Source: Acidaminococcus timonensis
GTDB lineage: Bacteria; Bacillota; Negativicutes; Acidaminococcales; Acidaminococcaceae
Direction of reading: 5' to 3'
Length of the DNA: 64,000 nt
Assembly (NCBI RefSeq): GCF_900106585.1
Contig: NZ_FNWH01000006.1
Coordinates: 1,054,001-1,118,000, forward strand
Position 1 is the first letter of the stretch. Each line of letters starts with the position of its first letter. Below the pieces are notes generated by a model that had not been told where the DNA came from, ran no database searches, and saw only the letters and a list, made by a program, of their open reading frames with translations. Shown here piece after piece: positions 1 through 64,000 of the stretch. The translations under genes and the position numbers were made by a program.

Positions 1-370
1 CCGGGAAGGGGTTGTCCTGTCCCAGGGCATCCAGCAGTTTCTGCTGGTCCCCCAGCCGGGACTTGAATTCCTGCAGGGCCTGCTCCTTGGTCACCGGCTT
101 CACCTGCACGATGCCCTCGGTGCTTTTCAGCACCTTCTCCACCTGCTTCAGCTGTTCGGCCGTAGCCTTGTCCTGCATGTAGACGGTGACCTGCACCTGG
201 CTTTCCAGCTGACGGGCCAGGTTGTTCACATTCAGCACCATGGTGAGGAACATGCCCAGTACCAGCAGGGACAGGGCTACCGTGCTGATGGAGGCGATGG
301 TCATCAGGGAGTTCCGCTTGAAAGAGGTCAAGGTTTCTTTGATGTAATACCATTTCGTACTAAACTTCAT
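1..370 (-). CDS. ftsX: Cell division protein FtsX, N-terminal part (cut by window edge)
   Basis: Membrane partner of the ATPase FtsE; the FtsEX complex sits at the septum and controls peptidoglycan hydrolases. The first 123 codons are visible. They start at an ATG that overlaps the end of ftsE by 11 bp, which is typical translational coupling. A short basic N-terminus is followed by one strong membrane helix at about residues 22-46, then the start of the external loop, as expected for FtsX. The C-terminal membrane helices lie outside the window. The call rests on the overlap with ftsE and the N-terminal topology. Confidence 0.9.
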   Translation of the reverse strand, partial: MKFSTKWYYIKETLTSFKRNSLMTIASISTVALSLLVLGMFLTMVLNVNNLARQLESQVQVTVYMQDKATAEQLKQVEKVLKSTEGIVQVKPVTKEQALQEFKSRLGDQQKLLDALGQDNPFP

Positions 371-1046
371 ACCCGTAAACTCCTTTGCGGTCATCCCGGA
401 CAATGCGCCCGTTTTCCAGGGCGATCACCCGTTTCTGCATATAGTCCACCATGGTCTTGTCGTGGGTGGCCATGATGATGGTGGTGCCGTTGGCATTGAT
501 CTGGGAAAAGATGTTCATGATTTCCATACTGGTTTCCGGATCCAGGTTGCCGGTGGGTTCGTCAGCGATCACCAGCAGCGGGTCGTTGACGATGGCCCGG
601 GCAATGGCGATCCGCTGCTGTTCCCCGCCGCTCATCTCGCCGGGATAGGCATCGCCCCGGTCCTTCAGGCCCACCAGTTCCAGCACTTCCTCCACCCGCC
701 GGCGGATCTTATGGCTGGGTGCCTCGATCACCTGCATGGCAAAGGCCACGTTCTCGTAGGCGGTACGGTTGTTTAGGAGACGGAAATCCTGGAACACGAT
801 GCCCAGCTGCCGGCGCAGGTATGGGATATCCCGCCGTTTCAGCTTCATCACGTCCACCCCGTCCACGAAGATCTGGCCGCTGGTGGGTTCGATTTCCCGG
901 GAGATCAGCCGGATGAAGGTGCTTTTTCCGGCGCCGCTGGGGCCTACCAGGAACACGAATTCCCCGGCTTTGATTTCAACATTGATGTCTTCCAGGGCGA
1001 CAGACCCCCCCGGATAGATCTTTCCTGCATGACGCATTTCCAGCAT
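360..1046 (-). CDS. ftsE: Cell division ATP-binding protein FtsE
   Basis: ATPase of the FtsEX complex. The 228-residue protein is exactly family length. It has a Walker A motif (GPSGAGKST), the ABC signature MSGGEQQR and Walker B ending ADEPTGNLD, the form typical of FtsE/LolD-like ATPases. The ATG at 1046 is chosen because a GGAGG ribosome site lies about 8 bases upstream. A longer reading to 1190 runs back into csaB and has no ribosome site. The gene follows csaB after 13 bases and overlaps ftsX, so it belongs to the same minus-strand operon. Confidence 0.95.
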
Positions 1047-1059
1047 GGAAACAATCCTC

Positions 1060-2151
1060 CTACTTGTTTTGGATAAGGGCAAGGGCCCGGCCGATGTTGG
1101 CCTGGGCTTCCTGCCGCAGAGCCCGGATCTGGTCCCGGCGCTGCCGGCCGTCTTCCTGCCACAGCCGGCGGGCCTGCTCCACCAGTTCATCCGCCGTCAC
1201 CCGGCCGATGGTATCCACCACATCGCCTTTCATGCCGTCCACGAACCGGTCCACTTTGGGATCGTAGGAAATGGCCATGAAGGGCACATCGTTCAAAGCG
1301 GCAAATACCAGGGCGTGGAGCCGCATGCCGATCAGCAGGTGGAAATTGCAGATCAGGTCCTGGTACTGCTGGGTGGAACATTTCTGTTCCAGGATGAACA
1401 CGTTCTTCTGATGCTGCATCTGATTCCGCACCTGGGCGGACAGTTCAGCATCTGCCGGGAACTGCAGGGGCACAAACAGGATCTGGGCTCCGAACTCCTG
1501 CTGCAGCCGGTCTGCCGCCCGGGCGAATTCCCGGGTGAACCGTTTCTCCCCTTTCCAGTGGCGCAGCGCCAGCCCCACCACCGGACGGTCCAGGTCCAGG
1601 CCCAATTGCCTGAGCAGACCGGCGCCGGCGTCCTTCCGGCCCACCGGCAGGGAGAACACCGCATCGCTGGTCACATGGATGGTGGCCGGGTCGAAGCCCA
1701 TGGAGCTGAGATCCTCCAGGGAACCGTCGTCCCGCACGGTGATCAGATCCGCTTTTTGACAGACCAGCCGGGTCAGGAAACGGCTGAACCGCCCCCGGAT
1801 GGGGCCGATGCCTTGGGCAAAGAGCATAATCTTCTTCCCCAGGAGGCCGGCCAGGCCGATGATGGACAGATAATAATAAAGGCTCATGCGGCTGGTCACA
1901 TTCTGCAGCAGGCTGCCGCCCCCCGAAAGGAGCAGGTCCGTACCTGCCATCGCCCGCAGGATGCCCCACAAGTTGAACCGATGGATGGCCTTTACCGGAT
2001 GGAGCCGAGCCGTCACTTCCGGATGGCCGGAAATGACCGTCAGTTCCACCTGGGGGGCCTGCTGTTTCAGACTGGTCACGATGGCCGTAAGCATGGCTTC
2101 ATCTCCTGCATTGGAAAAGCCATAATAGCCGGAGATCAGGATCTTACCCAA
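1060..2151 (-). CDS. csaB: Polysaccharide pyruvyl transferase CsaB
   Basis: Transfers pyruvate from phosphoenolpyruvate to a cell-wall polysaccharide; in Bacillus the ketal-pyruvate is the anchor for SLH-domain surface proteins. The 363 residues open with a Rossmann-like GYYGFSNAGDEA stretch characteristic of CsaB and continue with the family's G-rich and RLHALVFA motifs. It uses a TTG start with a GAGGAGG ribosome site and overlaps the upstream DUF5693 gene by 8 bp. In Negativicutes SLH proteins such as OmpM tether the outer membrane, so a role in envelope attachment is a reasonable inference, but the acceptor polymer is not shown here. Confidence 0.9.
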   Translation of the reverse strand: MGKILISGYYGFSNAGDEAMLTAIVTSLKQQAPQVELTVISGHPEVTARLHPVKAIHRFNLWGILRAMAGTDLLLSGGGSLLQNVTSRMSLYYYLSIIGLAGLLGKKIMLFAQGIGPIRGRFSRFLTRLVCQKADLITVRDDGSLEDLSSMGFDPATIHVTSDAVFSLPVGRKDAGAGLLRQLGLDLDRPVVGLALRHWKGEKRFTREFARAADRLQQEFGAQILFVPLQFPADAELSAQVRNQMQHQKNVFILEQKCSTQQYQDLICNFHLLIGMRLHALVFAALNDVPFMAISYDPKVDRFVDGMKGDVVDTIGRVTADELVEQARRLWQEDGRQRRDQIRALRQEAQANIGRALALIQNK

Positions 2152-4243
2152 CGGGATTCCTCCTCTTTTGGATCAGGCGCAGTACATGGGGATACGCCGC
2201 TGCAAAGATGGCCACCGCAATCAGGCCGGCCACCACACCCACCACGTACCCGTCCAGAGCCCGTACATAGCTCATGAGGATGGGGGTACGCATATGGCAG
2301 AACGTCTGCACCAGGCTGCCCTGGCCGATGGCCGCAACCGTGACGCACAGACCGTAGAACCAGGTGGGAAGCTGTTTCCAGGCCGCCCAGGCAGCCAGGA
2401 AGAAGGCCGGATGGCCGATGATGAATTCTTTTTCACGAGGCCGTGCCCACATGGTTTCCTCCAGGAAGAACCGGAGTTTCTGTTCCACCATGGGAACCGG
2501 TACCCCGGCCGTATGGCCGCTGCGGCCGATGAATACCCAGGCCACGAAGGCGAAGATGCCCAGAACCGCCAGGGCTTTCAGGTTCAGGGGACGATCCAGG
2601 AATTCCACCACCCGATGGAGGGGTTTCCGCCAGTCCTCCCCTTTCTTCCACAGACCATGGGTCCGCAAAAACAGCAGCAGGGTCAGCAGTACCGGCAGCA
2701 TGAAGGTGACCTTGACGCCCCGGTAGATATCCATTTCCAGAAGGAACCGGGTATCACTGAGGATGCCGCCCAGAAGGGAGGCTCCGATCAGGGACAGGAC
2801 GATGGTCTCGCCCAGGTGCAGGGTGGTACGGCACACCAGCTGGACCAGATTGCCCGCGTGGCCGCTCTGCCGCCAGATGCCCATCATCCGGTACAGGGAG
2901 AGCACCGGGAAGGTGACGGCCGCACCCAGGGCAATGCCCTGCCGGGCCAGCAGCCCGAAAGGACCGGCAAACACCGCAGCTGACAGCACCACGCCCAGGC
3001 CCAGGGTGGTCTTCCCATAGTGTTCTTCCTTCAGAACGCCCAGCAGCAGCAGGTACATGGAAAACGCCGCAGCCAGGGAGAAAGCCAGGGGTACGTACCA
3101 CAGGCGGCTGGGCTGGTACACCTTGAAGATGTCAGCCGGGCCCTTGGCAAAGCCTTTGCTGTCCACGTCCCTGGTCACCCGTTCCACGTAATCCAGGTTG
3201 GTCTGGAGCAGGGTCTTGTTATCCCGGGGGGTCAGGAAGGTCTTGATGTAGTTCACCCGGATATTCCGTTCCTCGTCCGCCAGGGACCAGCGCCGGAAGG
3301 CATCGAACACCTGCATCTTCCGCTGTTCCGCGTCGGCGATCACATAGGTGCGGGCCACCTGGTAGTTGGCCAGTTTGGCCAGTTCGGTGAGGCCGTCCAG
3401 CCGCACGAACTGCAGCTGGGTCACCCCTTCCACCATGCCCAGGGTGATGTGCCGCTTCAGCAGTTCCCGGGCCACCAGGGGCAGCTGCTTCTTATTGCCC
3501 AGCATCTGTTTGCCGCTGCCGATGATCAGGCTCACATGGGCGCCGCTGTTGTCCAGCCGGTCGAAGAAGGCATGGATCTGCTCTTCCTCGCTGGCAGCTG
3601 CCGACGTATACCGTTCGCTGTAGTTGGTGGGACGGATGGCCACCATGAAACCGTTCTTCGTCACATCCTCCAGTTCATCCGTGGAGGGGCCCAGGTCCAT
3701 TTCCCGGACACCCCGTTCGTCGCCGGCGATGGGGTTCTTGCTGATGATGGTATCCCCGTCGAAGCGCAGGATCAGCGGAGATGCGTTCATTTCCACGATC
3801 CGCTGGGGGCCGAAGCGCAGGCGGATGTCTTCTTCCACTTCCCGCAGGGCCCGGTCACTGGTACCGGCGGAGATGTACAGGGCATCCACCATGAAGTCGG
3901 GGTTGTCGATGATGGCCTGCCATTCAGGCCGCAGGTTCTGCACCCGCCCCATTTCCAGCAGCTGGGCCCCGGTGAGCACGTTCACGGCCCCCTTCTGGGC
4001 CAGCTTGTCCAGGCTGGTGTCGAACACGGTCAGGGTGGTCACCCCCCGGTCCCGGAACTGCCTGAACACTTCTTCCTTCGGTACGCCCTCTTCCTGGGCG
4101 ATCCGCAGCAGGCTGTTGTATTCCATGACGGTCTCCACCGTCTTGTTGGCTCTTTCCACCTGGATCCGCTGCCAGTTCAGGCACAGAGAAGCCACCAGCC
4201 CCAATCCCACCAGGGCCAGGAACAGTTTCTTATAGGTTTTCAT
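2144..4243 (-). CDS. DUF5693 family polytopic membrane protein
   Basis: Function not established. The 699-residue protein has an N-terminal signal anchor at about residues 7-24. A large soluble, presumably extracytoplasmic region follows to about residue 390, containing repeated motifs such as GVTTLTVF and a VSLIIGSGKQ segment. The C-terminal 300 residues hold about eight hydrophobic helices. This layout matches the DUF5693 family, commonly found beside csaB. It overlaps csaB by 8 bp and begins 15 bases after prfB, so the two envelope genes are co-transcribed. A role in making or exporting the pyruvylated polymer is inferred only from that linkage. Confidence 0.85.
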   Translation of the reverse strand: MKTYKKLFLALVGLGLVASLCLNWQRIQVERANKTVETVMEYNSLLRIAQEEGVPKEEVFRQFRDRGVTTLTVFDTSLDKLAQKGAVNVLTGAQLLEMGRVQNLRPEWQAIIDNPDFMVDALYISAGTSDRALREVEEDIRLRFGPQRIVEMNASPLILRFDGDTIISKNPIAGDERGVREMDLGPSTDELEDVTKNGFMVAIRPTNYSERYTSAAASEEEQIHAFFDRLDNSGAHVSLIIGSGKQMLGNKKQLPLVARELLKRHITLGMVEGVTQLQFVRLDGLTELAKLANYQVARTYVIADAEQRKMQVFDAFRRWSLADEERNIRVNYIKTFLTPRDNKTLLQTNLDYVERVTRDVDSKGFAKGPADIFKVYQPSRLWYVPLAFSLAAAFSMYLLLLGVLKEEHYGKTTLGLGVVLSAAVFAGPFGLLARQGIALGAAVTFPVLSLYRMMGIWRQSGHAGNLVQLVCRTTLHLGETIVLSLIGASLLGGILSDTRFLLEMDIYRGVKVTFMLPVLLTLLLFLRTHGLWKKGEDWRKPLHRVVEFLDRPLNLKALAVLGIFAFVAWVFIGRSGHTAGVPVPMVEQKLRFFLEETMWARPREKEFIIGHPAFFLAAWAAWKQLPTWFYGLCVTVAAIGQGSLVQTFCHMRTPILMSYVRALDGYVVGVVAGLIAVAIFAAAYPHVLRLIQKRRNPVG

Positions 4244-4258
4244 GGCGATGTTCTCCTC

Positions 4259-5359
4259 TTAGTGTTTCAGGCTGCGCAGGTACGCTTCCACGAACAGGTC
4301 CAGATCCCCGTCCATGACGGCGGAGATGTTGCCGGTTTCGGCGCCGGTGCGATGGTCCTTCACCATGGTGTAGGGCTGGAACACATAAGAGCGGATCTGG
4401 CTGCCCCATTCGATGGCCTGGTAGTCGCCGGCGATCTCGCTGATTTTCTTGTCCTGGATGGCCTTTTCATATTCGTACAGTTTGGCACGCAGCAGGGCCA
4501 GGCAGCGTTCCTTGTTCTGCAGCTGGCTCCGTTCGTTCTGGCACTGCACCACGATGCCCGTGGGAAGATGGGTCATCCGCACGGCCGAGGAGGTCTTGTT
4601 TACGTGCTGTCCGCCGGCACCGCTGGCCCGGTAGTAGTCCACCCGCACATCATCCATGTTCAGGTCCACTTCCACGGTTTCGTCCAGTTCGGGCATCACA
4701 TCCACCGCCGCAAAGGAAGTATGGCGGCGGGCGTTGGAGTCAAAGGGAGAGATCCGCACCAGCCGGTGGACGCCCTTTTCGCTCTTCAGAAAGCCATAGG
4801 CGTTGTGGCCGGAGATGGTCAGGGTGGCACTCTTTACCCCGGCTTCTTCCCCGGGCAGCAGGTCCATCAGGTCCACCGTGAACCCCTTCCGTTCTGCATA
4901 CCGGGTGTACATCCGGAGCAGCATCTGGGTCCAGTCCTGGGCTTCTGTACCGCCGGCCCCGGCATGCAGGGTCAGGATGGCATTGTTGGCATCATACTGG
5001 TCGCTGAGCAGCATGCCCAGTTCCAGGTCGGCCAGGGTCTTTTTGGCCCCTTCCACTTCTCCTTCGATTTCGCCCTGGAGGCTTTCGTCCTTTTCCTCCA
5101 TGGCCATTTCCCACAGGGTTTCCACGTCGTCCAGCTTCTGTACCAGACCGTGGAAGGTCTCCACTTCGCTTTTCAGGTTGTTGGCTTCCTGGGCCACGGT
5201 CTGTGCCTTATCCGGGTCGTCCCAGAACCCCGGGGCAGCCATCTGGTGCTCCAGGTCGGCGATCCGTTCGGTCTTCTGGGGAATCTTCAAGCCCCCCTTC
5301 AGTTCGTCCAGTTTGTCTTTCAATTGGGTGATTCCCGGTTTCAGTTCTTCCAGTAACAA
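4259..5359 (-). CDS. prfB: Peptide chain release factor 2, encoded without the programmed frameshift
   Basis: Releases finished proteins at UGA and UAA stop codons. The stop-codon recognition tripeptide SPF is at residues 204-206 and the peptidyl-hydrolysis motif GGQ at 249-251, which identifies RF2 rather than RF1. The 366 residues read through in a single frame from a TTG start preceded by an AAAGGG ribosome site. Most prfB genes need a +1 shift at a CTTTGA site near codon 25. Here codon 24 lies in AGGGGGGCTTGAAG, so the in-frame stop is absent. The gene sits between secA and the DUF5693/csaB pair. Confidence 0.96.
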   Translation of the reverse strand: MLLEELKPGITQLKDKLDELKGGLKIPQKTERIADLEHQMAAPGFWDDPDKAQTVAQEANNLKSEVETFHGLVQKLDDVETLWEMAMEEKDESLQGEIEGEVEGAKKTLADLELGMLLSDQYDANNAILTLHAGAGGTEAQDWTQMLLRMYTRYAERKGFTVDLMDLLPGEEAGVKSATLTISGHNAYGFLKSEKGVHRLVRISPFDSNARRHTSFAAVDVMPELDETVEVDLNMDDVRVDYYRASGAGGQHVNKTSSAVRMTHLPTGIVVQCQNERSQLQNKERCLALLRAKLYEYEKAIQDKKISEIAGDYQAIEWGSQIRSYVFQPYTMVKDHRTGAETGNISAVMDGDLDLFVEAYLRSLKH

Positions 5360-5394
5360 GGTTTTCCAGCCCTTTCTTTATGGTTTTAACAAGG

Positions 5395-5427
5395 GAAAAA
5401 CGAAGCCGGGTTTCCCCAGCTTCGTTG
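5395..5427 (-). terminator. Rho-independent terminator after secA
   Basis: On the minus strand an ACGAAGC...GCTTCGT stem with inner GGG/CCC pairs is followed by TTTTT. It lies 10 bases past the secA stop and separates secA from prfB. Confidence 0.85.
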
Positions 5428-5436
5428 GTTGCATCG

Positions 5437-7908
5437 TCAGTTTTTCGTTGCTTGCGGATGGCTTTCCGCCGGACTCTTGTCCTGTTCGGCGGTGCCGTCC
5501 ACATTGGGATTGTTCACAGAGGCCTGGGACAGATGATCTTCTACCGTAGGCTGGGTCACCACGTTCACCCGGTACATGTACCGGACCACATCATCCACAA
5601 TGGCTTCCTTCATCGCTTCGAACATATCGTAGGCTTCGAACTTGTATTCCACCAGGGGATCCCGCTGACCGTAGGCCCGCAGCCCGATCCCTTCCCGGAG
5701 GGCATCCATGGCATCCAGGTGTTCCATCCAGTGGGTATCCACCACCTTCAGCATCACCAGGTTCTCCAGTTCCCGCATGATGGGAGCCGTGATGGCCGCT
5801 TCCCGTTCGTTGTAGTAATCGTGTGCCACCTTATGCAGGTATTCTTCCAGTTCCTCCCGGCTCATGTTGGCCAGTTCGTCGGCCTTCAGCCTGCCGGCCG
5901 GGGCATAGAATTCTTCGGCATATTTGATCAGGGCCGGGATATCCCAGTCTTCGCTGTACGCTTCCTTGGGGGCGTACATGTCCATGGACCGGTCCACGAT
6001 GTGGTCGGCCATGCTCAGCACCGTTTCCTTCAGGTCTGCCTTCTCCAGGATCTTCCGCCGCTGGTCGTAGATGACTTCACGCTGTTCGTTCATCACATCG
6101 TCGTATTCCAGCACGTGTTTCCGAATGTCGAAGTTCCGGCTTTCCACCTTCTTCTGGGCGTTCTCGATGGAGCGGGTCACCAGTTTGTGTTCGATGGGTT
6201 CATCCTCGTCCATCCCCAGCTTGTCCATGATTCCGGAAATGTTGTCGGAGCCGAACAGCCGCATCAGGTCGTCTTCCAATGACAGGTAGAACCGGGTAGA
6301 ACCGGGGTCGCCCTGACGGGCGCACCGTCCGCGCAGCTGGTTGTCGATCCGGCGGGATTCATGCCGTTCCGTCCCGATGATGTGCAGCCCGCCCAGTTCG
6401 GCCACGCCTTCGCCCAGGGTGATATCCGTACCACGGCCTGCCATGTTGGTGGCAATGGTCACGGCCCCCATCTGGCCGGCGTCGGCTACGATCTCTGCTT
6501 CTTTTTCATGGTACTTGGCATTCAGCACGTTGTGGGGAATGCCTTTTTTCTTCAGCATGGCGGACAGCTCTTCGCTCTGGGCGATGGAGGTGGTACCCAC
6601 CAGCACCGGGCGCCCCACGGCGTGCAGCTTTTCGATGGCCTTCACCACAGCCCTGTACTTGGCCCGTTTCGTCTTGTAGATCACATCCGGATAGTCGATA
6701 CGGATGTTGGGCTTGTTGGTGGGGACCACGATGACATCCAGACCGTAGATCTTCTGGAATTCCTGTTCTTCCGTCTTGGCAGTACCGGTCATGCCGGCCA
6801 GCTTGTCGTACATGCGGAAGTAGTTCTGGAAGGTGATGGTGGCCAGGGTCTGGCTTTCCCGTTCCACCTTCACATGTTCCTTGGCTTCGATGGCCTGGTG
6901 CAGCCCTTCGGAGTACCGGCGGCCATACATCAGACGACCGGTGAACTCATCCACGATGATGACTTCCCCGTCTTTCACCACGTAATCCCGGTCGCGGATC
7001 ATCAGGGCCTTGGCCTTCAGGGCTTCCATGAGCTGGTGGCTCAGGTCGGTGCCGTTCTGGGGGTCATACATGTTCTTCACGCCCAGCAGTTTTTCCGCCT
7101 TGGCGATGCCGGCTTCCGTGGGAGCCACAGTCTTCAGTTTTTCATCCACTGTGTAGTCTTCTTTTTCCTTGAAGTTCTTGACCACATCGGCCATGATGTT
7201 GTACAGGTCCGTGGATTTTTCCCCGGGCCCGGAAATGATCAGAGGGGTACGGGCTTCATCGATCAGGATGGAGTCCACTTCGTCCACGATGGCATAATGC
7301 AGGGGCCGCTGGACCATTTCGTCCAGAGAAACCACCATGTTGTCCCGCAGATAGTCGAATCCGAATTCGTTGTTGGTCCCGTAGGTGATGTCGGCGGCAT
7401 AGGCAGCTTTCCGGGCAGGGAAATCCATGTCGTGGACGATCAGGCCCACAGAGAGGCCCAGGAACTTGTATACCCGGCCCATGTCCTCGCTGTCCCGGCG
7501 TGCCAGATAGTCGTTGACGGTGACCACGTGGACCCCTTTGCCCTCCAGGGCATTCAGGTAGGCTGGCAGGGTGGCCACCAGGGTCTTCCCTTCACCGGTA
7601 CGCATTTCAGCGATCTTGCCCCGATGGAGGATGCAGCCGCCGATGAGCTGTACATCGAAATGGCGCAGGCCCAGGACCCGGCGGGAGGCTTCCCGCACCA
7701 CAGCGAAGGCTTCCGGCAGGATGTCATCCAGGGTCTCCCCCTTGCCCAGCCGCAGCTTGAATTCGTCCGTCTTGGCCCGCAGGCGGGCATCGCTCAGTCC
7801 GGAGATTTCCGGCTCCAGGGCATTGATTTTATCCACATAGCCCTGGCAGACCTTCAGTTCTTTCTTGTTCGGGTCCCCAAAGACCAGTTTCATCAGGTGT
7901 TCCAGCAA
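5437..7908 (-). CDS. secA: Preprotein translocase ATPase SecA
   Basis: Motor of the Sec export pathway: ATP hydrolysis drives unfolded preproteins through SecYEG. The 823 residues contain the DEAD-like Walker A ([11 protein letters not shown]), the [16 protein letters not shown] Walker B region, the NMAGRGTDI motor motif and the helical scaffold/wing region. The TTG start has a GAGGAG ribosome site. The C-terminus ends in a polar tail with no cysteines, so the zinc-binding SEC-C motif (CxCxSG...CH) that binds SecB in many bacteria is missing. A terminator follows directly and hpf is upstream with its own terminator, so secA appears to form its own transcript. Confidence 0.97.
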
Positions 7909-8004
7909 ATTTTATCACTCCTCGATATCGAATGCGCATGGCGCAAAAAAATACACTCTATGAATCCATTTTATAATTGTAGCAAATGGCCCTATGAAAG
8001 TCAA

Positions 8005-8038
8005 AAAGAGTCGGGGCAAAAGCCTCGACTCTTTGTAA
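8005..8038 (-). terminator. Rho-independent terminator after hpf
   Basis: A nearly perfect hairpin (AAAGAGTCG with GGC...GCC pairing around an AAAA/TTTT loop) is followed on the minus strand by TTTTTG. It lies between hpf and secA. Confidence 0.85.
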
Positions 8039-8081
8039 AAATTTGATGAAATTCCCGTAAATCTTCCGCAACTGGAAACTT

Positions 8082-8624
8082 TTACACCAGTTCCGGGTTG
8101 ATCAGGCCATAATCGCCGTTCTTTCTGCGATATACGATGGCCATCTTTTCCGTTTCCGCGTTGAAGAATACGAAGAAGTCATGGTTCAGCATGTTCATCT
8201 GCATGATGGCTTCCTGTACACCCATGGGGCGCATGGCGTAGTTCTTGACACGGGCAACCGTGAATTCGCCGGTTTCTTCCGGCAGTTCTTCGTCATCAGG
8301 CAGAGGAGCCGGTTCCGCATCCTTGAAGTTGCTGTATTTCCGTTTCATCAGACGGGTCTTGTATTTATGGATCTGCCGTTCGATCTTTTCCACGCATTCA
8401 TCGATGGATGCATACATATTATCGGAAGTTTCCTGAGCCCGCAGGACAATGCCGCTGGCCGGTACCGTGATCTCTACCGTATGTTTGCCTTTCTCCACAC
8501 GCATCACGGCAGTGATCTCGCCCACCGTCTTGAATTGTTTGGTGATGGTCTGGACACGTTTTTCCACGTAGTCTTTTAAAGCCTGGGTGACCTCGATGTT
8601 TTTACCACGAACTTTTACTGCCAT
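8082..8624 (-). CDS. hpf: Long-form ribosome hibernation promoting factor
   Basis: Binds the decoding centre of idle ribosomes and dimerises them into 100S particles. The 180 residues show the N-terminal S30AE/RaiA beta-alpha-beta domain (residues 1-100). An acidic proline-containing linker follows, then a C-terminal dimerisation domain (about 125-180) with the NHDFFVFFNAET and RKNGDYGLI stretches of long HPF. The start ATG has an AGGAGG site. The order hpf-secA-prfB is conserved in Firmicutes. Confidence 0.95.
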   Translation of the reverse strand: MAVKVRGKNIEVTQALKDYVEKRVQTITKQFKTVGEITAVMRVEKGKHTVEITVPASGIVLRAQETSDNMYASIDECVEKIERQIHKYKTRLMKRKYSNFKDAEPAPLPDDEELPEETGEFTVARVKNYAMRPMGVQEAIMQMNMLNHDFFVFFNAETEKMAIVYRRKNGDYGLINPELV

Positions 8625-8746
8625 AATAACTACCTCCTCACCGGTGGAACATTTCCCACCGTTCTTACTATATATATTCTACAACTAACCGGAAATTCCT
8701 GCAAAAGATTCTAAAAAAATGTAACAAATTTTTAGAGGAAAACAAA

Positions 8747-8847
8747 GACCTGGGAGCGGACGTCCCTTATGGGCCGTCCCTACAGAAACAGCGGAAATGG
8801 TGCTGTCTGCGTAGGGTCTGCCCGTAAGGGGAGACCGTTCCCAGGTC
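8747..8847 (-). repeat. Large imperfect inverted repeat containing a dispersed palindrome
   Basis: The outer arms GACCTGGGA-CGG and CCG-TCCCAGGTC bracket about 100 bases. Inside at 8758-8783 is a palindromic unit that also occurs at 15089-15111 and 41335-41360. On the minus strand the structure follows the ABC importer ATPase gene and is trailed by a T-rich stretch, so it probably also ends that transcript. No gene is seen in the rest of 8625-8859 apart from the hpf promoter region. Confidence 0.7.
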
Positions 8848-8859
8848 GCCTGAAAGGCT

Positions 8860-9591
8860 TTACAAAATTTTCGACAGGAAACTCTGGGCCCGTTCGTTTT
8901 TGGGATGGGCGAAGAACTCTTTCGGGTCGCCCTGTTCCAGGATCTTGCCCCCGTCCAGGAACAGGATCCGGTCGCCCACTTCCCGGGCAAAGCCCATTTC
9001 GTGGGTCACCACCACCATGGTCATCCCTTCCTGGGCCAGGTTCTTCATTACGTCCAGCACTTCGTTGATCATTTCCGGATCCAGTGCGGACGTTGGTTCA
9101 TCGAACAGCATGGCCTTGGGTTTCATGCACAGGGCCCGGGCGATGGCCACCCGCTGCTGCTGACCGCCGGACAGGCTGGCCGGATAGGCATCCGCCTTGT
9201 TCAGCAGGCCCACCTTGTCCAGGTACTTTTTGGCATTTTCCACGGCTTCTTCCTTACTTTCGTGGCGCACAATGGTGGGTGCCAGGGTCAGGTTGTCCAT
9301 CACCGTCATATGGGGGAACAGGTTGAACTTCTGGAACACCATCCCCACTTCCTGCCGGACTTCGTTAATGTTGGCCTCTCCGTTCAGAGGGATGCCGTCG
9401 AAGGTAATGGTGCCGGCGGTGGGCACTTCCAGATAGTTCAGGCAGCGCAGGAACGTACTCTTACCGCCGCCGCTGGGGCCGATGACCACCACCACTTCCT
9501 GTTCTGCGATGGTCACGTCGATGCCTTTCAGGACCTGGTTGCTGCCGTAGCTTTTGTACAGGCCCTCCACTTTGATCATCTCATTGTTCAT
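8860..9591 (-). CDS. Polar amino-acid ABC transporter ATP-binding protein (GlnQ type)
   Basis: Cytoplasmic ATPase of an amino-acid importer. The 243 residues carry Walker [10 protein letters not shown], the signature LSGGQQQR and Walker [13 protein letters not shown], plus the D-loop and switch histidine THEMG found in GlnQ/HisP-type proteins. It overlaps the permease gene by 11 bp, and with the adjacent binding proteins forms one uptake system. The substrate, glutamate or glutamine versus another polar amino acid, cannot be decided from sequence. Confidence 0.93.
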
Positions 9592-10237
9592 CTTTCTTAT
9601 ACCTTCTTTCCAGAGCGCCTACGAACCGGGCCACGGCAAACGTCATGATCAGGTAGATGAAAGCGACGCTCAGCCAGATTTCAAAAGAGGCATAAGTCCG
9701 GGCAATGATCAGCTGGCCTCGACGGGTCAATTCTTCGAAGCCGATGACGGATACCAGGGAAGAATCCTTCAGCATGGCGATGAATTCGTTGCCCAGGGGC
9801 GGGATGATCCGCTTGAAGGCCTGGGGCAGGATGATGTGCTTCATGGTCTGCCACCAGGTCATCCCCAGGCTCCGGCCGGCTTCCATCTGTCCTTTGTCGA
9901 TGGATTCGATGCCGCCCCGGAAGATTTCCGCCACATAGGCCCCAGAGTTGATGGAGCAGGCAGAAATGGCAGCCACATAGGCATCCACCCGGTGGTGGAT
10001 CAGCGCAGGCAGTGCGAAATAGACCAGGAAGATCTGGACCAGCAGAGGGGTGCCCCGCAGGAAATCTACATAGATATTGCCCAAAACGCGCAAAGCCTTG
10101 ACCCCGCACAGACGGATCAAGGACACCACGATACCGATGGCCAGGCCCAGACCGACGCTGACCGCGGTAATCTCAACAGTGACGCCTGCCCCGGCGATCA
10201 GCAGGGGCAGGGAGTCTTTGATAATCTCAAAATTCAT
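9581..10237 (-). CDS. Polar amino-acid ABC transporter permease (GlnP type)
   Basis: Inner-membrane permease of the importer. The 218 residues contain five hydrophobic helices and the coupling-loop EAA motif ([20 protein letters not shown]), which docks the ATPase. A conserved [11 protein letters not shown] stretch typical of the His/Glu/Gln permease family is present. A single permease gene implies a homodimer. It lies 27 bases after the first binding-protein gene and overlaps the ATPase gene. Confidence 0.93.
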
Positions 10238-10264
10238 GCATTCTCTTCCTTTGTACCGAACAAA

Positions 10265-11044
10265 TTATTTGGCTGCAGGAGCCTTGCCGAACCATTTGGT
10301 GTAGATTTTGTCGTATTCACCGTCTTTTTTCAGTTCAGCCAGGGCCTTGTTCACATCAGCCGCCAGTTTGCTGTCTTTCTTGAATGCAAAGCCATAGGAT
10401 TCGGCATCCATGGTCTCGCCCACCATCTTATCCTTGTCCTTGCCTTCCTTGGTCATATAGTAGGCAGCCACCGGTTTGTCGATGATAACGGCATCCACGC
10501 CCTTGTTTTCCAGTTCCAGGAACACTTCGGCGTTGGTGTTGAAGCTGGTCACCTTGGCACCGGGAACCTTGGCCGCCTTGTCAGCACCGGTGGTCCCGAT
10601 CTGTACGGCGATCTTCTTGCCTTCCAGGTCTTTCAGGCTCTTGATTTCGTTGTTGTCTTTGGTCACCACGATGGTCAGACCGGAAGTGTAGTACGGATCA
10701 GAGAAGGTCACAGCCTTTTTCCGTTCGTCCGTGATGCTCATGCCGGCGGCCACCATGTCGATGTTGCCGGAATTCAGGGCCGGAATCAAGGCATCAAAGC
10801 CCATATTCTGGATTTCCACCTTCATGCCCATCTTCTTGCCCAGGGCACGGGCCAGATCCATATCGAAACCGGCAAATTCCTTGGAATCCTTTTCCTGGAA
10901 TTCAAAGGGAGCAAACGTGGGTTCCGTCCCGACTTTCAGTACTTTCTGCTCCTTAGAGGCTTCTTTGCTGCCACCACCGCAGCCGGCGGCCACCGCCATC
11001 ATCAGAGCTGCCAGTAAACCTGCTACCACATGTAATTTTTTCAT
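10265..11044 (-). CDS. Amino-acid ABC transporter substrate-binding lipoprotein, copy 1
   Basis: Captures the amino acid outside the cytoplasmic membrane and delivers it to the permease. The lipoprotein signal has lipobox AAGC with Cys22. The family-3 binding fold shows GTEPTFAPFEF, GMSITDERK (with the conserved carboxylate-binding Arg) and QIGTTGAD. The ATG at 11044 is preferred over the upstream one because GGAGGG sits just in front. This copy is directly linked to permease and ATPase. It is clearly more divergent than copies 2 and 3 are from each other. Confidence 0.92.
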   Translation of the reverse strand: MKKLHVVAGLLAALMMAVAAGCGGGSKEASKEQKVLKVGTEPTFAPFEFQEKDSKEFAGFDMDLARALGKKMGMKVEIQNMGFDALIPALNSGNIDMVAAGMSITDERKKAVTFSDPYYTSGLTIVVTKDNNEIKSLKDLEGKKIAVQIGTTGADKAAKVPGAKVTSFNTNAEVFLELENKGVDAVIIDKPVAAYYMTKEGKDKDKMVGETMDAESYGFAFKKDSKLAADVNKALAELKKDGEYDKIYTKWFGKAPAAK

Positions 11045-11132
11045 TGGACTTCCCTCCATCTTCATAATGTAATCATTATACAGCTTTGCGTATATTAATA
11101 CAACTGTTTTTTCGTTTATGGAATGGGGCAGA

Positions 11133-11168
11133 AAAAGAAAAGGACGGCCTCACGGGACCATCCTTTTT
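11133..11168 (-). terminator. Terminator after binding-protein copy 2
   Basis: On the minus strand AGGATGG...CCGTCCT (one G-U pair) is followed by TTTTCTTTTTC. It separates copy 2 from copy 1 of the binding proteins, suggesting copy 1 starts a new transcript. Confidence 0.7.
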
Positions 11169-11181
11169 CGAAAAAACATTG

Positions 11182-11970
11182 TCATTCAGCCTTGAACCAT
11201 TTGTCGTAAATCTTCTGGTATTCGCCGTCTTTCTTCAGTTCTGCCAGGGCCTTGTTCAGCTTGTCACACAGTTCCTTGTTCTTCTTAGCGGTGGCGATGC
11301 CATAGAAATCACCCTTCTTGGGAGTACCCACGCTCTTGGCGTAGGCGTTGCCGCCCTGTTTCAGGAAGTACTGGAGCACCGGCAGGTCGCTGATGACCGC
11401 ATCAGCCCCGCCGTTCTTCAGTTCCAGGCAGGCCAGGTCGGAGGAATCGAAGGTCTTCACCTTGGCCCCTTCGATGGTGGCTGCATATTTGGCGCCGGTG
11501 GTACCGATCTGCACGGCAATGGTCTTGCCCTTCAGGTCGTCCAGGCTCTTGATGCTGTCGTTGTCTTTCTTTACCACAGCCATCAGACCGGATTCATAGT
11601 AGGGATCGGTGAAGTTCACTTTCTGTTTCCGTTCGTCGGTGATGCTCATCCCGGTGATGGAAACATCGATGTTCCCGGATTCCAGGGACGGGATCAGGCC
11701 ATCGAAGGCGATGCTCTTGATGGTGACTTTGTCGTACCCGGCTTTCTTGGCCAGGGCGTTGATCAGGTCGATGTCGAAGCCCTGGACCTTGCCGTCTTTC
11801 TTATCGGTGAATTCAAAGGGTGCGAAGGAGGGGTTGGTCCCTACGATCAGCTCTTTCTTGTTGTCAGCGGCTTTTTTGTCATTGCTTGCCGTGCTGCCGC
11901 CGCAGCCTGCCGCGGCCACGCACATCATCAAGCCGGCCAGGATTCCAGCGAACATCTTCATCTTTTTCAT
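11182..11970 (-). CDS. Amino-acid ABC transporter substrate-binding lipoprotein, copy 2
   Basis: Second extracytoplasmic binding protein in tandem with the importer. The 262 residues include a lipoprotein signal (Cys23 after AAAG) and the same family-3 motifs (FAPFEF, GMSITDERKQKVNFTDPYY). A GGADAVISDLPVLQYFLKQG stretch is shared almost exactly with copy 3. It has its own terminator and a long upstream gap, so it may be expressed separately. It has no permease or ATPase of its own here, so it probably feeds the adjacent one (inference). Confidence 0.92.
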   Translation of the reverse strand: MKKMKMFAGILAGLMMCVAAAGCGGSTASNDKKAADNKKELIVGTNPSFAPFEFTDKKDGKVQGFDIDLINALAKKAGYDKVTIKSIAFDGLIPSLESGNIDVSITGMSITDERKQKVNFTDPYYESGLMAVVKKDNDSIKSLDDLKGKTIAVQIGTTGAKYAATIEGAKVKTFDSSDLACLELKNGGADAVISDLPVLQYFLKQGGNAYAKSVGTPKKGDFYGIATAKKNKELCDKLNKALAELKKDGEYQKIYDKWFKAE

Positions 11971-12069
11971 AAATATTCCTCCTCATTGGCCCCCGAATGG
12001 GTATCGTTCTGTATTTGATGTTATGATTATACATCTACTTTTATTTTTATGCAATATCTTTTTATAAAA

Positions 12070-12102
12070 AAATGAGCCGCAGGCGAATTTTATCCTGCGG
12101 CT
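12070..12102 (-). terminator. Terminator after binding-protein copy 3
   Basis: A strong GCCGCAGG...CCTGCGGC hairpin is followed on the minus strand by CATTTTTTT. It lies between copies 3 and 2 of the binding proteins. A short CTAG-rich tract sits between the hairpin and the copy 3 stop. Confidence 0.85.
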
Positions 12103-12139
12103 GCAGACTAGAGACTAGTGACTTCTCTGTCTGGACTAT

Positions 12140-12910
12140 TCATTTGAACCATTTGTCGTAAATCTTCTGGTATTCCCCGTCCTTCTTCATATCCTGCAGG
12201 GCCTTGTTCAGCTTGTCGCACAGGGCCTTGTTCTTTTTGGCCGTGGCGATGCCATAGAAATCGCCCTTCTTGGGTTCGCCCACGGCCTTGGCGTAGGCAC
12301 TGCCCCCCTGTTTCAAGAAATACTGGAGCACCGGCAGGTCGCTGATCACCGCATCGGCCCCGCCGTTTTTCAGTTCCAGGCAGGCCGTATCGCTGGTGTC
12401 GAAGGTCTTCACCGTGGCCCCTTCGATCTTACCGGCGGCTTCGGCCCCGGTGGTGCCCAGCTGCACGGCAATGGTTTTCCCCTTCAGGTCATCCAGGCTC
12501 TTGATGGTGGTGTTCTCTTTCTTCACAATGGCCATGAGCCCGCTTTCATAATAGGGATCGGTGAAGTTCACCTTCTGCTTCCGGGCATCGGTGATGCTCA
12601 TGCCGGCAATGGCCACGTCGATGTTCCCGGCGTCCAGGGCCGGGATCAGGGCGTCGAAGCCCATGCCCTTCACCGTCACTTTCTCAAAGCCGGCCCGTTT
12701 GCCCATGGCCTTGATCAGATCCATATCGAACCCGGTGATCTCACCACTCTGTTTGTCCGGAAATTCAAAGGGTGCAAAGGACGGTTCCGTCCCCACGATC
12801 AGTTCCTTTTTTTCCGCCGGTTTGCCGGCGTCTTTGGTGGACGTGCTGCCACAGCCGGCAGCCCCGATGAGCATCATCAGTGCGCAGAGCAAAACCATTA
12901 CTTTTTTCAT
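12140..12910 (-). CDS. Amino-acid ABC transporter substrate-binding lipoprotein, copy 3
   Basis: Third binding protein of the tandem array. The 256 residues have a lipobox AAGC with Cys20 and the same ligand motifs as copy 2 (GMSITDARKQKVNF, QLGTTGAE, SDLPVLQYFLKQGG). Copies 2 and 3 share long identical stretches at protein and DNA level, pointing to a recent duplication. The small differences around the ligand pocket, for example TDERK versus TDARK, could change specificity. It is bounded by its own terminator and by the ncRNA upstream. Confidence 0.92.
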   Translation of the reverse strand: MKKVMVLLCALMMLIGAAGCGSTSTKDAGKPAEKKELIVGTEPSFAPFEFPDKQSGEITGFDMDLIKAMGKRAGFEKVTVKGMGFDALIPALDAGNIDVAIAGMSITDARKQKVNFTDPYYESGLMAIVKKENTTIKSLDDLKGKTIAVQLGTTGAEAAGKIEGATVKTFDTSDTACLELKNGGADAVISDLPVLQYFLKQGGSAYAKAVGEPKKGDFYGIATAKKNKALCDKLNKALQDMKKDGEYQKIYDKWFK

Positions 12911-13038
12911 TGAAATCCCCCCAGATCGAATATAGAGTGTTACTTTTTAATAAGGAATGGTGTTATTATACAGTCTTGTGCATTTTTATTCAATATATTT
13001 CAGGCAAGTATCCTGTATACTTATCTGTTTTCAGGCGC

Positions 13039-13248
13039 AAAAAAACAACTCAGCTGACCTGGTTTTCGCCCCCACACTCGCCTGCTGGAGGGTTCGCTCC
13101 TAAGCTTCGTGCTCCCCACTACTGCCTCTCTCGCATTTTGCGGCAGGACTTACTTCTAAGCTGCACCGTGCTCACAGGGGTTTCCCTGCTTACGTGGATC
13201 GTTTTGCCTGCAACTGGCATCGACTTGCAACCACAGACCTGAGTTGTT
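13039..13248 (-). ncRNA. Structured small RNA of about 210 nt, class not identified
   Basis: The minus strand between binding-protein copy 3 and the HD gene has no convincing protein. It begins just after a consensus promoter and ends in a T-run. Its ends pair over 10 bp (AACAACTCAG with CTGAGTTGTT), and inside that TGGTT pairs with AACCA. Several internal hairpins follow (GTGG...CCAC enclosing GCC...GGC; CAGGG...CCCTG; CTGCC...GGCAG; GGAG...CTCC). A closed terminal stem with internal branches is typical of housekeeping RNAs. I could not match it securely to 6S RNA, raiA RNA, SRP RNA, tmRNA or RNase P; 6S or raiA-like are the first to test. Confidence 0.65.
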
Positions 13249-13254
13249 TCCTTC

Positions 13255-13283
13255 ATTATAAAAGGCCGTGCAAAGTTTGGCAA
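13255..13283 (-). promoter_or_regulatory. Promoter of the structured small RNA
   Basis: On the minus strand a -35 box TTGCCA and a -10 box TATAAT are separated by 17 bases. The predicted start about 7 bases downstream falls exactly on the first paired base of the RNA's terminal stem. Confidence 0.8.
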
Positions 13284-13290
13284 CGGGAAA

Positions 13291-13319
13291 TTCACAAATG
13301 GCCGGTTTTATAGTATACT
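13291..13319 (+). promoter_or_regulatory. Divergent promoter for the HD-GYP-like gene
   Basis: A -35 TTCACA and a -10 TATACT are spaced by 17 bases on the plus strand, about 43 bases upstream of the HD gene. It faces away from the ncRNA promoter. Confidence 0.55.
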
Positions 13320-13361
13320 TTAGTTTGCAAGTCTGAAATCACAAGCAAAGGTCGCGGTCCC

Positions 13362-13958
13362 ATGATCACCATACCCCAATTCCTGGATTTTCCCACGGAT
13401 ACAGATGCCAAAGAGGTCGTTTCCCTGTTCCTGCGGCTGCTGGAACTGAAAAACCATGACCTGTTCCTGCACAGCCAGCAGGTGGCCAATTATGCGGTGG
13501 CCACTGCGGCCAAGATGGGGCTGCCCCTGAATGAAGTGAACTGCATCAAGATGGCCGCCCTGCTCCACGACATTGGGCAGCTGGCCATCCCCAACACCAT
13601 CCTGGCCAAATACCCGTACTTCAATATCCGGGAACGGGCATCCTACCGGCGTCATTGCCTGGCCGGTGCCAGCATGCTGGAGAACATCCCGGCCTTTGAA
13701 CGGATCCGGAAGATCATTCTCCACCACCATGAGAACTGGGACGGAAGCGGGTATCCCAAGCGGCTGAAAGGGGTGAACATCCCCATCGGCAGCCGGATCA
13801 TTGCGGTATGCAACTTCTACGACCGGAAGTGCAACCCCTGTACCCGGCAATGGGTCATCGCCGGCAGCAAAAGTCCCCAGGTGATCCGGGACCTGGCAGG
13901 GATCAAGTTCGACCCGGATGTGGTCCAGGCTTTCTTTGAATCCATCAGCAATCTATGA
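13362..13958 (+). CDS. HD-GYP-like domain protein, possibly impaired
   Basis: HD-GYP proteins are metal-dependent phosphodiesterases that usually degrade cyclic di-GMP. The 198 residues show LLHDIGQL (HD at 69-70), HHHENWDGSGYP (121-132, with the GYP signature) and IPIGSRIIAV. The usual VADxYD metal aspartate reads VCNFYD (Asn151), and the following ALTSDRPYR stretch is replaced by an unusual Cys-containing sequence. So the fold is clear but activity is doubtful. It is a stand-alone domain with no sensor attached. The TSCPD gene follows 15 bases later, probably in the same transcript. Confidence 0.85.
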   Translation: MITIPQFLDFPTDTDAKEVVSLFLRLLELKNHDLFLHSQQVANYAVATAAKMGLPLNEVNCIKMAALLHDIGQLAIPNTILAKYPYFNIRERASYRRHCLAGASMLENIPAFERIRKIILHHHENWDGSGYPKRLKGVNIPIGSRIIAVCNFYDRKCNPCTRQWVIAGSKSPQVIRDLAGIKFDPDVVQAFFESISNL

Positions 13959-13972
13959 GGGGAGTATTTCGT

Positions 13973-14230
13973 ATGAAGAATTTCAGCGTCAAGACCAGCG
14001 ATACCTGTGCCAAACAGATTGACTTCAGCCTGGAAGACGGCAAACTGCACAACATCCATTTCTACGGCGGCTGCCCGGGCAACCTGAGTGCCATCAGCAA
14101 ACTGCTGGAGGGGGCCGATGCCAGACATGCCGTGGAACTGCTGAAAGGCAACAAATGCGGCAACAAGACCACCTCCTGTGCCGACCATCTGGCCCAGGGC
14201 GTCGAAGAAGCCCTGAAGGAAGCCCACTGA
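13973..14230 (+). CDS. TSCPD domain protein (TIGR03905 type)
   Basis: Small protein of unknown function. The 85 residues match the TSCPD/TIGR03905 family, related to a C-terminal domain of vitamin-B12-dependent ribonucleotide reductases. They carry GGCPGNLSAISKLLEG and a CGNKTTSCADHLA motif, with conserved cysteines that could bind metal. The signature reads TSCAD instead of TSCPD. The start at 13973 is preferred over the ATG at 13955 because a GGGGAG site lies between them. It lies directly after the HD gene and before a terminator. Confidence 0.85.
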   Translation: MKNFSVKTSDTCAKQIDFSLEDGKLHNIHFYGGCPGNLSAISKLLEGADARHAVELLKGNKCGNKTTSCADHLAQGVEEALKEAH

Positions 14231-14269
14231 AAAAGTGTCTGTCCCGGAACTCAGACCCGGGGAAAGAAA

Positions 14270-14305
14270 GAAAAAGGCCCGTCCTGCCCAGGACGGGTCT
14301 TTCAA
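14270..14305 (+). terminator. Terminator after the TSCPD gene
   Basis: CCCGTCCT...AGGACGGG hairpin with a 4-base loop is followed by CTTTCAATTT, just after the HD/TSCPD pair. Confidence 0.75.
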
Positions 14306-14352
14306 TTTATGATATAATGTAACTACTTATACACTTTTTTTGGAGGGACTGT

Positions 14353-15087
14353 ATGCCAATCGGTATCATCTGCAACGCAGCCGCCGTCATCCTGGGCGGC
14401 TTCATCGGAAACCTGCTGGGACCCCGGCTTTCGGAAGATTTCAAGGAAAAACTGACCACCGTGTTCGGGGCCTGTGCCTTTTTGATGGGGATCATGTCCA
14501 TCGGCTTCCTGAAGAACCTGCCGGCCGTAACCTTTGCGGTCATCGCCGGGGCCATCATCGGCCTGTGGATCCATCTGGGAGACCGGATCATCAACGGATC
14601 CCGGAACCTGGAAAAACTGATCAGCCGGGTCCTGCCCGCTTCTTCCGGAGACACCCAGATTTCCCGGGAGGAATACGAAAGCAAGCTGATCACCATCATC
14701 GTCCTGTTCTGTGCCAGCGGCACGGGCATCTACGGCAGCATGGTGTCCGGTATGGCGGGGGATCACAGCATCCTCATCGCCAAATCCATCATGGACCTGC
14801 CCACCGCCACCCTGTTTGCTTGTGAACTGGGAATCATCGTCGGCTTCATCGCCCTGCCCCAGCTGGTGATCTTTCTGGCCCTGTTCTTCCTGGCCCACGC
14901 CATCCTGCCTTTCTGCACCCCGGACATGATCGGGGATTTCAAGGCCTGCGGTGGGGTACTGCTGGTGGCCACCGGATTCCGGATGCTGCAGCTGAAAGAT
15001 TTCCCCATTGCCGACATGATCCCGGCCATGGCCATCGTCATGCCCCTTTCAGCACTGTGGACGGGAGTGGTGGTGCCGCTGCTGTAA
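14353..15087 (+). CDS. DUF554 family membrane protein
   Basis: Polytopic membrane protein of unknown function (DUF554, YdfK/YqgA-like). The 244 residues contain about seven hydrophobic helices. They start with GIICNAAAVILGGFIGNLLG and contain the family's GLWIHLGDRI and FCASGTGIYGSMVSGM stretches. A GGAGG site precedes the ATG and a TATAAT -10 box lies at about 14309. The gene stands alone between two terminators. Confidence 0.88.
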   Translation: MPIGIICNAAAVILGGFIGNLLGPRLSEDFKEKLTTVFGACAFLMGIMSIGFLKNLPAVTFAVIAGAIIGLWIHLGDRIINGSRNLEKLISRVLPASSGDTQISREEYESKLITIIVLFCASGTGIYGSMVSGMAGDHSILIAKSIMDLPTATLFACELGIIVGFIALPQLVIFLALFFLAHAILPFCTPDMIGDFKACGGVLLVATGFRMLQLKDFPIADMIPAMAIVMPLSALWTGVVVPLL

Positions 15088-15088
15088 C

Positions 15089-15111
15089 GGACGCCCCTGA
15101 TGGGTCATCCC
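15089..15111. repeat. Dispersed palindromic repeat unit, partial copy
   Basis: GGACGCCCC-TGATGGGT-CATCCC matches in reverse complement about 21 of 23 bases of the unit at 41335-41360. It begins directly after the DUF554 stop codon. Confidence 0.55.
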
Positions 15112-15171
15112 AGGCAGCCCCCGTAAGAAAAAAATCCTTTTCCAACCACTACGCACCATCCACCCGCCACT

Positions 15172-15214
15172 GAAAAGAGGAGGCTGTGATTTTTCACAGC
15201 CCCCTCTTTTTTTA
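15172..15214. terminator. Bidirectional terminator between DUF554 and alr
   Basis: A strong AGAGG-GGCTGTGA...TCACAGCC-CCTCT hairpin is flanked by AAAA on the left and TTTTTTT on the right, so it can serve both convergent genes. Confidence 0.85.
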
Positions 15215-16384
15215 CATCCGCAGCAGCAGTTCCCTGCCGATGACTTTTCCGTCTTCCATATATACCCTGGGCACCCGCTTGCTGATGTTGCAGGTGATTT
15301 CATAGGGAATGGTCCCGGCCTGTTCAGCCAGGTCATCCAGGGACTGCCGGTTCCCGAACAGCTCCAGCTCGCTGCCCACATCCACCCCGGGTTTATCCGT
15401 CAGGTCGATCATGCACATATCCATGCAGATCCGGCCCCTCTGGGGTGCCAGGCCCTGCTCCGTCACGAAGCTGCAGCGGTTGGACAGACACCGCATGAAC
15501 CCGTCAGCGTACCCGATGGGCGCCACCCCCATGCGGGTGGTCTTATCACAGGTGTAGATGCCGCCATAACTGATCTTCGTGCCTTTGGGATAGATCTTGA
15601 TGGTGCTGATGGTGGTCTTCACCGCCATCACCGGTTTCAGTCCCAGCTTCCGGGCAAATTCCCCATACCCGTACAGCAGCAGGCCCGGGCGCACCATGTC
15701 CAGATGGGTTTCCGGGAACAGGGTGGTGGCCCCGGTGTTGGCACAGTGACGCAGCTTGAACTTTTTGCCCGTGCGTTTTTCCACTTCGTCGCACACGTGC
15801 CGGAACAGCTGGAACTGGTGCTTCGTATAGGACAGGGCTTCTTCACCGGGCTCATCGGCCACGGCAAAGTGGGTGAAGATTCCCTCCGGTTCCAGGCCGG
15901 GCAGGCTGCAGGCATGGATGATGCCTTCCACCCCATGCTCGAAATAATCCCCTTCGCAGATGTAGCCCAGCCGGCTCATCCCCGTATCCACCTTGACGTG
16001 GATCTTCAGGGTGCCCCCGTATTTCACCGCTTCTTCGCTGTATTCCAGGGCCTTGGCTTCACAGGTCACGGCCTGGGTGATGTTGAAGCAGATCAGCCGG
16101 TCCACCTGTTCCCGGGGCGTATGGCCCAGGATCAGGATGGGCATGGTGATGCCGTTGAACCGCAGTTCCATGGCTTCATCGATGCTGCTGACGGCCAGAT
16201 AGTTGGCACCCAGCTTCTGCAGCTTCGTCCCTACCTGCACGGCTCCATGGCCGTAGGCATCGGCCTTCACCACCCCCAGGAATTTCACCTTGGGTCCGAT
16301 GTGCTCCCGGATCTTATGATAGTTGTAGGCCAGGGCATCCAGATCGATTTCAGCCCAGGTGCGACGCAATGTGCTTTTCATCAT
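15212..16384 (-). CDS. alr: Alanine racemase
   Basis: PLP enzyme that makes D-alanine for peptidoglycan. The 390 residues show the PLP lysine motif VVKADAYGHG near residue 40. The C-terminal catalytic tyrosine region is RMGVAPIGYADGF, and the alpha/beta-barrel plus C-terminal beta domain match family length. Two consecutive ATG codons follow an AGGAGA site; either could start the protein. The gene appears monocistronic. A 97-base gap separates it from the nucleoside hydrolase gene and contains an ATTTTGC...GCAAAAT hairpin without a T-run. Confidence 0.95.
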   Translation of the reverse strand: MMKSTLRRTWAEIDLDALAYNYHKIREHIGPKVKFLGVVKADAYGHGAVQVGTKLQKLGANYLAVSSIDEAMELRFNGITMPILILGHTPREQVDRLICFNITQAVTCEAKALEYSEEAVKYGGTLKIHVKVDTGMSRLGYICEGDYFEHGVEGIIHACSLPGLEPEGIFTHFAVADEPGEEALSYTKHQFQLFRHVCDEVEKRTGKKFKLRHCANTGATTLFPETHLDMVRPGLLLYGYGEFARKLGLKPVMAVKTTISTIKIYPKGTKISYGGIYTCDKTTRMGVAPIGYADGFMRCLSNRCSFVTEQGLAPQRGRICMDMCMIDLTDKPGVDVGSELELFGNRQSLDDLAEQAGTIPYEITCNISKRVPRVYMEDGKVIGRELLLRM

Positions 16385-16481
16385 GCAACTCTCCTTTTAT
16401 GGTAATGACTTGTGCGTGCCTGCCGGAGGGTATTTTGCCTAAAGCAAAATCCGGACAGCGCCCTTACGGATGAGGATCGGC

Positions 16482-17504
16482 TCAGTGGTTCTGGAAAGCC
16501 CGTTCCAGGGCTCTCCACTGGGTACGGGGATTCACCCCCAGCACCACATGGACCGTGGCGCCGTCCGGCGCTTCCGTCAAAGCCCCGGTCCGGGTATCCA
16601 CCGCCAGTTTCTTGTCTTCTCCGGTAAATTTGCCCGCATCCAGCAAATACAGTACCGGGAAAATGTCGTGGAGCACGGCGGCATTTTCCATGCCCCGCTG
16701 GGCGTGGGCCGCCTGGTTCCCCCGCAGCAGTTCCAGGAACTCCGGATAGGTCCCATAGCCGGCCAGTTTCTGGATTTCCGGTTCATCCACGATCTGGCTG
16801 CTGGTCAAATCCAGAGGGAACAGGGTAATGTCCAGGCCGCTTTTCAGCACCTGCTCCACCGCTCTGGGATCCCGGGAAAAATTGGCTTCCTCCTCCGGGT
16901 CCCCCGGATCTTCCCACAGGTTGCCTCCCACGATCCAGACCCTGTCGATCCGGCTTTTGATGTCCGGATCCTGGAGCAGATCCGCCAGGGTGGATAAGGG
17001 CCCGGTGGCAAGGTAGGTGATGTGGTGTCGCTGTTTCAGCTGTTTTTTCGTCAGTGCCAGGTCGCCGCTGCTTTCCATCTGGTTTCTGGACAGGCCCAGC
17101 TTCTTCCGCCAGGCTTCCGAGATACCATACAGCCCGTCTTCTCCGTTGAAGCCGTCCTTCCCGTTCTTCCACTTCTTTCCCTTATAGGGACGATCCGCAC
17201 CGGGCAGCACGGTCACTTTCATATCCAGGGCCCGGGTGACCAGCGCTGCATTGGCATAGGTCTGCTTTTCCGGTGCATTGCCGAAGGTAGACAGCACCAG
17301 GTCGGGCACCTTCCCGTTCTGTTTCAGCAGGAACAGGGCAAAGGCATCATCACTGCCCGGATCCCCGTCATAGACCAGCGCCGGCGTGGAAAGCTCCCCG
17401 GTTCCCGGTCGGTCCGTCTCCGCAGCCGCCACCCCTGTCCCCAGGGTACAGACCAGCAGGGTCCCCACCACCAGGCTCCCGATCTTCTTACCAAAATTCC
17501 ACAA
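16482..17504 (-). CDS. Exported nucleoside hydrolase family protein
   Basis: Inosine-uridine hydrolases cleave the N-glycosidic bond of nucleosides. The 340 residues start with a signal peptide (hydrophobic core residues 10-25, AAA cleavage region) and continue with a calcium-site motif VYDGDPGSDDAFAL. TGPLSTLA, WIVGGN, EANFSRDP and the C-terminal HDIFPV region follow in family order. The classic DTDxGxDD is slightly altered (YDGDPGSDD), so the substrate is uncertain. Export to the periplasm is unusual but known in the family and suits nucleoside scavenging. Confidence 0.85.
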   Translation of the reverse strand: MWNFGKKIGSLVVGTLLVCTLGTGVAAAETDRPGTGELSTPALVYDGDPGSDDAFALFLLKQNGKVPDLVLSTFGNAPEKQTYANAALVTRALDMKVTVLPGADRPYKGKKWKNGKDGFNGEDGLYGISEAWRKKLGLSRNQMESSGDLALTKKQLKQRHHITYLATGPLSTLADLLQDPDIKSRIDRVWIVGGNLWEDPGDPEEEANFSRDPRAVEQVLKSGLDITLFPLDLTSSQIVDEPEIQKLAGYGTYPEFLELLRGNQAAHAQRGMENAAVLHDIFPVLYLLDAGKFTGEDKKLAVDTRTGALTEAPDGATVHVVLGVNPRTQWRALERAFQNH

Positions 17505-17664
17505 GGATAACGCCTCCCAGCATTTGCTCCAGCAATTGAATCAATTTAAAGTATAGTACGCAGAAACCGTCCTTGCAAGTTCCTTCTTTCTGCCACAGGA
17601 GCCCGGAATATGATATAATCGTAGGGAAAGTTTTCTACCCCCGAGGTAAAGGAGTTGTCATACC

Positions 17665-18291
17665 ATGGAACCCAATCCTGAACAAAAACAGCCGGAACAG
17701 CAGCCGGAAACAGAAAAAGCCGAAGAACCGGAAGTAATCGTCCCAGAAAAAGAAGAGCTGGAAGAGGAAGCCGCAGCGGAAGAGGCAGAAGAAACCGCAG
17801 AAGCCAAAACAGCCGAGCAGACGGACGCTGCCGCAGCCTCCGCCGAAAGCCAGACGGAACAGGCCGCCAAAGACGCCGAAGTGGTGGATCAGCCGGCAGA
17901 AGTACCGGAAAAGCCCCTGCTGCAGGCCAAACAGTCCCTGATGTATTTCTTCTGGCCCCTGATCCTGACCATCCTGTACGTGCCTGCGGGCGTCATCTGG
18001 ATCGCCGTCCGGTACCTGAAGTACAAATCCCAGGGCATGGTGCTCACCAACAAACGGCTGGTGATTTTGAAGGGTCTGTTCAAGAAGAAGCAGTTCATGT
18101 TCTCCCTGGACCTGGCCGCCAAAGCCATCGTCACCCAGGGCTTCCTGGGCAGAAAAGCCGGTTATGGTACTGTCAGCATCATCTACCAGAAAAAGGAATA
18201 TTCCTTCGACTACGTCCGGGATCCCCAGGCCTTCGTGGAAGCATGCAAGAAGGCGTATGAGGATACGCAGGACTCAGTCACTAGTCACTAG
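17665..18291 (+). CDS. PH-domain-like protein with acidic N-terminal tail
   Basis: Function unknown. Residues 1-85 are a low-complexity Glu/Ala/Gln-rich tail. A hydrophobic hairpin at about 92-117 could embed in the membrane. It is followed by a bacterial PH-like domain containing GMVLTNKRLVILKGLFKKK, the strand pattern of bPH2/YdbT proteins. A TATAAT -10 box lies at 17614-17619 and an AAAGGAG site precedes the ATG. The last residues VTSH and the TAG stop are encoded by the CACTAG repeat tract, so the C-terminus may have been changed by that repeat. Confidence 0.7.
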   Translation: MEPNPEQKQPEQQPETEKAEEPEVIVPEKEELEEEAAAEEAEETAEAKTAEQTDAAAASAESQTEQAAKDAEVVDQPAEVPEKPLLQAKQSLMYFFWPLILTILYVPAGVIWIAVRYLKYKSQGMVLTNKRLVILKGLFKKKQFMFSLDLAAKAIVTQGFLGRKAGYGTVSIIYQKKEYSFDYVRDPQAFVEACKKAYEDTQDSVTSH

Positions 18292-18308
18292 TTAACAGTC
18301 ACTAGCTA
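18275..18308. repeat. CACTAG-type short repeat tract
   Basis: Four imperfect copies of (AG)TCACTAG run from the last codons of the PH-domain gene into the intergenic space. Similar CACTA-unit tracts occur at 12106-12122, 41301-41327 and 52455-52486. Confidence 0.6.
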
Positions 18309-18310
18309 AA

Positions 18311-18345
18311 GGAAAGAACCCGCCCCAATTTTGGGACGGGTTCTT
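18311..18345 (+). terminator. Terminator after the PH-domain gene
   Basis: AGAACCCG-CCCA...TGGG-CGGGTTCT hairpin is followed by TTTTT; strong and almost perfectly paired. Confidence 0.85.
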
Positions 18346-18365
18346 TTTGAATGTAAAAAACAGGA

Positions 18366-18539
18366 TCAGCGTTTTACGGGCATTTTTTCATAGATCTTGC
18401 TCAGGCGCTCCAGTGCTTCTTCCAGAGTCTTTTTGTTCTTGGCGAAGTGGAGACGCATGTATTTGTTGATGGGTTCGTGGAAGAAGGCGGAACCGGGCAC
18501 GGCCCCCACCGTCAGGTAATCGTGGATCTTCCAGGTTCT
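18366..18539 (-). pseudogene. C-terminal remnant of a class I/II aminotransferase
   Basis: Reading the minus strand gives 57 codons ending in TGA that carry TVGAVPGSAFF, NKYMRLHFAKN and TLEEALERL. This is the C-terminal pattern of PLP aminotransferases of the MtnE/YbdL/kynurenine-aminotransferase group. There is no start codon in frame and about 330 upstream residues are missing. The remnant abuts the tpx stop codon one base away, so a deletion or insertion joined them. It is not a functional gene. Confidence 0.8.
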
Positions 18540-18540
18540 A

Positions 18541-19053
18541 TTACCCGATCAGCTTCTTAACGGCTGCCAGGACACCGTCGAAGTTGATGGCATGGGTCAC
18601 TTCCGGAACGTATTCCACGTAGGTCACCTTGTCGTTCTTGTCGATGACCACCACGCCCCGGGCTTCCAGCCGCAGGCCTTCCATCAGGAAGCCGTAGTTC
18701 GTGCCGAAGGAGGCATCCCGGTGATCGGACAGGGTCACCACGTTCTTCACACCGGCAGCGCCGCACCAGCGGGCCTGGGCAAAGGGCAGGTCCATGGAAA
18801 TGGTCAGGACCACCACATCGTCGGACAGTCCGGTCACATCCTTGTTGAACCAGCGAGTCTGGGCATCGCATACACCCGTATCCAGGCTGGGTACCACAGA
18901 GATCACTTTGATCTTGCCTTCATAATCCTTCAGGGTCTTTTCTGCCAGGCTGTTATCCACAACCTTGAAATCGGGAGCCTGCTGCCCCACTTTGATTTCC
19001 GGTCCAGCCAGGGTCACAGGGTTCCCCGCAAAAGTCACAGTCCGTTTTTCCAT
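18541..19053 (-). CDS. tpx: Thiol peroxidase Tpx
   Basis: Two-cysteine peroxiredoxin that reduces peroxides using thioredoxin. The 170 residues have the peroxidatic Cys62 in PSLDTGVCDAQT and the resolving Cys97 in RWCGAAG, at the spacing typical of atypical 2-Cys Tpx enzymes. An AGGAGG site lies upstream of the ATG. The gene is isolated: aminotransferase remnant downstream, groEL terminator region upstream. Regulation by peroxide stress is plausible for the family, but no operator is recognised. Confidence 0.95.
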   Translation of the reverse strand: MEKRTVTFAGNPVTLAGPEIKVGQQAPDFKVVDNSLAEKTLKDYEGKIKVISVVPSLDTGVCDAQTRWFNKDVTGLSDDVVVLTISMDLPFAQARWCGAAGVKNVVTLSDHRDASFGTNYGFLMEGLRLEARGVVVIDKNDKVTYVEYVPEVTHAINFDGVLAAVKKLIG

Positions 19054-19235
19054 GTTCCATTCCTCCTATATGATAAGCATAATTTTCAAATCCATATCCG
19101 TTCATCGGATGGATACAGTATATCATTTTAATAATAATTCGTAAAGAGTTTTTGCATTGAATTTACAAAGAGTTGCGTAAAGCGGGTCCATCAGGGCAAT
19201 CGACCCTTACGGACCGGGTGCTTATGTGGGGATAA

Positions 19236-19271
19236 AGTAAGAGACCACCGCTTGCGCGATGGTCTCTTTTT
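19236..19271. terminator. Hairpin terminator between groEL and tpx
   Basis: AGAGACCA...TGGTCTCT stem. The T-run TTTTTT lies on the plus-strand side, and the minus-strand side has only TTACTTT, so termination of groEL may be incomplete. Confidence 0.6.
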
Positions 19272-19295
19272 TCTATTGGAATTTGACAGGATGGA

Positions 19296-20972
<1,677 letters not shown>

Positions 20973-20991
20973 CTACCAGGTATGGGATTTC

Positions 20992-21282
20992 TTACTCTTC
21001 CACAACAGCCAGGATATCGCTGTCTCTCAGGATGATGTAGTCTTTCCCGTCCAGGGTCACATCACTACCGGAGTATTTGGCGAATACAACCGTATCCCCA
21101 GCCTTGACTTCGGAAGGAACCCGGGTCCCGTTTTCCAGCAGACGGCCCGTACCGACGGCAACGACTTTACCAGTCTGGGGTTTGTCTTTATGGGCCGTAT
21201 CCGGCAGATAAATCCCGCTGCTGGTCTTTTCTTCCTGCACAATCGGTTCAACTACAACATGGTCATCCAAAGGTTTTAACAT
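20992..21282 (-). CDS. groES: Co-chaperonin GroES
   Basis: Heptameric lid of the GroEL chamber. The 96 residues match family length, with [12 protein letters not shown] at the start, the mobile-loop region [14 protein letters not shown], and [12 protein letters not shown] at the end. An AAAGGGG site precedes the ATG. It is the first gene after the CIRCE operator and is followed by groEL. Confidence 0.98.
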
Positions 21283-21334
21283 CTTACAGATCCCCTTTCA
21301 ATTTCTATGAGCAATTTGATATTTTCTGGTGTTA

Positions 21335-21361
21335 TTAGCACTCAATCTAATGGAGTGCTAA
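21335..21361. promoter_or_regulatory. CIRCE operator (HrcA binding site) of groESL
   Basis: A perfect TTAGCACTC-N9-GAGTGCTAA inverted repeat lies upstream of groES. This is the canonical heat-shock operator bound by repressor HrcA. The hrcA gene is not in the window. Confidence 0.97.
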
Positions 21362-21389
21362 CTACAGTATCTATAATAGCATGTTTCAA
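21361..21389 (-). promoter_or_regulatory. groESL promoter
   Basis: Minus-strand -35 TTGAAA and -10 TGTAGT, 17 bases apart. The -10 box touches the CIRCE repeat, so HrcA binding would block the transcription start. Confidence 0.65.
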
Positions 21390-21409
21390 AAAAAAATCAA
21401 GCCCTTTGA

Positions 21410-21673
21410 CTATTTTTTATCAAAAGGCTTGAAAATTTTCTGTTTCAGCTTCTGCACCACTTTATCGTAGTTCTCGGGCTGATGAGGAAACAGGCAATCG
21501 CTGCAGTCCTTCACCTCGCCGGCCAGGATTTGATAGGTGCCGCCGCATTCTGTTCCCAATAAATACAGAGGACAGTAGCAGAACAGGCAGTTGAAATGAT
21601 CCGGGTCCGCATTCTTGTGGCAGGGGTAGAATTCACACTCCCGGTGGGAGAAGCATTTGTAGTTTGTGCTCAT
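21410..21673 (-). CDS. Cysteine-rich small domain protein
   Basis: An 87-residue protein with nine cysteines, including CEFYPCHK, CLFCYCPLY and CSDCLFPH. It matches the cysteine-rich small domain family (PF04071), which probably binds zinc or an iron-sulfur cluster and sometimes accompanies cobalamin genes. It overlaps the end of rsmA by 4 bp (ATGA), so it is translationally coupled to it. No function is established. Confidence 0.85.
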   Translation of the reverse strand: MSTNYKCFSHRECEFYPCHKNADPDHFNCLFCYCPLYLLGTECGGTYQILAGEVKDCSDCLFPHQPENYDKVVQKLKQKIFKPFDKK

Positions 21674-22530
21674 TTCTGGAAGGCTTCCCAGGCACTGGCC
21701 AATTGGCCGAACTCTTCCATGGAAAGGCTCTCCCCTCTCCGCTTGGGGTCGATGCCCGCCTGGGCCATCAGCTCCTTCACCTGGTCCGCGGAAAGGCCCA
21801 GGGTCTTCAGGCAGTTGCTCAGCATCTTCCGGCGCTGGGAGAACGCCGCCCGCACCACCTGGAAAAAGGCTTTGGGACTGGCGCTCACCGGCGGCTGCTC
21901 CCGTTTTTCACACACCACCACCATGGAGTCCACCCTGGGGGCGGGCATGAAATCATGGGCGGGTACCGGGATGGCCAGCCTGGGCCGGGAGTAATACTGA
22001 AGAGCCAGGGACAGAGGCCCATAGTCCTTGCCCCCCGGAGAGGCGATCATCCGCTCCGCCACTTCCTTCTGGACCATGACCACCAGACGCTGCAGGGGCA
22101 GATCCTGCTCCAGCAGGGCGAAGATGATGGGGGTAGTGATATAGTAGGGAAGGTTGGCGGCCACCGTAAAGGGCCGATGCTCCGTCACCTCTGCCAGGTC
22201 GATCTTCAGGACGTCCCCGGGCACGATCTCCACATTTGGGTACCCTTCCAGGGTCCTGGCCAGCACAGGCAGCAGGCTGCGGTCGATTTCCACGCTCTTC
22301 ACCCGGGCGCCGGTTTCGGCCAGTGCCTGGGTCAGCGTACCAATGCCCGGCCCGATTTCCAGCACCAGGTCACCAGGACCCACCTGGGCATATTCAGCAA
22401 TGCCCCGTACCACTTTTTCATTGATGAGGAAGTTCTGCCCGAACTTCTTCTTGGCCCGCAGGCCAAAAGTCTCCAGGATATACCGGGTCACTTCCCGACT
22501 GGCGATCACCGGATGCAGCATGGTGTCCAT
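21670..22530 (-). CDS. rsmA: 16S rRNA dimethyladenosine transferase RsmA (KsgA)
   Basis: Dimethylates two adjacent adenines near the 3' end of 16S rRNA during 30S assembly. The 286 residues contain KKKFGQNFLIN, the SAM motif LEIGPGIGTLT and the catalytic NLPYY motif. It lies between the cysteine-rich gene (4-bp overlap) and rnmV (8-base gap). This is the same order as rnmV-ksgA in Bacillus. Confidence 0.96.
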   Translation of the reverse strand: MDTMLHPVIASREVTRYILETFGLRAKKKFGQNFLINEKVVRGIAEYAQVGPGDLVLEIGPGIGTLTQALAETGARVKSVEIDRSLLPVLARTLEGYPNVEIVPGDVLKIDLAEVTEHRPFTVAANLPYYITTPIIFALLEQDLPLQRLVVMVQKEVAERMIASPGGKDYGPLSLALQYYSRPRLAIPVPAHDFMPAPRVDSMVVVCEKREQPPVSASPKAFFQVVRAAFSQRRKMLSNCLKTLGLSADQVKELMAQAGIDPKRRGESLSMEEFGQLASAWEAFQK

Positions 22531-22538
22531 AGTTCTCC

Positions 22539-23084
22539 CTACTCCTCTTCCCTGTTCACTTGTTCCAGGGCAGCCTGGAATTCTTCCCGGGTCACCCCAT
22601 AATTGTTCAGCCGGTGGACCAGCTGTTTCACATTGCCATAACCGATGCCCAGAATGGCACCCAGACGGTCTCTTCTTACAGCAGCCTCCGGCGAACCGGA
22701 CAGACCGGAAACAAATAAGTCCCGAGAGGAAAATTCCTTTCGGGGCTCCATTTCCTGGAAACGCACTTTGGACAGGGCTTTGCGGATGGCCTGGGGCTGA
22801 GCCTGTTCAATCCCCACGTCGTGGTGGGCCAGTGCCTCAGCCTTGGGCACAAAAGCCTGTCCGGCCTTGGGGAACCGCTCCGTCAAAAATTTGCGGATCC
22901 GTTCCCCGGCGCCGTCAGGATCGGTCATGATGATGATCCCGCGTTTCTTGTAGGCTGCTTCAATCAGAGCCAGCGTATAGGGAGCCAGGGTAAAGCCACC
23001 GGTTTCGATGGTATCCGCATCCACGGCCTTTTTCACCGCCACGGTGTCCATCTTTCCTTCAACGACCAGCACTTCTTTCAGCAC
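22539..23084 (-). CDS. rnmV: Ribonuclease M5 (5S rRNA maturation)
   Basis: Toprim-domain nuclease that trims precursor 5S rRNA. The 181 residues have the Toprim glutamate in VVEGKMD and the acidic pair in MTDPDGAGERIR, then a C-terminal RNA-binding part. It uses a GTG start with an AGGAG site. Its position between the 3D-domain protein and rsmA matches Bacillus. Confidence 0.94.
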   Translation of the reverse strand: MLKEVLVVEGKMDTVAVKKAVDADTIETGGFTLAPYTLALIEAAYKKRGIIIMTDPDGAGERIRKFLTERFPKAGQAFVPKAEALAHHDVGIEQAQPQAIRKALSKVRFQEMEPRKEFSSRDLFVSGLSGSPEAAVRRDRLGAILGIGYGNVKQLVHRLNNYGVTREEFQAALEQVNREEE

Positions 23085-23099
23085 GATTTTCTCCTGGTA

Positions 23100-24083
23100 T
23101 CACAAAAAGTAAACAGTTACATCCCGTCGACCCCAGTCCATGGCATCACCGTAGTCTTCCATGTACAGATCGATGGTATTTCCATTGATGGCACCGCCGC
23201 AATCCGCTGCTACCGCAAAGCCGTAACCGGGGATGTACATCCGGGTCCCATAGGGGATCACATCCGGATCCACGGCCACAACGCCGTGATAGGGTACCAC
23301 ACCCGTAGAAGTAAGCCCTGTGCCGCTGCCTTCCGCCATGGTGTAAGCCGAAGCTTCAAACGTCTCGGCGGAACGGTAACGGACGAAACCACGGGAGGTT
23401 TCGACCATATTCAGGTTATTTCCCGTACCTACTTCCACGATTTCAGAGACAGGTTCCGTTACGACCTCCGAATGGAGTTCCTGTCTGACCGTCTCATCGC
23501 CCACCTTTACTTCCCGGTAGGTCACCTTTTCCACACCGTTCTGGCCGGCAGAAATCACATTCTGTCTGCCCCGGGGCAGATCATCGTTGTTGCGCATTTC
23601 CACCTGGTAAGGGATCTCACGGGTTTCCGTGGTCAGCTTGTCTTTGGGAGAGAGGATCCGGATGGTCATATCGGGGGTCACTTCCGTGTCCAGCCCGGGG
23701 TAGACCTGGTATCCTTTGTAATCCACTCCCACAGCATTCAATACGTCTCGCACAGTTTTGCGTCCGATGGTATATTCGGTGGTCCTTCCGCCTTTCCATA
23801 CTTTCACAGGCATAGCCCGTACCACTTCGATGGTGGCACCGTCGCTGAACTTCTCGCTGCCGACTACATCGTAGCCATCAGCTTTCTGCAGGACAACACC
23901 GGCTTCTTCCAGAGCACCCTGAACCGTCAGGGCCCTGGTCTTCAGGTTGATGGTCTGCCCGTCCACTTTAATGCTTACGTCTTTCGGCTGGGCCGCAAAG
24001 CCCACGAAGTTGACGCTGGCAGCCAGCATCAGACAGACTACAATCCACTTATAGGGACGCTTAAAAGGTTGTGATTTTCGCAA
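23100..24083 (-). CDS. DUF348-G5-3D domain cell-wall protein (YabE-like)
   Basis: Exported protein, likely a peptidoglycan-cleaving enzyme. The 327 residues contain an N-terminal membrane signal (about 12-30), two DUF348 ubiquitin-like repeats (about 35-145), a G5 domain (about 150-230) and a C-terminal 3D domain. The three catalytic-type aspartates appear in VAVDPDVIP, AADCGG and TIDLYM. The TTG start has a GGAGG site. The same gene type precedes rnmV in Bacillus. 3D domains resemble lytic transglycosylases, so cleavage of glycan strands is likely but unproven. Confidence 0.9.
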   Translation of the reverse strand: MRKSQPFKRPYKWIVVCLMLAASVNFVGFAAQPKDVSIKVDGQTINLKTRALTVQGALEEAGVVLQKADGYDVVGSEKFSDGATIEVVRAMPVKVWKGGRTTEYTIGRKTVRDVLNAVGVDYKGYQVYPGLDTEVTPDMTIRILSPKDKLTTETREIPYQVEMRNNDDLPRGRQNVISAGQNGVEKVTYREVKVGDETVRQELHSEVVTEPVSEIVEVGTGNNLNMVETSRGFVRYRSAETFEASAYTMAEGSGTGLTSTGVVPYHGVVAVDPDVIPYGTRMYIPGYGFAVAADCGGAINGNTIDLYMEDYGDAMDWGRRDVTVYFL

Positions 24084-24218
24084 AGTTTCGCCTCCTTAAA
24101 GTGCTTGCATCATACCATAAGAAGGCGATTCCTGTCAAAAATGAATTAGTACCAGCTGTTAATTATGTACATTTGCATTGCATTAATTCGTGACAATTTT
24201 GTGTACTATACATACGTT

Positions 24219-25004
24219 TTATGCGTGTTTGAGCCGGAAAAACAGGGTTTCCGCATTTTTTGTTGAACTTTTCATGATATTTTCCGGTGTGGTCCCGCGC
24301 AGCATCGCCGCCCGTTCCGCTACGATGGCTGTATAAAGAGGGTTATTCCGCCTGCCCCGGTAAGGCACCGGCGCCATATAGGGGGAATCGGTCTCGAACA
24401 GGATCCGGTCCTCCGGTACTCTGGCCAGGATGGACCGCACCCCCCGGTCATTCTTGAAAGTGCTGGTGCCGCCAAAGCCCAGATACCAGCCCATGGCCAG
24501 GACTTCCTCCGCCATGGCCCAGTCGCCGGAAAAGCAGTGGAGCACGCCTCTCACGCCCTGCCCCGCTTCCCGGATCACCTTCAGCACATCCTCATGGGAA
24601 TCCCGGTCATGGATGATCACCGGAAGGCCCACTTTCCGGGCCAGTTCCAGCTGCCGGGCCAGGTATTCCTGCTGCAGGGGATGGGGAGAATGTTCATCAT
24701 TATAATAGTCCAGTCCGATTTCCCCGATGGCCACCACTCTGGGGTCGGCACACAGGGCTTCGATGTCCTTCAGCTGGTCGAAGCTGCTGTGGCCCAGTTC
24801 TTCGGGATGGATGCCCACCGCCGCCCACACGAAAGGGTACTGGTGGGCCAGGGCTACCGCCTTTTTCGAGCTGAGAAGATCACAGCCGGGATCGATGATC
24901 CCGGCCATGGTCTCTCCGATTTTCCGGAGCAGCTCTTCCCTGTCTGCGTCGAACTCTTCCACGTCCAGATGGGCGTGGGTATCGAACAAAGGAAGCTTTT
25001 CCAT
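24219..25004 (-). CDS. tatD: TatD family metal-dependent hydrolase
   Basis: Metal-dependent deoxyribonuclease/hydrolase of the amidohydrolase fold. The 261 residues show the metal ligands in order: DTHAHLD, GEIGLDYY, IIHDRDSHED, HCFSGD and ETDSPYM. It starts 2 bases after metG ends and is certainly co-transcribed. The metG-tatD order is conserved in Firmicutes. Its cellular substrate remains uncertain in most species. Confidence 0.94.
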   Translation of the reverse strand: MEKLPLFDTHAHLDVEEFDADREELLRKIGETMAGIIDPGCDLLSSKKAVALAHQYPFVWAAVGIHPEELGHSSFDQLKDIEALCADPRVVAIGEIGLDYYNDEHSPHPLQQEYLARQLELARKVGLPVIIHDRDSHEDVLKVIREAGQGVRGVLHCFSGDWAMAEEVLAMGWYLGFGGTSTFKNDRGVRSILARVPEDRILFETDSPYMAPVPYRGRRNNPLYTAIVAERAAMLRGTTPENIMKSSTKNAETLFFRLKHA

Positions 25005-25006
25005 TT

Positions 25007-26959
25007 TTATTTCACCCGGCTGCCGGAGGCAATCCCCGGCACTTCCGCCAGCTTCAGGTTGCCCTTTCCATCGGAAGCGGCCAGCAGCATGCCCCGGGAT
25101 TCCACACCCCGGAGTTTGGCCGGCTTCAGGTTGGCGATGACGATCACATTTTTGCCCACCAGTTCCTCTTCCTGATAATAGGGAGCAATGCCGGACACGA
25201 TGGTGCGGTTCTCGTCGCCCACTTTCACTTCCAGCTTCAGCAGCTTGTCGGCGTTTTCCATCTTTTCGGCCTTCAGGATGGTCCCCACCCGCAGGTCCAG
25301 TTTGCCAAAGTCATCGATGGTGCACTGGTCAGGAGTGACCACACCGGCGGTCTTTTTGTCGGCTTTCTTTTCCGCCTTTTTGGCTTTCGGTTCTGCCTTG
25401 GCAGCCGGTTTCGCCTCTTCTTCCTCCTCGATCCGCGGGAAGATGGGCTGGCCCTTCTGTACTTTCGTGCCATCAGGGAAGTTGCCCCAGGCCACTTCGT
25501 TCAGATCAAACTGTTCCGGAACCGGCAGACCCAGCTGTTCGAAGATCTTCGGTGCGGAGAAAGGCATCATGGAAGAAATCAGGATGGCGATGTTCCGTAC
25601 CGCATCGGCCAGATTGTACATCACCGCTTCCAGCCGTTTGGCCTGGGCCGGATCCTTGGCCAGGATCCATGGGGTGGTTTCGTCGATGTATTTGTTGGCG
25701 GCGCCGATATAGGACCAGACAGCTTTGATCCCATCGTTCAGGGCGTATCGATCCATGGCCGCCCGATAGTTCTTCAGGGTCTCGGCAGCCAGGCCACGGA
25801 ATTTCTCATCCACTTCATTGCCTTCCACCACGGTTTTGTGGACAATGCCCCCATGGTACTTGTCGATCATGGAAACGGTCCGGTACTGCAGGTTGCCCAG
25901 GTCGTTGGCCAAATCGGCGTTGAACCGTTTGATCAGGGCCTTGCGGGAATAGTTGCCGTCGCTGCCCAGGTTGATTTCCCGCAGCAGGAAGTACCGGACG
26001 GCATCAGCGCCGAATTCCTGGATGGGTTTCACCGGGTCCACCACATTACCCTTGGACTTGGACATTTTGTCCCCGTCCACCACCAGCCAGCCATGGCCGT
26101 ACACTTCCTTGGGCAGATCGAAGCCCATGGCCATCAGCATGGCCGGCCAGATGATGGTATGGAAGCGGACGATTTCCTTCCCCACCAGGTGCAGGTCAGC
26201 AGGCCAGAACCGGTTGAATTTGTCCATATCCTGGCCGAACCCGATGCCGGTGAAATAAGCCAGCAGCGCATCGAACCATACATACACCACGTGTTTGGTG
26301 TCGAAGGGAACGGGAATGCCCCAGTCGAAGCTGCTGCGGCTGATGCACAGGTCTTCCAGACCCTGTTTGATGAAATTGATCATTTCGTTGCGGCGGGATA
26401 CAGGCTGGATGAAGTCCGGGTTCTTTTCAATGTAATCCAGGATCCGGTCTGCATATTTGGAAATGCGGAAGAAATAACTGGATTCCTTCATTTTTTCTAC
26501 CGGACGGCCGCAGTCGGGGCACACGCCGCCGGCTTCCTCCACCTGGTGTTCGGTCCAGAAGGATTCGCAGGGCACGCAGTACAGGCCTTCATAGTCCTTC
26601 TTGTAGATATCCCCCTGTTCCCATACTTTCTGGAGCAGGGTCTGGACGGTTTTTTCGTGTTCCTTGCTGGAAGTGCGAACGAAGGAGGTGTAGCTGACCC
26701 CCAGCATCTCCCACAGTTTCTTGAAGTCGGCCACGATCTTGTCGGTGTATTCGATGGGTTTCACCCCGTTGGCTTCGGCTTTCCGCTGGATTTTCTGGCC
26801 ATGTTCGTCACTGCCGGTGATGAACTGGACATCAAAGCCATTGGCCCGTTTGTACCGGGCGATGGTGTCGGCGATGGTGGTGCAGTAGGCATGGCCGATA
26901 TGCAGGTCGGCGCTGGGATAGTAAATGGGCGTCGTAATATAAAAAGCAGGTTTCGTCAT
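25007..26959 (-). CDS. metG: Methionyl-tRNA synthetase
   Basis: Charges tRNA-Met. The catalytic domain has the HIGH motif (LHIGHAY), a four-cysteine zinc knuckle (CVPC and CPDC) and the KMSKS loop (DKMSKSKGN). The C-terminal part has a Lys/Ala-rich linker followed by an EMAP/Trbp111-like tRNA-binding domain (LDLRVGTILKAEK to the end). The second ATG at 26959 is chosen because AAAGGGG lies 7 bases upstream; the first ATG is too close to it. A strong terminator separates it from yeiH. Confidence 0.96.
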   Translation of the reverse strand: MTKPAFYITTPIYYPSADLHIGHAYCTTIADTIARYKRANGFDVQFITGSDEHGQKIQRKAEANGVKPIEYTDKIVADFKKLWEMLGVSYTSFVRTSSKEHEKTVQTLLQKVWEQGDIYKKDYEGLYCVPCESFWTEHQVEEAGGVCPDCGRPVEKMKESSYFFRISKYADRILDYIEKNPDFIQPVSRRNEMINFIKQGLEDLCISRSSFDWGIPVPFDTKHVVYVWFDALLAYFTGIGFGQDMDKFNRFWPADLHLVGKEIVRFHTIIWPAMLMAMGFDLPKEVYGHGWLVVDGDKMSKSKGNVVDPVKPIQEFGADAVRYFLLREINLGSDGNYSRKALIKRFNADLANDLGNLQYRTVSMIDKYHGGIVHKTVVEGNEVDEKFRGLAAETLKNYRAAMDRYALNDGIKAVWSYIGAANKYIDETTPWILAKDPAQAKRLEAVMYNLADAVRNIAILISSMMPFSAPKIFEQLGLPVPEQFDLNEVAWGNFPDGTKVQKGQPIFPRIEEEEEAKPAAKAEPKAKKAEKKADKKTAGVVTPDQCTIDDFGKLDLRVGTILKAEKMENADKLLKLEVKVGDENRTIVSGIAPYYQEEELVGKNVIVIANLKPAKLRGVESRGMLLAASDGKGNLKLAEVPGIASGSRVK

Positions 26960-27029
26960 AGTCATTCCCCTTTAACAAAAAATAATTCACTGACTATCTA
27001 TGATATCACAAAAAAGCCAGAGATGCACG

Positions 27030-27070
27030 AAAAAAGGGGGTGTTGCACGTTCGGTGCAATACCCCCTTTT
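27030..27070 (-). terminator. Terminator after yeiH
   Basis: On the minus strand GGGGGTATTGCAC...GTGCAACACCCCC is followed by TTTTTT. It starts at the yeiH stop codon and insulates metG. Confidence 0.9.
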
Positions 27071-28090
27071 TCACCACAACCCCAGCACCTTCTGCAGGGC
27101 CAGGCTCACTGCCGTGATCCCGATCCAGCAGCAGCCTCCCAGCAGGATGGGTTTGCCGCCAGTACGGATCAGCTTCACGATATTGCTGTTCAGTCCGATG
27201 GCGGCCATGGCCATGACGATCAGGAACTTGCTCAATGTCTTCAAAGGCGCAAAGACACCGGCGCTCACGCCCATCTGGAGGGCCAGGGTGGTCACCAGGG
27301 AAGCCAGGATGAAATACAGCACAAAGACCGGGACGGCTTTCTTCACCTGGAATTTTTGGCCCGCTGCTGTACCTTTCTTTCCATAATACACAGACAGGCC
27401 CAAGGTGATGGGGATGATGGCCAAGGTCCGGGTCAGTTTCACCGTCACCGCTTTATCCAGCGTAGCTGTACCCAGGTTCCACATGCTGTCCCAGGTAGCA
27501 GCGGCTGCCGTTACGGAAGAAGTATCATTGACCGCCGTCCCAGCAAAGATCCCAAAGCCTTCCCCGCTGACGGTGCTGAACCCCAGGGCCGTCCCCAAGA
27601 GGGGGAACAGGATGGCAGCCAGTACGTTGAAGAAAAAGATCACGGAAATGGCCTGAGCCACTTCTTCATCGTCCGCCTGGATGGCCGGAGCAGCCGCTGC
27701 GATAGCGGATCCCCCGCAGATGGAAGACCCTACGCCCACCAAGGTAGAAATCTTCGTAGGAATCACCAGGAGACGGTGCAGTACATAGGAAAGCACCAGA
27801 GAAGTGGTGATGGTGGAAAGGATGATGGGCAGTGACTGCTTTCCCGTGGCAGCCACTGCATGGAGGTCCAGTCCGAAGCCCAGGAACACCACCGCAGCCT
27901 GGAGCACCACTTTGCTGGTCCACTGGATCCCCGGCCCGGCAGCTCCTTTTTCCTTCCAGAACAGGGTGATGATCATCCCCATCAGGATGGCGATGACGGC
28001 ACCCCCGATCACCGGGAACAATTTTCCGAAAAACCAGGCCGGCACCGCAATGGCCAGGCAGGCCAGGATTCCTTTTCCTCTTTGATACAT
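27071..28090 (-). CDS. yeiH: YeiH family putative sulfate/sulfite-type exporter (UPF0324)
   Basis: Polytopic membrane protein of the PSE family. The 339 residues have about ten helices and the family motifs [24 protein letters not shown] and [13 protein letters not shown]. The LysR gene is divergently encoded 112 bases away, the arrangement of yeiE-yeiH in enteric bacteria, where YeiE is linked to sulfite. This pair is inserted between metG and rsmI in an otherwise Bacillus-like order. The true substrate is not shown here. Confidence 0.88.
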
Positions 28091-28202
28091 GGCAGATTTC
28101 CCCTTTCATCATTTGGTCGCTTCCTGTATTATAAAGAAATCAGTCAAAAAGATGAAATTATGGTTTATAATGGAATAATAAAATATCGTTATGGAGGAAA
28201 TG

Positions 28203-29078
28203 ATGGATACCCAGCTACGTACCTTTCTCTGTGTCTGCCAGACCATGAACTTCACCCAGGCCGCCCGGCAGCTCTTCCTGACCCAGCCAGCCGTCTCCCA
28301 GCACATCCATGCCCTGGAAAAACGCTACGGCCTGCCCCTGTTCACCCATCAGGGCAAAACCCTGGCCCTGACCCCTGCCGGAAAGACCCTGGCCGCCTAT
28401 GCCCGGCTCCTGCAGAATGACGAGACCCTGCTGGCCCGGAAGATGGAAGCTTGTCAGAAAGGGATCCGCCGAGTCACTTTCGGCGTCACCATGACCATCG
28501 GAGAATATGGCATCGCCCAGCCGGCAGCCCGTTACCTGAAGGCCCATCCGGATGTGGAACTGACCCTTATTTTCGGGAATACCCAGGATCTGCTCCACCG
28601 TCTAGACCAGGGGGAACTGGATTTCGCCCTGGTAGAAGGCTATTATCCCCCGGGTTCCTATGACCATCTTCTTTTCCGGCTGGAACCTTTTGTCCCAGTG
28701 GCTGCAGCTTCCCACGCTTTCGCCCGGGAACCGGAACTCTGCCGGGATCTTCTGGGAGAACGTCTGCTGGTGCGGGAACCGGGCTCCGGGACCCGGAACA
28801 TCCTGGAGCGGAACCTGGCTCTCCAGGGCCTTACCCTGGACCAGTTCGCCCACCGGATCCAGATTGGGAACATGCACGCCCTGATCCAGCTGCTGGAAGA
28901 AGACTGCGGGATCACCTTTCTGTATCGGATCGCTGTAGAAAAAGAAATCGCAGACGGACGGATCCGCCTGCTTCCTTTGAAAGATTTTTCCATGGTGCAT
29001 CCCTTCGATTTCATCTGGCCCAAAGACAGCATCTTTGCGCCAGAGTTCCAAGAAATCTGCCGGGAGCTGAAGGGGTGA
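28203..29078 (+). CDS. LysR family regulator, probably controlling yeiH
   Basis: DNA-binding transcription regulator. The N-terminal winged helix (MNFTQAARQLFLTQPAVSQH) spans about residues 15-35, and a ligand-binding domain resembling CysB/YeiE follows. The ATG at 28203 gives proper spacing from GGAGG; two earlier ATG codons overlap or crowd that site. Divergent placement from yeiH suggests it activates yeiH and represses itself from the shared 112-base region, which is AT-rich. Confidence 0.9.
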   Translation: MDTQLRTFLCVCQTMNFTQAARQLFLTQPAVSQHIHALEKRYGLPLFTHQGKTLALTPAGKTLAAYARLLQNDETLLARKMEACQKGIRRVTFGVTMTIGEYGIAQPAARYLKAHPDVELTLIFGNTQDLLHRLDQGELDFALVEGYYPPGSYDHLLFRLEPFVPVAAASHAFAREPELCRDLLGERLLVREPGSGTRNILERNLALQGLTLDQFAHRIQIGNMHALIQLLEEDCGITFLYRIAVEKEIADGRIRLLPLKDFSMVHPFDFIWPKDSIFAPEFQEICRELKG

Positions 29079-29121
29079 AAAAGGGCAGCAAAAGCTGGCT
29101 TCCTTTGGCCTATGACGTATG

Positions 29122-29152
29122 ACAGGGCTGTTGCTCATGCAACAGCCCCTTT
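29122..29152 (+). terminator. Terminator after the LysR gene
   Basis: GGGCTGTTGC-TCAT-GCAACAGCCC hairpin is followed by CTTTAT. It ends the plus transcript just before the convergent rsmI stop and may serve both. Confidence 0.75.
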
Positions 29153-29153
29153 A

Positions 29154-29984
29154 TCATTCCCTCACCAATCGATTGTACAATTCCCGTTTGGGTACTTTAT
29201 ACGCCTTGGCCACCTGGACCAGGGCTTCTTTTTTATCGGTACCCTGGGCGATCAGTTTTTTCACCGCGTCCAGGGGATCTCCCTGAGGCTCTTCTTTTTC
29301 CACTTTCCCCTGCTCCACCACCAGCACGAATTCACCCCGGATGGGTCCTTCCTGCAGATGCTGACGGCAGGTGGAAATGGTTCCCCGGAAGAACTCTTCG
29401 TGGAGCTTGGTCAGCTCCCGTCCCAGGGTCATTTTCCGGTCGCCCCACACCTCTTCCATATCCTGGAGCACATCCAGGATCCGGTGGGGTGCTTCATATA
29501 ACACCATCGTAGCCGGGATGTGCTTCCATTCCTCCAGCTTTTCCTTCCGGTTCTTCCGGCTCTTGGGCAGGAAGGCCCCGAAAAAGAACGGGGTGCTGGG
29601 CAGGCCGGAAGCCACCAGAGCGGTCAGGCAGGCATTGGCCCCGGGCACGGGCACCACCTGGATCCCCGCCGCAATGGCCTGCTGGGCGATCAGTTCCCCC
29701 GGGTCCGAAATCCCGGGGAACCCGGCATCCGTCACCAGAGCGATGTCCTTGCCATTTTCCAGGGCTTCCAGCAGCACCGGTCCCTGTTTTTCCTTGTTGT
29801 GTTCGTGGTAGCTGATCAGTTGCCCGTGGATCCCGAAATGGGTCAGCAGTTGCCGGGTGTGCCGGGTATCCTCGGCGGCGATCAGGTCCGCCTCCTGCAG
29901 CATCCGCACTGCCCTGGGCGTCATATCCTCCAGGTTGCCGATGGGCGTGGCACACAGGTACAGGGTGCCTTTTTCATTTTCCAT
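29154..29984 (-). CDS. rsmI: 16S rRNA (cytidine-1402 2'-O)-methyltransferase RsmI
   Basis: SAM-dependent SpoU-independent methylase that modifies the ribosomal P site. The 276 residues show the tetrapyrrole-methylase fold with LYLCATPIGNLEDMT, AEDTRHTRQLL, VTDAGFPGISDPG and FYEAP-type motif LYEAPHR. It overlaps trmN6 by 11 bp. The order ricT-trmN6-rsmI matches Bacillus yaaT-yabB-yabC. Confidence 0.95.
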   Translation of the reverse strand: MENEKGTLYLCATPIGNLEDMTPRAVRMLQEADLIAAEDTRHTRQLLTHFGIHGQLISYHEHNKEKQGPVLLEALENGKDIALVTDAGFPGISDPGELIAQQAIAAGIQVVPVPGANACLTALVASGLPSTPFFFGAFLPKSRKNRKEKLEEWKHIPATMVLYEAPHRILDVLQDMEEVWGDRKMTLGRELTKLHEEFFRGTISTCRQHLQEGPIRGEFVLVVEQGKVEKEEPQGDPLDAVKKLIAQGTDKKEALVQVAKAYKVPKRELYNRLVRE

Positions 29985-30705
29985 GTTCTTCTGCCTCTTC
30001 TTTCCCGTAATAAACCAGTGTCTGCCGGCTGTAGCTGCCGTCTCTGTTATACATGATGAGGGGCGGCAATACCTCCAGTCCGGGCCGTCCGCCCTTCACG
30101 AATTCTGCCAGGAAGATCCAGGCGGGCCGGTCCACATAACTGTGGACCCACTGCAGCCGTTTCAGTTCCAGGTTGTACGTAAGCCCCAGCTTCACCGCAT
30201 CGGTGAACCGTTCAGGCAGCTGCACCAGGGCGAACCGGCCCTTTGTCTTCAGGGCGTAGGCCGCCGCCCGGAAAAAATCCTCCAGGGTTGTCCCCACTTC
30301 ATGACAGGCCGCCTGCCCCACCTGCCGCTTCCGGCCTCCGATGCGGTAGGGCGGATTGGCCGCCACCAGATCCATGGCGTCACAGGGAAGTTCTTTGTAG
30401 TTCCGCAGGTCCAGCGCCCTGGCCTCCACCCGGTCCTCCAGGTGGTTGTCCAGGATGCTCCGCTGCAGCAGCTCCACCACATGGGCGTTGATGTCCACCC
30501 CAAGCACCTGTGCCGCACCCCGGTTGGCCAGAAGCAGGCTCACAGCCCCGGTGCCGCAGCCCAGCTCCAGCACCTTCGCCTTCTTCGCCAGATGGGGAAA
30601 GGCTGCCAGGAACACGGCATCCGTGGTGAAGCAGAACTCTTTTGCGTCCTGCCAGATGGTGGTCACGCCGTCAGGCAGGCAGTCCTGCCGAAGGGTCTCC
30701 CTCAT
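29974..30705 (-). CDS. tRNA1(Val) adenine-37 N6-methyltransferase family (TrmN6/YabB-like)
   Basis: Class I SAM methyltransferase. The 243 residues have the SAM-binding LELGCGTGAVSLLL motif near residue 47 and the amino-methylase motif NPPYR near 115. This combination is typical of TrmN6/YfiC and Bacillus YabB. It overlaps ricT by 4 bp and rsmI by 11 bp. The exact tRNA substrate in this organism is inferred from family membership. Confidence 0.88.
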   Translation of the reverse strand: MRETLRQDCLPDGVTTIWQDAKEFCFTTDAVFLAAFPHLAKKAKVLELGCGTGAVSLLLANRGAAQVLGVDINAHVVELLQRSILDNHLEDRVEARALDLRNYKELPCDAMDLVAANPPYRIGGRKRQVGQAACHEVGTTLEDFFRAAAYALKTKGRFALVQLPERFTDAVKLGLTYNLELKRLQWVHSYVDRPAWIFLAEFVKGGRPGLEVLPPLIMYNRDGSYSRQTLVYYGKEEAEEHGK

Positions 30706-31547
30706 TTTTTCTCCACTTTCGCCGCTTCCATGACCTCATCCCAGGCCACGGTCACCCGGTTGCCCGGAGAAACCTCCACGGTCACGGTCTGTTCTCTCCG
30801 GCTGATGCTCATGATCATCCCTTCCCCGCTGGGGGTCACCACCTTCATGCCCGGCCGGGGCACAAAATGGTGTTCCTTTTTCTTGTCCCGTTTCTTGCAG
30901 CATTTTCCGCAGTACATGTCGCTTTCATACTTCAGGCAGCACAGCAGGCGGCCGCAGATGCCGGAAATCTTGGTGGGATTCAGGGACAGGTTCTGTTCCT
31001 TGGCCATTTTAATGGATACCGGTTCAAAATCCCCCAGGAAGGTGGCACAGCACAGGGGACGCCCGCAGCAGCCGATGCCGCCCAGCATCTTTGCCTCGTC
31101 CCGGACGCCGATCTGCCGCAATTCGATGCGGGTGCGGAACACGGCGGCCAGGTCTTTGACCAGTTCCCGGAAGTCGATGCGCCCGTCGGCGGTAAAGTAA
31201 AAAATAATTTTGCCCACGTCAAAGGTGTATTCCACGTTCACCAGATGCATGGCCAGTTTCCGGGCCGCAATCTTCTTTTCGCAGATGACGAAGGCCTCTT
31301 TTTCTTTCCGGTGGTTCTCCTCCACCTTCCGGGCGTCCGCTTCGGTGGCTACCCGGATCACGGTCTTCAGGGGAGACACGATCTTGCTGTCCTCCACTTC
31401 CTGCTGAGGGATCATCACTTCCCCGTATTCAATGCCCCGGGCCGTTTCCACGATTACGTGGTCCCCCTTCTCCAGGTGGTATTCCCCCGGAGAGAAATAG
31501 TAGATTTTACCGGCTCTCTTGAACCGGACTCCAACGATGGTTTCCAT
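30702..31547 (-). CDS. ricT: PSP1 domain protein RicT (YaaT)
   Basis: In Bacillus RicT works with RicA and RicF in mRNA maturation with RNase Y and influences sporulation and competence. The 281 residues contain the PSP1 domain, with the cysteine motifs GGIGCCGRPLCCATFL and CGRLLCCLKYES. Further Cys residues (CGKCCKK) are likely ligands for the iron-sulfur cluster known in this family. It lies between holB and trmN6. RicA and RicF homologues are not in the window. Confidence 0.93.
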   Translation of the reverse strand: METIVGVRFKRAGKIYYFSPGEYHLEKGDHVIVETARGIEYGEVMIPQQEVEDSKIVSPLKTVIRVATEADARKVEENHRKEKEAFVICEKKIAARKLAMHLVNVEYTFDVGKIIFYFTADGRIDFRELVKDLAAVFRTRIELRQIGVRDEAKMLGGIGCCGRPLCCATFLGDFEPVSIKMAKEQNLSLNPTKISGICGRLLCCLKYESDMYCGKCCKKRDKKKEHHFVPRPGMKVVTPSGEGMIMSISRREQTVTVEVSPGNRVTVAWDEVMEAAKVEKK

Positions 31548-31568
31548 AGGTTTCTCCTTTATGTCAAA

Positions 31569-32609
31569 TCAACTGTGCAATTGATGGATTTCCAAAAACA
31601 GGCCTTCCAGGGCCAGCCGCCGGCTGACAAAGGATCCGATGGCCTGCCGGGCTTCTTCCCCCAGTTCCATGGCCCGGCGCACCTGGGGCTCGGTCCAGTC
31701 GGTGAAAAACAGGCCCAGCCGCTGGCGCAGATCTTCATTGTATAGGGGCTGGGGCAGTCCCATGGTCAAAAACAGGCCGTCCCGCAGCAGCAGCAGCAGC
31801 AGTTCCATAAGCACCAGGCCTTCTGCCCGGTCATTCTTCGTCAGCCAGGGCAGGCCACTGGTATACACCAGCAGGTCGTCCCGGCCAGATTGTTCCAGAA
31901 GGTCCAGCATCTCTTCCCGCAGGGTCAGGGCGTCCAGTCGGAACCATTCCAGGGCCTTCCCGGCCGAACCTCCGGCCAGACGGGCCAGGACGGGCCTCTG
32001 CTGCCGCCACCGGTCCTGCACTGCGTCCTGGGACACATCGGCCAGGGCAGCCGGCCGGCAGTCTTCCGGTACGGTGATGGTCTCCAGCACCTGCTCCGTC
32101 TCTTTCTCAGAAAGAGGATCGAACCGCAGCTCGATGAGCCGGCTGCGGATGGTGGGCAGCAGCCATTCCACCTGGTCCGCCACCAGCAGGAACAGCCAGA
32201 AGTCCGGCGGTTCCTCCAGCAGCTTGAGCAGGCTGTTCTGGGCCTCTTCCCGCATGGTATGGGCCTGGTCGATGAGGCACACCTTGTATCTGGACAGCCG
32301 GGGCCCGAAGGCTGCCTGGGCCGACAGGGCATGGATGGCGTCCACACCGATGCCTTTGCTTTTGCCCGAAGGCCCCACCTCCAGGAAATCCGGGTGGGCG
32401 TCCGCCTCCATGGCCCGGCAGCTGGCGCAGTGGCAGGGCACAAACGGGTCCCCGGTGCACAAAAAGCTCCTGCTGAAGGCCCGGGCCAGCTTTTTCTTGC
32501 CGATGCCCTCCGGCCCGTAGAACAGCAGGGACGGCGTCTTCCGCTCTCCCTTCAGCATATTCTGCAGGAATTCTTTTTCGGTTCGGTGTCCAATGATGGT
32601 ATCCCACAT
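31569..32609 (-). CDS. holB: DNA polymerase III subunit delta'
   Basis: Clamp-loader subunit that helps place the sliding clamp on DNA. The 346 residues start with the RFC-like box WDTIIGHRTEKEFL. The P-loop GPEGIGKKKLAR lacks the usual Thr/Ser, as expected for a non-ATP-binding delta'. A zinc knuckle (C-x8-C-x-C-x2-C type around residue 52) is present. It lies between tmk and ricT as in Bacillus, without the intervening yaaQ and yaaR genes. Confidence 0.92.
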   Translation of the reverse strand: MWDTIIGHRTEKEFLQNMLKGERKTPSLLFYGPEGIGKKKLARAFSRSFLCTGDPFVPCHCASCRAMEADAHPDFLEVGPSGKSKGIGVDAIHALSAQAAFGPRLSRYKVCLIDQAHTMREEAQNSLLKLLEEPPDFWLFLLVADQVEWLLPTIRSRLIELRFDPLSEKETEQVLETITVPEDCRPAALADVSQDAVQDRWRQQRPVLARLAGGSAGKALEWFRLDALTLREEMLDLLEQSGRDDLLVYTSGLPWLTKNDRAEGLVLMELLLLLLRDGLFLTMGLPQPLYNEDLRQRLGLFFTDWTEPQVRRAMELGEEARQAIGSFVSRRLALEGLFLEIHQLHS

Positions 32610-32639
32610 AGTGCAATCCTTTTCCAGTGCTGCCTGGTT

Positions 32640-33260
32640 TCAGACCAGCCCTTCCAGTTTCTTGATGATTTCTTCCATGACCACTTCCGGGTCCCGGGTG
32701 GCGTCCACCACCAGGATCCGATCCGGTTCCTCCTGGGCCAGCTGCAGGTAACCCGCCCGCACGGCGTCGTGGAATTCCAGCCCCTGGAGCTCGAACTTGT
32801 CCACCACACCCCGTTCGTTCCGACGTTGCAGCAGCACCCGGGGGTCCCCATCCAGAAGGATGGTCACGTCCGGACGCAGCCCCCCTGTGGAAAAATCGTT
32901 CAGTTTCCGCAGCCGGGCCAGGTCCATGTGGCGCAGAATGCCCTGGTACACCAGGGTGGAATCGCTGAACCGGTCACAGAGTACCACTTTTCCCTCTGCC
33001 AGGGCCGGACGGATTACCTTGTCCACATGATCTGCCCGGGCCGCCAGGTGCAGCAGGGTCTCCGTCTGGGCCGAAATGGCATAGGCCGGGTCCAGCACCA
33101 GTTCCCGGATCCGTTCCGCCGCATCGGTGCCCCCGGGTTCCCGGGTCAGCACCACCTGACGGCCGTACAATCTGAACCAGTCCACCAGTTTATGGGCCTG
33201 GGTGGTCTTGCCGCCCCCGTCGGGCCCTTCCAGGGTAATGAACAAACCTTTTTTCTTCAT
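32640..33260 (-). CDS. tmk: Thymidylate kinase
   Basis: Phosphorylates dTMP to dTDP. The 206 residues have the P-loop LEGPDGGGKTTQAHKL, the substrate motif TREPGGTDAAERIR and DRFSDSTLVYQG, all typical. It overlaps the end of the decarboxylase gene by 4 bp, so its translation may depend partly on upstream reading. The frameshift in that neighbour could therefore lower tmk translation unless the downstream fragment is re-initiated. Confidence 0.95.
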   Translation of the reverse strand: MKKKGLFITLEGPDGGGKTTQAHKLVDWFRLYGRQVVLTREPGGTDAAERIRELVLDPAYAISAQTETLLHLAARADHVDKVIRPALAEGKVVLCDRFSDSTLVYQGILRHMDLARLRKLNDFSTGGLRPDVTILLDGDPRVLLQRRNERGVVDKFELQGLEFHDAVRAGYLQLAQEEPDRILVVDATRDPEVVMEEIIKKLEGLV

Positions 33261-34733
33261 ACCAATACCTCGAATGTCTGCAGGGAGGGGTCCCGGGGCC
33301 CGCTCACCTGGAGTCTTTTTTCCTGCAGCTGCAGGCTGAAGGCGATGAGTTCTTTTGTCAGCCGTTCTCCCGGCATGATCAGGGGGATCCCCGGCGGGTA
33401 GAAGCTCAGGGTCTCGCCAGCCACCCGTCCGGCTGCTTCCCGGAAGGACACCCTTTCCTTGGGGGCGAAGAACGCCTCCCGGGGTGTCAGCACCTGTTCC
33501 GGTATGGAGAGCACCGGTGGTACAGGCGGCAGATCCCGCCGGGGTTTCCGCATTTTTTCCAGCACTGTGGCGATGCGCTGAGCAATGGCCGGAAATTCCG
33601 GATTATCGTCCGCATAGGTCACCAGGAAGAGCACATGATCCTGGTCCACCAGTTCCACGGCGATGCCGGCCCGGCGCAGCGCATCGGCCGCTTCCGGTCC
33701 GGTGATGCCCAGCCGGCTCACCTGGATGGTCACCTTTCCCGGATCCAGGGCCACTACGCCGCCCCTGCCGTTCAGTTCCTTTTCCAGCACCGGCAGCCCG
33801 GGCACCCGGTGCAGCGCTTTCCGCAGGACGGTTGCCGCCCGTACGGACGCGGCCGCCATGGCTTGCCGCCCGTACGGACGCGGCCGCCATGGCGGCCCCT
33901 TTTTCAGCCAGCTGGGCCCGGGCCCCGTCCAGGGCCCCCATCAGCAAATAGTTGGGGCTGGTGGTGGTCACCAGGCTCATGGCCTGCTCCATGGCCTCCG
34001 GCCGCAGGCGTCCATAGCGCACCTGCAGCAGGCTGCACTGAGTCATGGCCCCCACGATCTTGTGGGTGCTCTGGGCCGCCGCATCCGCTCCGCACTCCAT
34101 GGCGCCGGGAGGCAGCAGGTCGGAAAAGCCCAGATGGGGTCCGTGGGCCTCGTCCACCAGCAGCACGGCGCCGTGCCCATGGGCGATTTCTGCAATCCGT
34201 TTCGTATCCGCAGCCAGGCCAAAATAGTTGGGCGTGGTCAGGAAGACAGCCTTCAGGTCCGGGTGCCGGGCAAAGGCCGCCTCCACCTGTTCCGGGCTCA
34301 ATTGCAGGATGAGACGCCATTGTTCGTCATAGGCCGGCTGTACATACACCGGTTCCAGCCCTGCCAGGATCAGTCCCCCCAGTACGCTGCGGTGGCTGTT
34401 CCGGGGCACCAGGATCCGGTCTCCGGGCCGCAGGGCGCCCAGCAGCATGCCGTGGATCACCCCGGTGGTCCCGTTCACCCCCAGAAAGCACCTGTCGGAA
34501 CCATAGACTTCGGCAGCCAGTTTCTCTGCCTCCCGGATGCACCCTTCCGGATGGTGGATGTCATCCAGTTCCTCCATCAAACTGACATCGCTTTCCAGGG
34601 CCACGTCCCCCACCAGATGGCGCAGGGCCGGGTCCGCTCCCCTTCCCCCCTTGTGTCCGGGGGTATGGAGAGGATATACATGAGACTGACGGTAGGTTTC
34701 CACTGCCGTCAGAAGGGGTCGTTTCACAGTCAC
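33257..34733 (-). pseudogene. Orn/Lys/Arg decarboxylase (YaaO/SpeA-like), frame broken by a tandem duplication
   Basis: PLP enzymes of this family make cadaverine, putrescine or agmatine. Reading from 34733 gives HTPGHKGG, the aspartate-containing VLLVDEAHGPHLGF and the PLP lysine motif STHKIVGAMTQ. The frame then leaves homology at a 31-bp duplication and stops at 33603. The C-terminal domain (GIAVELVDQDHVLFLVTYAD, FYPPGIPLIMPGERL) continues in another frame down to 33257 and could restart at an ATG inside the second repeat. Removing one repeat copy restores one continuous reading frame. In Negativicutes cadaverine or putrescine decorates peptidoglycan, so the loss may matter. Confidence 0.9.
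33832..33893. repeat. Perfect 31-bp tandem duplication inside the decarboxylase gene
   Basis: Copies at 33832-33862 and 33863-33893 are identical. As 31 is not a multiple of 3, two copies break the reading frame and one copy restores it exactly (the residues around the repeat read MAAASVRAATVLRKA). Confidence 0.97.
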
Positions 34734-34763
34734 GTCGATCTTTCCTCCTTAACAGTATCTTTT

Positions 34764-34774
34764 ATTGTACCATA
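34764..34774 (-). promoter_or_regulatory. Extended -10 promoter element of the decarboxylase operon
   Basis: TATGGTACAAT on the minus strand, about 31 bases before the decarboxylase start. The same 11-mer precedes the genes starting at 46481 and 53611. Confidence 0.55.
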
Positions 34775-34919
34775 CCCGCAAAAAAGGAGAAAGGGGCCGG
34801 TTTTACGGAAATGTAACAGAACCTTTACAGGCTCTCTCTTGCTTTTTCCCGGGAAACCTTCCATAATGGGAATAAATACCATTACATAAAAAACAGCGAT
34901 GCACAAGGAGGCGCATGAT

Positions 34920-35732
34920 ATGAGAGATTTGAACATCATCCGGGAGAAAAAGGGGTTCATCAGCGATATGGACGGTGTAATCTACCACGGCAGTACCCTG
35001 CTGCCCGGGGTAAAGGAATTCGTGGCCTGGCTGAAGAAGGAAAAGAAACAGTTCCTGTTCCTGACCAACTCCAGCGAACGGTCCCCTCTGGAACTGCGGA
35101 AGAAACTGCTGGCCATGGGGCTGGACATTGAAGAAGACCACTTCTACACCAGTGCCCTGGCTACGGCCCATTTCCTGAAGACCCAGGCCCCCGGCTGCTC
35201 GGCCTACATCATCGGAGCCCACGGCCTGATGAACGCCTTATATGATGCGGGCATCACCTACAACGACGTGAACCCGGAATATGTGGTGGTGGGCGAAACC
35301 ACTGGCTACAACTATGAAATGATCATCAAGGCAACGGAACTGATCCACAAGGGCGCCAAGCTGATCGGCACCAACAGCGACATGACCGGCCCCAGTGACC
35401 GGGGCATCATTCCTGCCTGCCGGGCCCTCATTGCACCCATTGAACTGGCCACGGGCAAAAAAGCCTATTTCATCGGCAAGCCCAACCCTCTCATGATGCG
35501 CACAGGCCTGAAGCGGCTGGGCGTCCATTCGGAAGATGCAGTGATGATCGGCGACCGGATGGATACGGACGTGATCGGCGGCGTGGAAAGCGGCATGGAA
35601 ACGGTGCTGGTGCTCACCGGTGTCTCCAACCGGGAAAACATCAAACGGTTCAGCTACCAGCCCCATTATATTTTGAACGGGATCGGAGATATTGTACCGA
35701 AAGAAAAGACGGCTTCCCAAAGCAATCACTAG
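34920..35732 (+). CDS. HAD-IIA family sugar phosphatase (NagD/AraL type)
   Basis: Cytoplasmic phosphatase. The 270 residues show HAD motif I DMDGVIYHG near residue 17, motif II in FLTNSSERSP, the IIA cap domain with GTNSDMTGPSDRG, motif III FIGKPNPLMM and motif IV MIGDRMDTDVIGG. The start at 34920 is chosen because AAGGAGG lies just upstream; a longer reading from 34899 has no site. It is monocistronic, with a terminator behind it. The substrate cannot be told from sequence. Confidence 0.92.
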   Translation: MRDLNIIREKKGFISDMDGVIYHGSTLLPGVKEFVAWLKKEKKQFLFLTNSSERSPLELRKKLLAMGLDIEEDHFYTSALATAHFLKTQAPGCSAYIIGAHGLMNALYDAGITYNDVNPEYVVVGETTGYNYEMIIKATELIHKGAKLIGTNSDMTGPSDRGIIPACRALIAPIELATGKKAYFIGKPNPLMMRTGLKRLGVHSEDAVMIGDRMDTDVIGGVESGMETVLVLTGVSNRENIKRFSYQPHYILNGIGDIVPKEKTASQSNH

Positions 35733-35749
35733 GAACCTGTCTCCAGACT

Positions 35750-35789
35750 GAAAAAGGACCTGTCCTCCAATTCGGGGACAGGTCCTTTC
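35750..35789. terminator. Bidirectional terminator after the NagD-like gene
   Basis: AAAGGACCTGTCC...GGACAGGTCCTTT hairpin between convergent genes, with A-run and T-run flanks. Confidence 0.85.
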
Positions 35790-35809
35790 TGTATGGTTTA
35801 CATCCCTTT

Positions 35810-37708
35810 TCACTCCAGCTCAAAGGTATGGGTGTACAGCTGGTAGTACATGCCCTTCTGGGCCAGCAGCTGCTGGTGGCTGCCCCGCTCCACGATCCGC
35901 CCCTGGTCCAGCACCAGGATCTGGTCGGCATTGCGTACGGTGGACAGCCGGTGGGCGATGACGAACACGGTCCGCCCTTCCATCAGGGCGTCCATGCCCC
36001 GCTGGACGATCTGTTCTGTCCGGGTATCGATGCTGGACGTGGCTTCGTCCAGGATCATCACCGGCGGATCGGCCACCGCAGCCCTTGCAATGGCAAGCAG
36101 CTGGCACTGGCCCTGGCTCAGGCTGGTCCCGGCGCCTCTCAGCACCGTGGCGTACCCCTGGGGCAGGTGGCGGATGAAGTCGTCGGCACCGGCCAGTCTG
36201 GCCGCAGCCACGCACTCTTCGTCGGTGGCATCCAGTCGTCCATACCGGATGTTTTCCAGCACGCTGGCCGTAAACAGCACCGTATCCTGCAGCACCATAC
36301 CCAGGGATTTCCGCAGGGACGGTTTCCGGATCTGCTCCAGGGGGATGCCGTCGTAGGTGATGGTCCCCGCTGCAATGTCGTAGAACCGGTTCAGCAGGTT
36401 GGTGATGGTGGTCTTGCCGGCGCCGGTGGCCCCCACCAGAGCAATCTTCTGTCCGGGCAGGGCATCGATGGTGATGTCATGGAGGATGGTCTTGCCGGGT
36501 TCATACCCGAAATCCACATGGGCAAAGTGTACTTCGCCGGTCAGGGGCCGCAGCTCCGGCCGGCCCTCTTTTTTCGGGATGGCCCAGGCCCACTGGCGCA
36601 GTCCCTTTCCCTCTTTCCGGGGCAGGGGCTGCAGCTCCACCGTGCCTCCATCCTGCTCCGGCGGTTCGTCCAGAAGGGCAAAGATCCGCTGGGCTCCGGC
36701 CATGCCCAGGACGATGGCGTTGATCTGTGGGGAGATCATCTGGATGTTGGTGGCGAACTGGCGGCTCATGCCCAGGAAGGGAATCATCACGGACAGGCTG
36801 AAGGGCAGTCCGGACAGGGACAGGTTGGGCACCTGATGCTCCAGGAAGAAGCCCCCGGCACAGGCCACAACGATGTAAATCAGATAGCTTACGTTGTTCA
36901 GGATGGGCATCAGGGTGTTGGAATACTGGTTGGCCTTGCAGGAGGCCTCATACAGTTCCTGGTTCACCCGGTCAAAATCCTCCCGGGAGCGCTCCTCGTG
37001 GTTGAACACCTTGATGACCTTGCCCCCGTTGATGCTTTCTTCCATAAAGCCCTCACAGGCCGCCAGGGTATGCTGCTGCTTCATGAAATAGGTGGCGCTG
37101 CGGCCCCCCACCTTCCGGGTGATCACAATGGACCAGAGAGAACCGCCTGCCACCACCAGGCTCATCCACAGGCTGTAATACAGCATGATGGCCATCAGGA
37201 CGGTGAGGGTCACCGCCGTGACGCACAGCTGGGGGAATGACTGGGAAATCATCTGCCGCAGGGCATCCACATCGTTGGTGAAACAGCTCATCACATCCCC
37301 CCGCTGGTGCTGGTCGAAATACCGCAGGGGCAGGGTTTCCAGGTGGCGGAACAGTTTTTCCCGGAACCGGGCCAGGCTTCCCTGGTTCAGTACGGCCAGC
37401 AGCTGGTTGTAGGTTACATTGGCCACAAGAGAGACCATGTAGAGCAGGGCCAGGATCCGCACATAGCCGAAGATCCGGTCCTGCACCGCCTCCCAGCCCA
37501 GGCCCAGGGTCCATGCCTCCTGCAGGGCGGCCACCACCTTCTGCATGAACACAGCAGGCAGGGACAGGATGGTGGCGTTGACCAGGATCAGTATCAGGAT
37601 GGCGGGCAGCAGCCGGGGATAGAAGCTCCACAGGGTGCGAAAGAACCGCCAGGCCAGGGGAAAGCTCAATACCTGATTTTTTCTGGTGTCAGGTGTGATT
37701 CTGGCCAT
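35810..37708 (-). CDS. ABC exporter, permease-ATPase half 1 (catalytic Walker B, altered signature)
   Basis: Half-transporter of a heterodimeric exporter. The six-helix membrane domain occupies residues 1-330 and the ATPase the rest. Walker A is GATGAGKTT and Walker B MILDEATSSID is intact, but the ABC signature reads LSQGQCQLL instead of LSGGQ. The partner gene overlaps by 20 bp. This pattern, in which one site is degenerate and shared between subunits, is known from TM287/288, BmrCD and LmrCD. The substrate is unknown; multidrug or lipid transport are possible. Confidence 0.92.
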   Translation of the reverse strand: MARITPDTRKNQVLSFPLAWRFFRTLWSFYPRLLPAILILILVNATILSLPAVFMQKVVAALQEAWTLGLGWEAVQDRIFGYVRILALLYMVSLVANVTYNQLLAVLNQGSLARFREKLFRHLETLPLRYFDQHQRGDVMSCFTNDVDALRQMISQSFPQLCVTAVTLTVLMAIMLYYSLWMSLVVAGGSLWSIVITRKVGGRSATYFMKQQHTLAACEGFMEESINGGKVIKVFNHEERSREDFDRVNQELYEASCKANQYSNTLMPILNNVSYLIYIVVACAGGFFLEHQVPNLSLSGLPFSLSVMIPFLGMSRQFATNIQMISPQINAIVLGMAGAQRIFALLDEPPEQDGGTVELQPLPRKEGKGLRQWAWAIPKKEGRPELRPLTGEVHFAHVDFGYEPGKTILHDITIDALPGQKIALVGATGAGKTTITNLLNRFYDIAAGTITYDGIPLEQIRKPSLRKSLGMVLQDTVLFTASVLENIRYGRLDATDEECVAAARLAGADDFIRHLPQGYATVLRGAGTSLSQGQCQLLAIARAAVADPPVMILDEATSSIDTRTEQIVQRGMDALMEGRTVFVIAHRLSTVRNADQILVLDQGRIVERGSHQQLLAQKGMYYQLYTHTFELE

Positions 37709-39506
37709 GACCGGTCTCCTCCTTTCCTGCTGCTCCTGTCAGATTCTGGGACCGGGCCATTTCCTGGTAGATGGCATTGGTCGCCAGAAGTTCTCTGTGG
37801 GTCCCCAGGCCGTCCATATGCCCCTTGTCCAGCACCAGGATCCGGTCGGCGTTTTCCACCGAACTGAGCCGCTGGGCAATGATGAAGGTGGTGGTGCCGG
37901 GCAGGGCGGTGCGCAGGGCTTCCCAGATCTTCCGGTCTGTTTTCGTGTCCACGGCGGAGGTACTGTCGTCCAGGATCAGGATCTTCGGCCGTTTCAGCAG
38001 GGCCCGGGCGATGCACAGGCGCTGTTTCTGGCCTCCGGAAAAGTTGGTGCCCCCCTGCTCCACCCAGGTGTCGTAGCCCCCAGGCAGCCGCCTGATGAAT
38101 TCGTCCGCACAGGCCCACCGGCTGGCTTCTTCGATTTCCTCCCGGGTGGCCTGGGGATTGCCCCAGCGCAGATTGTCCGCCAGGGTACCGGAAAACAGCA
38201 CATTTTTCTGCAGGACCATGGCCACGTTTTCCCGCAAAGATTCCAGCCCGTAGCGGCGCACGTCCACGCCGCCCACTTTCACGCTGCCGCCTGTTGCGTC
38301 GTACAGTCGGGGGATCAGCTGCACCAGGGAGGATTTGCCGCTGCCGGTCCCTCCCACGATGCCCAGGGTCTCCCCGCTCTTGACCTTCAGCTGGATATCC
38401 TGCAGCACCGGTTCCCCTGTGCTGCCTTCATAGGAAAATTCCACATGGTCGAATTCCACGGATCCATCAGGGACCCTTTCCACCGGATTCTCCGGAGAAG
38501 TGAGGGTGCTCTGTTCCTCCAGCACTTCCATGACCCGCTTGACGCTTTCTTCCGTAAAGGTCAGCATGACCATGATCATGGACAGCATCATGAGTGAACC
38601 CAGGATCTGAAAGCTGTAGGTGAGCAGGGTGGAAAACTGCCCGATATCCAGGGCCCGTCCCTGTGTGGTCAGGATCAGCCGGGACCCCTGGGTGAGCAGG
38701 AACACCATGACTCCATAGATGCAGATCTGCATCAACGGATTGTTCAGGGCCACATACCGTTCGCCCCTGGTAAAGAGCTGCTGCACCTTTTGGGCCGTTT
38801 CGTCGAATTTGGAGATTTCCTTTTCTTCCCGTACAAAGGATTTCACCACCCGGATGCCCTTGATATTCTCTTCCACTTTATAGTTCAGAGCATCGTACTG
38901 GGGGAACCCCACCCGGAACTGGGCCACGGACACCACGGCAATCCTGTACAGTCCCACCCCCAGGATGGGGATCACCACCAGAAAGCACAGGGCCATGCTG
39001 CCTCCCATGTACCAGGCCATAAAAAAAGACGCCAGCAGGTTGAAGGGGGCCCTGAAGGCCGTGCGGACCAGCATCATGAAGGCCATCTGGATGTTCTGGA
39101 TATCGGTGGTGAGCCGGGTCACCAGAGAGGCGGAAGAAAACCGGTCCAGGTTGGTGAAGGAAAACCGCTGGATCTGGTAGAACACGTCCTGGCGCAGGTT
39201 CCGGGCAAAGCCGCAGGAAGACCGGGCACAGGCCAGCCCTGTAATATACCCGAAGAACAGGGCGGCCAGGGCCATCAGCAGCAGGATCCACCCGTAATGG
39301 AGGATCCGGTCCAGCCCGCAGCCCTCCTTGACCTCGTTGACCAGCAGGGCAATTTCATAAGGGATCAGGGCCTCGAACACCACTTCCCCCATGACGGTGA
39401 TGGGAGTCAGGAGGGCGGCCCCCCTGAATTCCCGCAGCACCTTCAGGAGCCGCAGCCAGGATGTGCCCTGGCGCAGCCCCATGGCCAGGAGGGATGGCCG
39501 TTTCAT
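37689..39506 (-). CDS. ABC exporter, permease-ATPase half 2 (degenerate Walker B)
   Basis: Second half of the heterodimer. The 605 residues have an N-terminal six-helix domain, Walker A GGTGSGKSS and the canonical signature FSGGQKQRL. Walker B reads LILDDSTSAVD, where the catalytic Glu is replaced by Asp. The altered Walker B here pairs with the altered LSQGQ of half 1 to form the non-hydrolytic site; this half's good signature pairs with half 1's good Walker B. It overlaps the ECF/DUF1893 gene by 4 bp. Confidence 0.92.
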   Translation of the reverse strand: MKRPSLLAMGLRQGTSWLRLLKVLREFRGAALLTPITVMGEVVFEALIPYEIALLVNEVKEGCGLDRILHYGWILLLMALAALFFGYITGLACARSSCGFARNLRQDVFYQIQRFSFTNLDRFSSASLVTRLTTDIQNIQMAFMMLVRTAFRAPFNLLASFFMAWYMGGSMALCFLVVIPILGVGLYRIAVVSVAQFRVGFPQYDALNYKVEENIKGIRVVKSFVREEKEISKFDETAQKVQQLFTRGERYVALNNPLMQICIYGVMVFLLTQGSRLILTTQGRALDIGQFSTLLTYSFQILGSLMMLSMIMVMLTFTEESVKRVMEVLEEQSTLTSPENPVERVPDGSVEFDHVEFSYEGSTGEPVLQDIQLKVKSGETLGIVGGTGSGKSSLVQLIPRLYDATGGSVKVGGVDVRRYGLESLRENVAMVLQKNVLFSGTLADNLRWGNPQATREEIEEASRWACADEFIRRLPGGYDTWVEQGGTNFSGGQKQRLCIARALLKRPKILILDDSTSAVDTKTDRKIWEALRTALPGTTTFIIAQRLSSVENADRILVLDKGHMDGLGTHRELLATNAIYQEMARSQNLTGAAGKEETGHGQNHT

Positions 39507-40531
39507 GCTTCCTTTCTCCCTTCCCGGGGGGTATGGCCGGCCATGAGCCGCCGGGCCGTGGCCTTCAGCCGGGCATAGGCCTCTTCCAGATCCTCCGTAT
39601 CCAGTACGCTCTTTTCAAAGGGACAGATGCCGTCCTTCTGCCGGTTCTGGATCATGTCGATGTGGCATTGGGCCGTTACCGGGATGTGGTGCCTTTCCAG
39701 GAAGGCCCGGCCGTTTCTGCTGAGCATGTACGTGTGGATTTCCTTCACCCCGCCCAGCGTCAGCAGCATGGCCGCCGCCTTGCCGATGATCTTGTCCACC
39801 ACCAGTGCATCCCGGAGCAGCTCCGGCTGCTTGTCCAGCAGCTTCAGCAGAGGCATGACGCCCCGGCTGCGGTCGGTGAAGATGACATTGTGATTTTTAA
39901 TAAGGGCAATGGATTGCCCGTGATGGAGGATCTGCTCCATCTGTTCCTGGATGAGAGTTTCCATGGAATCATTTCCTTTCTGTAAGACAGCAGGTGTCGG
40001 CCGACAGAGATCCGTTTCCGTGGCGGCCGGACGTTCCAGGCCCAACCGGCGCAGGATCACAGGCAAAAGCACCAGCTGCAACACCGTGCCGGGGATGCCC
40101 TGGACCAGGAAGAACAGCAGGGAAAGCCCGATGGCCTTCCCCTGCCAGGCAATGAAACAGGCCATGAGCAAAGCGTGGACCACCCGGCCCAGCACCATGG
40201 CTCCCAGAAGGGAGATGTACAGGCCTTTGCCCCGCTGCCACAGGGCTCCGGTGGCAAGCCCGTAGGTTCCCAGTTCGCCCACCATAGCGGGCAGCATGGG
40301 AAAAGCCGGGGGCATGCCCGTGAGCAGGCTGGACAGGATCGGGGTCATCACTCCCACCAGCAGGCCGCCCTGGGGACCCAGAAGAAAGCCCGAAAGCAGC
40401 ACCGTAAAGTGCATGGGCAAAAGGATGTTGCCGGCCATGCCGAAGCCGTGACCTGTCACAAAGGGGATCAGGATCCCCAGGGCCACCAGGAGCCCCGCCC
40501 GGGGCAGAAAAGACTGTCGCTGTTCAACCAT
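39503..40531 (-). CDS. ECF transporter S-component-like membrane domain fused to DUF1893
   Basis: Residues 1-175 form about five hydrophobic helices with the layout of a vitamin-type ECF S component (MHFTVLLSGFLLGPQGGLLVG). After a linker, residues 190-330 match DUF1893, the TM1506 family, which has a cytidine-deaminase-like fold (HGQSIALIKN, VVDKIIGKAAAMLLTLGGV, CPFEKSVLD). The gene starts the operon with the two ABC exporter genes. The fusion suggests the ligand carried by the membrane domain is handled by the cytoplasmic DUF1893 domain. Substrate unknown. Confidence 0.8.
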   Translation of the reverse strand: MVEQRQSFLPRAGLLVALGILIPFVTGHGFGMAGNILLPMHFTVLLSGFLLGPQGGLLVGVMTPILSSLLTGMPPAFPMLPAMVGELGTYGLATGALWQRGKGLYISLLGAMVLGRVVHALLMACFIAWQGKAIGLSLLFFLVQGIPGTVLQLVLLPVILRRLGLERPAATETDLCRPTPAVLQKGNDSMETLIQEQMEQILHHGQSIALIKNHNVIFTDRSRGVMPLLKLLDKQPELLRDALVVDKIIGKAAAMLLTLGGVKEIHTYMLSRNGRAFLERHHIPVTAQCHIDMIQNRQKDGICPFEKSVLDTEDLEEAYARLKATARRLMAGHTPREGRKEA

Positions 40532-40614
40532 TGTAGATACTACCTGTCCTTACAATATAATATATCTATAGGATACCAGAATGTTTTTGAAATGTCTGTG
40601 AAAGGAGGACGAGC

Positions 40615-41289
40615 CTAATTGCTGCTGGCCAGGGCCAGGCCGTACACTTTTTGGACCCCGCCCTGCTTCAGCACCCTGGCCGCCTCCTCCAGGGTGGCGC
40701 CGGTGGTGCAGATGTCATCGCACAGGAGCACGATGTCCGGCATCAAAGCTTCAGGTGCCAGGGCAAAGCAGCCCCGGATGTTCTCTTTCCGTTCCGCCGG
40801 TGTCAGGCTGAACTGGGGCCGGGTAGGCCGCACCCTCTGCAACAGCGGAGCCCACCGGTACCCGTTTTTCAGGGCCCAAGGCCGGAAGATCTCTTCGGGC
40901 ACATCGTAGCTCCGCTGTTTCCGCCGGGCCGGATCCGTGGGAATGGCCGTCACCCCAAGGTCCACCTCTGCCGGCAGCTGCCAGGCAAAGCGCCCCTCCT
41001 GCGCCACCCCTGCCTGCCACTCCCGGGCCAGCCGGGGCAGCAGGTCTTCTCTTTTTTCGAATTTTGTCTTGTGCAGGGCCTCCTGGATGGCCCCGGCATA
41101 GTCGAACAGAAAAAACAACCCGTCCAGATGGGGGCACCCCAGGCTGTCCGGGTGAAAGGGCCGGGGATGGTACACTCCCTCCCGGCACCGGTCGCACAGA
41201 GCCAGAGGGCCGGGAACCGGTTCCCCGCAGCCCGGGCAGTTGTGGGGGTAGAACAGGTCGGAGAGAAGGGAAAACAAGGTCGATAACAT
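40615..41289 (-). CDS. comF: ComF family phosphoribosyltransferase-like protein
   Basis: ComF proteins help take up single-stranded DNA in competent bacteria. The 224 residues have an N-terminal zinc-ribbon (CPGCGEP...CDRC) and a C-terminal PRTase motif LLCDDICTTGATLEEA. The ATG at 41289 has a GGAGG site 4 bases upstream; the longer reading to 41349 runs through a repeat tract and is rejected. recD2 lies upstream with about 130 bases of repeats between them. Confidence 0.92.
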   Translation of the reverse strand: MLSTLFSLLSDLFYPHNCPGCGEPVPGPLALCDRCREGVYHPRPFHPDSLGCPHLDGLFFLFDYAGAIQEALHKTKFEKREDLLPRLAREWQAGVAQEGRFAWQLPAEVDLGVTAIPTDPARRKQRSYDVPEEIFRPWALKNGYRWAPLLQRVRPTRPQFSLTPAERKENIRGCFALAPEALMPDIVLLCDDICTTGATLEEAARVLKQGGVQKVYGLALASSN

Positions 41290-41300
41290 GGTTTCCTCCA

Positions 41301-41327
41301 GTGGATAGTGGTTAGTGGTTAGTGATA
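41301..41327. repeat. CACTAACC-type short repeat tract
   Basis: On the minus strand CACTAACC is repeated twice and followed by CACTATCC, just upstream of comF. Related to the tracts at 18275-18308 and 52455-52486. Confidence 0.6.
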
Positions 41328-41334
41328 ATGCTGC

Positions 41335-41360
41335 GTAGGGACGACCCATAAGGGGCGTCC
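41335..41360. repeat. Dispersed palindromic repeat unit
   Basis: GTAGGGACG-ACCCATAAGGGG-CGTCC. The reverse complement of 8758-8783 matches 24 of 26 bases. It lies in the 132-base recD2-comF gap, which otherwise shows no gene. Confidence 0.7.
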
Positions 41361-41421
41361 GTTCTCCACGGGACTAGGAGGCTCCTTCTCGTCGCCTCCG
41401 TCGCCAGATCGCCCAGAGGGC

Positions 41422-43584
41422 TTATCCTCTTTTCAATCTCTCGGCCAGCAGGCTGTACCGCTTCCGGGTCTTGTCGTTTTCCACGGCTGTTCGCATGGCC
41501 CGCTTGCTGCCGGCCAGGTGCACCTGCTTCTTGGCCCGGGTAATGGCCGTATAGAACAGATTCCGCTGGAGCATGATGTACTGGCTGGGTACCAGGGGCA
41601 TGATCACCGTGGCATATTCGCTGCCCTGGGATTTGTGTACGCTCATGGCGTAGGCCAGACGCAAGTCCGCCACTTCGGCCCCTTCGTAGGTCACACTTTC
41701 TCCCTCCGGACGGTCGGGGAAGTCCACGGTCACAAAGGCACCCTGGATATGGATCACCTTGCCGATGTCCCCGTTGAACACGTTCTTTTCATAATTGTTG
41801 CGGATCTGCATCACCTTGTCCCCTTCCCGCAGGGTCAGGAAGCTGTTCCGGAATTCCGCCTTGTCTTCGGCAGGGGGATTCATACGGGCCTGGAGCAGCG
41901 TATTCAGGTTCTCCACCCCGCACAAATTCCTGTGCATGGGAGTCAGTACCTGGACGCTTTCCAGAGGGGCCCGGGCAGAAAGCTGCTGGTACAGATCCAC
42001 CACATAGTGCATGGTCTCCTCTTCCGAACTGCATTCCTTGAAGGTAAAATCCTTCTCCCCCTCCCATTGGGGCATCAGGCCCTGGTTGATCCGGTGGGCA
42101 TTGCGCACAATGGGACTCTGCTCCGCCTGGCGGAACACGTTTTCCAGCCGGACCACGGGCATGGTGTCGCTGCGGATGATATCCTGCAGCACGGAACCCG
42201 GGCCCACGCTGGGCAGCTGGTCCACGTCCCCCACCAGGATCAGCCGGCAGCCCAGGGGCAGGGCCTTCAATAAATTGTACATGAGCACAATGTCCAGCAT
42301 GGAGGCTTCGTCCACGATCACTGCGTCCGCTTCCAGGGGGTTGTCCTCGTTGCGCCCCCAGATGGCATCCCCCTCGTCCCCGCTGGGGGTATATTCCAGC
42401 AGCCGGTGTACGGTCTGGGCCGGTTTGCCGGCGCTTTCCGCCAGCCGTTTGGCCGCCCGTCCTGTGGGCGCCGCCAGCAGGATCTTACAGCCCGCCTGTT
42501 CCATCACCGAAAGGATGCCCTTCACCACGGTAGTCTTCCCGGTACCGGGACCACCGGTGAGCACGAATACCCCGTGATCCACAGAGGCCTTCACCGCTTC
42601 CGCCTGTTCCGGTGCCAGCTGGATGTTCTCGTCCTGTTCCCATTCCCGGATGATTTTCTGGTAGTCCACCTTCCACAGCTGGTTCACGTTGTCCCGCAGC
42701 GCCAGCAGCCGATGCGCCACACCTTTCTCCGCCCGATACAGGAATTCTGGGTAGACGCACAGATGGTCCCCCACATCCTCCGTCCGCAGCAGATTGTCCT
42801 TCAGCAACTGCCGGAACACCTGACCCACCTCCAGGGGATCCACCTGCAGCACCCTGGCCGCCATAGTCACCAGCCACTGGTCAGGCACACAGGTATGGCC
42901 CTGGCTGGCCCCCTGGAGCAGGGTAAAGTGGATGCCCGCCCGGATCCGGTCCTCCGAAAGTTCATCGAACCCCAGGCTGCGGGCCAAGGAATCCGCCGTC
43001 CGAAAGCCGATGCCCTCCACATCCTCCGCTAGGCAATAGGGATTGTTGCTGATCCGGGTCACTGCCGTATTGCCATACAGCGCCTGGATGCGAGGCGCAT
43101 AATTCCCGCTGATGCCATGGGTTTCCAGAAAGAACACCAGTTCCCGGGTATCCCGCAGTTCGCCATAGGAGGCCACAATGGCCTCGGCCTTTTTTTTGCC
43201 GATGCCGTGGACTTCCTGCAGCCGTTCCGGGGTCCTTTCCAGCACTTCCAGGGTCCTGTCCCCGAACCTGTCCACAATGCGCTGGGCCATGGCCGGCCCA
43301 ACGCCCTTCAGCACACCGCTGCCCAGCATCCGCACCAGCCCTTCTTCCCCCTTGGGCTGGATGGCCTCCCAGCTGCCGGCCTGGAACTGGCGTCCGAACC
43401 GGGGATGCTCGCCCCACTGACCCACGAGCCGTACCTGTTCCCCTGCAAAAGGAGCCTGGCCCTTGTAGACCACCGAAAAGGCACCGGTTTCCGGATTTTC
43501 TCCCCGGAACACACAGAAGGTTCCGGAAGATGCCTGGAACACGATATTTTTTACGGTGATTTCTATGGATACTGCCTCGGTCAT
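41422..43584 (-). CDS. recD2: RecD2-type DNA helicase
   Basis: ATP-dependent 5'-3' superfamily 1B helicase found without RecBC, involved in repair and replication stress. The 720 residues contain helix-hairpin-helix repeats near residue 128 (VHGIGKKKAEAI), Walker A GGPGTGKTTVVKG near 345, Walker B VDEASMLD, and the C-terminal UvrD-like motifs including AYAMSVHKSQGSEY. The start at 43584 has a GGGAG-AAAGG site and gives the usual family length; a longer reading to 43944 runs into the divergent promoter region. Confidence 0.95.
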   Translation of the reverse strand: MTEAVSIEITVKNIVFQASSGTFCVFRGENPETGAFSVVYKGQAPFAGEQVRLVGQWGEHPRFGRQFQAGSWEAIQPKGEEGLVRMLGSGVLKGVGPAMAQRIVDRFGDRTLEVLERTPERLQEVHGIGKKKAEAIVASYGELRDTRELVFFLETHGISGNYAPRIQALYGNTAVTRISNNPYCLAEDVEGIGFRTADSLARSLGFDELSEDRIRAGIHFTLLQGASQGHTCVPDQWLVTMAARVLQVDPLEVGQVFRQLLKDNLLRTEDVGDHLCVYPEFLYRAEKGVAHRLLALRDNVNQLWKVDYQKIIREWEQDENIQLAPEQAEAVKASVDHGVFVLTGGPGTGKTTVVKGILSVMEQAGCKILLAAPTGRAAKRLAESAGKPAQTVHRLLEYTPSGDEGDAIWGRNEDNPLEADAVIVDEASMLDIVLMYNLLKALPLGCRLILVGDVDQLPSVGPGSVLQDIIRSDTMPVVRLENVFRQAEQSPIVRNAHRINQGLMPQWEGEKDFTFKECSSEEETMHYVVDLYQQLSARAPLESVQVLTPMHRNLCGVENLNTLLQARMNPPAEDKAEFRNSFLTLREGDKVMQIRNNYEKNVFNGDIGKVIHIQGAFVTVDFPDRPEGESVTYEGAEVADLRLAYAMSVHKSQGSEYATVIMPLVPSQYIMLQRNLFYTAITRAKKQVHLAGSKRAMRTAVENDKTRKRYSLLAERLKRG

Positions 43585-43643
43585 GGGCCTTTCTCCCTTC
43601 TGAACAAATGTTCCTTTTATTATAGCATAAATTTTCATTTTTT

Positions 43644-43673
43644 TTGACAGTTTGCGTGGGATTACGGTATAAT
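43644..43673 (+). promoter_or_regulatory. Near-consensus promoter of the SpeD-like gene
   Basis: TTGACA and TATAAT with an 18-base spacer, 53 bases upstream of the GTG start, suggest strong expression. Confidence 0.8.
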
Positions 43674-43726
43674 AGGGAAGCTGAATTCGTAAAAAAATGC
43701 CATAAGTATAAGGAAGTGAGACGCGC

Positions 43727-44188
43727 GTGATTGGAAAAGGTACACAGGCAGCTTTGGATATGTACCGCTGTGCAGAAGAAGTTGTTTTCGACAAAGACAA
43801 GATCCATGAAATCCTGGAAACTGCAGCGGACCGGTTTGCGATGAAGGAACTGTCCCTGTACGCTACAGAAAATGAGGAAGGCGACGACTTCTGCTTCGTC
43901 ATGCTCTGCACCAACGGGCACATCTTTCTCCATGTGTTCCCCACCTATGGATATGTGGAAGCGGACATCTTCACCCTGGAAAGTGCCGCCAACCCGGAAC
44001 AGGTGGCTGTATTCCTGCGCCAGGAATTCGCTCCGGACCAGGCCAAGATCACCACGCTGAAGCGGGGGGATTACGGTTCCATCAAAGACATGAAGCCCCG
44101 GCGGCAGAAACTGGTAAAACCCATGCGCCGGGCCAAAAATGCCGGTGCCAAACTGAAGAAATTCATGCAGTGGAAGCAAAACGTATGA
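43727..44188 (+). CDS. S-adenosylmethionine decarboxylase-like protein lacking the pyruvoyl serine
   Basis: Active SpeD/SpeH proenzymes self-cleave at an ESH serine to form the pyruvoyl group used to decarboxylate SAM for spermidine. Here residues 1-115 align with that fold, with GHIFLHVFPTYGYVEADIFT matching the region after the cleavage site. The cleavage Ser is Gly (CTNGH, position 64) and the catalytic Cys is Leu (FTLES, 84), while the His (69) remains. The protein therefore cannot process. A Lys/Arg-rich tail follows (115-153). It may be a regulatory pseudoenzyme or bind another ligand. GTG start with an AAGGAAG site. Confidence 0.8.
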   Translation: MIGKGTQAALDMYRCAEEVVFDKDKIHEILETAADRFAMKELSLYATENEEGDDFCFVMLCTNGHIFLHVFPTYGYVEADIFTLESAANPEQVAVFLRQEFAPDQAKITTLKRGDYGSIKDMKPRRQKLVKPMRRAKNAGAKLKKFMQWKQNV

Positions 44189-44245
44189 ACTGCAGCAAGA
44201 GGCGCTGATCCAGTGCCTCTTATTTTTATAAAGGAAGAGAACACC

Positions 44246-44935
44246 ATGTACTACATTTGCTGGGATATTGACGGGACCCTGCTCCTGACCAACTACGCCG
44301 GGGTCGCCGCCATGAAAGAGACCATCCAGGACCTGTACGGCCTGGACCATTTTGAATTTACCTATGGCATGGCCGGTCGTACCGATACCTACATTGCCCG
44401 GAAGGCCATCGAAGGCATCCAGGGCCACTGCACCCCGGACGAAGTGACAGCCATGCTCTCTGCGTACGGCAAAAAGCTGCCGGCCTCCCTGGTGGAAAAG
44501 CACGGCCACCTGCTGCCCCACGTGAAGGAGACCCTGGCTTATTTCGATCAGGCCCCCGACTGCACCTCCGTCCTGCTCACCGGCAACTGTGAACCGGCGG
44601 CCCATGCCAAGCTGGCCTACTTCGGCATCGACCAGTATTTCGATTACGATCTCAGTGCCTTCGGCGAGATCAGCGAGCTGCGGGACGACCTGAGCCGGGC
44701 CCTGCTGCAGAAGCTGCAGAAAAAGGACCCTGGAGTGACCCCGGACCAGCTGCTGGTCATCGGAGACACCCCCCACGACATCACCTGCGCCCAGGCTGTG
44801 GGCGTACGGAGCCTGATCGTACAGAAAGGTTCCAGCTATACCCGGGACCGGCTGGAAGCCTTCCATCCCTGGAAAATCATCCCGGAACTGCCGGCCCGGC
44901 CGGAAGCACTGCGGGCCATTGTGGAAGAGGTGTGA
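44246..44935 (+). CDS. HAD family hydrolase (phosphoglycolate phosphatase-like)
   Basis: Haloacid-dehalogenase phosphatase. The 229 residues contain motif I CWDIDGTLLLTN at the start, motif II SVLLTGNCEPAA, and motif IV VIGDTPHDITCAQ, with a helical cap between. The ATG at 44246 is preferred because AAAGGAAGAG precedes it. It lies 57 bases after the SpeD-like gene and 4 bases before the pentapeptide gene, so these three are probably one transcript. Substrate unknown. Confidence 0.9.
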   Translation: MYYICWDIDGTLLLTNYAGVAAMKETIQDLYGLDHFEFTYGMAGRTDTYIARKAIEGIQGHCTPDEVTAMLSAYGKKLPASLVEKHGHLLPHVKETLAYFDQAPDCTSVLLTGNCEPAAHAKLAYFGIDQYFDYDLSAFGEISELRDDLSRALLQKLQKKDPGVTPDQLLVIGDTPHDITCAQAVGVRSLIVQKGSSYTRDRLEAFHPWKIIPELPARPEALRAIVEEV

Positions 44936-44939
44936 TGCC

Positions 44940-45686
44940 ATGAAGATCAAGAAGCTCCTGGCAGGGCTGCTGCTGTCCTTTTGCTGCATGTCCCCTGCCC
45001 TGGCCTATCAGCAGGCCGATGTGGACCGGCTGCTGGCCACCCGTTCCTGTCCCGGGGGCAATCTGCGGGGCGCCTTCCTGCAGAATGCCGATCTGACCGG
45101 TGCCGATCTGCAGGGGGCCGATTTGAGCTATGCCAATCTGACCAATGCCATTCTGGAAAATGCAGACCTGCAAAAGGTGGATTTCCAGAAAGCCAACCTG
45201 CGGAATGCCTACATGGCCAACGCCAACCTGGAAGGCGCCAACCTGAGCAACGCCAACTTTTCCCACACGGTGCTGAACCACGCTTCCATGGTAGGGCTCA
45301 CCGCCTACCGGACCAACTTTTCCCATGCGCTGCTGACCTTTGCCAACCTGTATACGGCGGATCTGCGGGAAAGCAATTTCGACTTTGCCAACGGAGCCAT
45401 GGCCAACTTTTTCTCGGCCAACCTGGCCCGGAGCTGGTTTTTCAGCACCCAGCTGCGGGGCGCCAACTTTACGTCGGCCAACCTGTACAATGCACGGCTG
45501 CGGAAGGCCGGACTCACGGAAGCCAATTTCAGGAACGCCAATCTGATGAGCGCCACCCTGCGGGGCAGCAACCTGAGCAAGGCCGTCCTCACCAATACCA
45601 ACCTGGACGATGCGGACCTGTCCAACGCCAACATGGAAGGGACCGTGTTCACCAGTTCCGATTTGGCGTTGGCCTATCGGAAATAA
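44940..45686 (+). CDS. Exported pentapeptide-repeat protein
   Basis: The 248 residues start with a clear signal peptide (MKIKKLLAGLLLSFCC, cleavage after ALA near 23). About 35 pentapeptide repeats of the A(D/N)LXX type follow (for example NADLTGADLQGADLSYANL). These fold into a right-handed square beta-helix. Export separates it from cytoplasmic gyrase-protecting Qnr-type proteins. It directly follows the HAD gene (ATG 5 bases after its stop). A structural or binding role in the periplasm is likely, but unknown. Confidence 0.88.
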   Translation: MKIKKLLAGLLLSFCCMSPALAYQQADVDRLLATRSCPGGNLRGAFLQNADLTGADLQGADLSYANLTNAILENADLQKVDFQKANLRNAYMANANLEGANLSNANFSHTVLNHASMVGLTAYRTNFSHALLTFANLYTADLRESNFDFANGAMANFFSANLARSWFFSTQLRGANFTSANLYNARLRKAGLTEANFRNANLMSATLRGSNLSKAVLTNTNLDDADLSNANMEGTVFTSSDLALAYRK

Positions 45687-45726
45687 AAAAATAAGACTGT
45701 CGGAAAATCGGCAGTCTTATTTTTTA
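45687..45726. terminator. Bidirectional terminator
   Basis: AATAAGACTG-CG...CG-CAGTCTTATT hairpin with A and T runs on the two sides, between convergent genes. Confidence 0.9.
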
Positions 45727-46377
45727 TCCCAGCACCAGCTTTTGTATTTCCGCCGGCTGATCCACCAGGGCCGTGGGTTTCAGGGCCTGCAGTTCCCCCC
45801 GGTCCCGAAATCCCCAGGTCACCAGGAAGCAGTCCATACCCACGTTGTCCGCCGTGGCCTTGTCCACTTCCGAATCCCCCACGTATACAGCCTGTCTCCT
45901 GTCCACACCCAGTTCCCGCAGGGCCTGCAGCACCGTATCCGGAGCCGGTTTCCGCCGTACCCTGGCACTTTCACCGATGGCCACCTTCATGGTTTCGGGA
46001 AAATACCGGTCCCGCAGTTCCTGTACCGCCGGATGGGCCTTGTTGGAAACAATGGCCGTCTTGATACCCGCCGCCTTGAGCTGCGCCAGCAGTTCCGGGA
46101 TCCCCCCATAGGGATGGGTGGCCTCGTTGCAATGGGTCAGATAATACTGGCGGAAAGCCTGGAACAGGCTCCTGAACTGGTTTTCCTCCACATCTTTGGG
46201 CAGGGACAGCTTCAGCAGCCGCTGCAGCCCGTTCCCCAGATCCCGCCGCACCTGCAGCCGGGTCCGGGTGGGATAGCCCCCGCTCCTGCACGCCACGTTC
46301 ACCGCATTCCACAGATCTGTCAGGGTATCCAGCAACGTCCCATCCAGATCGAATACAACTGCCTGATATTTTGTCAT
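45724..46377 (-). CDS. Phosphoglycolate phosphatase-type HAD hydrolase
   Basis: HAD phosphatase of the Gph/PGP group. The 217 residues have VFDLDGTLLDTLTDL (motif I), TAIVSNKAHPA (motif II), RKPAPDTVLQAL (motif III) and YVGDSEVDKATADN (motif IV). The ATG at 46377 has a GAGGGG site; a longer reading to 46428 has none. The gene stands alone. Phosphoglycolate is the family's typical substrate, but others are possible. Confidence 0.92.
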   Translation of the reverse strand: MTKYQAVVFDLDGTLLDTLTDLWNAVNVACRSGGYPTRTRLQVRRDLGNGLQRLLKLSLPKDVEENQFRSLFQAFRQYYLTHCNEATHPYGGIPELLAQLKAAGIKTAIVSNKAHPAVQELRDRYFPETMKVAIGESARVRRKPAPDTVLQALRELGVDRRQAVYVGDSEVDKATADNVGMDCFLVTWGFRDRGELQALKPTALVDQPAEIQKLVLG

Positions 46378-46449
46378 TGGTTTCCCCTCATTTCTGATTC
46401 TCTCTTTACCTATAAGATGATACCACAACCTGTCAAACTATGGTACAAT

Positions 46450-46460
46450 AAGAAGAATCA
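46450..46460 (+). promoter_or_regulatory. Extended -10 promoter element (TATGGTACAAT), approximate position
   Basis: The 11-mer at the end of the 46.4 kb intergenic region is identical to those before the decarboxylase and GH18 genes. It is placed for the exported IseA-like gene. Exact boundaries may be off by about ten bases. Confidence 0.5.
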
Positions 46461-46480
46461 AACAAAAGGAGAGTGCGTCC

Positions 46481-47035
46481 ATGAAACTCGTACGTTCGTT
46501 ATTACTGACCGGCCTCATGGTGCTGACTGCTGCCCTGACCGCCTTTGCTTCCCCGGAAGCCCCCACGGACCAGGAAGTGATCCAGGCCTTCCAGCAGGCC
46601 AACACCGTTTATGAATGGTTCGAACATCACCCTCTGCGCACCGACGGCAAGGGGGAACGGGACACCGGTTATATGATTTACTACACGGTGGCTGATAAGG
46701 CCTACCCCAATATGATGGCGTTGAAGGCAAAAGTGAACGAACATTTCACCGAAGCCCTGGCCAGCTTCATCATCAGCGACAGCCGCATGTACCGTGAGTT
46801 CGACGGCAAGCTGTATGTGGCCCCCAGCGCCAGGGCCACAGATCCCCACAAAGGGACCAGCACCATCAACATCGTCCGGGTGTCCCCCACCAAAATCAAC
46901 TTGGAGGTCAGCACCCCCATCATGGAAGATCCGGCCCACGGCAAGACCAACGTGGTAAAGACCTACAAGGTGACCTTCCCCTACGTAAAGACCCTGAAAG
47001 GCTGGAGATTCTCCTACTTCGAATCTCTGGAATAA
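46481..47035 (+). CDS. Exported protein, possibly IseA-like
   Basis: The 184 residues open with a signal peptide (hydrophobic core 5-22, cleavage after AFA) and form one compact domain. An AGGAGAG site precedes the ATG and TATGGTACAAT lies 39 bases before it. The pattern VYEWFEHHPL, then YTVADKAYPNMMALKAKV, then MYREFDGKLYV resembles the IseA/YoeB inhibitor of cell-wall D,L-endopeptidases, but I am not certain of this match. If correct, it would protect the wall from autolysins. Confidence 0.55.
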   Translation: MKLVRSLLLTGLMVLTAALTAFASPEAPTDQEVIQAFQQANTVYEWFEHHPLRTDGKGERDTGYMIYYTVADKAYPNMMALKAKVNEHFTEALASFIISDSRMYREFDGKLYVAPSARATDPHKGTSTINIVRVSPTKINLEVSTPIMEDPAHGKTNVVKTYKVTFPYVKTLKGWRFSYFESLE

Positions 47036-47073
47036 AAAAATCCGCTGCCCAGCCGCAGCGGAATTTTTTTATC
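47036..47073 (+). terminator. Terminator after the exported gene
   Basis: TCCGCTG...CAGCGGA hairpin is followed by ATTTTTTT, directly after the stop codon. Confidence 0.85.
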
Positions 47074-47121
47074 CTGGGAACGGATTTTTACACGTAGGCG
47101 CGGGTTGGGTTGTTATCGTCG

Positions 47122-47150
47122 CAGGGGCGGTTCGTCGTGAACCGCCCGCA
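47122..47150. repeat. GC-rich hairpin (GGGCGGTTC...GAACCGCCC)
   Basis: A perfect 9-bp stem with 5-base loop lies in the gap between the exported gene and the tRNA. Its GCAGGGGCGG left edge also occurs at the 3' end of the GH18 gene, so it may belong to a repeat family. Confidence 0.55.
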
Positions 47151-47201
47151 TGCATGGTCTGGCGGGGTACCCTTCCCGTCCGTTTGTGTTCTTACGACAA
47201 A

Positions 47202-47231
47202 AAAGCCTGTCACTTTCGTGACAGGCTTTTT
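47202..47231 (-). terminator. Terminator after tRNA-Ser
   Basis: AAAAAGCCTGTCAC...GTGACAGGCTTTTT hairpin directly beyond the tRNA CCA end on the minus strand. Confidence 0.85.
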
Positions 47232-47236
47232 CCCTG

Positions 47237-47327
47237 TGGCGGAGTGGGAGAGATTCGAACTCTCGCGAGGTTTAACCCCCCTAACGATTTAGCAAACCGT
47301 CCTCTTCAGCCACTTGAGTACCACTCC
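47237..47327 (-). tRNA. tRNA-Ser (anticodon GCU)
   Basis: The minus strand gives a 91-nt class II tRNA with a 7-bp acceptor stem (GGAGTGG with CCACTCC). The anticodon loop TTGCTAA gives GCU. A long variable arm, the T-loop GTTCGAATC and an encoded CCA end complete it. It reads AGC/AGU serine codons. It is the only tRNA seen in the window. The McrBC-like defence pair lies directly upstream, a common situation near tRNA integration hotspots. Confidence 0.96.
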
Positions 47328-47385
47328 ATTAGAACCGGCTGACTCGTATATAATACACCAATCAGCCGATCTTGTCAACTATTTT

Positions 47386-49176
47386 TTATCCTTCGATTTC
47401 CCGCAGCAGTTCGGCCATGTTCTGCTGCTGGTTCTCCTGCGCCACTTCCTCCGAACAGGGCACTGCATTGGCCGCCGGAGTGATGGTGCTTCCAGGCAGC
47501 TGGCAGTTGTAGAAGGATTCCAGTTCCTGGTCTCCGTTGGTGAGGCCATACAGGATCTCCAGGCCCTTCATGGTCACCTTCACGGGCTGCCCCTTCTCCT
47601 CATAGGCCACGGGACTCAACGAAAGCAGGTACTTGTAGGCCATCTCGGGCATCAGCTCCTGAAGCACCTTTTTCTTGTAACTGTACTTGGCGTCCAGTAC
47701 CAGGTAGTTCTCCCTCCCCTTCCCTTTCCACTGCAACAGATAATCGGGGGTGTAATAATGGCCCTCTTCCAGGGCCTTGAAGGCGTAGGTGCTGTTCCGG
47801 TACAGGTGGATGCCGGTCCGGGCGCTCTCGTCCGTATCCGTAAGCACGGGATGGAAGTACAGTGTCAGGGTGGCGCCCTCCTTTTCCAGGGTGAATACAT
47901 TCCGGTATCCGCCGGCGCTGTAAAATCCCCGTCCTCCCACGCTGTACGTCTGACGACGGCTGCCGGTCAGCCTGTATCCGGCCTTCTGGGCCAGATCCAG
48001 CAGCTTCACCAGGCAGTAGATCTCGAACACGAACGTGTTCTCGTACAGGTTCAGCAGCATCCGCTCCCGGGGGAAATGATGGGTGGCATTTTCATACCAT
48101 TTATGGATGCACAGGTAGATCCGATAATACTGGGGCACCCGGAAGAAGGGTTCCGTGGGCACAGGCAGCCGGGAGGCGTCCAGAAGGGTCACCGGCAGAA
48201 TCTGCTGATAGGAAACGAACATCTCCTGCAGCCGCTCTTCCACCTCACTGCACCGCTCCAGGAAGCCCCGCAGCATTCTGGCAGCGTTCGCATAGAGCAC
48301 CTCGCTGCTGAGAAGATAGCCGTCCGCCAAAGGCCCGGGCATCCGGAGCTGGTCCAGGGCCTCGGTGATCTCCTTCCGTTCCTCCTCCAGATCATAGCAC
48401 AGACGCTGCAGGAAGCTGAGCACCACCTGATTTTCATACACATCCCGGCTCATCTTATCCTGGGTCATGAGCAGCTTTTCGGGCAGATAATGGCCACTGC
48501 CACAGTCCACTCCATAAGGAGCCTTCCGCAGGTATTCAGGGTGGCGTACCAGGTACTGCAGGGTGTGGGAGTTCACAGTCTGGACCTTTTCCGTCCAGTC
48601 CACCACCTCTTCCGTTTCCAGGGTGTGGCGGCAGTTGGCCTTGAAATACCCGTAATTTTCTTCATAGACCTGCAGGATTTCTTCGGCCAGGGTCAGCTGG
48701 CTGAGAAAATCCGAGAATCCGGATTCCCCGGCCTGGAGGGAACTGCCTTCCAGCAGGGGCGCCTGGTGGGCGTACACGAATTCCAGCATGGCCGCCAGAT
48801 TCTGCTGCCGGACGGAGGGCTGGATCAGTACGGGCAGGAGATCGGTGTAATAGGTCTCGGCGGTGCCGTCTTCCTGCTGCAGGGTGATTTCCAGCTCCAC
48901 CAGCCCCATATGATAGGCAAAGATGGGATAGGAGAACAGCACCTGCCGGTGTCGCCGGTCGTACATCCCGTTCAGCGGCTTGCCATTGAGCGTCACGTTG
49001 ACTTCTGCCGGATTCCCGGCCTGGGGCAGCTCCAGGTCATAGTGCTGATTCTCCCGCACGCCGGGATGTCCGGTGGCTGCCAGGATCCGTTCGGCTCCGT
49101 AGGGCTGCTGCTGGGCCGTTACAGGCAGGGTCAGCACCGGACCGTTTTGTTCCAGCAGACGAATTTCGTTCATCAT
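47386..49176 (-). CDS. McrC-like protein: DUF2357 domain with PD-(D/E)XK nuclease
   Basis: Predicted effector of a two-gene McrBC-like system. The 596 residues carry a beta-rich N-terminal part and the DUF2357 region (about 60-290, LMTQDKMSRDVYENQVVLSFL). A helical middle precedes a C-terminal nuclease core with PDYLLQWK near 476 and VLDAKYSYKKK near 492, the D...D-x-K pattern of McrC nucleases. It starts 4 bases after the AAA+ gene and depends on it. Type IV restriction systems cut modified or foreign DNA, so phage defence is the likely role. Confidence 0.87.
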   Translation of the reverse strand: MMNEIRLLEQNGPVLTLPVTAQQQPYGAERILAATGHPGVRENQHYDLELPQAGNPAEVNVTLNGKPLNGMYDRRHRQVLFSYPIFAYHMGLVELEITLQQEDGTAETYYTDLLPVLIQPSVRQQNLAAMLEFVYAHQAPLLEGSSLQAGESGFSDFLSQLTLAEEILQVYEENYGYFKANCRHTLETEEVVDWTEKVQTVNSHTLQYLVRHPEYLRKAPYGVDCGSGHYLPEKLLMTQDKMSRDVYENQVVLSFLQRLCYDLEEERKEITEALDQLRMPGPLADGYLLSSEVLYANAARMLRGFLERCSEVEERLQEMFVSYQQILPVTLLDASRLPVPTEPFFRVPQYYRIYLCIHKWYENATHHFPRERMLLNLYENTFVFEIYCLVKLLDLAQKAGYRLTGSRRQTYSVGGRGFYSAGGYRNVFTLEKEGATLTLYFHPVLTDTDESARTGIHLYRNSTYAFKALEEGHYYTPDYLLQWKGKGRENYLVLDAKYSYKKKVLQELMPEMAYKYLLSLSPVAYEEKGQPVKVTMKGLEILYGLTNGDQELESFYNCQLPGSTITPAANAVPCSEEVAQENQQQNMAELLREIEG

Positions 49177-49180
49177 GATC

Positions 49181-52100
49181 TCAATGGAAGAACTGGAAGA
49201 ATTTCATCCGCCGGTTCCCCCACTCCAGAATCTGATCCAGCAGGCCGGCACTCTGCAGCAATTTATTGCTGGCGCAGTCGTCCCGGAACTGGATCAGCCA
49301 TTTTTCATAATCCACCCCATTGCCGCTGAGTTTGGGGAGAATCTTCTGGGCCACGGCAAAGTCCAGAGCAATGATACCGGGCCGGATGTGGTCTTCCGGC
49401 TCCATGAGCCGGGAGGCCGCCCGCCAGTAGCGATGGATGGCCAGCTCGATCCGCATGCTTAGGTAGATGTTCTGCTCAGCCAGACGGGCCTTCACCCGGT
49501 CGTACACGTTCTGTTCCACGCTGGTCAAAGCACAGCTTTCCCGGGGTGCCACGTCGAACAGGCTCTTCAGCTGGGGCCAGGAAATCTGCTGGATTTCTCC
49601 GTTGCCCAGGCCCCGGCCCACTTCAGGTACAAATTCCGTATGGGGCAGGGTAACGATCCAGGCCCGGTCGATGAGCCGGGGTGAGAGGGTCTCGGTGGTA
49701 TGGTCGTTGTTGATGGTGGCCAGGAAATGCAGCGTCTCGGGCAGCTGGAACCGATGGTTGTGTCCCAGGTTGATGGTATGTTCTCCGTTCCAGTCATCAC
49801 ACACGTTCATGAAGTCAGCCCAGTAGTATTCCATGGGAGACAGGTTGGCTTCGTCCAGCAGGATGTAATAGGGATACTGATGCACCCCGTGGCGTTTTTC
49901 CCAGTCCAGCAGCCGCAGGCCATCATACACGTCCCGATTGCTTTCCTCAAAGGTCTTGTTCAGGGGATTGTAGTACCCGATTAGATCCCGCTTGCTGGTC
50001 CAGCCCCGTTCCACAGATACCGGGATATACCGGTTGGTGGTGCTCATAAAGTCCTGGGGACCGATTTTCCGGTCGAACTGGGTCAGGCCCAGGACTTTGC
50101 CCAGAAGATTGCAGAAGGAAGTCTTGCCACTGCCCGGAGCTCCGGAGAACACGGTCAGGAATCCCTGGGTGGTACACAACAGCAGGTTCATGATCAGGTT
50201 GCGGCTGTACTGGGGCCGTTCTTTCTGGATGGTTTCCACTAGGTAATCCAGACATTTGCGGTTATTGCTGCCTGCAGCCGGCAGGGCATTGATCCGCTGG
50301 GCCAGCTCTTCCTCGCTCTGGGGCTGGGCCAGACGGGCCTGCCGTTCCTGCACCTGGGCAATGGCCCGGCGATTGCGGCTGGAAAGGTTCTTTGCCGTTC
50401 CCAGCTGCTGCCACAGATCCGGCACCCGTTCCAACAGGGCTGTAATGAAGTCCTGGCTCCAGCGCTTGTTCAGGTTCTCCAGCAGGTGCTGGTACAGAAA
50501 GTCCCCTACAGCCCTGTAGCTGTCCCGGGCCGTGTCGTCCCCTTCCAGGATGGCTTCCAGCCGGTCCAGGCGCTGCTGGCGAATGGCAGTGGGCAGGCCG
50601 GTGAACAGCCGTTCCTCCTCCCGCTGCAGGAAGGCCTTCAGGTCCGGGGCTTTCACCAGGTCGCCCTGTTCCACCCGGCAGCAATTCACCAGGCTGCGCA
50701 CCAGAACTTCGTCGGTGGCCAGATCCACCAGCTGGCTCTGGGTGCCGGACAGACGATGGTAGAACACCCACTGGGTCTTTTCCTGGCGGCTGGCCCAGGT
50801 GCCCTCCGCCGGATAGAAGGTGGTGGCCTGCCATGCTTCCGGCGGGCAGGCAGTAAGCAGATACTGGTTCTCAGGCACGTCGCTTTCCAGGTAGAACCCG
50901 AAACGCACATTCCGCTGTACTTCATAAGGCCCGGCAATCCAGCCGTTTTCCAGATGGAGCAGCAGCTGCTGGCCCACAAACAGGCCGGGTTCCTGCAGCC
51001 GCAGCACCGTATCCGTGGCCAGAGGATCCAGGAGTTGCTTCTCCTCCACCAGGGTGTACAGGCCTTCTTCATAGGGGAAGCGCAGTTTGCCCGCTTTCAG
51101 AGCGTCGATGCAGAATACCCGATAGGCCGTGGAGCGCAGATTGCCCTGTCCGTCCTTGTTTTCCACCAGGTCATCGGAAGCCAGATCCAGAAACACAATA
51201 TCGTTCTCATGGAAATGCTCCTCCATGAATTTCTGATCGCTGTGAAGGCTGTACCACAGGTTGATGTTCTTGTACTGCTCTGCCCGGGGAATCAGGTCAT
51301 CGATTTCTTCCGGAGAAAGAGCCCGGTACTGGCCTTCGTCCCACACCCCCATGGGGGTAAAGTTGTAGAAGCTGTCTACAATATTGATCCGGCCCACCAG
51401 GGTCCGGGACTCAGGGATGTCCTGCCTGGCAGGTTCCGGAATTTCCGGAACGGGAGCTGGCGCGGCCGGTGCAGATTCCCCAGCCGGCTGGGGTTTGGCC
51501 ATTTCTGTCTGTGCTTTCGCCGGATTCTTCCGGGGCTTCACCGGTTCGGCCATCAGCTTCGGTCTTGTTTCCGTTTTTGTTTCCGGTTCTTTCTCTGCAG
51601 CAGCCACCTGGGGTTCATCTTTCTTTTTGCGGTTCTGGGCCTCCCGGTTCCGGTTCCGTTCCTTTTTGTTTTCCTTCCGGGTATTTGAGGTACGGGAATC
51701 CTTCACCCTTTCATCCTTTTGGGTTTCCGGTTCCTTCTTTCCTGCTTTCGCTTCCACGGTCTCCGGTTTGGACGGTTCCTCTTTGGATGCTGCCGCTTCT
51801 TGGTTCTTCTTTTCCAGCAGCAGTGCCACCTTTTTCTGGGGCCCTACCGGATAGGGGATTTCCAGCAGCTTCAGGCCCAGCCAGAATTCTTCCAGCGTGA
51901 CCTTGCAATGCTCTTTCCGGTAATACCCATAGACCTTATCCAGAAGGTCGGCCATGGTGGATGCATTGTAGCCCTGGATCTTTTTCCAGTCTTCCGGATC
52001 CTGGCTCAGATTGTGAGCCAGACCCTTTTCCACGGCAAACAGAAGAGATCCCAGGCTGGCCCTGGCCAGAGCCTGATAGGATTTATTGCCGCTGCGGTAC

Positions 52101-52333
52101 AGTTCCACCGCAAAGGGAATCATTTTCTTCTTGACATTGGGCGACCGCCGGTCCAGTTTGCCCAGCTGGGCGATGTATTTTCGATACGGACGGCTGTTGC
52201 TTTTCATGGGCTTCAGAAGGAGTTCCATGGGTGCGCTCTGGTACAGCAGCTTCAGTTCCTGGTCATCAAGCTGTTCCAGGGCCCCTTCCGGAGCTTCCTT
52301 CAGAAGCACGGGGCGTTGTTTCTGTGCTTTCAT
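49181..52333 (-). CDS. McrB-like AAA+ NTPase with long disordered linker
   Basis: Motor and probably sensor of the system. In the 1050 residues, 1-165 are helical. About 170-305 is a charged low-complexity linker (Lys/Glu/Pro/Arg). About 310-640 is a domain I do not recognise. The C-terminal AAA+ has Walker A SGAPGSGKTSF near 727, Walker B ILLDEANLSP near 824, the McrB-type polar loop TINNDHT near 876 and DRA arginine finger. The ATG at 52333 has a GGAGG site; a longer reading to 52414 has none. No known DNA-binding domain (DUF3578, EVE) is evident. Confidence 0.87.
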   Translation of the reverse strand: MKAQKQRPVLLKEAPEGALEQLDDQELKLLYQSAPMELLLKPMKSNSRPYRKYIAQLGKLDRRSPNVKKKMIPFAVELYRSGNKSYQALARASLGSLLFAVEKGLAHNLSQDPEDWKKIQGYNASTMADLLDKVYGYYRKEHCKVTLEEFWLGLKLLEIPYPVGPQKKVALLLEKKNQEAAASKEEPSKPETVEAKAGKKEPETQKDERVKDSRTSNTRKENKKERNRNREAQNRKKKDEPQVAAAEKEPETKTETRPKLMAEPVKPRKNPAKAQTEMAKPQPAGESAPAAPAPVPEIPEPARQDIPESRTLVGRINIVDSFYNFTPMGVWDEGQYRALSPEEIDDLIPRAEQYKNINLWYSLHSDQKFMEEHFHENDIVFLDLASDDLVENKDGQGNLRSTAYRVFCIDALKAGKLRFPYEEGLYTLVEEKQLLDPLATDTVLRLQEPGLFVGQQLLLHLENGWIAGPYEVQRNVRFGFYLESDVPENQYLLTACPPEAWQATTFYPAEGTWASRQEKTQWVFYHRLSGTQSQLVDLATDEVLVRSLVNCCRVEQGDLVKAPDLKAFLQREEERLFTGLPTAIRQQRLDRLEAILEGDDTARDSYRAVGDFLYQHLLENLNKRWSQDFITALLERVPDLWQQLGTAKNLSSRNRRAIAQVQERQARLAQPQSEEELAQRINALPAAGSNNRKCLDYLVETIQKERPQYSRNLIMNLLLCTTQGFLTVFSGAPGSGKTSFCNLLGKVLGLTQFDRKIGPQDFMSTTNRYIPVSVERGWTSKRDLIGYYNPLNKTFEESNRDVYDGLRLLDWEKRHGVHQYPYYILLDEANLSPMEYYWADFMNVCDDWNGEHTINLGHNHRFQLPETLHFLATINNDHTTETLSPRLIDRAWIVTLPHTEFVPEVGRGLGNGEIQQISWPQLKSLFDVAPRESCALTSVEQNVYDRVKARLAEQNIYLSMRIELAIHRYWRAASRLMEPEDHIRPGIIALDFAVAQKILPKLSGNGVDYEKWLIQFRDDCASNKLLQSAGLLDQILEWGNRRMKFFQFFH

Positions 52334-52454
52334 TGTAACCTCCATGATGTAGAAATGCAGTAGTGAATCAAAATTTGACAAATAAAGAGCTGGCGCCAAC
52401 AACGCACAGCTCATATTATTATACCCAATTTTCAGATTTATGCCAATGGGGAAG

Positions 52455-52486
52455 GGGTAGTGGTTAGGGGTTAGGGGTTAGTGAGG
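52455..52486. repeat. Telomere-like TTAGGGG/CACTAACC short repeat tract
   Basis: GTTAGGGG is repeated head to tail and flanked by AGTGGTTAG and GTTAGTGAG. The tract starts at the GH18 stop codon (CAC TAA lies in the first unit). Confidence 0.65.
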
Positions 52487-53611
52487 AACGGCTGAACCGT
52501 TTTCGGCGGGCGAGTCGGTGTGACCCGCCCCTGCGGTATAGGCCTCCGCCTTCTCCCAGACTTCCGGCTCTTCCAGTCCCTTTCGCCAATAGGCGCTGCC
52601 GGCCAGGTCGTAGCGGCTGATCAGGGCATTCTTCAGAGCCAGGCTGCGGCCCTCTTCCATCCAGACTTTATGCAGGGTTCCCTGCTCTTTATATTCGAAA
52701 TAGTACTGCCCTTCGCTGCTCAGCCAGGCAGGTACCAGGCTGTGATCCCGGATCCGCTTCCTGGCTCCGGGCATGGAAAGGGTCCGGGCGCTGACGGTTC
52801 CGTCTTCTTTCACGGTCCAGTCCCGCATATAGAGCGGCATACCCAGCACCAGTTTCTCTTTGGGCACTTCCAGCAGGGTCTTCTGGATGCCCTGCTCCAC
52901 CCAGGGCAGGCTGGCCACGCTGCCCGCTACGTTGGACAGGCGGTGGTGCTCGTCGTAGGCCATGAGCATCACATAATCCACCTGCTCCGCCAGTTCTTTT
53001 CTATTGTAGCATTTTGACCAGTTGCCATTGTCGCTGGGCACGGTCACATCGATGGAAACCGTGTATCCCGCCGGTTTCAGCACGCCGCTGAGTTCCCCCA
53101 CAAAGGCCGTAAGCCGGTCGCTGTCTTCCGGTTTGATGTTCTCGAAATCCAGGTTGATGCCGTCCAGCTGGTAGGTCCGGGCCAGCTGCAACAGGTTCTC
53201 GGCGGCTTTCTGCCGCCCCGCCGGATTGTCCAAAAGGCCATGGGTGCGATCCGGGTCGAACCCGTTGGTAATGAGTGCCCACACCCTGTACCCCTTGTCA
53301 TGGGCCTGGGGAGCATAGTCGGTGGTGGCATTCTTCACTTCAATATTCCCCTCCGTATCGCTGAGGATGAACCAGCTGGGTGAAAGGACGTTGATGCCGG
53401 GCAGCTTTTTTTCCTGGGCCAGTTTGGAAGAGGCTTCCCCGGGGGCCTGCCAGTCCCAGACCAGATGGACGGGCCCCTCCAGTTTCCGGGGCATATAGGC
53501 CGTCACCGGACCGTTTTTTTTCACAGCAGGAGCGGTGGGCTTTTTGGCACAGGCCGTGCCGGTAAGGGCCAACAGACAGAGACCGATGCAGAGCAAACGT
53601 GAGAGTTTCAT
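52478..53611 (-). CDS. Exported glycoside hydrolase family 18 protein
   Basis: Family 18 proteins act on N-acetylglucosamine polymers; YaaH/CwlT-like members cut peptidoglycan or bind it. The 377 residues start with a signal peptide ending near Cys21 (weak lipobox). They contain the family active site LDGINLDFE (catalytic Asp155/Glu157) and MLMAYDEHH plus the conserved late Trp region. The extracytoplasmic substrate is likely cell-wall glycan. The last 15 residues (TDSPAENGSAVPH) are encoded by a GC-rich repeat-like segment and the CACTAACC tract. Confidence 0.88.
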   Translation of the reverse strand: MKLSRLLCIGLCLLALTGTACAKKPTAPAVKKNGPVTAYMPRKLEGPVHLVWDWQAPGEASSKLAQEKKLPGINVLSPSWFILSDTEGNIEVKNATTDYAPQAHDKGYRVWALITNGFDPDRTHGLLDNPAGRQKAAENLLQLARTYQLDGINLDFENIKPEDSDRLTAFVGELSGVLKPAGYTVSIDVTVPSDNGNWSKCYNRKELAEQVDYVMLMAYDEHHRLSNVAGSVASLPWVEQGIQKTLLEVPKEKLVLGMPLYMRDWTVKEDGTVSARTLSMPGARKRIRDHSLVPAWLSSEGQYYFEYKEQGTLHKVWMEEGRSLALKNALISRYDLAGSAYWRKGLEEPEVWEKAEAYTAGAGHTDSPAENGSAVPH

Positions 53612-53634
53612 GGCATTCCTCCTGGAGTTGTTTT

Positions 53635-53645
53635 TTCCATTGTAC
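53635..53645 (-). promoter_or_regulatory. Extended -10 promoter element of the GH18 gene (TATGGTACAAT)
   Basis: The minus-strand 11-mer lies about 30 bases before the GH18 start and is identical to those before the decarboxylase and IseA-like genes. Confidence 0.5.
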
Positions 53646-53646
53646 C

Positions 53647-53680
53647 ATAAAAACCGGGATGCTGCCCATGCGGCATCCCG
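53647..53680 (-). terminator. Terminator after the hemerythrin gene
   Basis: On the minus strand CCGGGATGC...GCATCCCGG is followed by TTTTTAT. It lies between the hemerythrin stop and the GH18 promoter. Confidence 0.85.
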
Positions 53681-53721
53681 GCGTAACGGCCCTTGGGCCT
53701 GTCTCTGCTCTCTTCCCTTTT

Positions 53722-54285
53722 TTACCCGATATACTTCTTTTCCAGCGCTTCCAGCATCCCCAGATAATGCTCCTGAATGCCCTTTTCCGTCTCTTCGTCC
53801 TCGAACTTTCTGCTCCGGGCGTCGATGTCGGCCAGATCTTCCTGGCTCAGCTGGTTTTCGGCGAAGGTGTACACCACATTGTTTTCCTTTTCCACGTGGC
53901 GCTTCAGCAGCCGGGCGTAGCCCATGGCTTCCGTCAGGATGTCCAGCTTGTACTCGGTCTTGGGATTCTTTTCGTATTCGTCCAGGGCGGTGGCCAGGCT
54001 CATCACATGATCCCGTCCCAGGTCGTGCTCCACCAGCATCCCATGGGTCACCAGATTGTCGGCGATGCGACCCAGTCTGGCCACCATCACCGGGAACAGA
54101 TATACCTCTTCCTTCCCGTGGTGATGCTTGTCCGCATACCGGCGGATGAAATCCACCATGTTCCGGAAGTCGGCCACGTCCACGGGCTTGCCTTCCAGGA
54201 TGCCGATGGATGCCTGGCGGATCACTTCCAGCATCCGGCTGATGTTGGCATGTTCTTCTTTCATCAGGTCAATGGTCCAGGTCAT
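53722..54285 (-). CDS. Hemerythrin domain protein
   Basis: Di-iron protein of the HHE superfamily, typically sensing or handling oxygen or nitric-oxide stress. The 187 residues contain metal-ligand motifs spaced as in hemerythrins: KEEHANISR, DKHHHGKEEVYLFPVM, THGMLVEHDLGRDH and RHVEKENNVVY. The ATG at 54285 is chosen because GAGGAGG sits 7 bases upstream. Just upstream ends a truncated gene, so an operon seems to have been cut by the prophage. The role in an anaerobe would be oxidative or nitrosative protection. Confidence 0.92.
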   Translation of the reverse strand: MTWTIDLMKEEHANISRMLEVIRQASIGILEGKPVDVADFRNMVDFIRRYADKHHHGKEEVYLFPVMVARLGRIADNLVTHGMLVEHDLGRDHVMSLATALDEYEKNPKTEYKLDILTEAMGYARLLKRHVEKENNVVYTFAENQLSQEDLADIDARSRKFEDEETEKGIQEHYLGMLEALEKKYIG

Positions 54286-54299
54286 GGCCGTTCCTCCTC

Positions 54300-54425
54300 T
54301 CAGGCTGCTTTCGGACGCAGCACGTAATGGCTGTGGTCCTGCTGGTCCAGTTCGAATTGGGTGTTTTCCAGCATGCCCTGCATTACGGAACGTCCTATCG
54401 GGACGATACGGGAAACGCCGAAACG
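54300..54425 (-). pseudogene. C-terminal remnant of the gene upstream of the hemerythrin gene, cut by the prophage
   Basis: On the minus strand 41 codons are open after a TAG at 54426-54428 and end in TGA just before the hemerythrin ribosome site. The last 27 codons could start at an ATG (MQGMLENTQFELDQQDH). The sequence looks like the tail of a longer host protein whose beginning would lie beyond the prophage. I do not recognise the protein. Confidence 0.55.
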
Positions 54426-54545
54426 CTAGGAAATACGCGGTTTTTCGGCGTTTCATCTGCCGAAAACGTCTGGCCTGTGTGGACTTTTTGCGGTATTTTT
54501 GCCCAATTCCAGCCCAATTTGCAAAAATGTATAACAATGTATAAA
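54412..54545. other. Candidate prophage attachment region
   Basis: The region contains an 11-bp inverted repeat (GAAACGCCGAA at 54412-54422 and TTCGGCGTTTC at 54444-54454). A GCCCAATT direct repeat with an 11-base period follows, then ATGTATA repeated. Host-like sequence lies to the left and phage genes to the right, so a boundary must be near. The exact core needs the other end of the prophage. Confidence 0.45.
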
Positions 54546-54571
54546 GCCACAGGGGTGTCCGGCGGCTGGTT

Positions 54572-54907
54572 TTATTTTAAATACATCTCTATCATTTTCA
54601 CTTTTTCCGCGGCTGTCATGCCGTCGATTTTTTTTGCAAGGGCTTCCCGGATTTCCGGCGTTTCCAGGACACTGTCCTGGATTTCAAAGCCCAGGGAATA
54701 GATAAACCCTGCGGAAATCTTTGCACTAGCAAGGACTTCACCCAGGATGTGCATTTCCGCCTGGGTGAATTTCGGAGGTTCCGGCGTTAGCTTCATGATA
54801 ATGTCATACCTTTCTACGATTTCGCCCAGGCGGCGGGAAAAACCGCCGTCCGGGGTTTGTTCATTGAGCTTATACAACGGGCCATTCATGTAAATGGTTT
54901 TTTTCAT
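54572..54907 (-). CDS. Phage hypothetical protein, last gene of the small-gene operon
   Basis: 111 residues, mostly helical, no known domain. The ATG at 54907 fits an AAGGAG site; the earlier ATG at 54925 overlaps that site and the upstream stop. It sits at the edge of the prophage next to the attachment region and is probably co-translated with the gene ending at 54922. Confidence 0.7.
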   Translation of the reverse strand: MKKTIYMNGPLYKLNEQTPDGGFSRRLGEIVERYDIIMKLTPEPPKFTQAEMHILGEVLASAKISAGFIYSLGFEIQDSVLETPEIREALAKKIDGMTAAEKVKMIEMYLK

Positions 54908-54921
54908 GGTTTTAACTCCTT

Positions 54922-55152
54922 TCATTCAGCGTGGAGGCTGAAAATTTCTTCGGCTCCATCCTTGACTATAATCAGCAGGGAATGGGTAGCGCCGAACTTC
55001 TTGTCCAGTTCCTTCTGAGTTGGCTTCATTTCTTGAATCAGACTCTGGACCCAGGCGTCAACCTGGTGTTCAGCTTCCGCCGGAACAGTCAGTACCCGAT
55101 ATGCGTCTTCCTCGCCGTTATCGCCATTAATAAAATTCACAAAACATTTCAT
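54922..55152 (-). CDS. Phage hypothetical protein
   Basis: 76 residues with a small beta-alpha pattern (KCFVNFING, then THSLLIIVKDGAEEIF). No family recognised. An AAAGGAG site precedes the ATG. It is followed by the gene at 54572 with overlapping stop and start. Confidence 0.7.
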   Translation of the reverse strand: MKCFVNFINGDNGEEDAYRVLTVPAEAEHQVDAWVQSLIQEMKPTQKELDKKFGATHSLLIIVKDGAEEIFSLHAE

Positions 55153-55190
55153 GGGTTTCAGCTCCTTTCAAGTGGTGGCGGGGATTAAGG

Positions 55191-55445
55191 TTAATCCGCC
55201 CAGAAATCATCGTCCCAGAAATCATCGTCTTTAGTCATCCACTTCCGTATTTTTCTTTTTACGGAAGCGTCCTTCATCCCACGGAGGGAGAAATCACAGG
55301 TCCCGAGGACCTGCTTCTCTTCATTGTGGGAAGGGTCAATCACGAAAACACCCTCTCCCCTGCCGTTAGTGGTCCAGTAGAGATCGCTATCGGACCATTT
55401 CCATTCCCACTTGTCTCCATCTTTCTTGTATTTCAATTTCCTCAT
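55191..55445 (-). CDS. Phage hypothetical protein with FWDDD repeat
   Basis: 84 residues, rich in Lys, Asp and Trp. The C-terminus reads DDDFWDDDFWAD, encoded by a 15-bp tandem duplication at about 55200-55229. No family recognised. An AAGGA site lies upstream of the ATG. Confidence 0.65.
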   Translation of the reverse strand: MRKLKYKKDGDKWEWKWSDSDLYWTTNGRGEGVFVIDPSHNEEKQVLGTCDFSLRGMKDASVKRKIRKWMTKDDDFWDDDFWAD

Positions 55446-55496
55446 GGTTAACAGTCCTTTCAGATGGTGGCGGGGTTTTCGGCCCCGCCCGGGTTA

Positions 55497-55658
55497 TTAC
55501 CGTTCTTCGTATTCTTTCAGCTTTTCGGTGACAACTTCCAGCTCTTCATCGGTAAAACCGTATTCGTCTTTCAGTTCTTCAGCGTCAGCTGCTCTCCATC
55601 CTCCGTCATACAGGCTGGCTGCTGTGGTTTCCAGTTCAATCATCTTTGCGCTTTCCAT
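55497..55658 (-). CDS. Small phage protein of 53 residues, first gene of the operon
   Basis: A short acidic helical protein (starts MESAKMIELE, ends KLKEYEER) with an AGGAGG site 7 bases before its ATG. It lies directly behind the phage promoter at 55713-55741. It is too short for family assignment. The good ribosome site and operon position support it as a real gene. Confidence 0.7.
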   Translation of the reverse strand: MESAKMIELETTAASLYDGGWRAADAEELKDEYGFTDEELEVVTEKLKEYEER

Positions 55659-55712
55659 AATTAATTCCTCCTTTTTATTGAGTGGGGGCTTTCCTTTCCT
55701 CCCTGCAACTAT

Positions 55713-55781
55713 ATAATAGCACGTATACGTATATTTTGCAAGTATTTATCCGTATATTTTTTAAAATTTTATACGCATATT
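55713..55781 (-). promoter_or_regulatory. Phage promoter with three 23-bp-phased operator-like boxes
   Basis: The minus strand has -35 TTGCAA and -10 TATTAT with a 17-base spacer. Three imperfect copies of (T)TAT(A/C)CG(T/C)ATATT, read on the plus strand, end at 55735, 55758 and 55781, exactly 23 bases apart. The first lies inside the promoter spacer. This suggests binding of a phage repressor or activator. Confidence 0.7.
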
Positions 55782-55924
55782 TTCTAAAACGATTCTGAAA
55801 ATTATGGATTGACCCTGTTGCGCTTTTAAATGCCTTTTGGAGCGTTTTCCGTTTTCTACGATAAATCATAAGCGGACAAAAATAAAAATGCTGTAAAACG
55901 GTTTAAACGCACGTTTTTTCTCGG

Positions 55925-55957
55925 CAAATAAAAAAGCGCCCGCATAAAGCGGGCGTA
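55925..55957 (-). terminator. Terminator after the methyltransferase gene
   Basis: On the minus strand CGCCCGC-TTTAT-GCGGGCG is followed by CTTTTTT. Between here and 55658 the sequence is AT-rich and holds only the phage promoter. A 64-residue reading in it (55675-55869) looks accidental. Confidence 0.85.
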
Positions 55958-55962
55958 ATACG

Positions 55963-56667
55963 TTATTCTGCTAAACGTTCCTGGGCGGTTTTAAAATATT
56001 CCGGGGCTAGCTCGATACCGATAAAATCGCGGCCCGTTTCTTTGCAGGCAACGCCGGTGCTACCGCTGCCCATAAAGCAATCAAGGACCGTGCCGCCCTC
56101 GGGACAGATGGCAATAAGATTTTTCAGCAGCTCAACCGGCTTCTCGGTCTGGTGGTGCTTTTGCCGCGTCTGTACAGATTTAACCGTATAACATCCAGGA
56201 TAAACCTGTGCGCCCTTGACCATGGGCGCCGGGCGCTGTCCCTTGGTGCCCCACACGATGTACTCGCAATCGTTTCTAAACCGGTACGGGGTCGGGTGGC
56301 TGTTGGATTTATTCCAGACCACAATACCGCGATACACCAGGCTAGCACATTGCAGGGCGTCGATGGCAACGGCCAGGTTGCGCCAATCGACAAACGTCTC
56401 AAAGATCGCGCCGGGTTTGAGCTTGTTCCCGATCCGGCGGAAAACCATAGACCAATAAGCTAGCAACGCGTGCTGGTCCATGTTATCGCCTGTAAAAGAC
56501 GGAAACCGACTAGCGCCATTAAAGCCGTTTCTGCAATATTTTGTGCGGGTGTCGGCCTTACGGTCGCCGCCCGAACTATAGGGCGGGTCGATTAGCACCA
56601 GGTCGACGGAGTTGTCGTCAATGAGCTTTAAAGATTCCAGGCAGTCGCCGTTAATTAATTTTTGCAT
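55963..56667 (-). CDS. Orphan phage DNA methyltransferase (N4/N6 amino type)
   Basis: Modifies adenine N6 or cytosine N4 in phage DNA. The 234 residues have the catalytic motif IDPPYSSGG near residue 27 before the SAM motif DCFMGSGSTGVAC near 195, the order of beta-class enzymes. A GGAGG site precedes the ATG. No restriction endonuclease accompanies it, so it probably protects phage DNA from host enzymes. Confidence 0.9.
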   Translation of the reverse strand: MQKLINGDCLESLKLIDDNSVDLVLIDPPYSSGGDRKADTRTKYCRNGFNGASRFPSFTGDNMDQHALLAYWSMVFRRIGNKLKPGAIFETFVDWRNLAVAIDALQCASLVYRGIVVWNKSNSHPTPYRFRNDCEYIVWGTKGQRPAPMVKGAQVYPGCYTVKSVQTRQKHHQTEKPVELLKNLIAICPEGGTVLDCFMGSGSTGVACKETGRDFIGIELAPEYFKTAQERLAE

Positions 56668-56694
56668 TTTTCAAAACCTCCAGGAGAAGAAAAT

Positions 56695-56775
56695 GGTCCG
56701 CGATCGTCGCGGACCTTGCAACGATTTATCTTTCGTTGCATTTCCGTTGCAACGATTTATTTTCCGATTGCAACG
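56695..56775. repeat. Hairpin plus TTGCAACG repeats downstream of the spanin-like genes
   Basis: A perfect 9-bp hairpin (GGTCCGCGA-TCG-TCGCGGACC, 56695-56715) is followed by TTGCAACGATTTAT at 56716-56729 and again at 56747-56760, and TTGCAACG at 56768. The two 14-mers are 31 bases apart. The hairpin could slow transcription before the methyltransferase gene. Confidence 0.65.
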
Positions 56776-57209
56776 CAAGCAAGCAGCGCGGCGGCAGCTT
56801 CCCACCCGTTCCGTTGCCGCTTAATCCGGAGCCTAGTTCGTTTTTCCTCTTTCGCGGATTCTTGCAATAATCTGTTGGTTTTCTCTATTAAGCTCTGTTG
56901 CTCGGCTGATTGCGCTGTCAAGCTGTCGATTTGATTTTTCAATTTCATGGACAGTTCCTGTGCTTGCGTTAACTGTGCTTGTAATGTCGTTAACTGTACT
57001 TCCTGCCCGTTGCAAGTTTTCCGTAATTCCTCGTTGATTCTCGCTAATTCGTTTGAGTTCCGTTCCAGGGTCGTTAACTCCTGCTCGCTCAATGTATACA
57101 TCTTCCCGGGCGCGGTACTGGTATCCGGCGACGGCGCCGCATAACAGGGCAATACACACAGCAGCCAGGACAGGCAGCAGGCAGCGAATACGGTTTTTAA
57201 CTTCGGCAA
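56757..57209 (-). CDS. Spanin-like exported coiled-coil protein, frame A
   Basis: Overlaps frame B over almost all of its length. Using the TTG at 57209, which follows GGAGG at about 9 bases, it gives 150 residues. A signal peptide (KTVFAACCLSWLLCVLPCYAA) comes first, then a long coiled coil (about 40-115) and a final hydrophobic segment. The ATG at 57233 gives 158 residues but has a poorly placed site. With frame B it resembles an outer-membrane spanin of the Rz1 type, although no clear lipobox is present. Confidence 0.6.
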   Translation of the reverse strand: MPKLKTVFAACCLSWLLCVLPCYAAPSPDTSTAPGKMYTLSEQELTTLERNSNELARINEELRKTCNGQEVQLTTLQAQLTQAQELSMKLKNQIDSLTAQSAEQQSLIEKTNRLLQESAKEEKRTRLRIKRQRNGWEAAAALLACVAIGK

Positions 57210-57225
57210 TTCTATCCACCTCCAT
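56833..57225 (-). CDS. Spanin-like inner-membrane coiled-coil protein, frame B
   Basis: 130 residues with one N-terminal membrane helix (about 15-34, CLLPVLAAVCIALLCGAVAG) and an extended coiled coil behind it, the build of an Rz-type i-spanin. An AAGGG site lies 8 bases before the ATG. It is encoded in another frame over the same DNA as frame A. Spanins fuse inner and outer membranes in the last step of lysis, which a phage of a diderm host needs. Confidence 0.65.
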   Translation of the reverse strand: MEVDRIAEVKNRIRCLLPVLAAVCIALLCGAVAGYQYRAREDVYIERAGVNDPGTELKRISENQRGITENLQRAGSTVNDITSTVNASTGTVHEIEKSNRQLDSAISRATELNRENQQIIARIRERGKTN

Positions 57226-57633
57226 TTACTCATCCCTTACAGTCAGCAATACGTCGTTGCCGTTATCAATAATCATTTTAGATAATTCCACGCCGTCCGC
57301 GTTTTGCATCCGGAGGCAGCCGTAGGTCGGCTCCCAGCCCTGATAGTCCGCGTAGGGGGCGTCCAGGTCGCTGCCGCCGCCGTGAATGTCCCGGCCGCGG
57401 GGATCGCCGCTCGTAATGTAAAAGTTTCCGTACGCCGGGCCATACGCGCCGTCCGTGATTTCGGCGCTCACATGGGTATAGTCGCCGTTGGGCAAGCTGC
57501 CCCGCGGGTCGCCCTCCTCGTTGTATCCCGGGAAAAAGTCACTCCGGCACTCCCATTGCCCGATTACATTATAATTTTCGTCCATCGCGTAAATCCTTTG
57601 TTTGTTTCGCTGAAACTGGATTTCTTGTAACAT
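57226..57633 (-). CDS. Phage L,D-transpeptidase-like (YkuD) protein, likely lysis enzyme
   Basis: 135 residues with the L,D-transpeptidase pattern: GNFYITSGDPRG, then RDIHGGG (His84) and TYGCLRM (Cys106, Arg108), preceded by PNGDYT. YkuD-fold enzymes work on peptidoglycan peptides; within a phage lysis cassette it is probably the endolysin or an accessory enzyme. No signal peptide, so it would need the adjacent holins. It overlaps the holin gene by 65 bp. Confidence 0.75.
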   Translation of the reverse strand: MLQEIQFQRNKQRIYAMDENYNVIGQWECRSDFFPGYNEEGDPRGSLPNGDYTHVSAEITDGAYGPAYGNFYITSGDPRGRDIHGGGSDLDAPYADYQGWEPTYGCLRMQNADGVELSKMIIDNGNDVLLTVRDE

Positions 57634-57937
57634 TCTTGTCCGCTCCTTCCATTTTATCCGGGATTTTATCCCGGTTCCGATTCACCAGGTACCCGGCAAT
57701 TAAAATTGCCCCGGAAATAACCGCCGGGGCAAAACTTGTATTTACATTTTTCCGCAATTCGTCCAACATCCGGAAATACCACTCGGAAGATAGATGATAC
57801 ACCCACCCCGTTGTCCAGGCCATGGGCATAAGGCATAACTCAAACAATAGCGCCGATGCAATAATCATTATAAAGCCCATGGGGGACAGGGCGGCGGCTT
57901 TCCAACGCTGCAAACGCCGGAGAAACTGCTTAATCAT
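57569..57937 (-). CDS. Putative phage holin, two-helix membrane protein
   Basis: 122 residues with hydrophobic helices at about 19-43 and 69-88 and a charged C-terminal tail (about 90-122). The size, topology and place between a one-helix membrane protein and the lysis enzyme fit a holin. It overlaps both neighbours. Confidence 0.65.
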   Translation of the reverse strand: MIKQFLRRLQRWKAAALSPMGFIMIIASALLFELCLMPMAWTTGWVYHLSSEWYFRMLDELRKNVNTSFAPAVISGAILIAGYLVNRNRDKIPDKMEGADKNVTRNPVSAKQTKDLRDGRKL

Positions 57938-58227
57938 TTTACCGCTTCCTTCATCCTTAAAACGGCTTCATGCTTCACGTCCATAACGCCGTTGTCCGCC
58001 AGTTTTTCGTAAACTTCGAACATTTCTTCAAACGCCTGCTTGTCGTCAGCCGTTGGCGGATGGCTTTGGAACCGGATGTACATATCGTTTAAGGACGCAC
58101 GCAGGATTAACTGCATCCCTTTCCGGATTGCCCGCAATCCCGTAACGTAGGCCACCACGTAGCCGATAAGCCCGCCCACGGCAAGGCTAATGACTGTGCT
58201 TAATCCCTCGATGATAATATCGTTCAC
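57934..58227 (-). CDS. Small phage membrane protein, holin-like
   Basis: 97 residues with one N-terminal membrane helix (about 9-29) and a helical tail. GTG start after a GGAGG site. It overlaps the next gene by 4 bp. It may be a holin, an antiholin or another lysis regulator. Confidence 0.6.
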   Translation of the reverse strand: MNDIIIEGLSTVISLAVGGLIGYVVAYVTGLRAIRKGMQLILRASLNDMYIRFQSHPPTADDKQAFEEMFEVYEKLADNGVMDVKHEAVLRMKEAVK

Positions 58228-58242
58228 GCTTGATGTCCTCCA

Positions 58243-59445
58243 TTAAAGTTTCATGATAAATGCCAACACGAAATACGGTGGCATATTGTTATGGGGCTGG
58301 TTGCCGCCTGTTGGTTCCGTGGTTCGGAGAAGCCCTTTTGTGGCACCTTTGGTGCCTGCGTCAACAAGCCAGGCATTATCCTTGGCGGTCCCGTTCTTTG
58401 TCGTGTCAAGATAGAAATTGTGGCTATGTGCGGGAATGTTTTCCTTTATCAGCGTTACGCTTGCTTCCCCGCCCGTTGTCCCGTTGTTCGTCCCGTCCCC
58501 GCCGAAAATGAAGCGATTACGCAAGTCGGGTGTTCCGTTCGTGCCGTCGCACAAGTGCCACTCCTTATTTACCAGCCCCGTGTTTTTATCAATCGGGTAG
58601 CCGTCTTTAAACGTCCCGGAAAACGCCGTTACGGTTCCGGGCAATACCCTCGCTTCCTGCTTTGTGGCGTAGGTGCTTTCGGCTTCTGTGCTGTTCAGCT
58701 TCTTGGCCAGTTCCGCCGTCACGGTGGCCGCAAAGTTGGAATCGTTGCCCAGAGCCTTTGCCAGCTCGTTCAGTGTGTTAAGCTGGTCGGGTGCGCCGTT
58801 GACAAGGGCGGAGATGGATTTGGACACGAACTCCGTGTTGGCAATGGCTTTGCTGCTGTTGCCAGCGTTGGCCGTGGGGACAGAGGTTGTGCCGGTAATC
58901 GTGACGTTGGTTAACGTGCTGTTGGTCGCCGTTAACGTTGTAACCTTCCCCGTCGCTGTGGTCACGCTGGATGCAAGGGCGGATTTTGTAACGTACGTGT
59001 TGACAATGTTATTTCCGCTCCCGTCTGCAACGGCCTTGTCGGCCGTGCCCGTGACGTTGCCGGTTACATCCCCGTTTACATTACCGTTTACATTACCGGT
59101 TAAATTACCTGTAACGTCGCCGGTTACATTGCCAGTTACATCTCCGGTTACGTTGCCGGTCAACGGGCCGTTTAGGGCGTCGGCTGTCAAAGTGCCAGCT
59201 TTAACCGTCGTTGCCGTTAGGTTGGTAATGGTTCCCGTCTTGCCGGTAATCGTTTCCGTGTTGATTTCCCCACCGGTTCCGCCCATGGTGTTGTTGTAGA
59301 GATACATCAAGTTGTTATTGATGTAGTCCAAAACGCCGTCATTCGTCGAGTTAACCAATGGGGACTCTTTGCCGTATGTCCCCGCCTGGATAATGCTATC
59401 GTTTGCGTCCCGGATTTCCGGTAGCTGGAATGTCGTTTGCTTCAT
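58243..59445 (-). CDS. Phage tail fibre with NVTG repeats and C-terminal collar domain
   Basis: Receptor-binding or baseplate fibre. The 400 residues begin with a virion-attaching end. Nine tetrapeptide repeats (NVTG, DVTG, NLTG, NVNG) at about 94-131 likely form a trimeric stalk. The C-terminus (about 270-400) holds a phage tail collar domain with HLCDGTNGTPDLRNRFIFGG and AHSHNFYLD. A GGAGGAAG site precedes the ATG. The lysis genes follow 16 bases later. Confidence 0.88.
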   Translation of the reverse strand: MKQTTFQLPEIRDANDSIIQAGTYGKESPLVNSTNDGVLDYINNNLMYLYNNTMGGTGGEINTETITGKTGTITNLTATTVKAGTLTADALNGPLTGNVTGDVTGNVTGDVTGNLTGNVNGNVNGDVTGNVTGTADKAVADGSGNNIVNTYVTKSALASSVTTATGKVTTLTATNSTLTNVTITGTTSVPTANAGNSSKAIANTEFVSKSISALVNGAPDQLNTLNELAKALGNDSNFAATVTAELAKKLNSTEAESTYATKQEARVLPGTVTAFSGTFKDGYPIDKNTGLVNKEWHLCDGTNGTPDLRNRFIFGGDGTNNGTTGGEASVTLIKENIPAHSHNFYLDTTKNGTAKDNAWLVDAGTKGATKGLLRTTEPTGGNQPHNNMPPYFVLAFIMKL

Positions 59446-59454
59446 GCTTCCTCC

Positions 59455-60120
59455 TTAATAACCGGTTACGTCGATAACCATACAGGCAACCTGCCGCGGT
59501 AAAATGTTGACGCTATAACCGCCGATGGGGCCTGCAACATAACAAAAAGTTTTTATTTTTGTGTATCCATCTATTGGCAATACTGCTGACACTTCATAAA
59601 CCAAACTGGCACCGTCTAAATTGTTATCTGGAACTATGGCCCAACACAAAGAAGAAGAACACGTAATAATTGCAAGTTCTTTATCTGTGGGCAATTTAAA
59701 GCCGCTTCCACCAAAAAACAAAACCTTTAATCGCTTCCAGTTAGAATCATAGATACATTTACCATTTGCATCAAAAACCTGCAATCCAATTCCCTTGGCG
59801 CTGGCGGTCTGCGGCTCATTTTTGAAAGTGTATGTTTTGTACATATTTGATGGACTACATCCAACGGCAACCAGTGTATCGTGTGTAGATAACATATATT
59901 CATAGGGGAGCCTCCGTTGTTCACTCATCAGCGTTCCTCGGACGGTGTTCATGCTGTTGCTTAAATATCCCTCATATTTAGTTGCATGGGTTCCGTTATT
60001 ACTGTTCGTCACATAATCCGGCTCTTTAATTCCAACACTTGTTAAATAAAAATTTTGATAAGTATTATCAAGTACAAGATTATTATTTGTGTTGTAAACC
60101 GTTATTCCACTTTGGCTCAT
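59455..60120 (-). CDS. Phage tail protein with GLQVF motif (DUF6453-like)
   Basis: 221 residues, beta-rich, no signal. A GIGLQVFDANGKCIYDS segment is typical of small proteins next to tail fibres, and the upstream neighbour carries the same motif. Function unknown; a fibre or tail tip component is likely. The start ATG overlaps the previous stop by 1 base. Confidence 0.6.
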   Translation of the reverse strand: MSQSGITVYNTNNNLVLDNTYQNFYLTSVGIKEPDYVTNSNNGTHATKYEGYLSNSMNTVRGTLMSEQRRLPYEYMLSTHDTLVAVGCSPSNMYKTYTFKNEPQTASAKGIGLQVFDANGKCIYDSNWKRLKVLFFGGSGFKLPTDKELAIITCSSSLCWAIVPDNNLDGASLVYEVSAVLPIDGYTKIKTFCYVAGPIGGYSVNILPRQVACMVIDVTGY

Positions 60121-60605
60121 TAGTATGCCCCCACAACCAGCTTAACACCAGGAGTAACGGAATGGGCGTTGCCGTTTTCCGCCGAACTGCTCCACGTAAT
60201 TTTCCCGCTGCTTGTTTTAATCTCACTAGGGACGTATATATTTTGCTGTATGGTGGGCAACACCAATGCCCACCATATTTTTGCATTTTTCAACATATCA
60301 TTACTATAACTTCCGCCATTTCCAGCAACGTCCAGCGTTGCTATAACCTTTGGTAAGTTTTCCGTGATGTCTAAATCAACACTTCCGTCTGCCCGGAAAA
60401 CCTGTAGCCCTTGCGCCATTTTTACCGTCCCCTCTCTCTTTTCACCGTCCACGTAATACGTCACGGCAATGTTTTCCGACGTGCTGCCGGTGATTTCAAC
60501 CGGCTTTCCCGGCGCTTCCGTCGTTGCCGGTTTCTTTTTCCGTTTCCGTACAATTATGGCGGCAACGGCTACGGCAATCGCCGCAATCACATAAATCACA
60601 TACAT
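60120..60605 (-). CDS. Phage tail protein with N-terminal membrane helix
   Basis: 161 residues from the ATG at 60605, overlapping the tail tip gene's stop (TGATG). A GTG at 60611 is also possible. It has an N-terminal helix (about 1-20), a basic stretch RKRKKK and a beta-rich part with QGLQVFRADGSVDLD, as in its downstream neighbour. An exported or membrane-anchored tail-like protein is unusual. Function unknown. Confidence 0.6.
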   Translation of the reverse strand: MYVIYVIAAIAVAVAAIIVRKRKKKPATTEAPGKPVEITGSTSENIAVTYYVDGEKREGTVKMAQGLQVFRADGSVDLDITENLPKVIATLDVAGNGGSYSNDMLKNAKIWWALVLPTIQQNIYVPSEIKTSSGKITWSSSAENGNAHSVTPGVKLVVGAY

Positions 60606-63600
60606 CACCACACCCCCATGCGCACCCGCAAAACGTTGTTCGCATCATACACAAGAATCAAGTTATCCCGGATTTCCGTTCTGGCTCCCGTCGTGGACGT
60701 TCTCAACGTGCCGATGGTCGCCGTAATCGCTGACAGGGTATCCACGCTCATCTTATCAGCGGTAACTGCACCAGCCTGTATCATGTCTTTAACGACAACA
60801 TTTTTATCAAACACCGTGTCACCGGTTACGTGCAGCAGCTTCCCGTCAATCTGGACGCCCTCTTTGCTCAAATTAATCTGGGAAATAATTTCCCCAGATT
60901 TAACACGTAATGCAATATCATCTTGCATTTGGGCAATTGCGCTATAGGCTTCTTTGGCCTTCGCCGCATCTCCCAAATTCGTTACAACGGATGTAATCTT
61001 GTCGCTGTTCTGTGTAATCTGGCTGGACAATTCCTTTTTGTCATCGGCAACGGTCGCTTGGATACTATCGGTGGTCTGCTTGATTTCAGCAACCTTCCCG
61101 GAAACTCCTTGCGCTTCCTTCACGGCATCTTGGATGGTCTTGTCTACCTTGTCAAGGCTGATGGCCATATCCTTGATGTTTGTTTCGTCAATAATGATTT
61201 TTACCACGGTTCGCGTCGTTGCGGACCGCTCACCGGCCCCGAACATATCATAGTATGCAATGGAAACGTCATAAATTCCAGGTTCGCAGTTATAGCTCAT
61301 GACCGGGTTTTCGGTCTTTACGGCGTCGCCGTCGTTGATGTATACAAGCATCCCGATTGCGTCCGCCGGAATACCTTGCCCAGCAACGCTGAATCCTGTC
61401 ATGGTATTTTTAACCGTCGGGGCCTCCGGCTTCCCGGGCGCCGTCTTGTTGTAATCCAGTACCGCCGGGACGCTGTATTTTCCTAATGCGTTTCGGGCAA
61501 AAAGATATAACCTTCCAGACCGGGCGTTTAATGCAACGGTTGCCGACGTTCCACCCGTTCGTGCCAGCAGGCCAGCCGTTTCAGCTCCCGGCGCATTGTC
61601 CCGGCGGATTTCATAATACATCACGTCCGTGTTCGTTACTTCGTTCCAGGCGGCCGTTGCCGTCTTGCTAAACGCCAGGGTAAATCCGTCCGGCGTGTTA
61701 GGCACCATGGTTTTCATCGCCACGGTAATCTTCGTTTTTGGCGCAAGGTCCGGGTCCGTGCTTGCGGACCATTTATCAACCGTAGTTACCGCGATTTCGT
61801 AGGTATCCCCTACCACGGCCTGGGGAATTACAACTTCATTTTTCCCCTGTCCGCCAAAAATCCATTTACCGTAGTAACCCAGTTCGCTGGCCGGTACGCC
61901 GCTAATTGCCTTTAAATCCTGTATCTGCCCGGCGTTGGTACGATACCACACCTGCCCCGCTGCATAGCTTTCCAGGATAGGCGGGTCCCATTGGACCACT
62001 ACGTCATAGCGGCTCACACCGTCGGCCAGGTGCCTGTACCGGTTGTAAGCCCGCACGTTTTTTACAGCCGGAATGTAATATTTTTTAATGGTGTACTCAT
62101 ATGCCTTAACGCTGGCCAGGTCTTGCACACCGGCCCCGAAAACGTTAAAGGAAACAAACTTTAAGTATACTTTCTTTCCTATATCCTCGGACAAGAACGG
62201 GATCCGGAGCAAACTTGCATCCAGGCGCGCAAACTGTGCCCCGGCGTCATGAGCCGCGGCCGTGGTCGTGTGCTGTCCGCGGATACAGCCGTCAAGCCGC
62301 CAGTTCCCGTTGTCCAGCAGCGTGGCGCCCTGGTAACTCAAACACTCGCCGTCAATCCAGCACAGGGTGTTGCCGCGTTCCGCGTCCTGCTGACTGCCGC
62401 TTAAAAACGTCCCGTTGCAGGCCACTTCCACGCTGGTATCCGTGGCCTTGATAGCTTTGGCCAGGGTCCCAACCCGGGCGCTGCTGGCAATGGTACCCGC
62501 CGCCCGGTAATTTGTCCCGTCGTCAGCAACGTACACCTCACAGCCGCCCCACAGTTCGCCCTTGCCTTTTGCCCCGATCCACACTTCCAGGCCGCTGGTG
62601 GTCAGCTCTGCGGGCGGCTGCATAATAAGCGGCGTATCCGTGTCGGGCGCGTCCGCGTTGTAGTCGATATACGGCCGGTCGCCCTCATGCACATCATACG
62701 CCGGTTTACTTGCTTTCATCGGTGGTCGGCTGATGGCCGTGAACGTCAGCGTTCCATCCGTGTTTTCCGTTACGCTGTCAATCATAACCGGGGTTTTATC
62801 AAGGCCCAGGGCGCTGTCAGTCAACGTCACCAGATCGCCCACTTCCAGGCGGCAAAACGCCCAATCAAGTTTAAACGTGAATTTATTCCGCCCATACAGG
62901 GCGTCCCTTGCCAGCTGTTCGGCCACCTTAACGGCCCGCTCCTTCGTATAGAACCAGTGCGCCGTCGTGCTGCTGGCCTGCCGCAAGCCATATTCCGCTA
63001 TGTCGTCTTTCAGCTCATAGGCCACTGTTTCCGTTTCGTAGCTGTTTTTGCGGCTAATAAATTCTACTGGAAAACGGTTATAAATTTCTGAACTGTCCTT
63101 GCGCTGGCACGTTACTAGCGCCCCGTTGCTCTCCAAAAAATCGTCCGCGGTTAAATCGTATTGGATAGTTGTATCCGGTGCCCAGCTGCCCACGGGGCGG
63201 TCGGCCTTGCATACAATTTTGAATTTATTATTACTCCAAAACATATACGCGTTGGTCAACGTCATAAGCTCGTTGATGATGTCGTGTGCTGCCTTGGCTT
63301 CGGTGGTATCCGTTGGGCTGGAAATCAGTAAATCTGCTTCCCGGCAATACTTGCGGTAATTGTCCAGGCCGATAATTTCAACACTGGACAGACCTACCTT
63401 GTTCAGAATATCACGGATAACATCAGCCGGGTTTGCGTCGGTTCCGTCGCCCGTATCGGTCAGCATCCCGCGGACTTCAAAATTATAATCAGGCATGGAT
63501 CCGCTGTCGCCCAGGTCGATAACGCCCGCCATATAGGCTAGGTTCTCGTAGGTCAGCGCTTTGTCCGGGTGTTTTCCCTTGACGTACGGCCAGGGGGCTT

Positions 63601-63952
63601 TTTGACTCCCATCATACAAAGTCATACCGATCTGGTCAGAGGGATATTGGTATACGTCTTTGCCCAGCCAGACCTTGCCTATGCTATGGATAGGACCCTC
63701 ACACAGCCCCAGGATGACGGCAACGGTATACGTGTACGTTATGGACACGGACTTACTTTTACCGCCCTTCCCGGTCCGCTGCGTTTCCCGGTGCTCGTGG
63801 GCCGTGAAATCGTCGTAATAAATTACGTTGCCAGCCAGGCGGCTGGTGCCGTATACGACGGGGACCGCGCCGCCGTAACTGGCCGTTGCAACGGTAAAAT
63901 CTGAAATCTTGTTTGCCCTTGTGGTTACAGTCCGGCCTCTAAACAGCCCCAT
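60605..63952 (-). CDS. Phage tail tip/host-specificity protein (lambda gpJ-like)
   Basis: Central tail fibre that contacts the host receptor. The 1115 residues follow the gpJ/TipJ plan. An N-terminal part starts near VPVVYGTSRLAGNVIYYDDF. A hub region (about 150-450) has TNAYMFWSNNKFKI and LEVGDLVTLTD. Fibronectin-like modules (about 620-880) follow, then a coiled coil (about 930-1010) and a distal domain ending RVRMGVW. It marks a lambda-like siphovirus morphology. The ATG has a GAGGTGAG site. Confidence 0.9.
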   Translation of the reverse strand: MGLFRGRTVTTRANKISDFTVATASYGGAVPVVYGTSRLAGNVIYYDDFTAHEHRETQRTGKGGKSKSVSITYTYTVAVILGLCEGPIHSIGKVWLGKDVYQYPSDQIGMTLYDGSQKAPWPYVKGKHPDKALTYENLAYMAGVIDLGDSGSMPDYNFEVRGMLTDTGDGTDANPADVIRDILNKVGLSSVEIIGLDNYRKYCREADLLISSPTDTTEAKAAHDIINELMTLTNAYMFWSNNKFKIVCKADRPVGSWAPDTTIQYDLTADDFLESNGALVTCQRKDSSEIYNRFPVEFISRKNSYETETVAYELKDDIAEYGLRQASSTTAHWFYTKERAVKVAEQLARDALYGRNKFTFKLDWAFCRLEVGDLVTLTDSALGLDKTPVMIDSVTENTDGTLTFTAISRPPMKASKPAYDVHEGDRPYIDYNADAPDTDTPLIMQPPAELTTSGLEVWIGAKGKGELWGGCEVYVADDGTNYRAAGTIASSARVGTLAKAIKATDTSVEVACNGTFLSGSQQDAERGNTLCWIDGECLSYQGATLLDNGNWRLDGCIRGQHTTTAAAHDAGAQFARLDASLLRIPFLSEDIGKKVYLKFVSFNVFGAGVQDLASVKAYEYTIKKYYIPAVKNVRAYNRYRHLADGVSRYDVVVQWDPPILESYAAGQVWYRTNAGQIQDLKAISGVPASELGYYGKWIFGGQGKNEVVIPQAVVGDTYEIAVTTVDKWSASTDPDLAPKTKITVAMKTMVPNTPDGFTLAFSKTATAAWNEVTNTDVMYYEIRRDNAPGAETAGLLARTGGTSATVALNARSGRLYLFARNALGKYSVPAVLDYNKTAPGKPEAPTVKNTMTGFSVAGQGIPADAIGMLVYINDGDAVKTENPVMSYNCEPGIYDVSIAYYDMFGAGERSATTRTVVKIIIDETNIKDMAISLDKVDKTIQDAVKEAQGVSGKVAEIKQTTDSIQATVADDKKELSSQITQNSDKITSVVTNLGDAAKAKEAYSAIAQMQDDIALRVKSGEIISQINLSKEGVQIDGKLLHVTGDTVFDKNVVVKDMIQAGAVTADKMSVDTLSAITATIGTLRTSTTGARTEIRDNLILVYDANNVLRVRMGVW

Positions 63953-64000
63953 GCGCTCTCACCTCGTCTCGCTTTTTCGTACTAAATCGATACACGCCCC
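63939..64000 (-). CDS. Partial upstream phage gene (C-terminal end)
   Basis: At the right edge the minus strand is open in two frames: one ends at a TAG at 63939-63941 and overlaps the tail tip start, the other ends at a TGA just before that start. Either could be the end of the tail assembly gene that usually precedes gpJ. The frame cannot be decided from 62 bases. Confidence 0.4.
   Translation of the reverse strand, partial: GVYRFSTKKRDEVRAHGAV

Follow-up and report, generated by a model that had tools for sequence, protein, structure and literature searches.

The yaaO-type gene of the sequenced Acidaminococcus timonensis is interrupted by a perfect 31-bp tandem duplication, and this most probably reflects one recent mutation in the sequenced strain (or culture) that duplicated 31 bp and generated a frameshift null allele. 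In the window, meaning the whole stretch of 64,000 nucleotides that was analysed, positions 33832–33862 and 33863–33893 are identical 31-mers (TTGCCGCCCGTACGGACGCGGCCGCCATGGC on the plus strand, 0 differences), confirming a duplication that an earlier note had reported from the letters of the sequence. The tandem stretch is exactly 62 nt and the flanking bases add nothing to it (excess 0), so flanking microhomology is absent. When up to three mismatches were allowed, the 31-mer had 2 matches in the window and 0 in 100 dinucleotide shuffles, which rules out a chance repeat, and the 62-mer (double unit) had a single match across the 2,297,059 bases of the genome. The viral contigs searched for the 31-bp unit contained no stretch matching it. 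Because the unit length is 1 modulo 3, the copy number alters the reading frame. The gene, its two frames and the two copies are as follows.

33257–34733, minus strand: whole yaaO-type gene, of the AAT-fold Orn/Lys/Arg decarboxylase family, broken by the duplication
33603–34733, minus strand: frame open from GTG, 376 aa, comprising 290 native residues (most of PF01276, with STHK) and 86 frameshifted residues
33257–33859, minus strand: detached downstream frame of 200 aa, from an ATG within the second copy, comprising the end of PF01276 and the PF03711 C-terminal domain
33832–33862, minus strand: 31-bp copy towards the 3' end of the gene, which holds an ATG (33859–33857) in the native downstream frame
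33863–33893, minus strand: 31-bp copy towards the 5' end of the gene, comprising codons 281–290 of the native frame plus one base

The start codon is a GTG at 34733 on the minus strand, found after a GGAGG-type ribosome site identified by eye. The frame opened there has 290 native codons followed by 86 foreign ones and ends with a stop at 33603–33605. The one-copy reading has 481 codons, ends at 33257 and contains no stop downstream of the break. The frameshift that had been claimed, which falls after codon 290 of 481, and the description of the gene as otherwise intact were therefore both borne out. The first frame includes PF01276 above the cut-off (profile positions 2–308 of 417, the PLP-binding major domain), with STHK, which we take to be the PLP-lysine motif, at residues 222–225, upstream of the break. 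In the detached frame PF03711 is above the cut-off and the end of PF01276, taken alone, is below it. Among solved structures the first frame is closest to 2x3l, a 446-residue member of the Orn/Lys/Arg decarboxylase family; it matches residues 2–258 of this protein, and the detached frame matches residues 292–436. The break cuts the major domain itself and not the junction of two domains, and about 40% of the enzyme is lost from the 376-aa product. Judged by its domain content, a truncated YaaO that lacks the end of the major domain and has none of the C-terminal domain should be inactive.

Assignment to YaaO is supported by the presence of both PF01276 and PF03711, one in each frame, and by a size of 481 codons in the one-copy reading with no N-terminal receiver wing; YaaO proteins without this wing are about 480–490 aa long (PMC8503589, partial text). 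In the Firmicutes SpeA/YaaO pair, YaaO is the member upstream of tmk, according to the same portion of that paper. The gene therefore resembles the ancestral-form AAT-fold decarboxylases described there in its domains and length, in its position directly upstream of tmk and in having a paralogue elsewhere in the genome, and differs from its YaaO/SpeA relatives in being frameshifted, whereas the related frames examined are open. The genes that follow are all on the same strand.

32640–33260, minus strand: tmk (dTMP kinase), the start codon of which overlaps the yaaO stop
31569–32609, minus strand: holB-like gene, PF13177 above the cut-off, TIGR00678 holB model at 167 bits against a cut-off of 181
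30702–31547, minus strand: ricT/yaaT
29974–30705, minus strand: methyltransferase, PF05175, for which the TrmN model is the best in NCBIfam and far below its cut-off

The yaaO stop and the tmk start share the sequence ATGA at 33260–33257, in agreement with the overlap noted earlier. A GAGGT Shine-Dalgarno-like sequence was identified by eye ahead of the tmk ATG, and tmk is for this reason probably still translated. In all eight congeners tmk lies downstream of yaaO, as it does in 54 of 80 related loci (the best 80 of 100), in two of those 54 at a distance of more than 300 bp. The remaining 26 of these 80 had no tmk match downstream, and 5 of the 26 have less than 1 kb of downstream sequence.

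Copy number at the site was examined in a genus set of nine Acidaminococcus genomes, including the sequenced one, the eight congeners each being another species. The protein part upstream of the break was used as the query in a scan for relatives, which gave 100 loci; the 80 best of these were retained. Together with the 8 congener loci these made 88 rows, and as six congeners appeared twice, 82 distinct loci. A single open frame crossing the break position and reaching at least the equivalent of residue 400 was found in 88/88 rows and in all 82 distinct loci (from the best 80 of 100 and the 8 congeners); one of the 88 (L044) was ended by the end of its contig. In the congener alignments exactly 31 bp were missing relative to the sequenced genome in every case (8/8), so each has a single copy, and no repeat with varying copy number was found among these eight, each from a different species. 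One copy in all congeners, together with the open frames in the related rows, indicates that the duplication is a derived state, found in this set only in the sequenced genome. The situation that had been named as counting against the earlier interpretation, namely relatives with two copies and further decay of the gene, was not encountered: the congeners have one copy, the distinct loci are open and decay is not evident.

The age of the duplication was approached by counting substitutions by codon position, upstream of the break in codons 3–280 and downstream from codon 292, with the codons between omitted. Compared with congener G002, the ratio of changes at positions 1 and 2 to changes at position 3 in the downstream part was 0.48 for the sequenced genome and 0.50, 0.46 and 0.52 for the intact congeners G004, G005 and G001, and the upstream values were 0.37 and 0.35, 0.32 and 0.36, respectively. 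Direct comparison of the sequenced genome with G004, G005 and G001 gave ratios of 0.49–0.52 downstream and 0.32–0.35 upstream, which would be compatible with a slight relaxation downstream. Among themselves these three gave 0.30–0.33 downstream and 0.14–0.24 upstream, but they are nearer kin of each other and not a clean control. At otherwise invariant residues the sequenced genome has changes at 3/74 positions downstream versus 0/161 upstream. The same lean was seen in G008 (6/80 versus 3/164), G002 (7/81 versus 8/169) and G006 (3/77 versus 3/164), and the other five congeners showed no clear lean. No stops were found in the 200 codons downstream of the break. Clear decay is absent, and the substitution pattern is one that also occurs between intact genes of comparable divergence. 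An old pseudogene was ruled out by the lack of a downstream stop and of clear decay in the codon substitutions. Three readings follow: the duplication happened very recently, the population frequently has the gene in its intact form, or there is in reality no second copy.

The last of these is the main rival to a young null allele, though we regard it as rather unlikely. The second copy would be an artefact of assembly or library preparation, arising either from a 31-base overlap left uncollapsed or from slippage of a polymerase on a GC-rich palindrome, and the gene of the strain would be intact. A stretch of precisely 2 x 31 nt that has no homology in its flanks is what an uncollapsed overlap is expected to leave, and 31 is a common k-mer length in assemblers. 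The site is GC-rich and palindromic, the downstream codons are without clear decay, and the duplication is absent from the 8 congeners and the 82 distinct related loci, all of which fit an artefact equally. However, a scan for perfect tandem repeats with units of 12–400 bp in 831,021 bases of the genome (36%) recovered no other with a 31-bp unit, and a recurrent 31-bp assembly signature is therefore absent from the 36% scanned. Zero excess is also not peculiar to this site, as it was found in two-copy repeats of 14 bp (L118), 18 bp (L111) and 21 bp (L099) elsewhere in the genome. The assembly is 99.91% complete in 6 contigs, with no N runs in the sampled 36% and with four full-length 16S genes, all inside contigs. 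The absence of N runs and the spanned rRNA genes suggest a finished or long-read assembly.

Within the sampled 36%, and leaving aside a 28-bp multiple of a 7-bp array, all units longer than 21 bp other than the 31-bp one have lengths divisible by 3; among shorter units there are some of 14 bp, which is not divisible by 3. The 80 relative loci (the best 80 of 100), which together span 653,661 bases, contained six perfect tandem repeats with units of at least 12 bp, and one of the six has a unit of at least 18 bp, which is a multiple of 3.

Several other repeats were observed in this genome. An exact 14-bp duplication, again of frame-shifting length, is found at 13896–13923 in L118 and shares bases with the last part of a stop-to-stop frame of 455 codons. 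A family of 7-bp repeats (CACTAGC, CACTAGT or CACTAAC, and the reverse) forms short tandem arrays, located in the window at 18276–18309 and 41300–41324 and elsewhere at 9235–9321 in L099, 19736–19883 in L108 and 16424–16465 in L131. The first of the window arrays overlaps the last codons of the ORF at 17665–18291 and the other is at the start of the ORF at 40615–41349 (minus strand). The two-unit pattern had 61 matches in 33 arrays in the 831,021 bases and 0 in one mononucleotide shuffle, and the family had 0 matches in 18 short congener loci. It resembles the heptamer repeats of cyanobacteria. A perfect 54-bp unit (a multiple of 3) present in 2.9 copies at 16456–16610 in L121 perhaps belongs to a gene for a repetitive protein, and an imperfect 12/24-bp array (CCGGTTACATTA) with 75% matches and 8.4 copies of the 12-bp unit was seen at 59060–59160 in the window.

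A young null allele needs an origin for the second copy, and one boundary of the duplication is marked by a palindrome.

33882–33897, no strand assigned: 16-bp perfect palindrome GGCCGCCATGGCGGCC over the duplication boundary 33893/33894, its sequence independent of the second copy

The palindrome is followed by T5 on the plus strand, and a terminator-like score was also obtained there. Perfect palindromes of at least 16 bp number 28 in the 831,021 bases, 5 of them in the window, and by after-the-fact arithmetic the chance of one falling across a zone of about 60 bp is about 0.2%. In the congeners, a shorter core at most was seen at this site by eye. A reasonable origin would be a replication fork that stalled at the boundary palindrome, with the nascent strand restarting 31 bp back. 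The hairpin step in such a scheme is weak, because the single-copy strand folds no better than shuffled sequence (z -0.52; 50 of 200 shuffles equal or better), and a strong single-copy hairpin as the cause is not supported by the same figures. The two-copy strand does fold stably (z -3.72 and -3.53), as a consequence of the duplication itself. Classical slippage between pre-existing short repeats was also discarded, given the lack of flanking microhomology and of any repeat in the congeners. Once formed, the tandem repeat may be lost again by slippage, which would make the null allele revertible in principle, and reversal by loss of one copy is plausible from the arrangement of the repeat. Direct repeats raise deletions about 1,000-fold in Mycobacterium smegmatis (PMC3519483, partial text).

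Whether the two states alternate under selection is a separate question. In Streptococcus pneumoniae, Waite et al. are said to have described, in 2001 and 2003, spontaneous in-gene duplications leading to capsule phase variation (type 3 locus, cap8E, tts). The duplication in yaaO is of this already known kind, in that a copy gained within one reading frame inactivates the gene and loss of the copy would restore it. It differs in that the pneumococcal duplications are reversible and lie in capsule genes, according to portions of papers citing that work, whereas the duplication here lies in the gene of an intracellular enzyme and is known from one assembly. By analogy, a phase-variable switch would alternate by slippage, YaaO being on with one copy and off with two. 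The repeat is perfect and tandem, its unit is not a multiple of 3, and the lack of clear decay is as expected of a gene that is often on. Precedents are the reversible duplications in pneumococcal capsule genes (PMC4243769, partial text) and the deletion at high frequency of 101-bp tandem repeats in Escherichia coli (PMC8378479, partial text). Against this, all eight congeners lack the repeat and all 82 distinct loci have an open frame, and the yaaO product is not a surface factor but an intracellular enzyme encoded in a cluster of housekeeping genes. We consider such a switch improbable, and the evolved on/off control suggested by the earlier note was not supported, as no congener is repetitive at the site. 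Similarly little credence is given to an extended form, in which the duplication would be one state of a palindrome-promoted YaaO switch in Acidaminococcus populations, altering the modification of EF-P or some other process dependent on YaaO and, by way of coupling to tmk, possibly the level of dTMP kinase.

A search of the literature for Acidaminococcus and phase variation returned nothing on this subject by title. The word duplication is absent from the examined text portion of a paper on reversible frameshifts in Mycobacterium tuberculosis (PMC8339072), and the reversible kpsC frameshifts lie in a homopolymer (PMC13410964, partial text). It is very improbable that the gene is split and functional, with translation from the ATG in the second copy giving a C-terminal polypeptide of its own that would join the N-terminal polypeptide in one assembly. 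The 200-aa frame from the ATG at 33859 keeps the native frame and the rest of the protein without clear decay, but the ATG is preceded by what is, by eye, only a weak GGGCGG. Coupling is precluded because the upstream frame ends 254 bases past this ATG, the major domain itself is interrupted by the break, and none of the 82 distinct loci is split.

If yaaO has been inactivated recently, what the cell would lose depends on the role of the enzyme. The outer membrane of Negativicutes is tethered to peptidoglycan carrying cadaverine or putrescine (PMC10628300, partial text), and the earlier note had proposed that YaaO may supply these diamines. This link was weakened by data from Bacillus subtilis and by the presence of other decarboxylases. 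When yaaO is deleted in B. subtilis, the polyamine content stays the same and EF-P modification is influenced (PMC8503589, partial text), and a yaaO mutant has defects in polyproline translation, with added cadaverine failing to restore the modification (PMC5885033, partial text). A second PF01276 protein (AAT-fold decarboxylase), with an open frame of 511 aa, lies directly before speE in the sequenced genome (G000:C4:125803-126747, L145) and is SpeA-like by neighbourhood. An extra PF01276 copy besides the one linked to tmk was detected in 7/9 Acidaminococcus genomes, the two in which none was found being G003 and G006. In addition, a protein with an intact frame in the sequenced genome has as its best solved match the lysine/ornithine decarboxylase 5gjm (E 1.2e-118), which we take to be the AR-fold enzyme of Selenomonas ruminantium. 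The citation given in the accessible part of PMC10628300 fits 5gjm as the S. ruminantium enzyme. Like 5gjm, the yaaO product belongs to the basic amino acid decarboxylases of Negativicutes, and a 5gjm homologue is present in the same genome; unlike 5gjm, yaaO is of a different fold and is a different gene. We infer that the 5gjm homologue is a better candidate than yaaO for supplying envelope diamines. Envelope diamine supply is not favoured as the role of yaaO, in view of the B. subtilis data and the two other decarboxylases in intact frames. Because these two are intact and YaaO, by analogy with B. subtilis, is not the supplier of polyamines, its loss may be tolerable.

Components of EF-P modification were sought in the same nine genomes. 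The EF-P loop HVKPGKGAAF was found in all nine, as were PF06838 and PF04260 (9/9 each), which presumably cover YnbB and YwlG, respectively. The hemL model, the sole probe for gsaB, was above its cut-off in 0/9 genomes, with weaker matches in 9/9. The YmfI model was above its cut-off in four of the nine, including the sequenced genome, where the match is FabG. On this FabG, the NCBIfam model EF_P_mod_YmfI scored 241 bits against a cut-off of 238 and FabG models scored up to 356 bits, and the gene sits between fabD and acpP (G000:C6:302524-303237, L195; 2503–3246 in L107). The EF_P_mod_YmfI assignment is likely to be false. On these model matches, the 5-aminopentanol modification pathway of B. 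subtilis type appears only partly recognisable in Acidaminococcus.

If real, the duplication is a clean example of one short duplication producing a revertible null allele beside an essential gene, and it shows that neither a pseudogene nor a switch should be called from a single assembly until the reads have been checked. For Acidaminococcus, the separate and intact frames of the 5gjm-type enzyme and of the AAT-fold decarboxylase beside speE argue against YaaO as the envelope polyamine enzyme.
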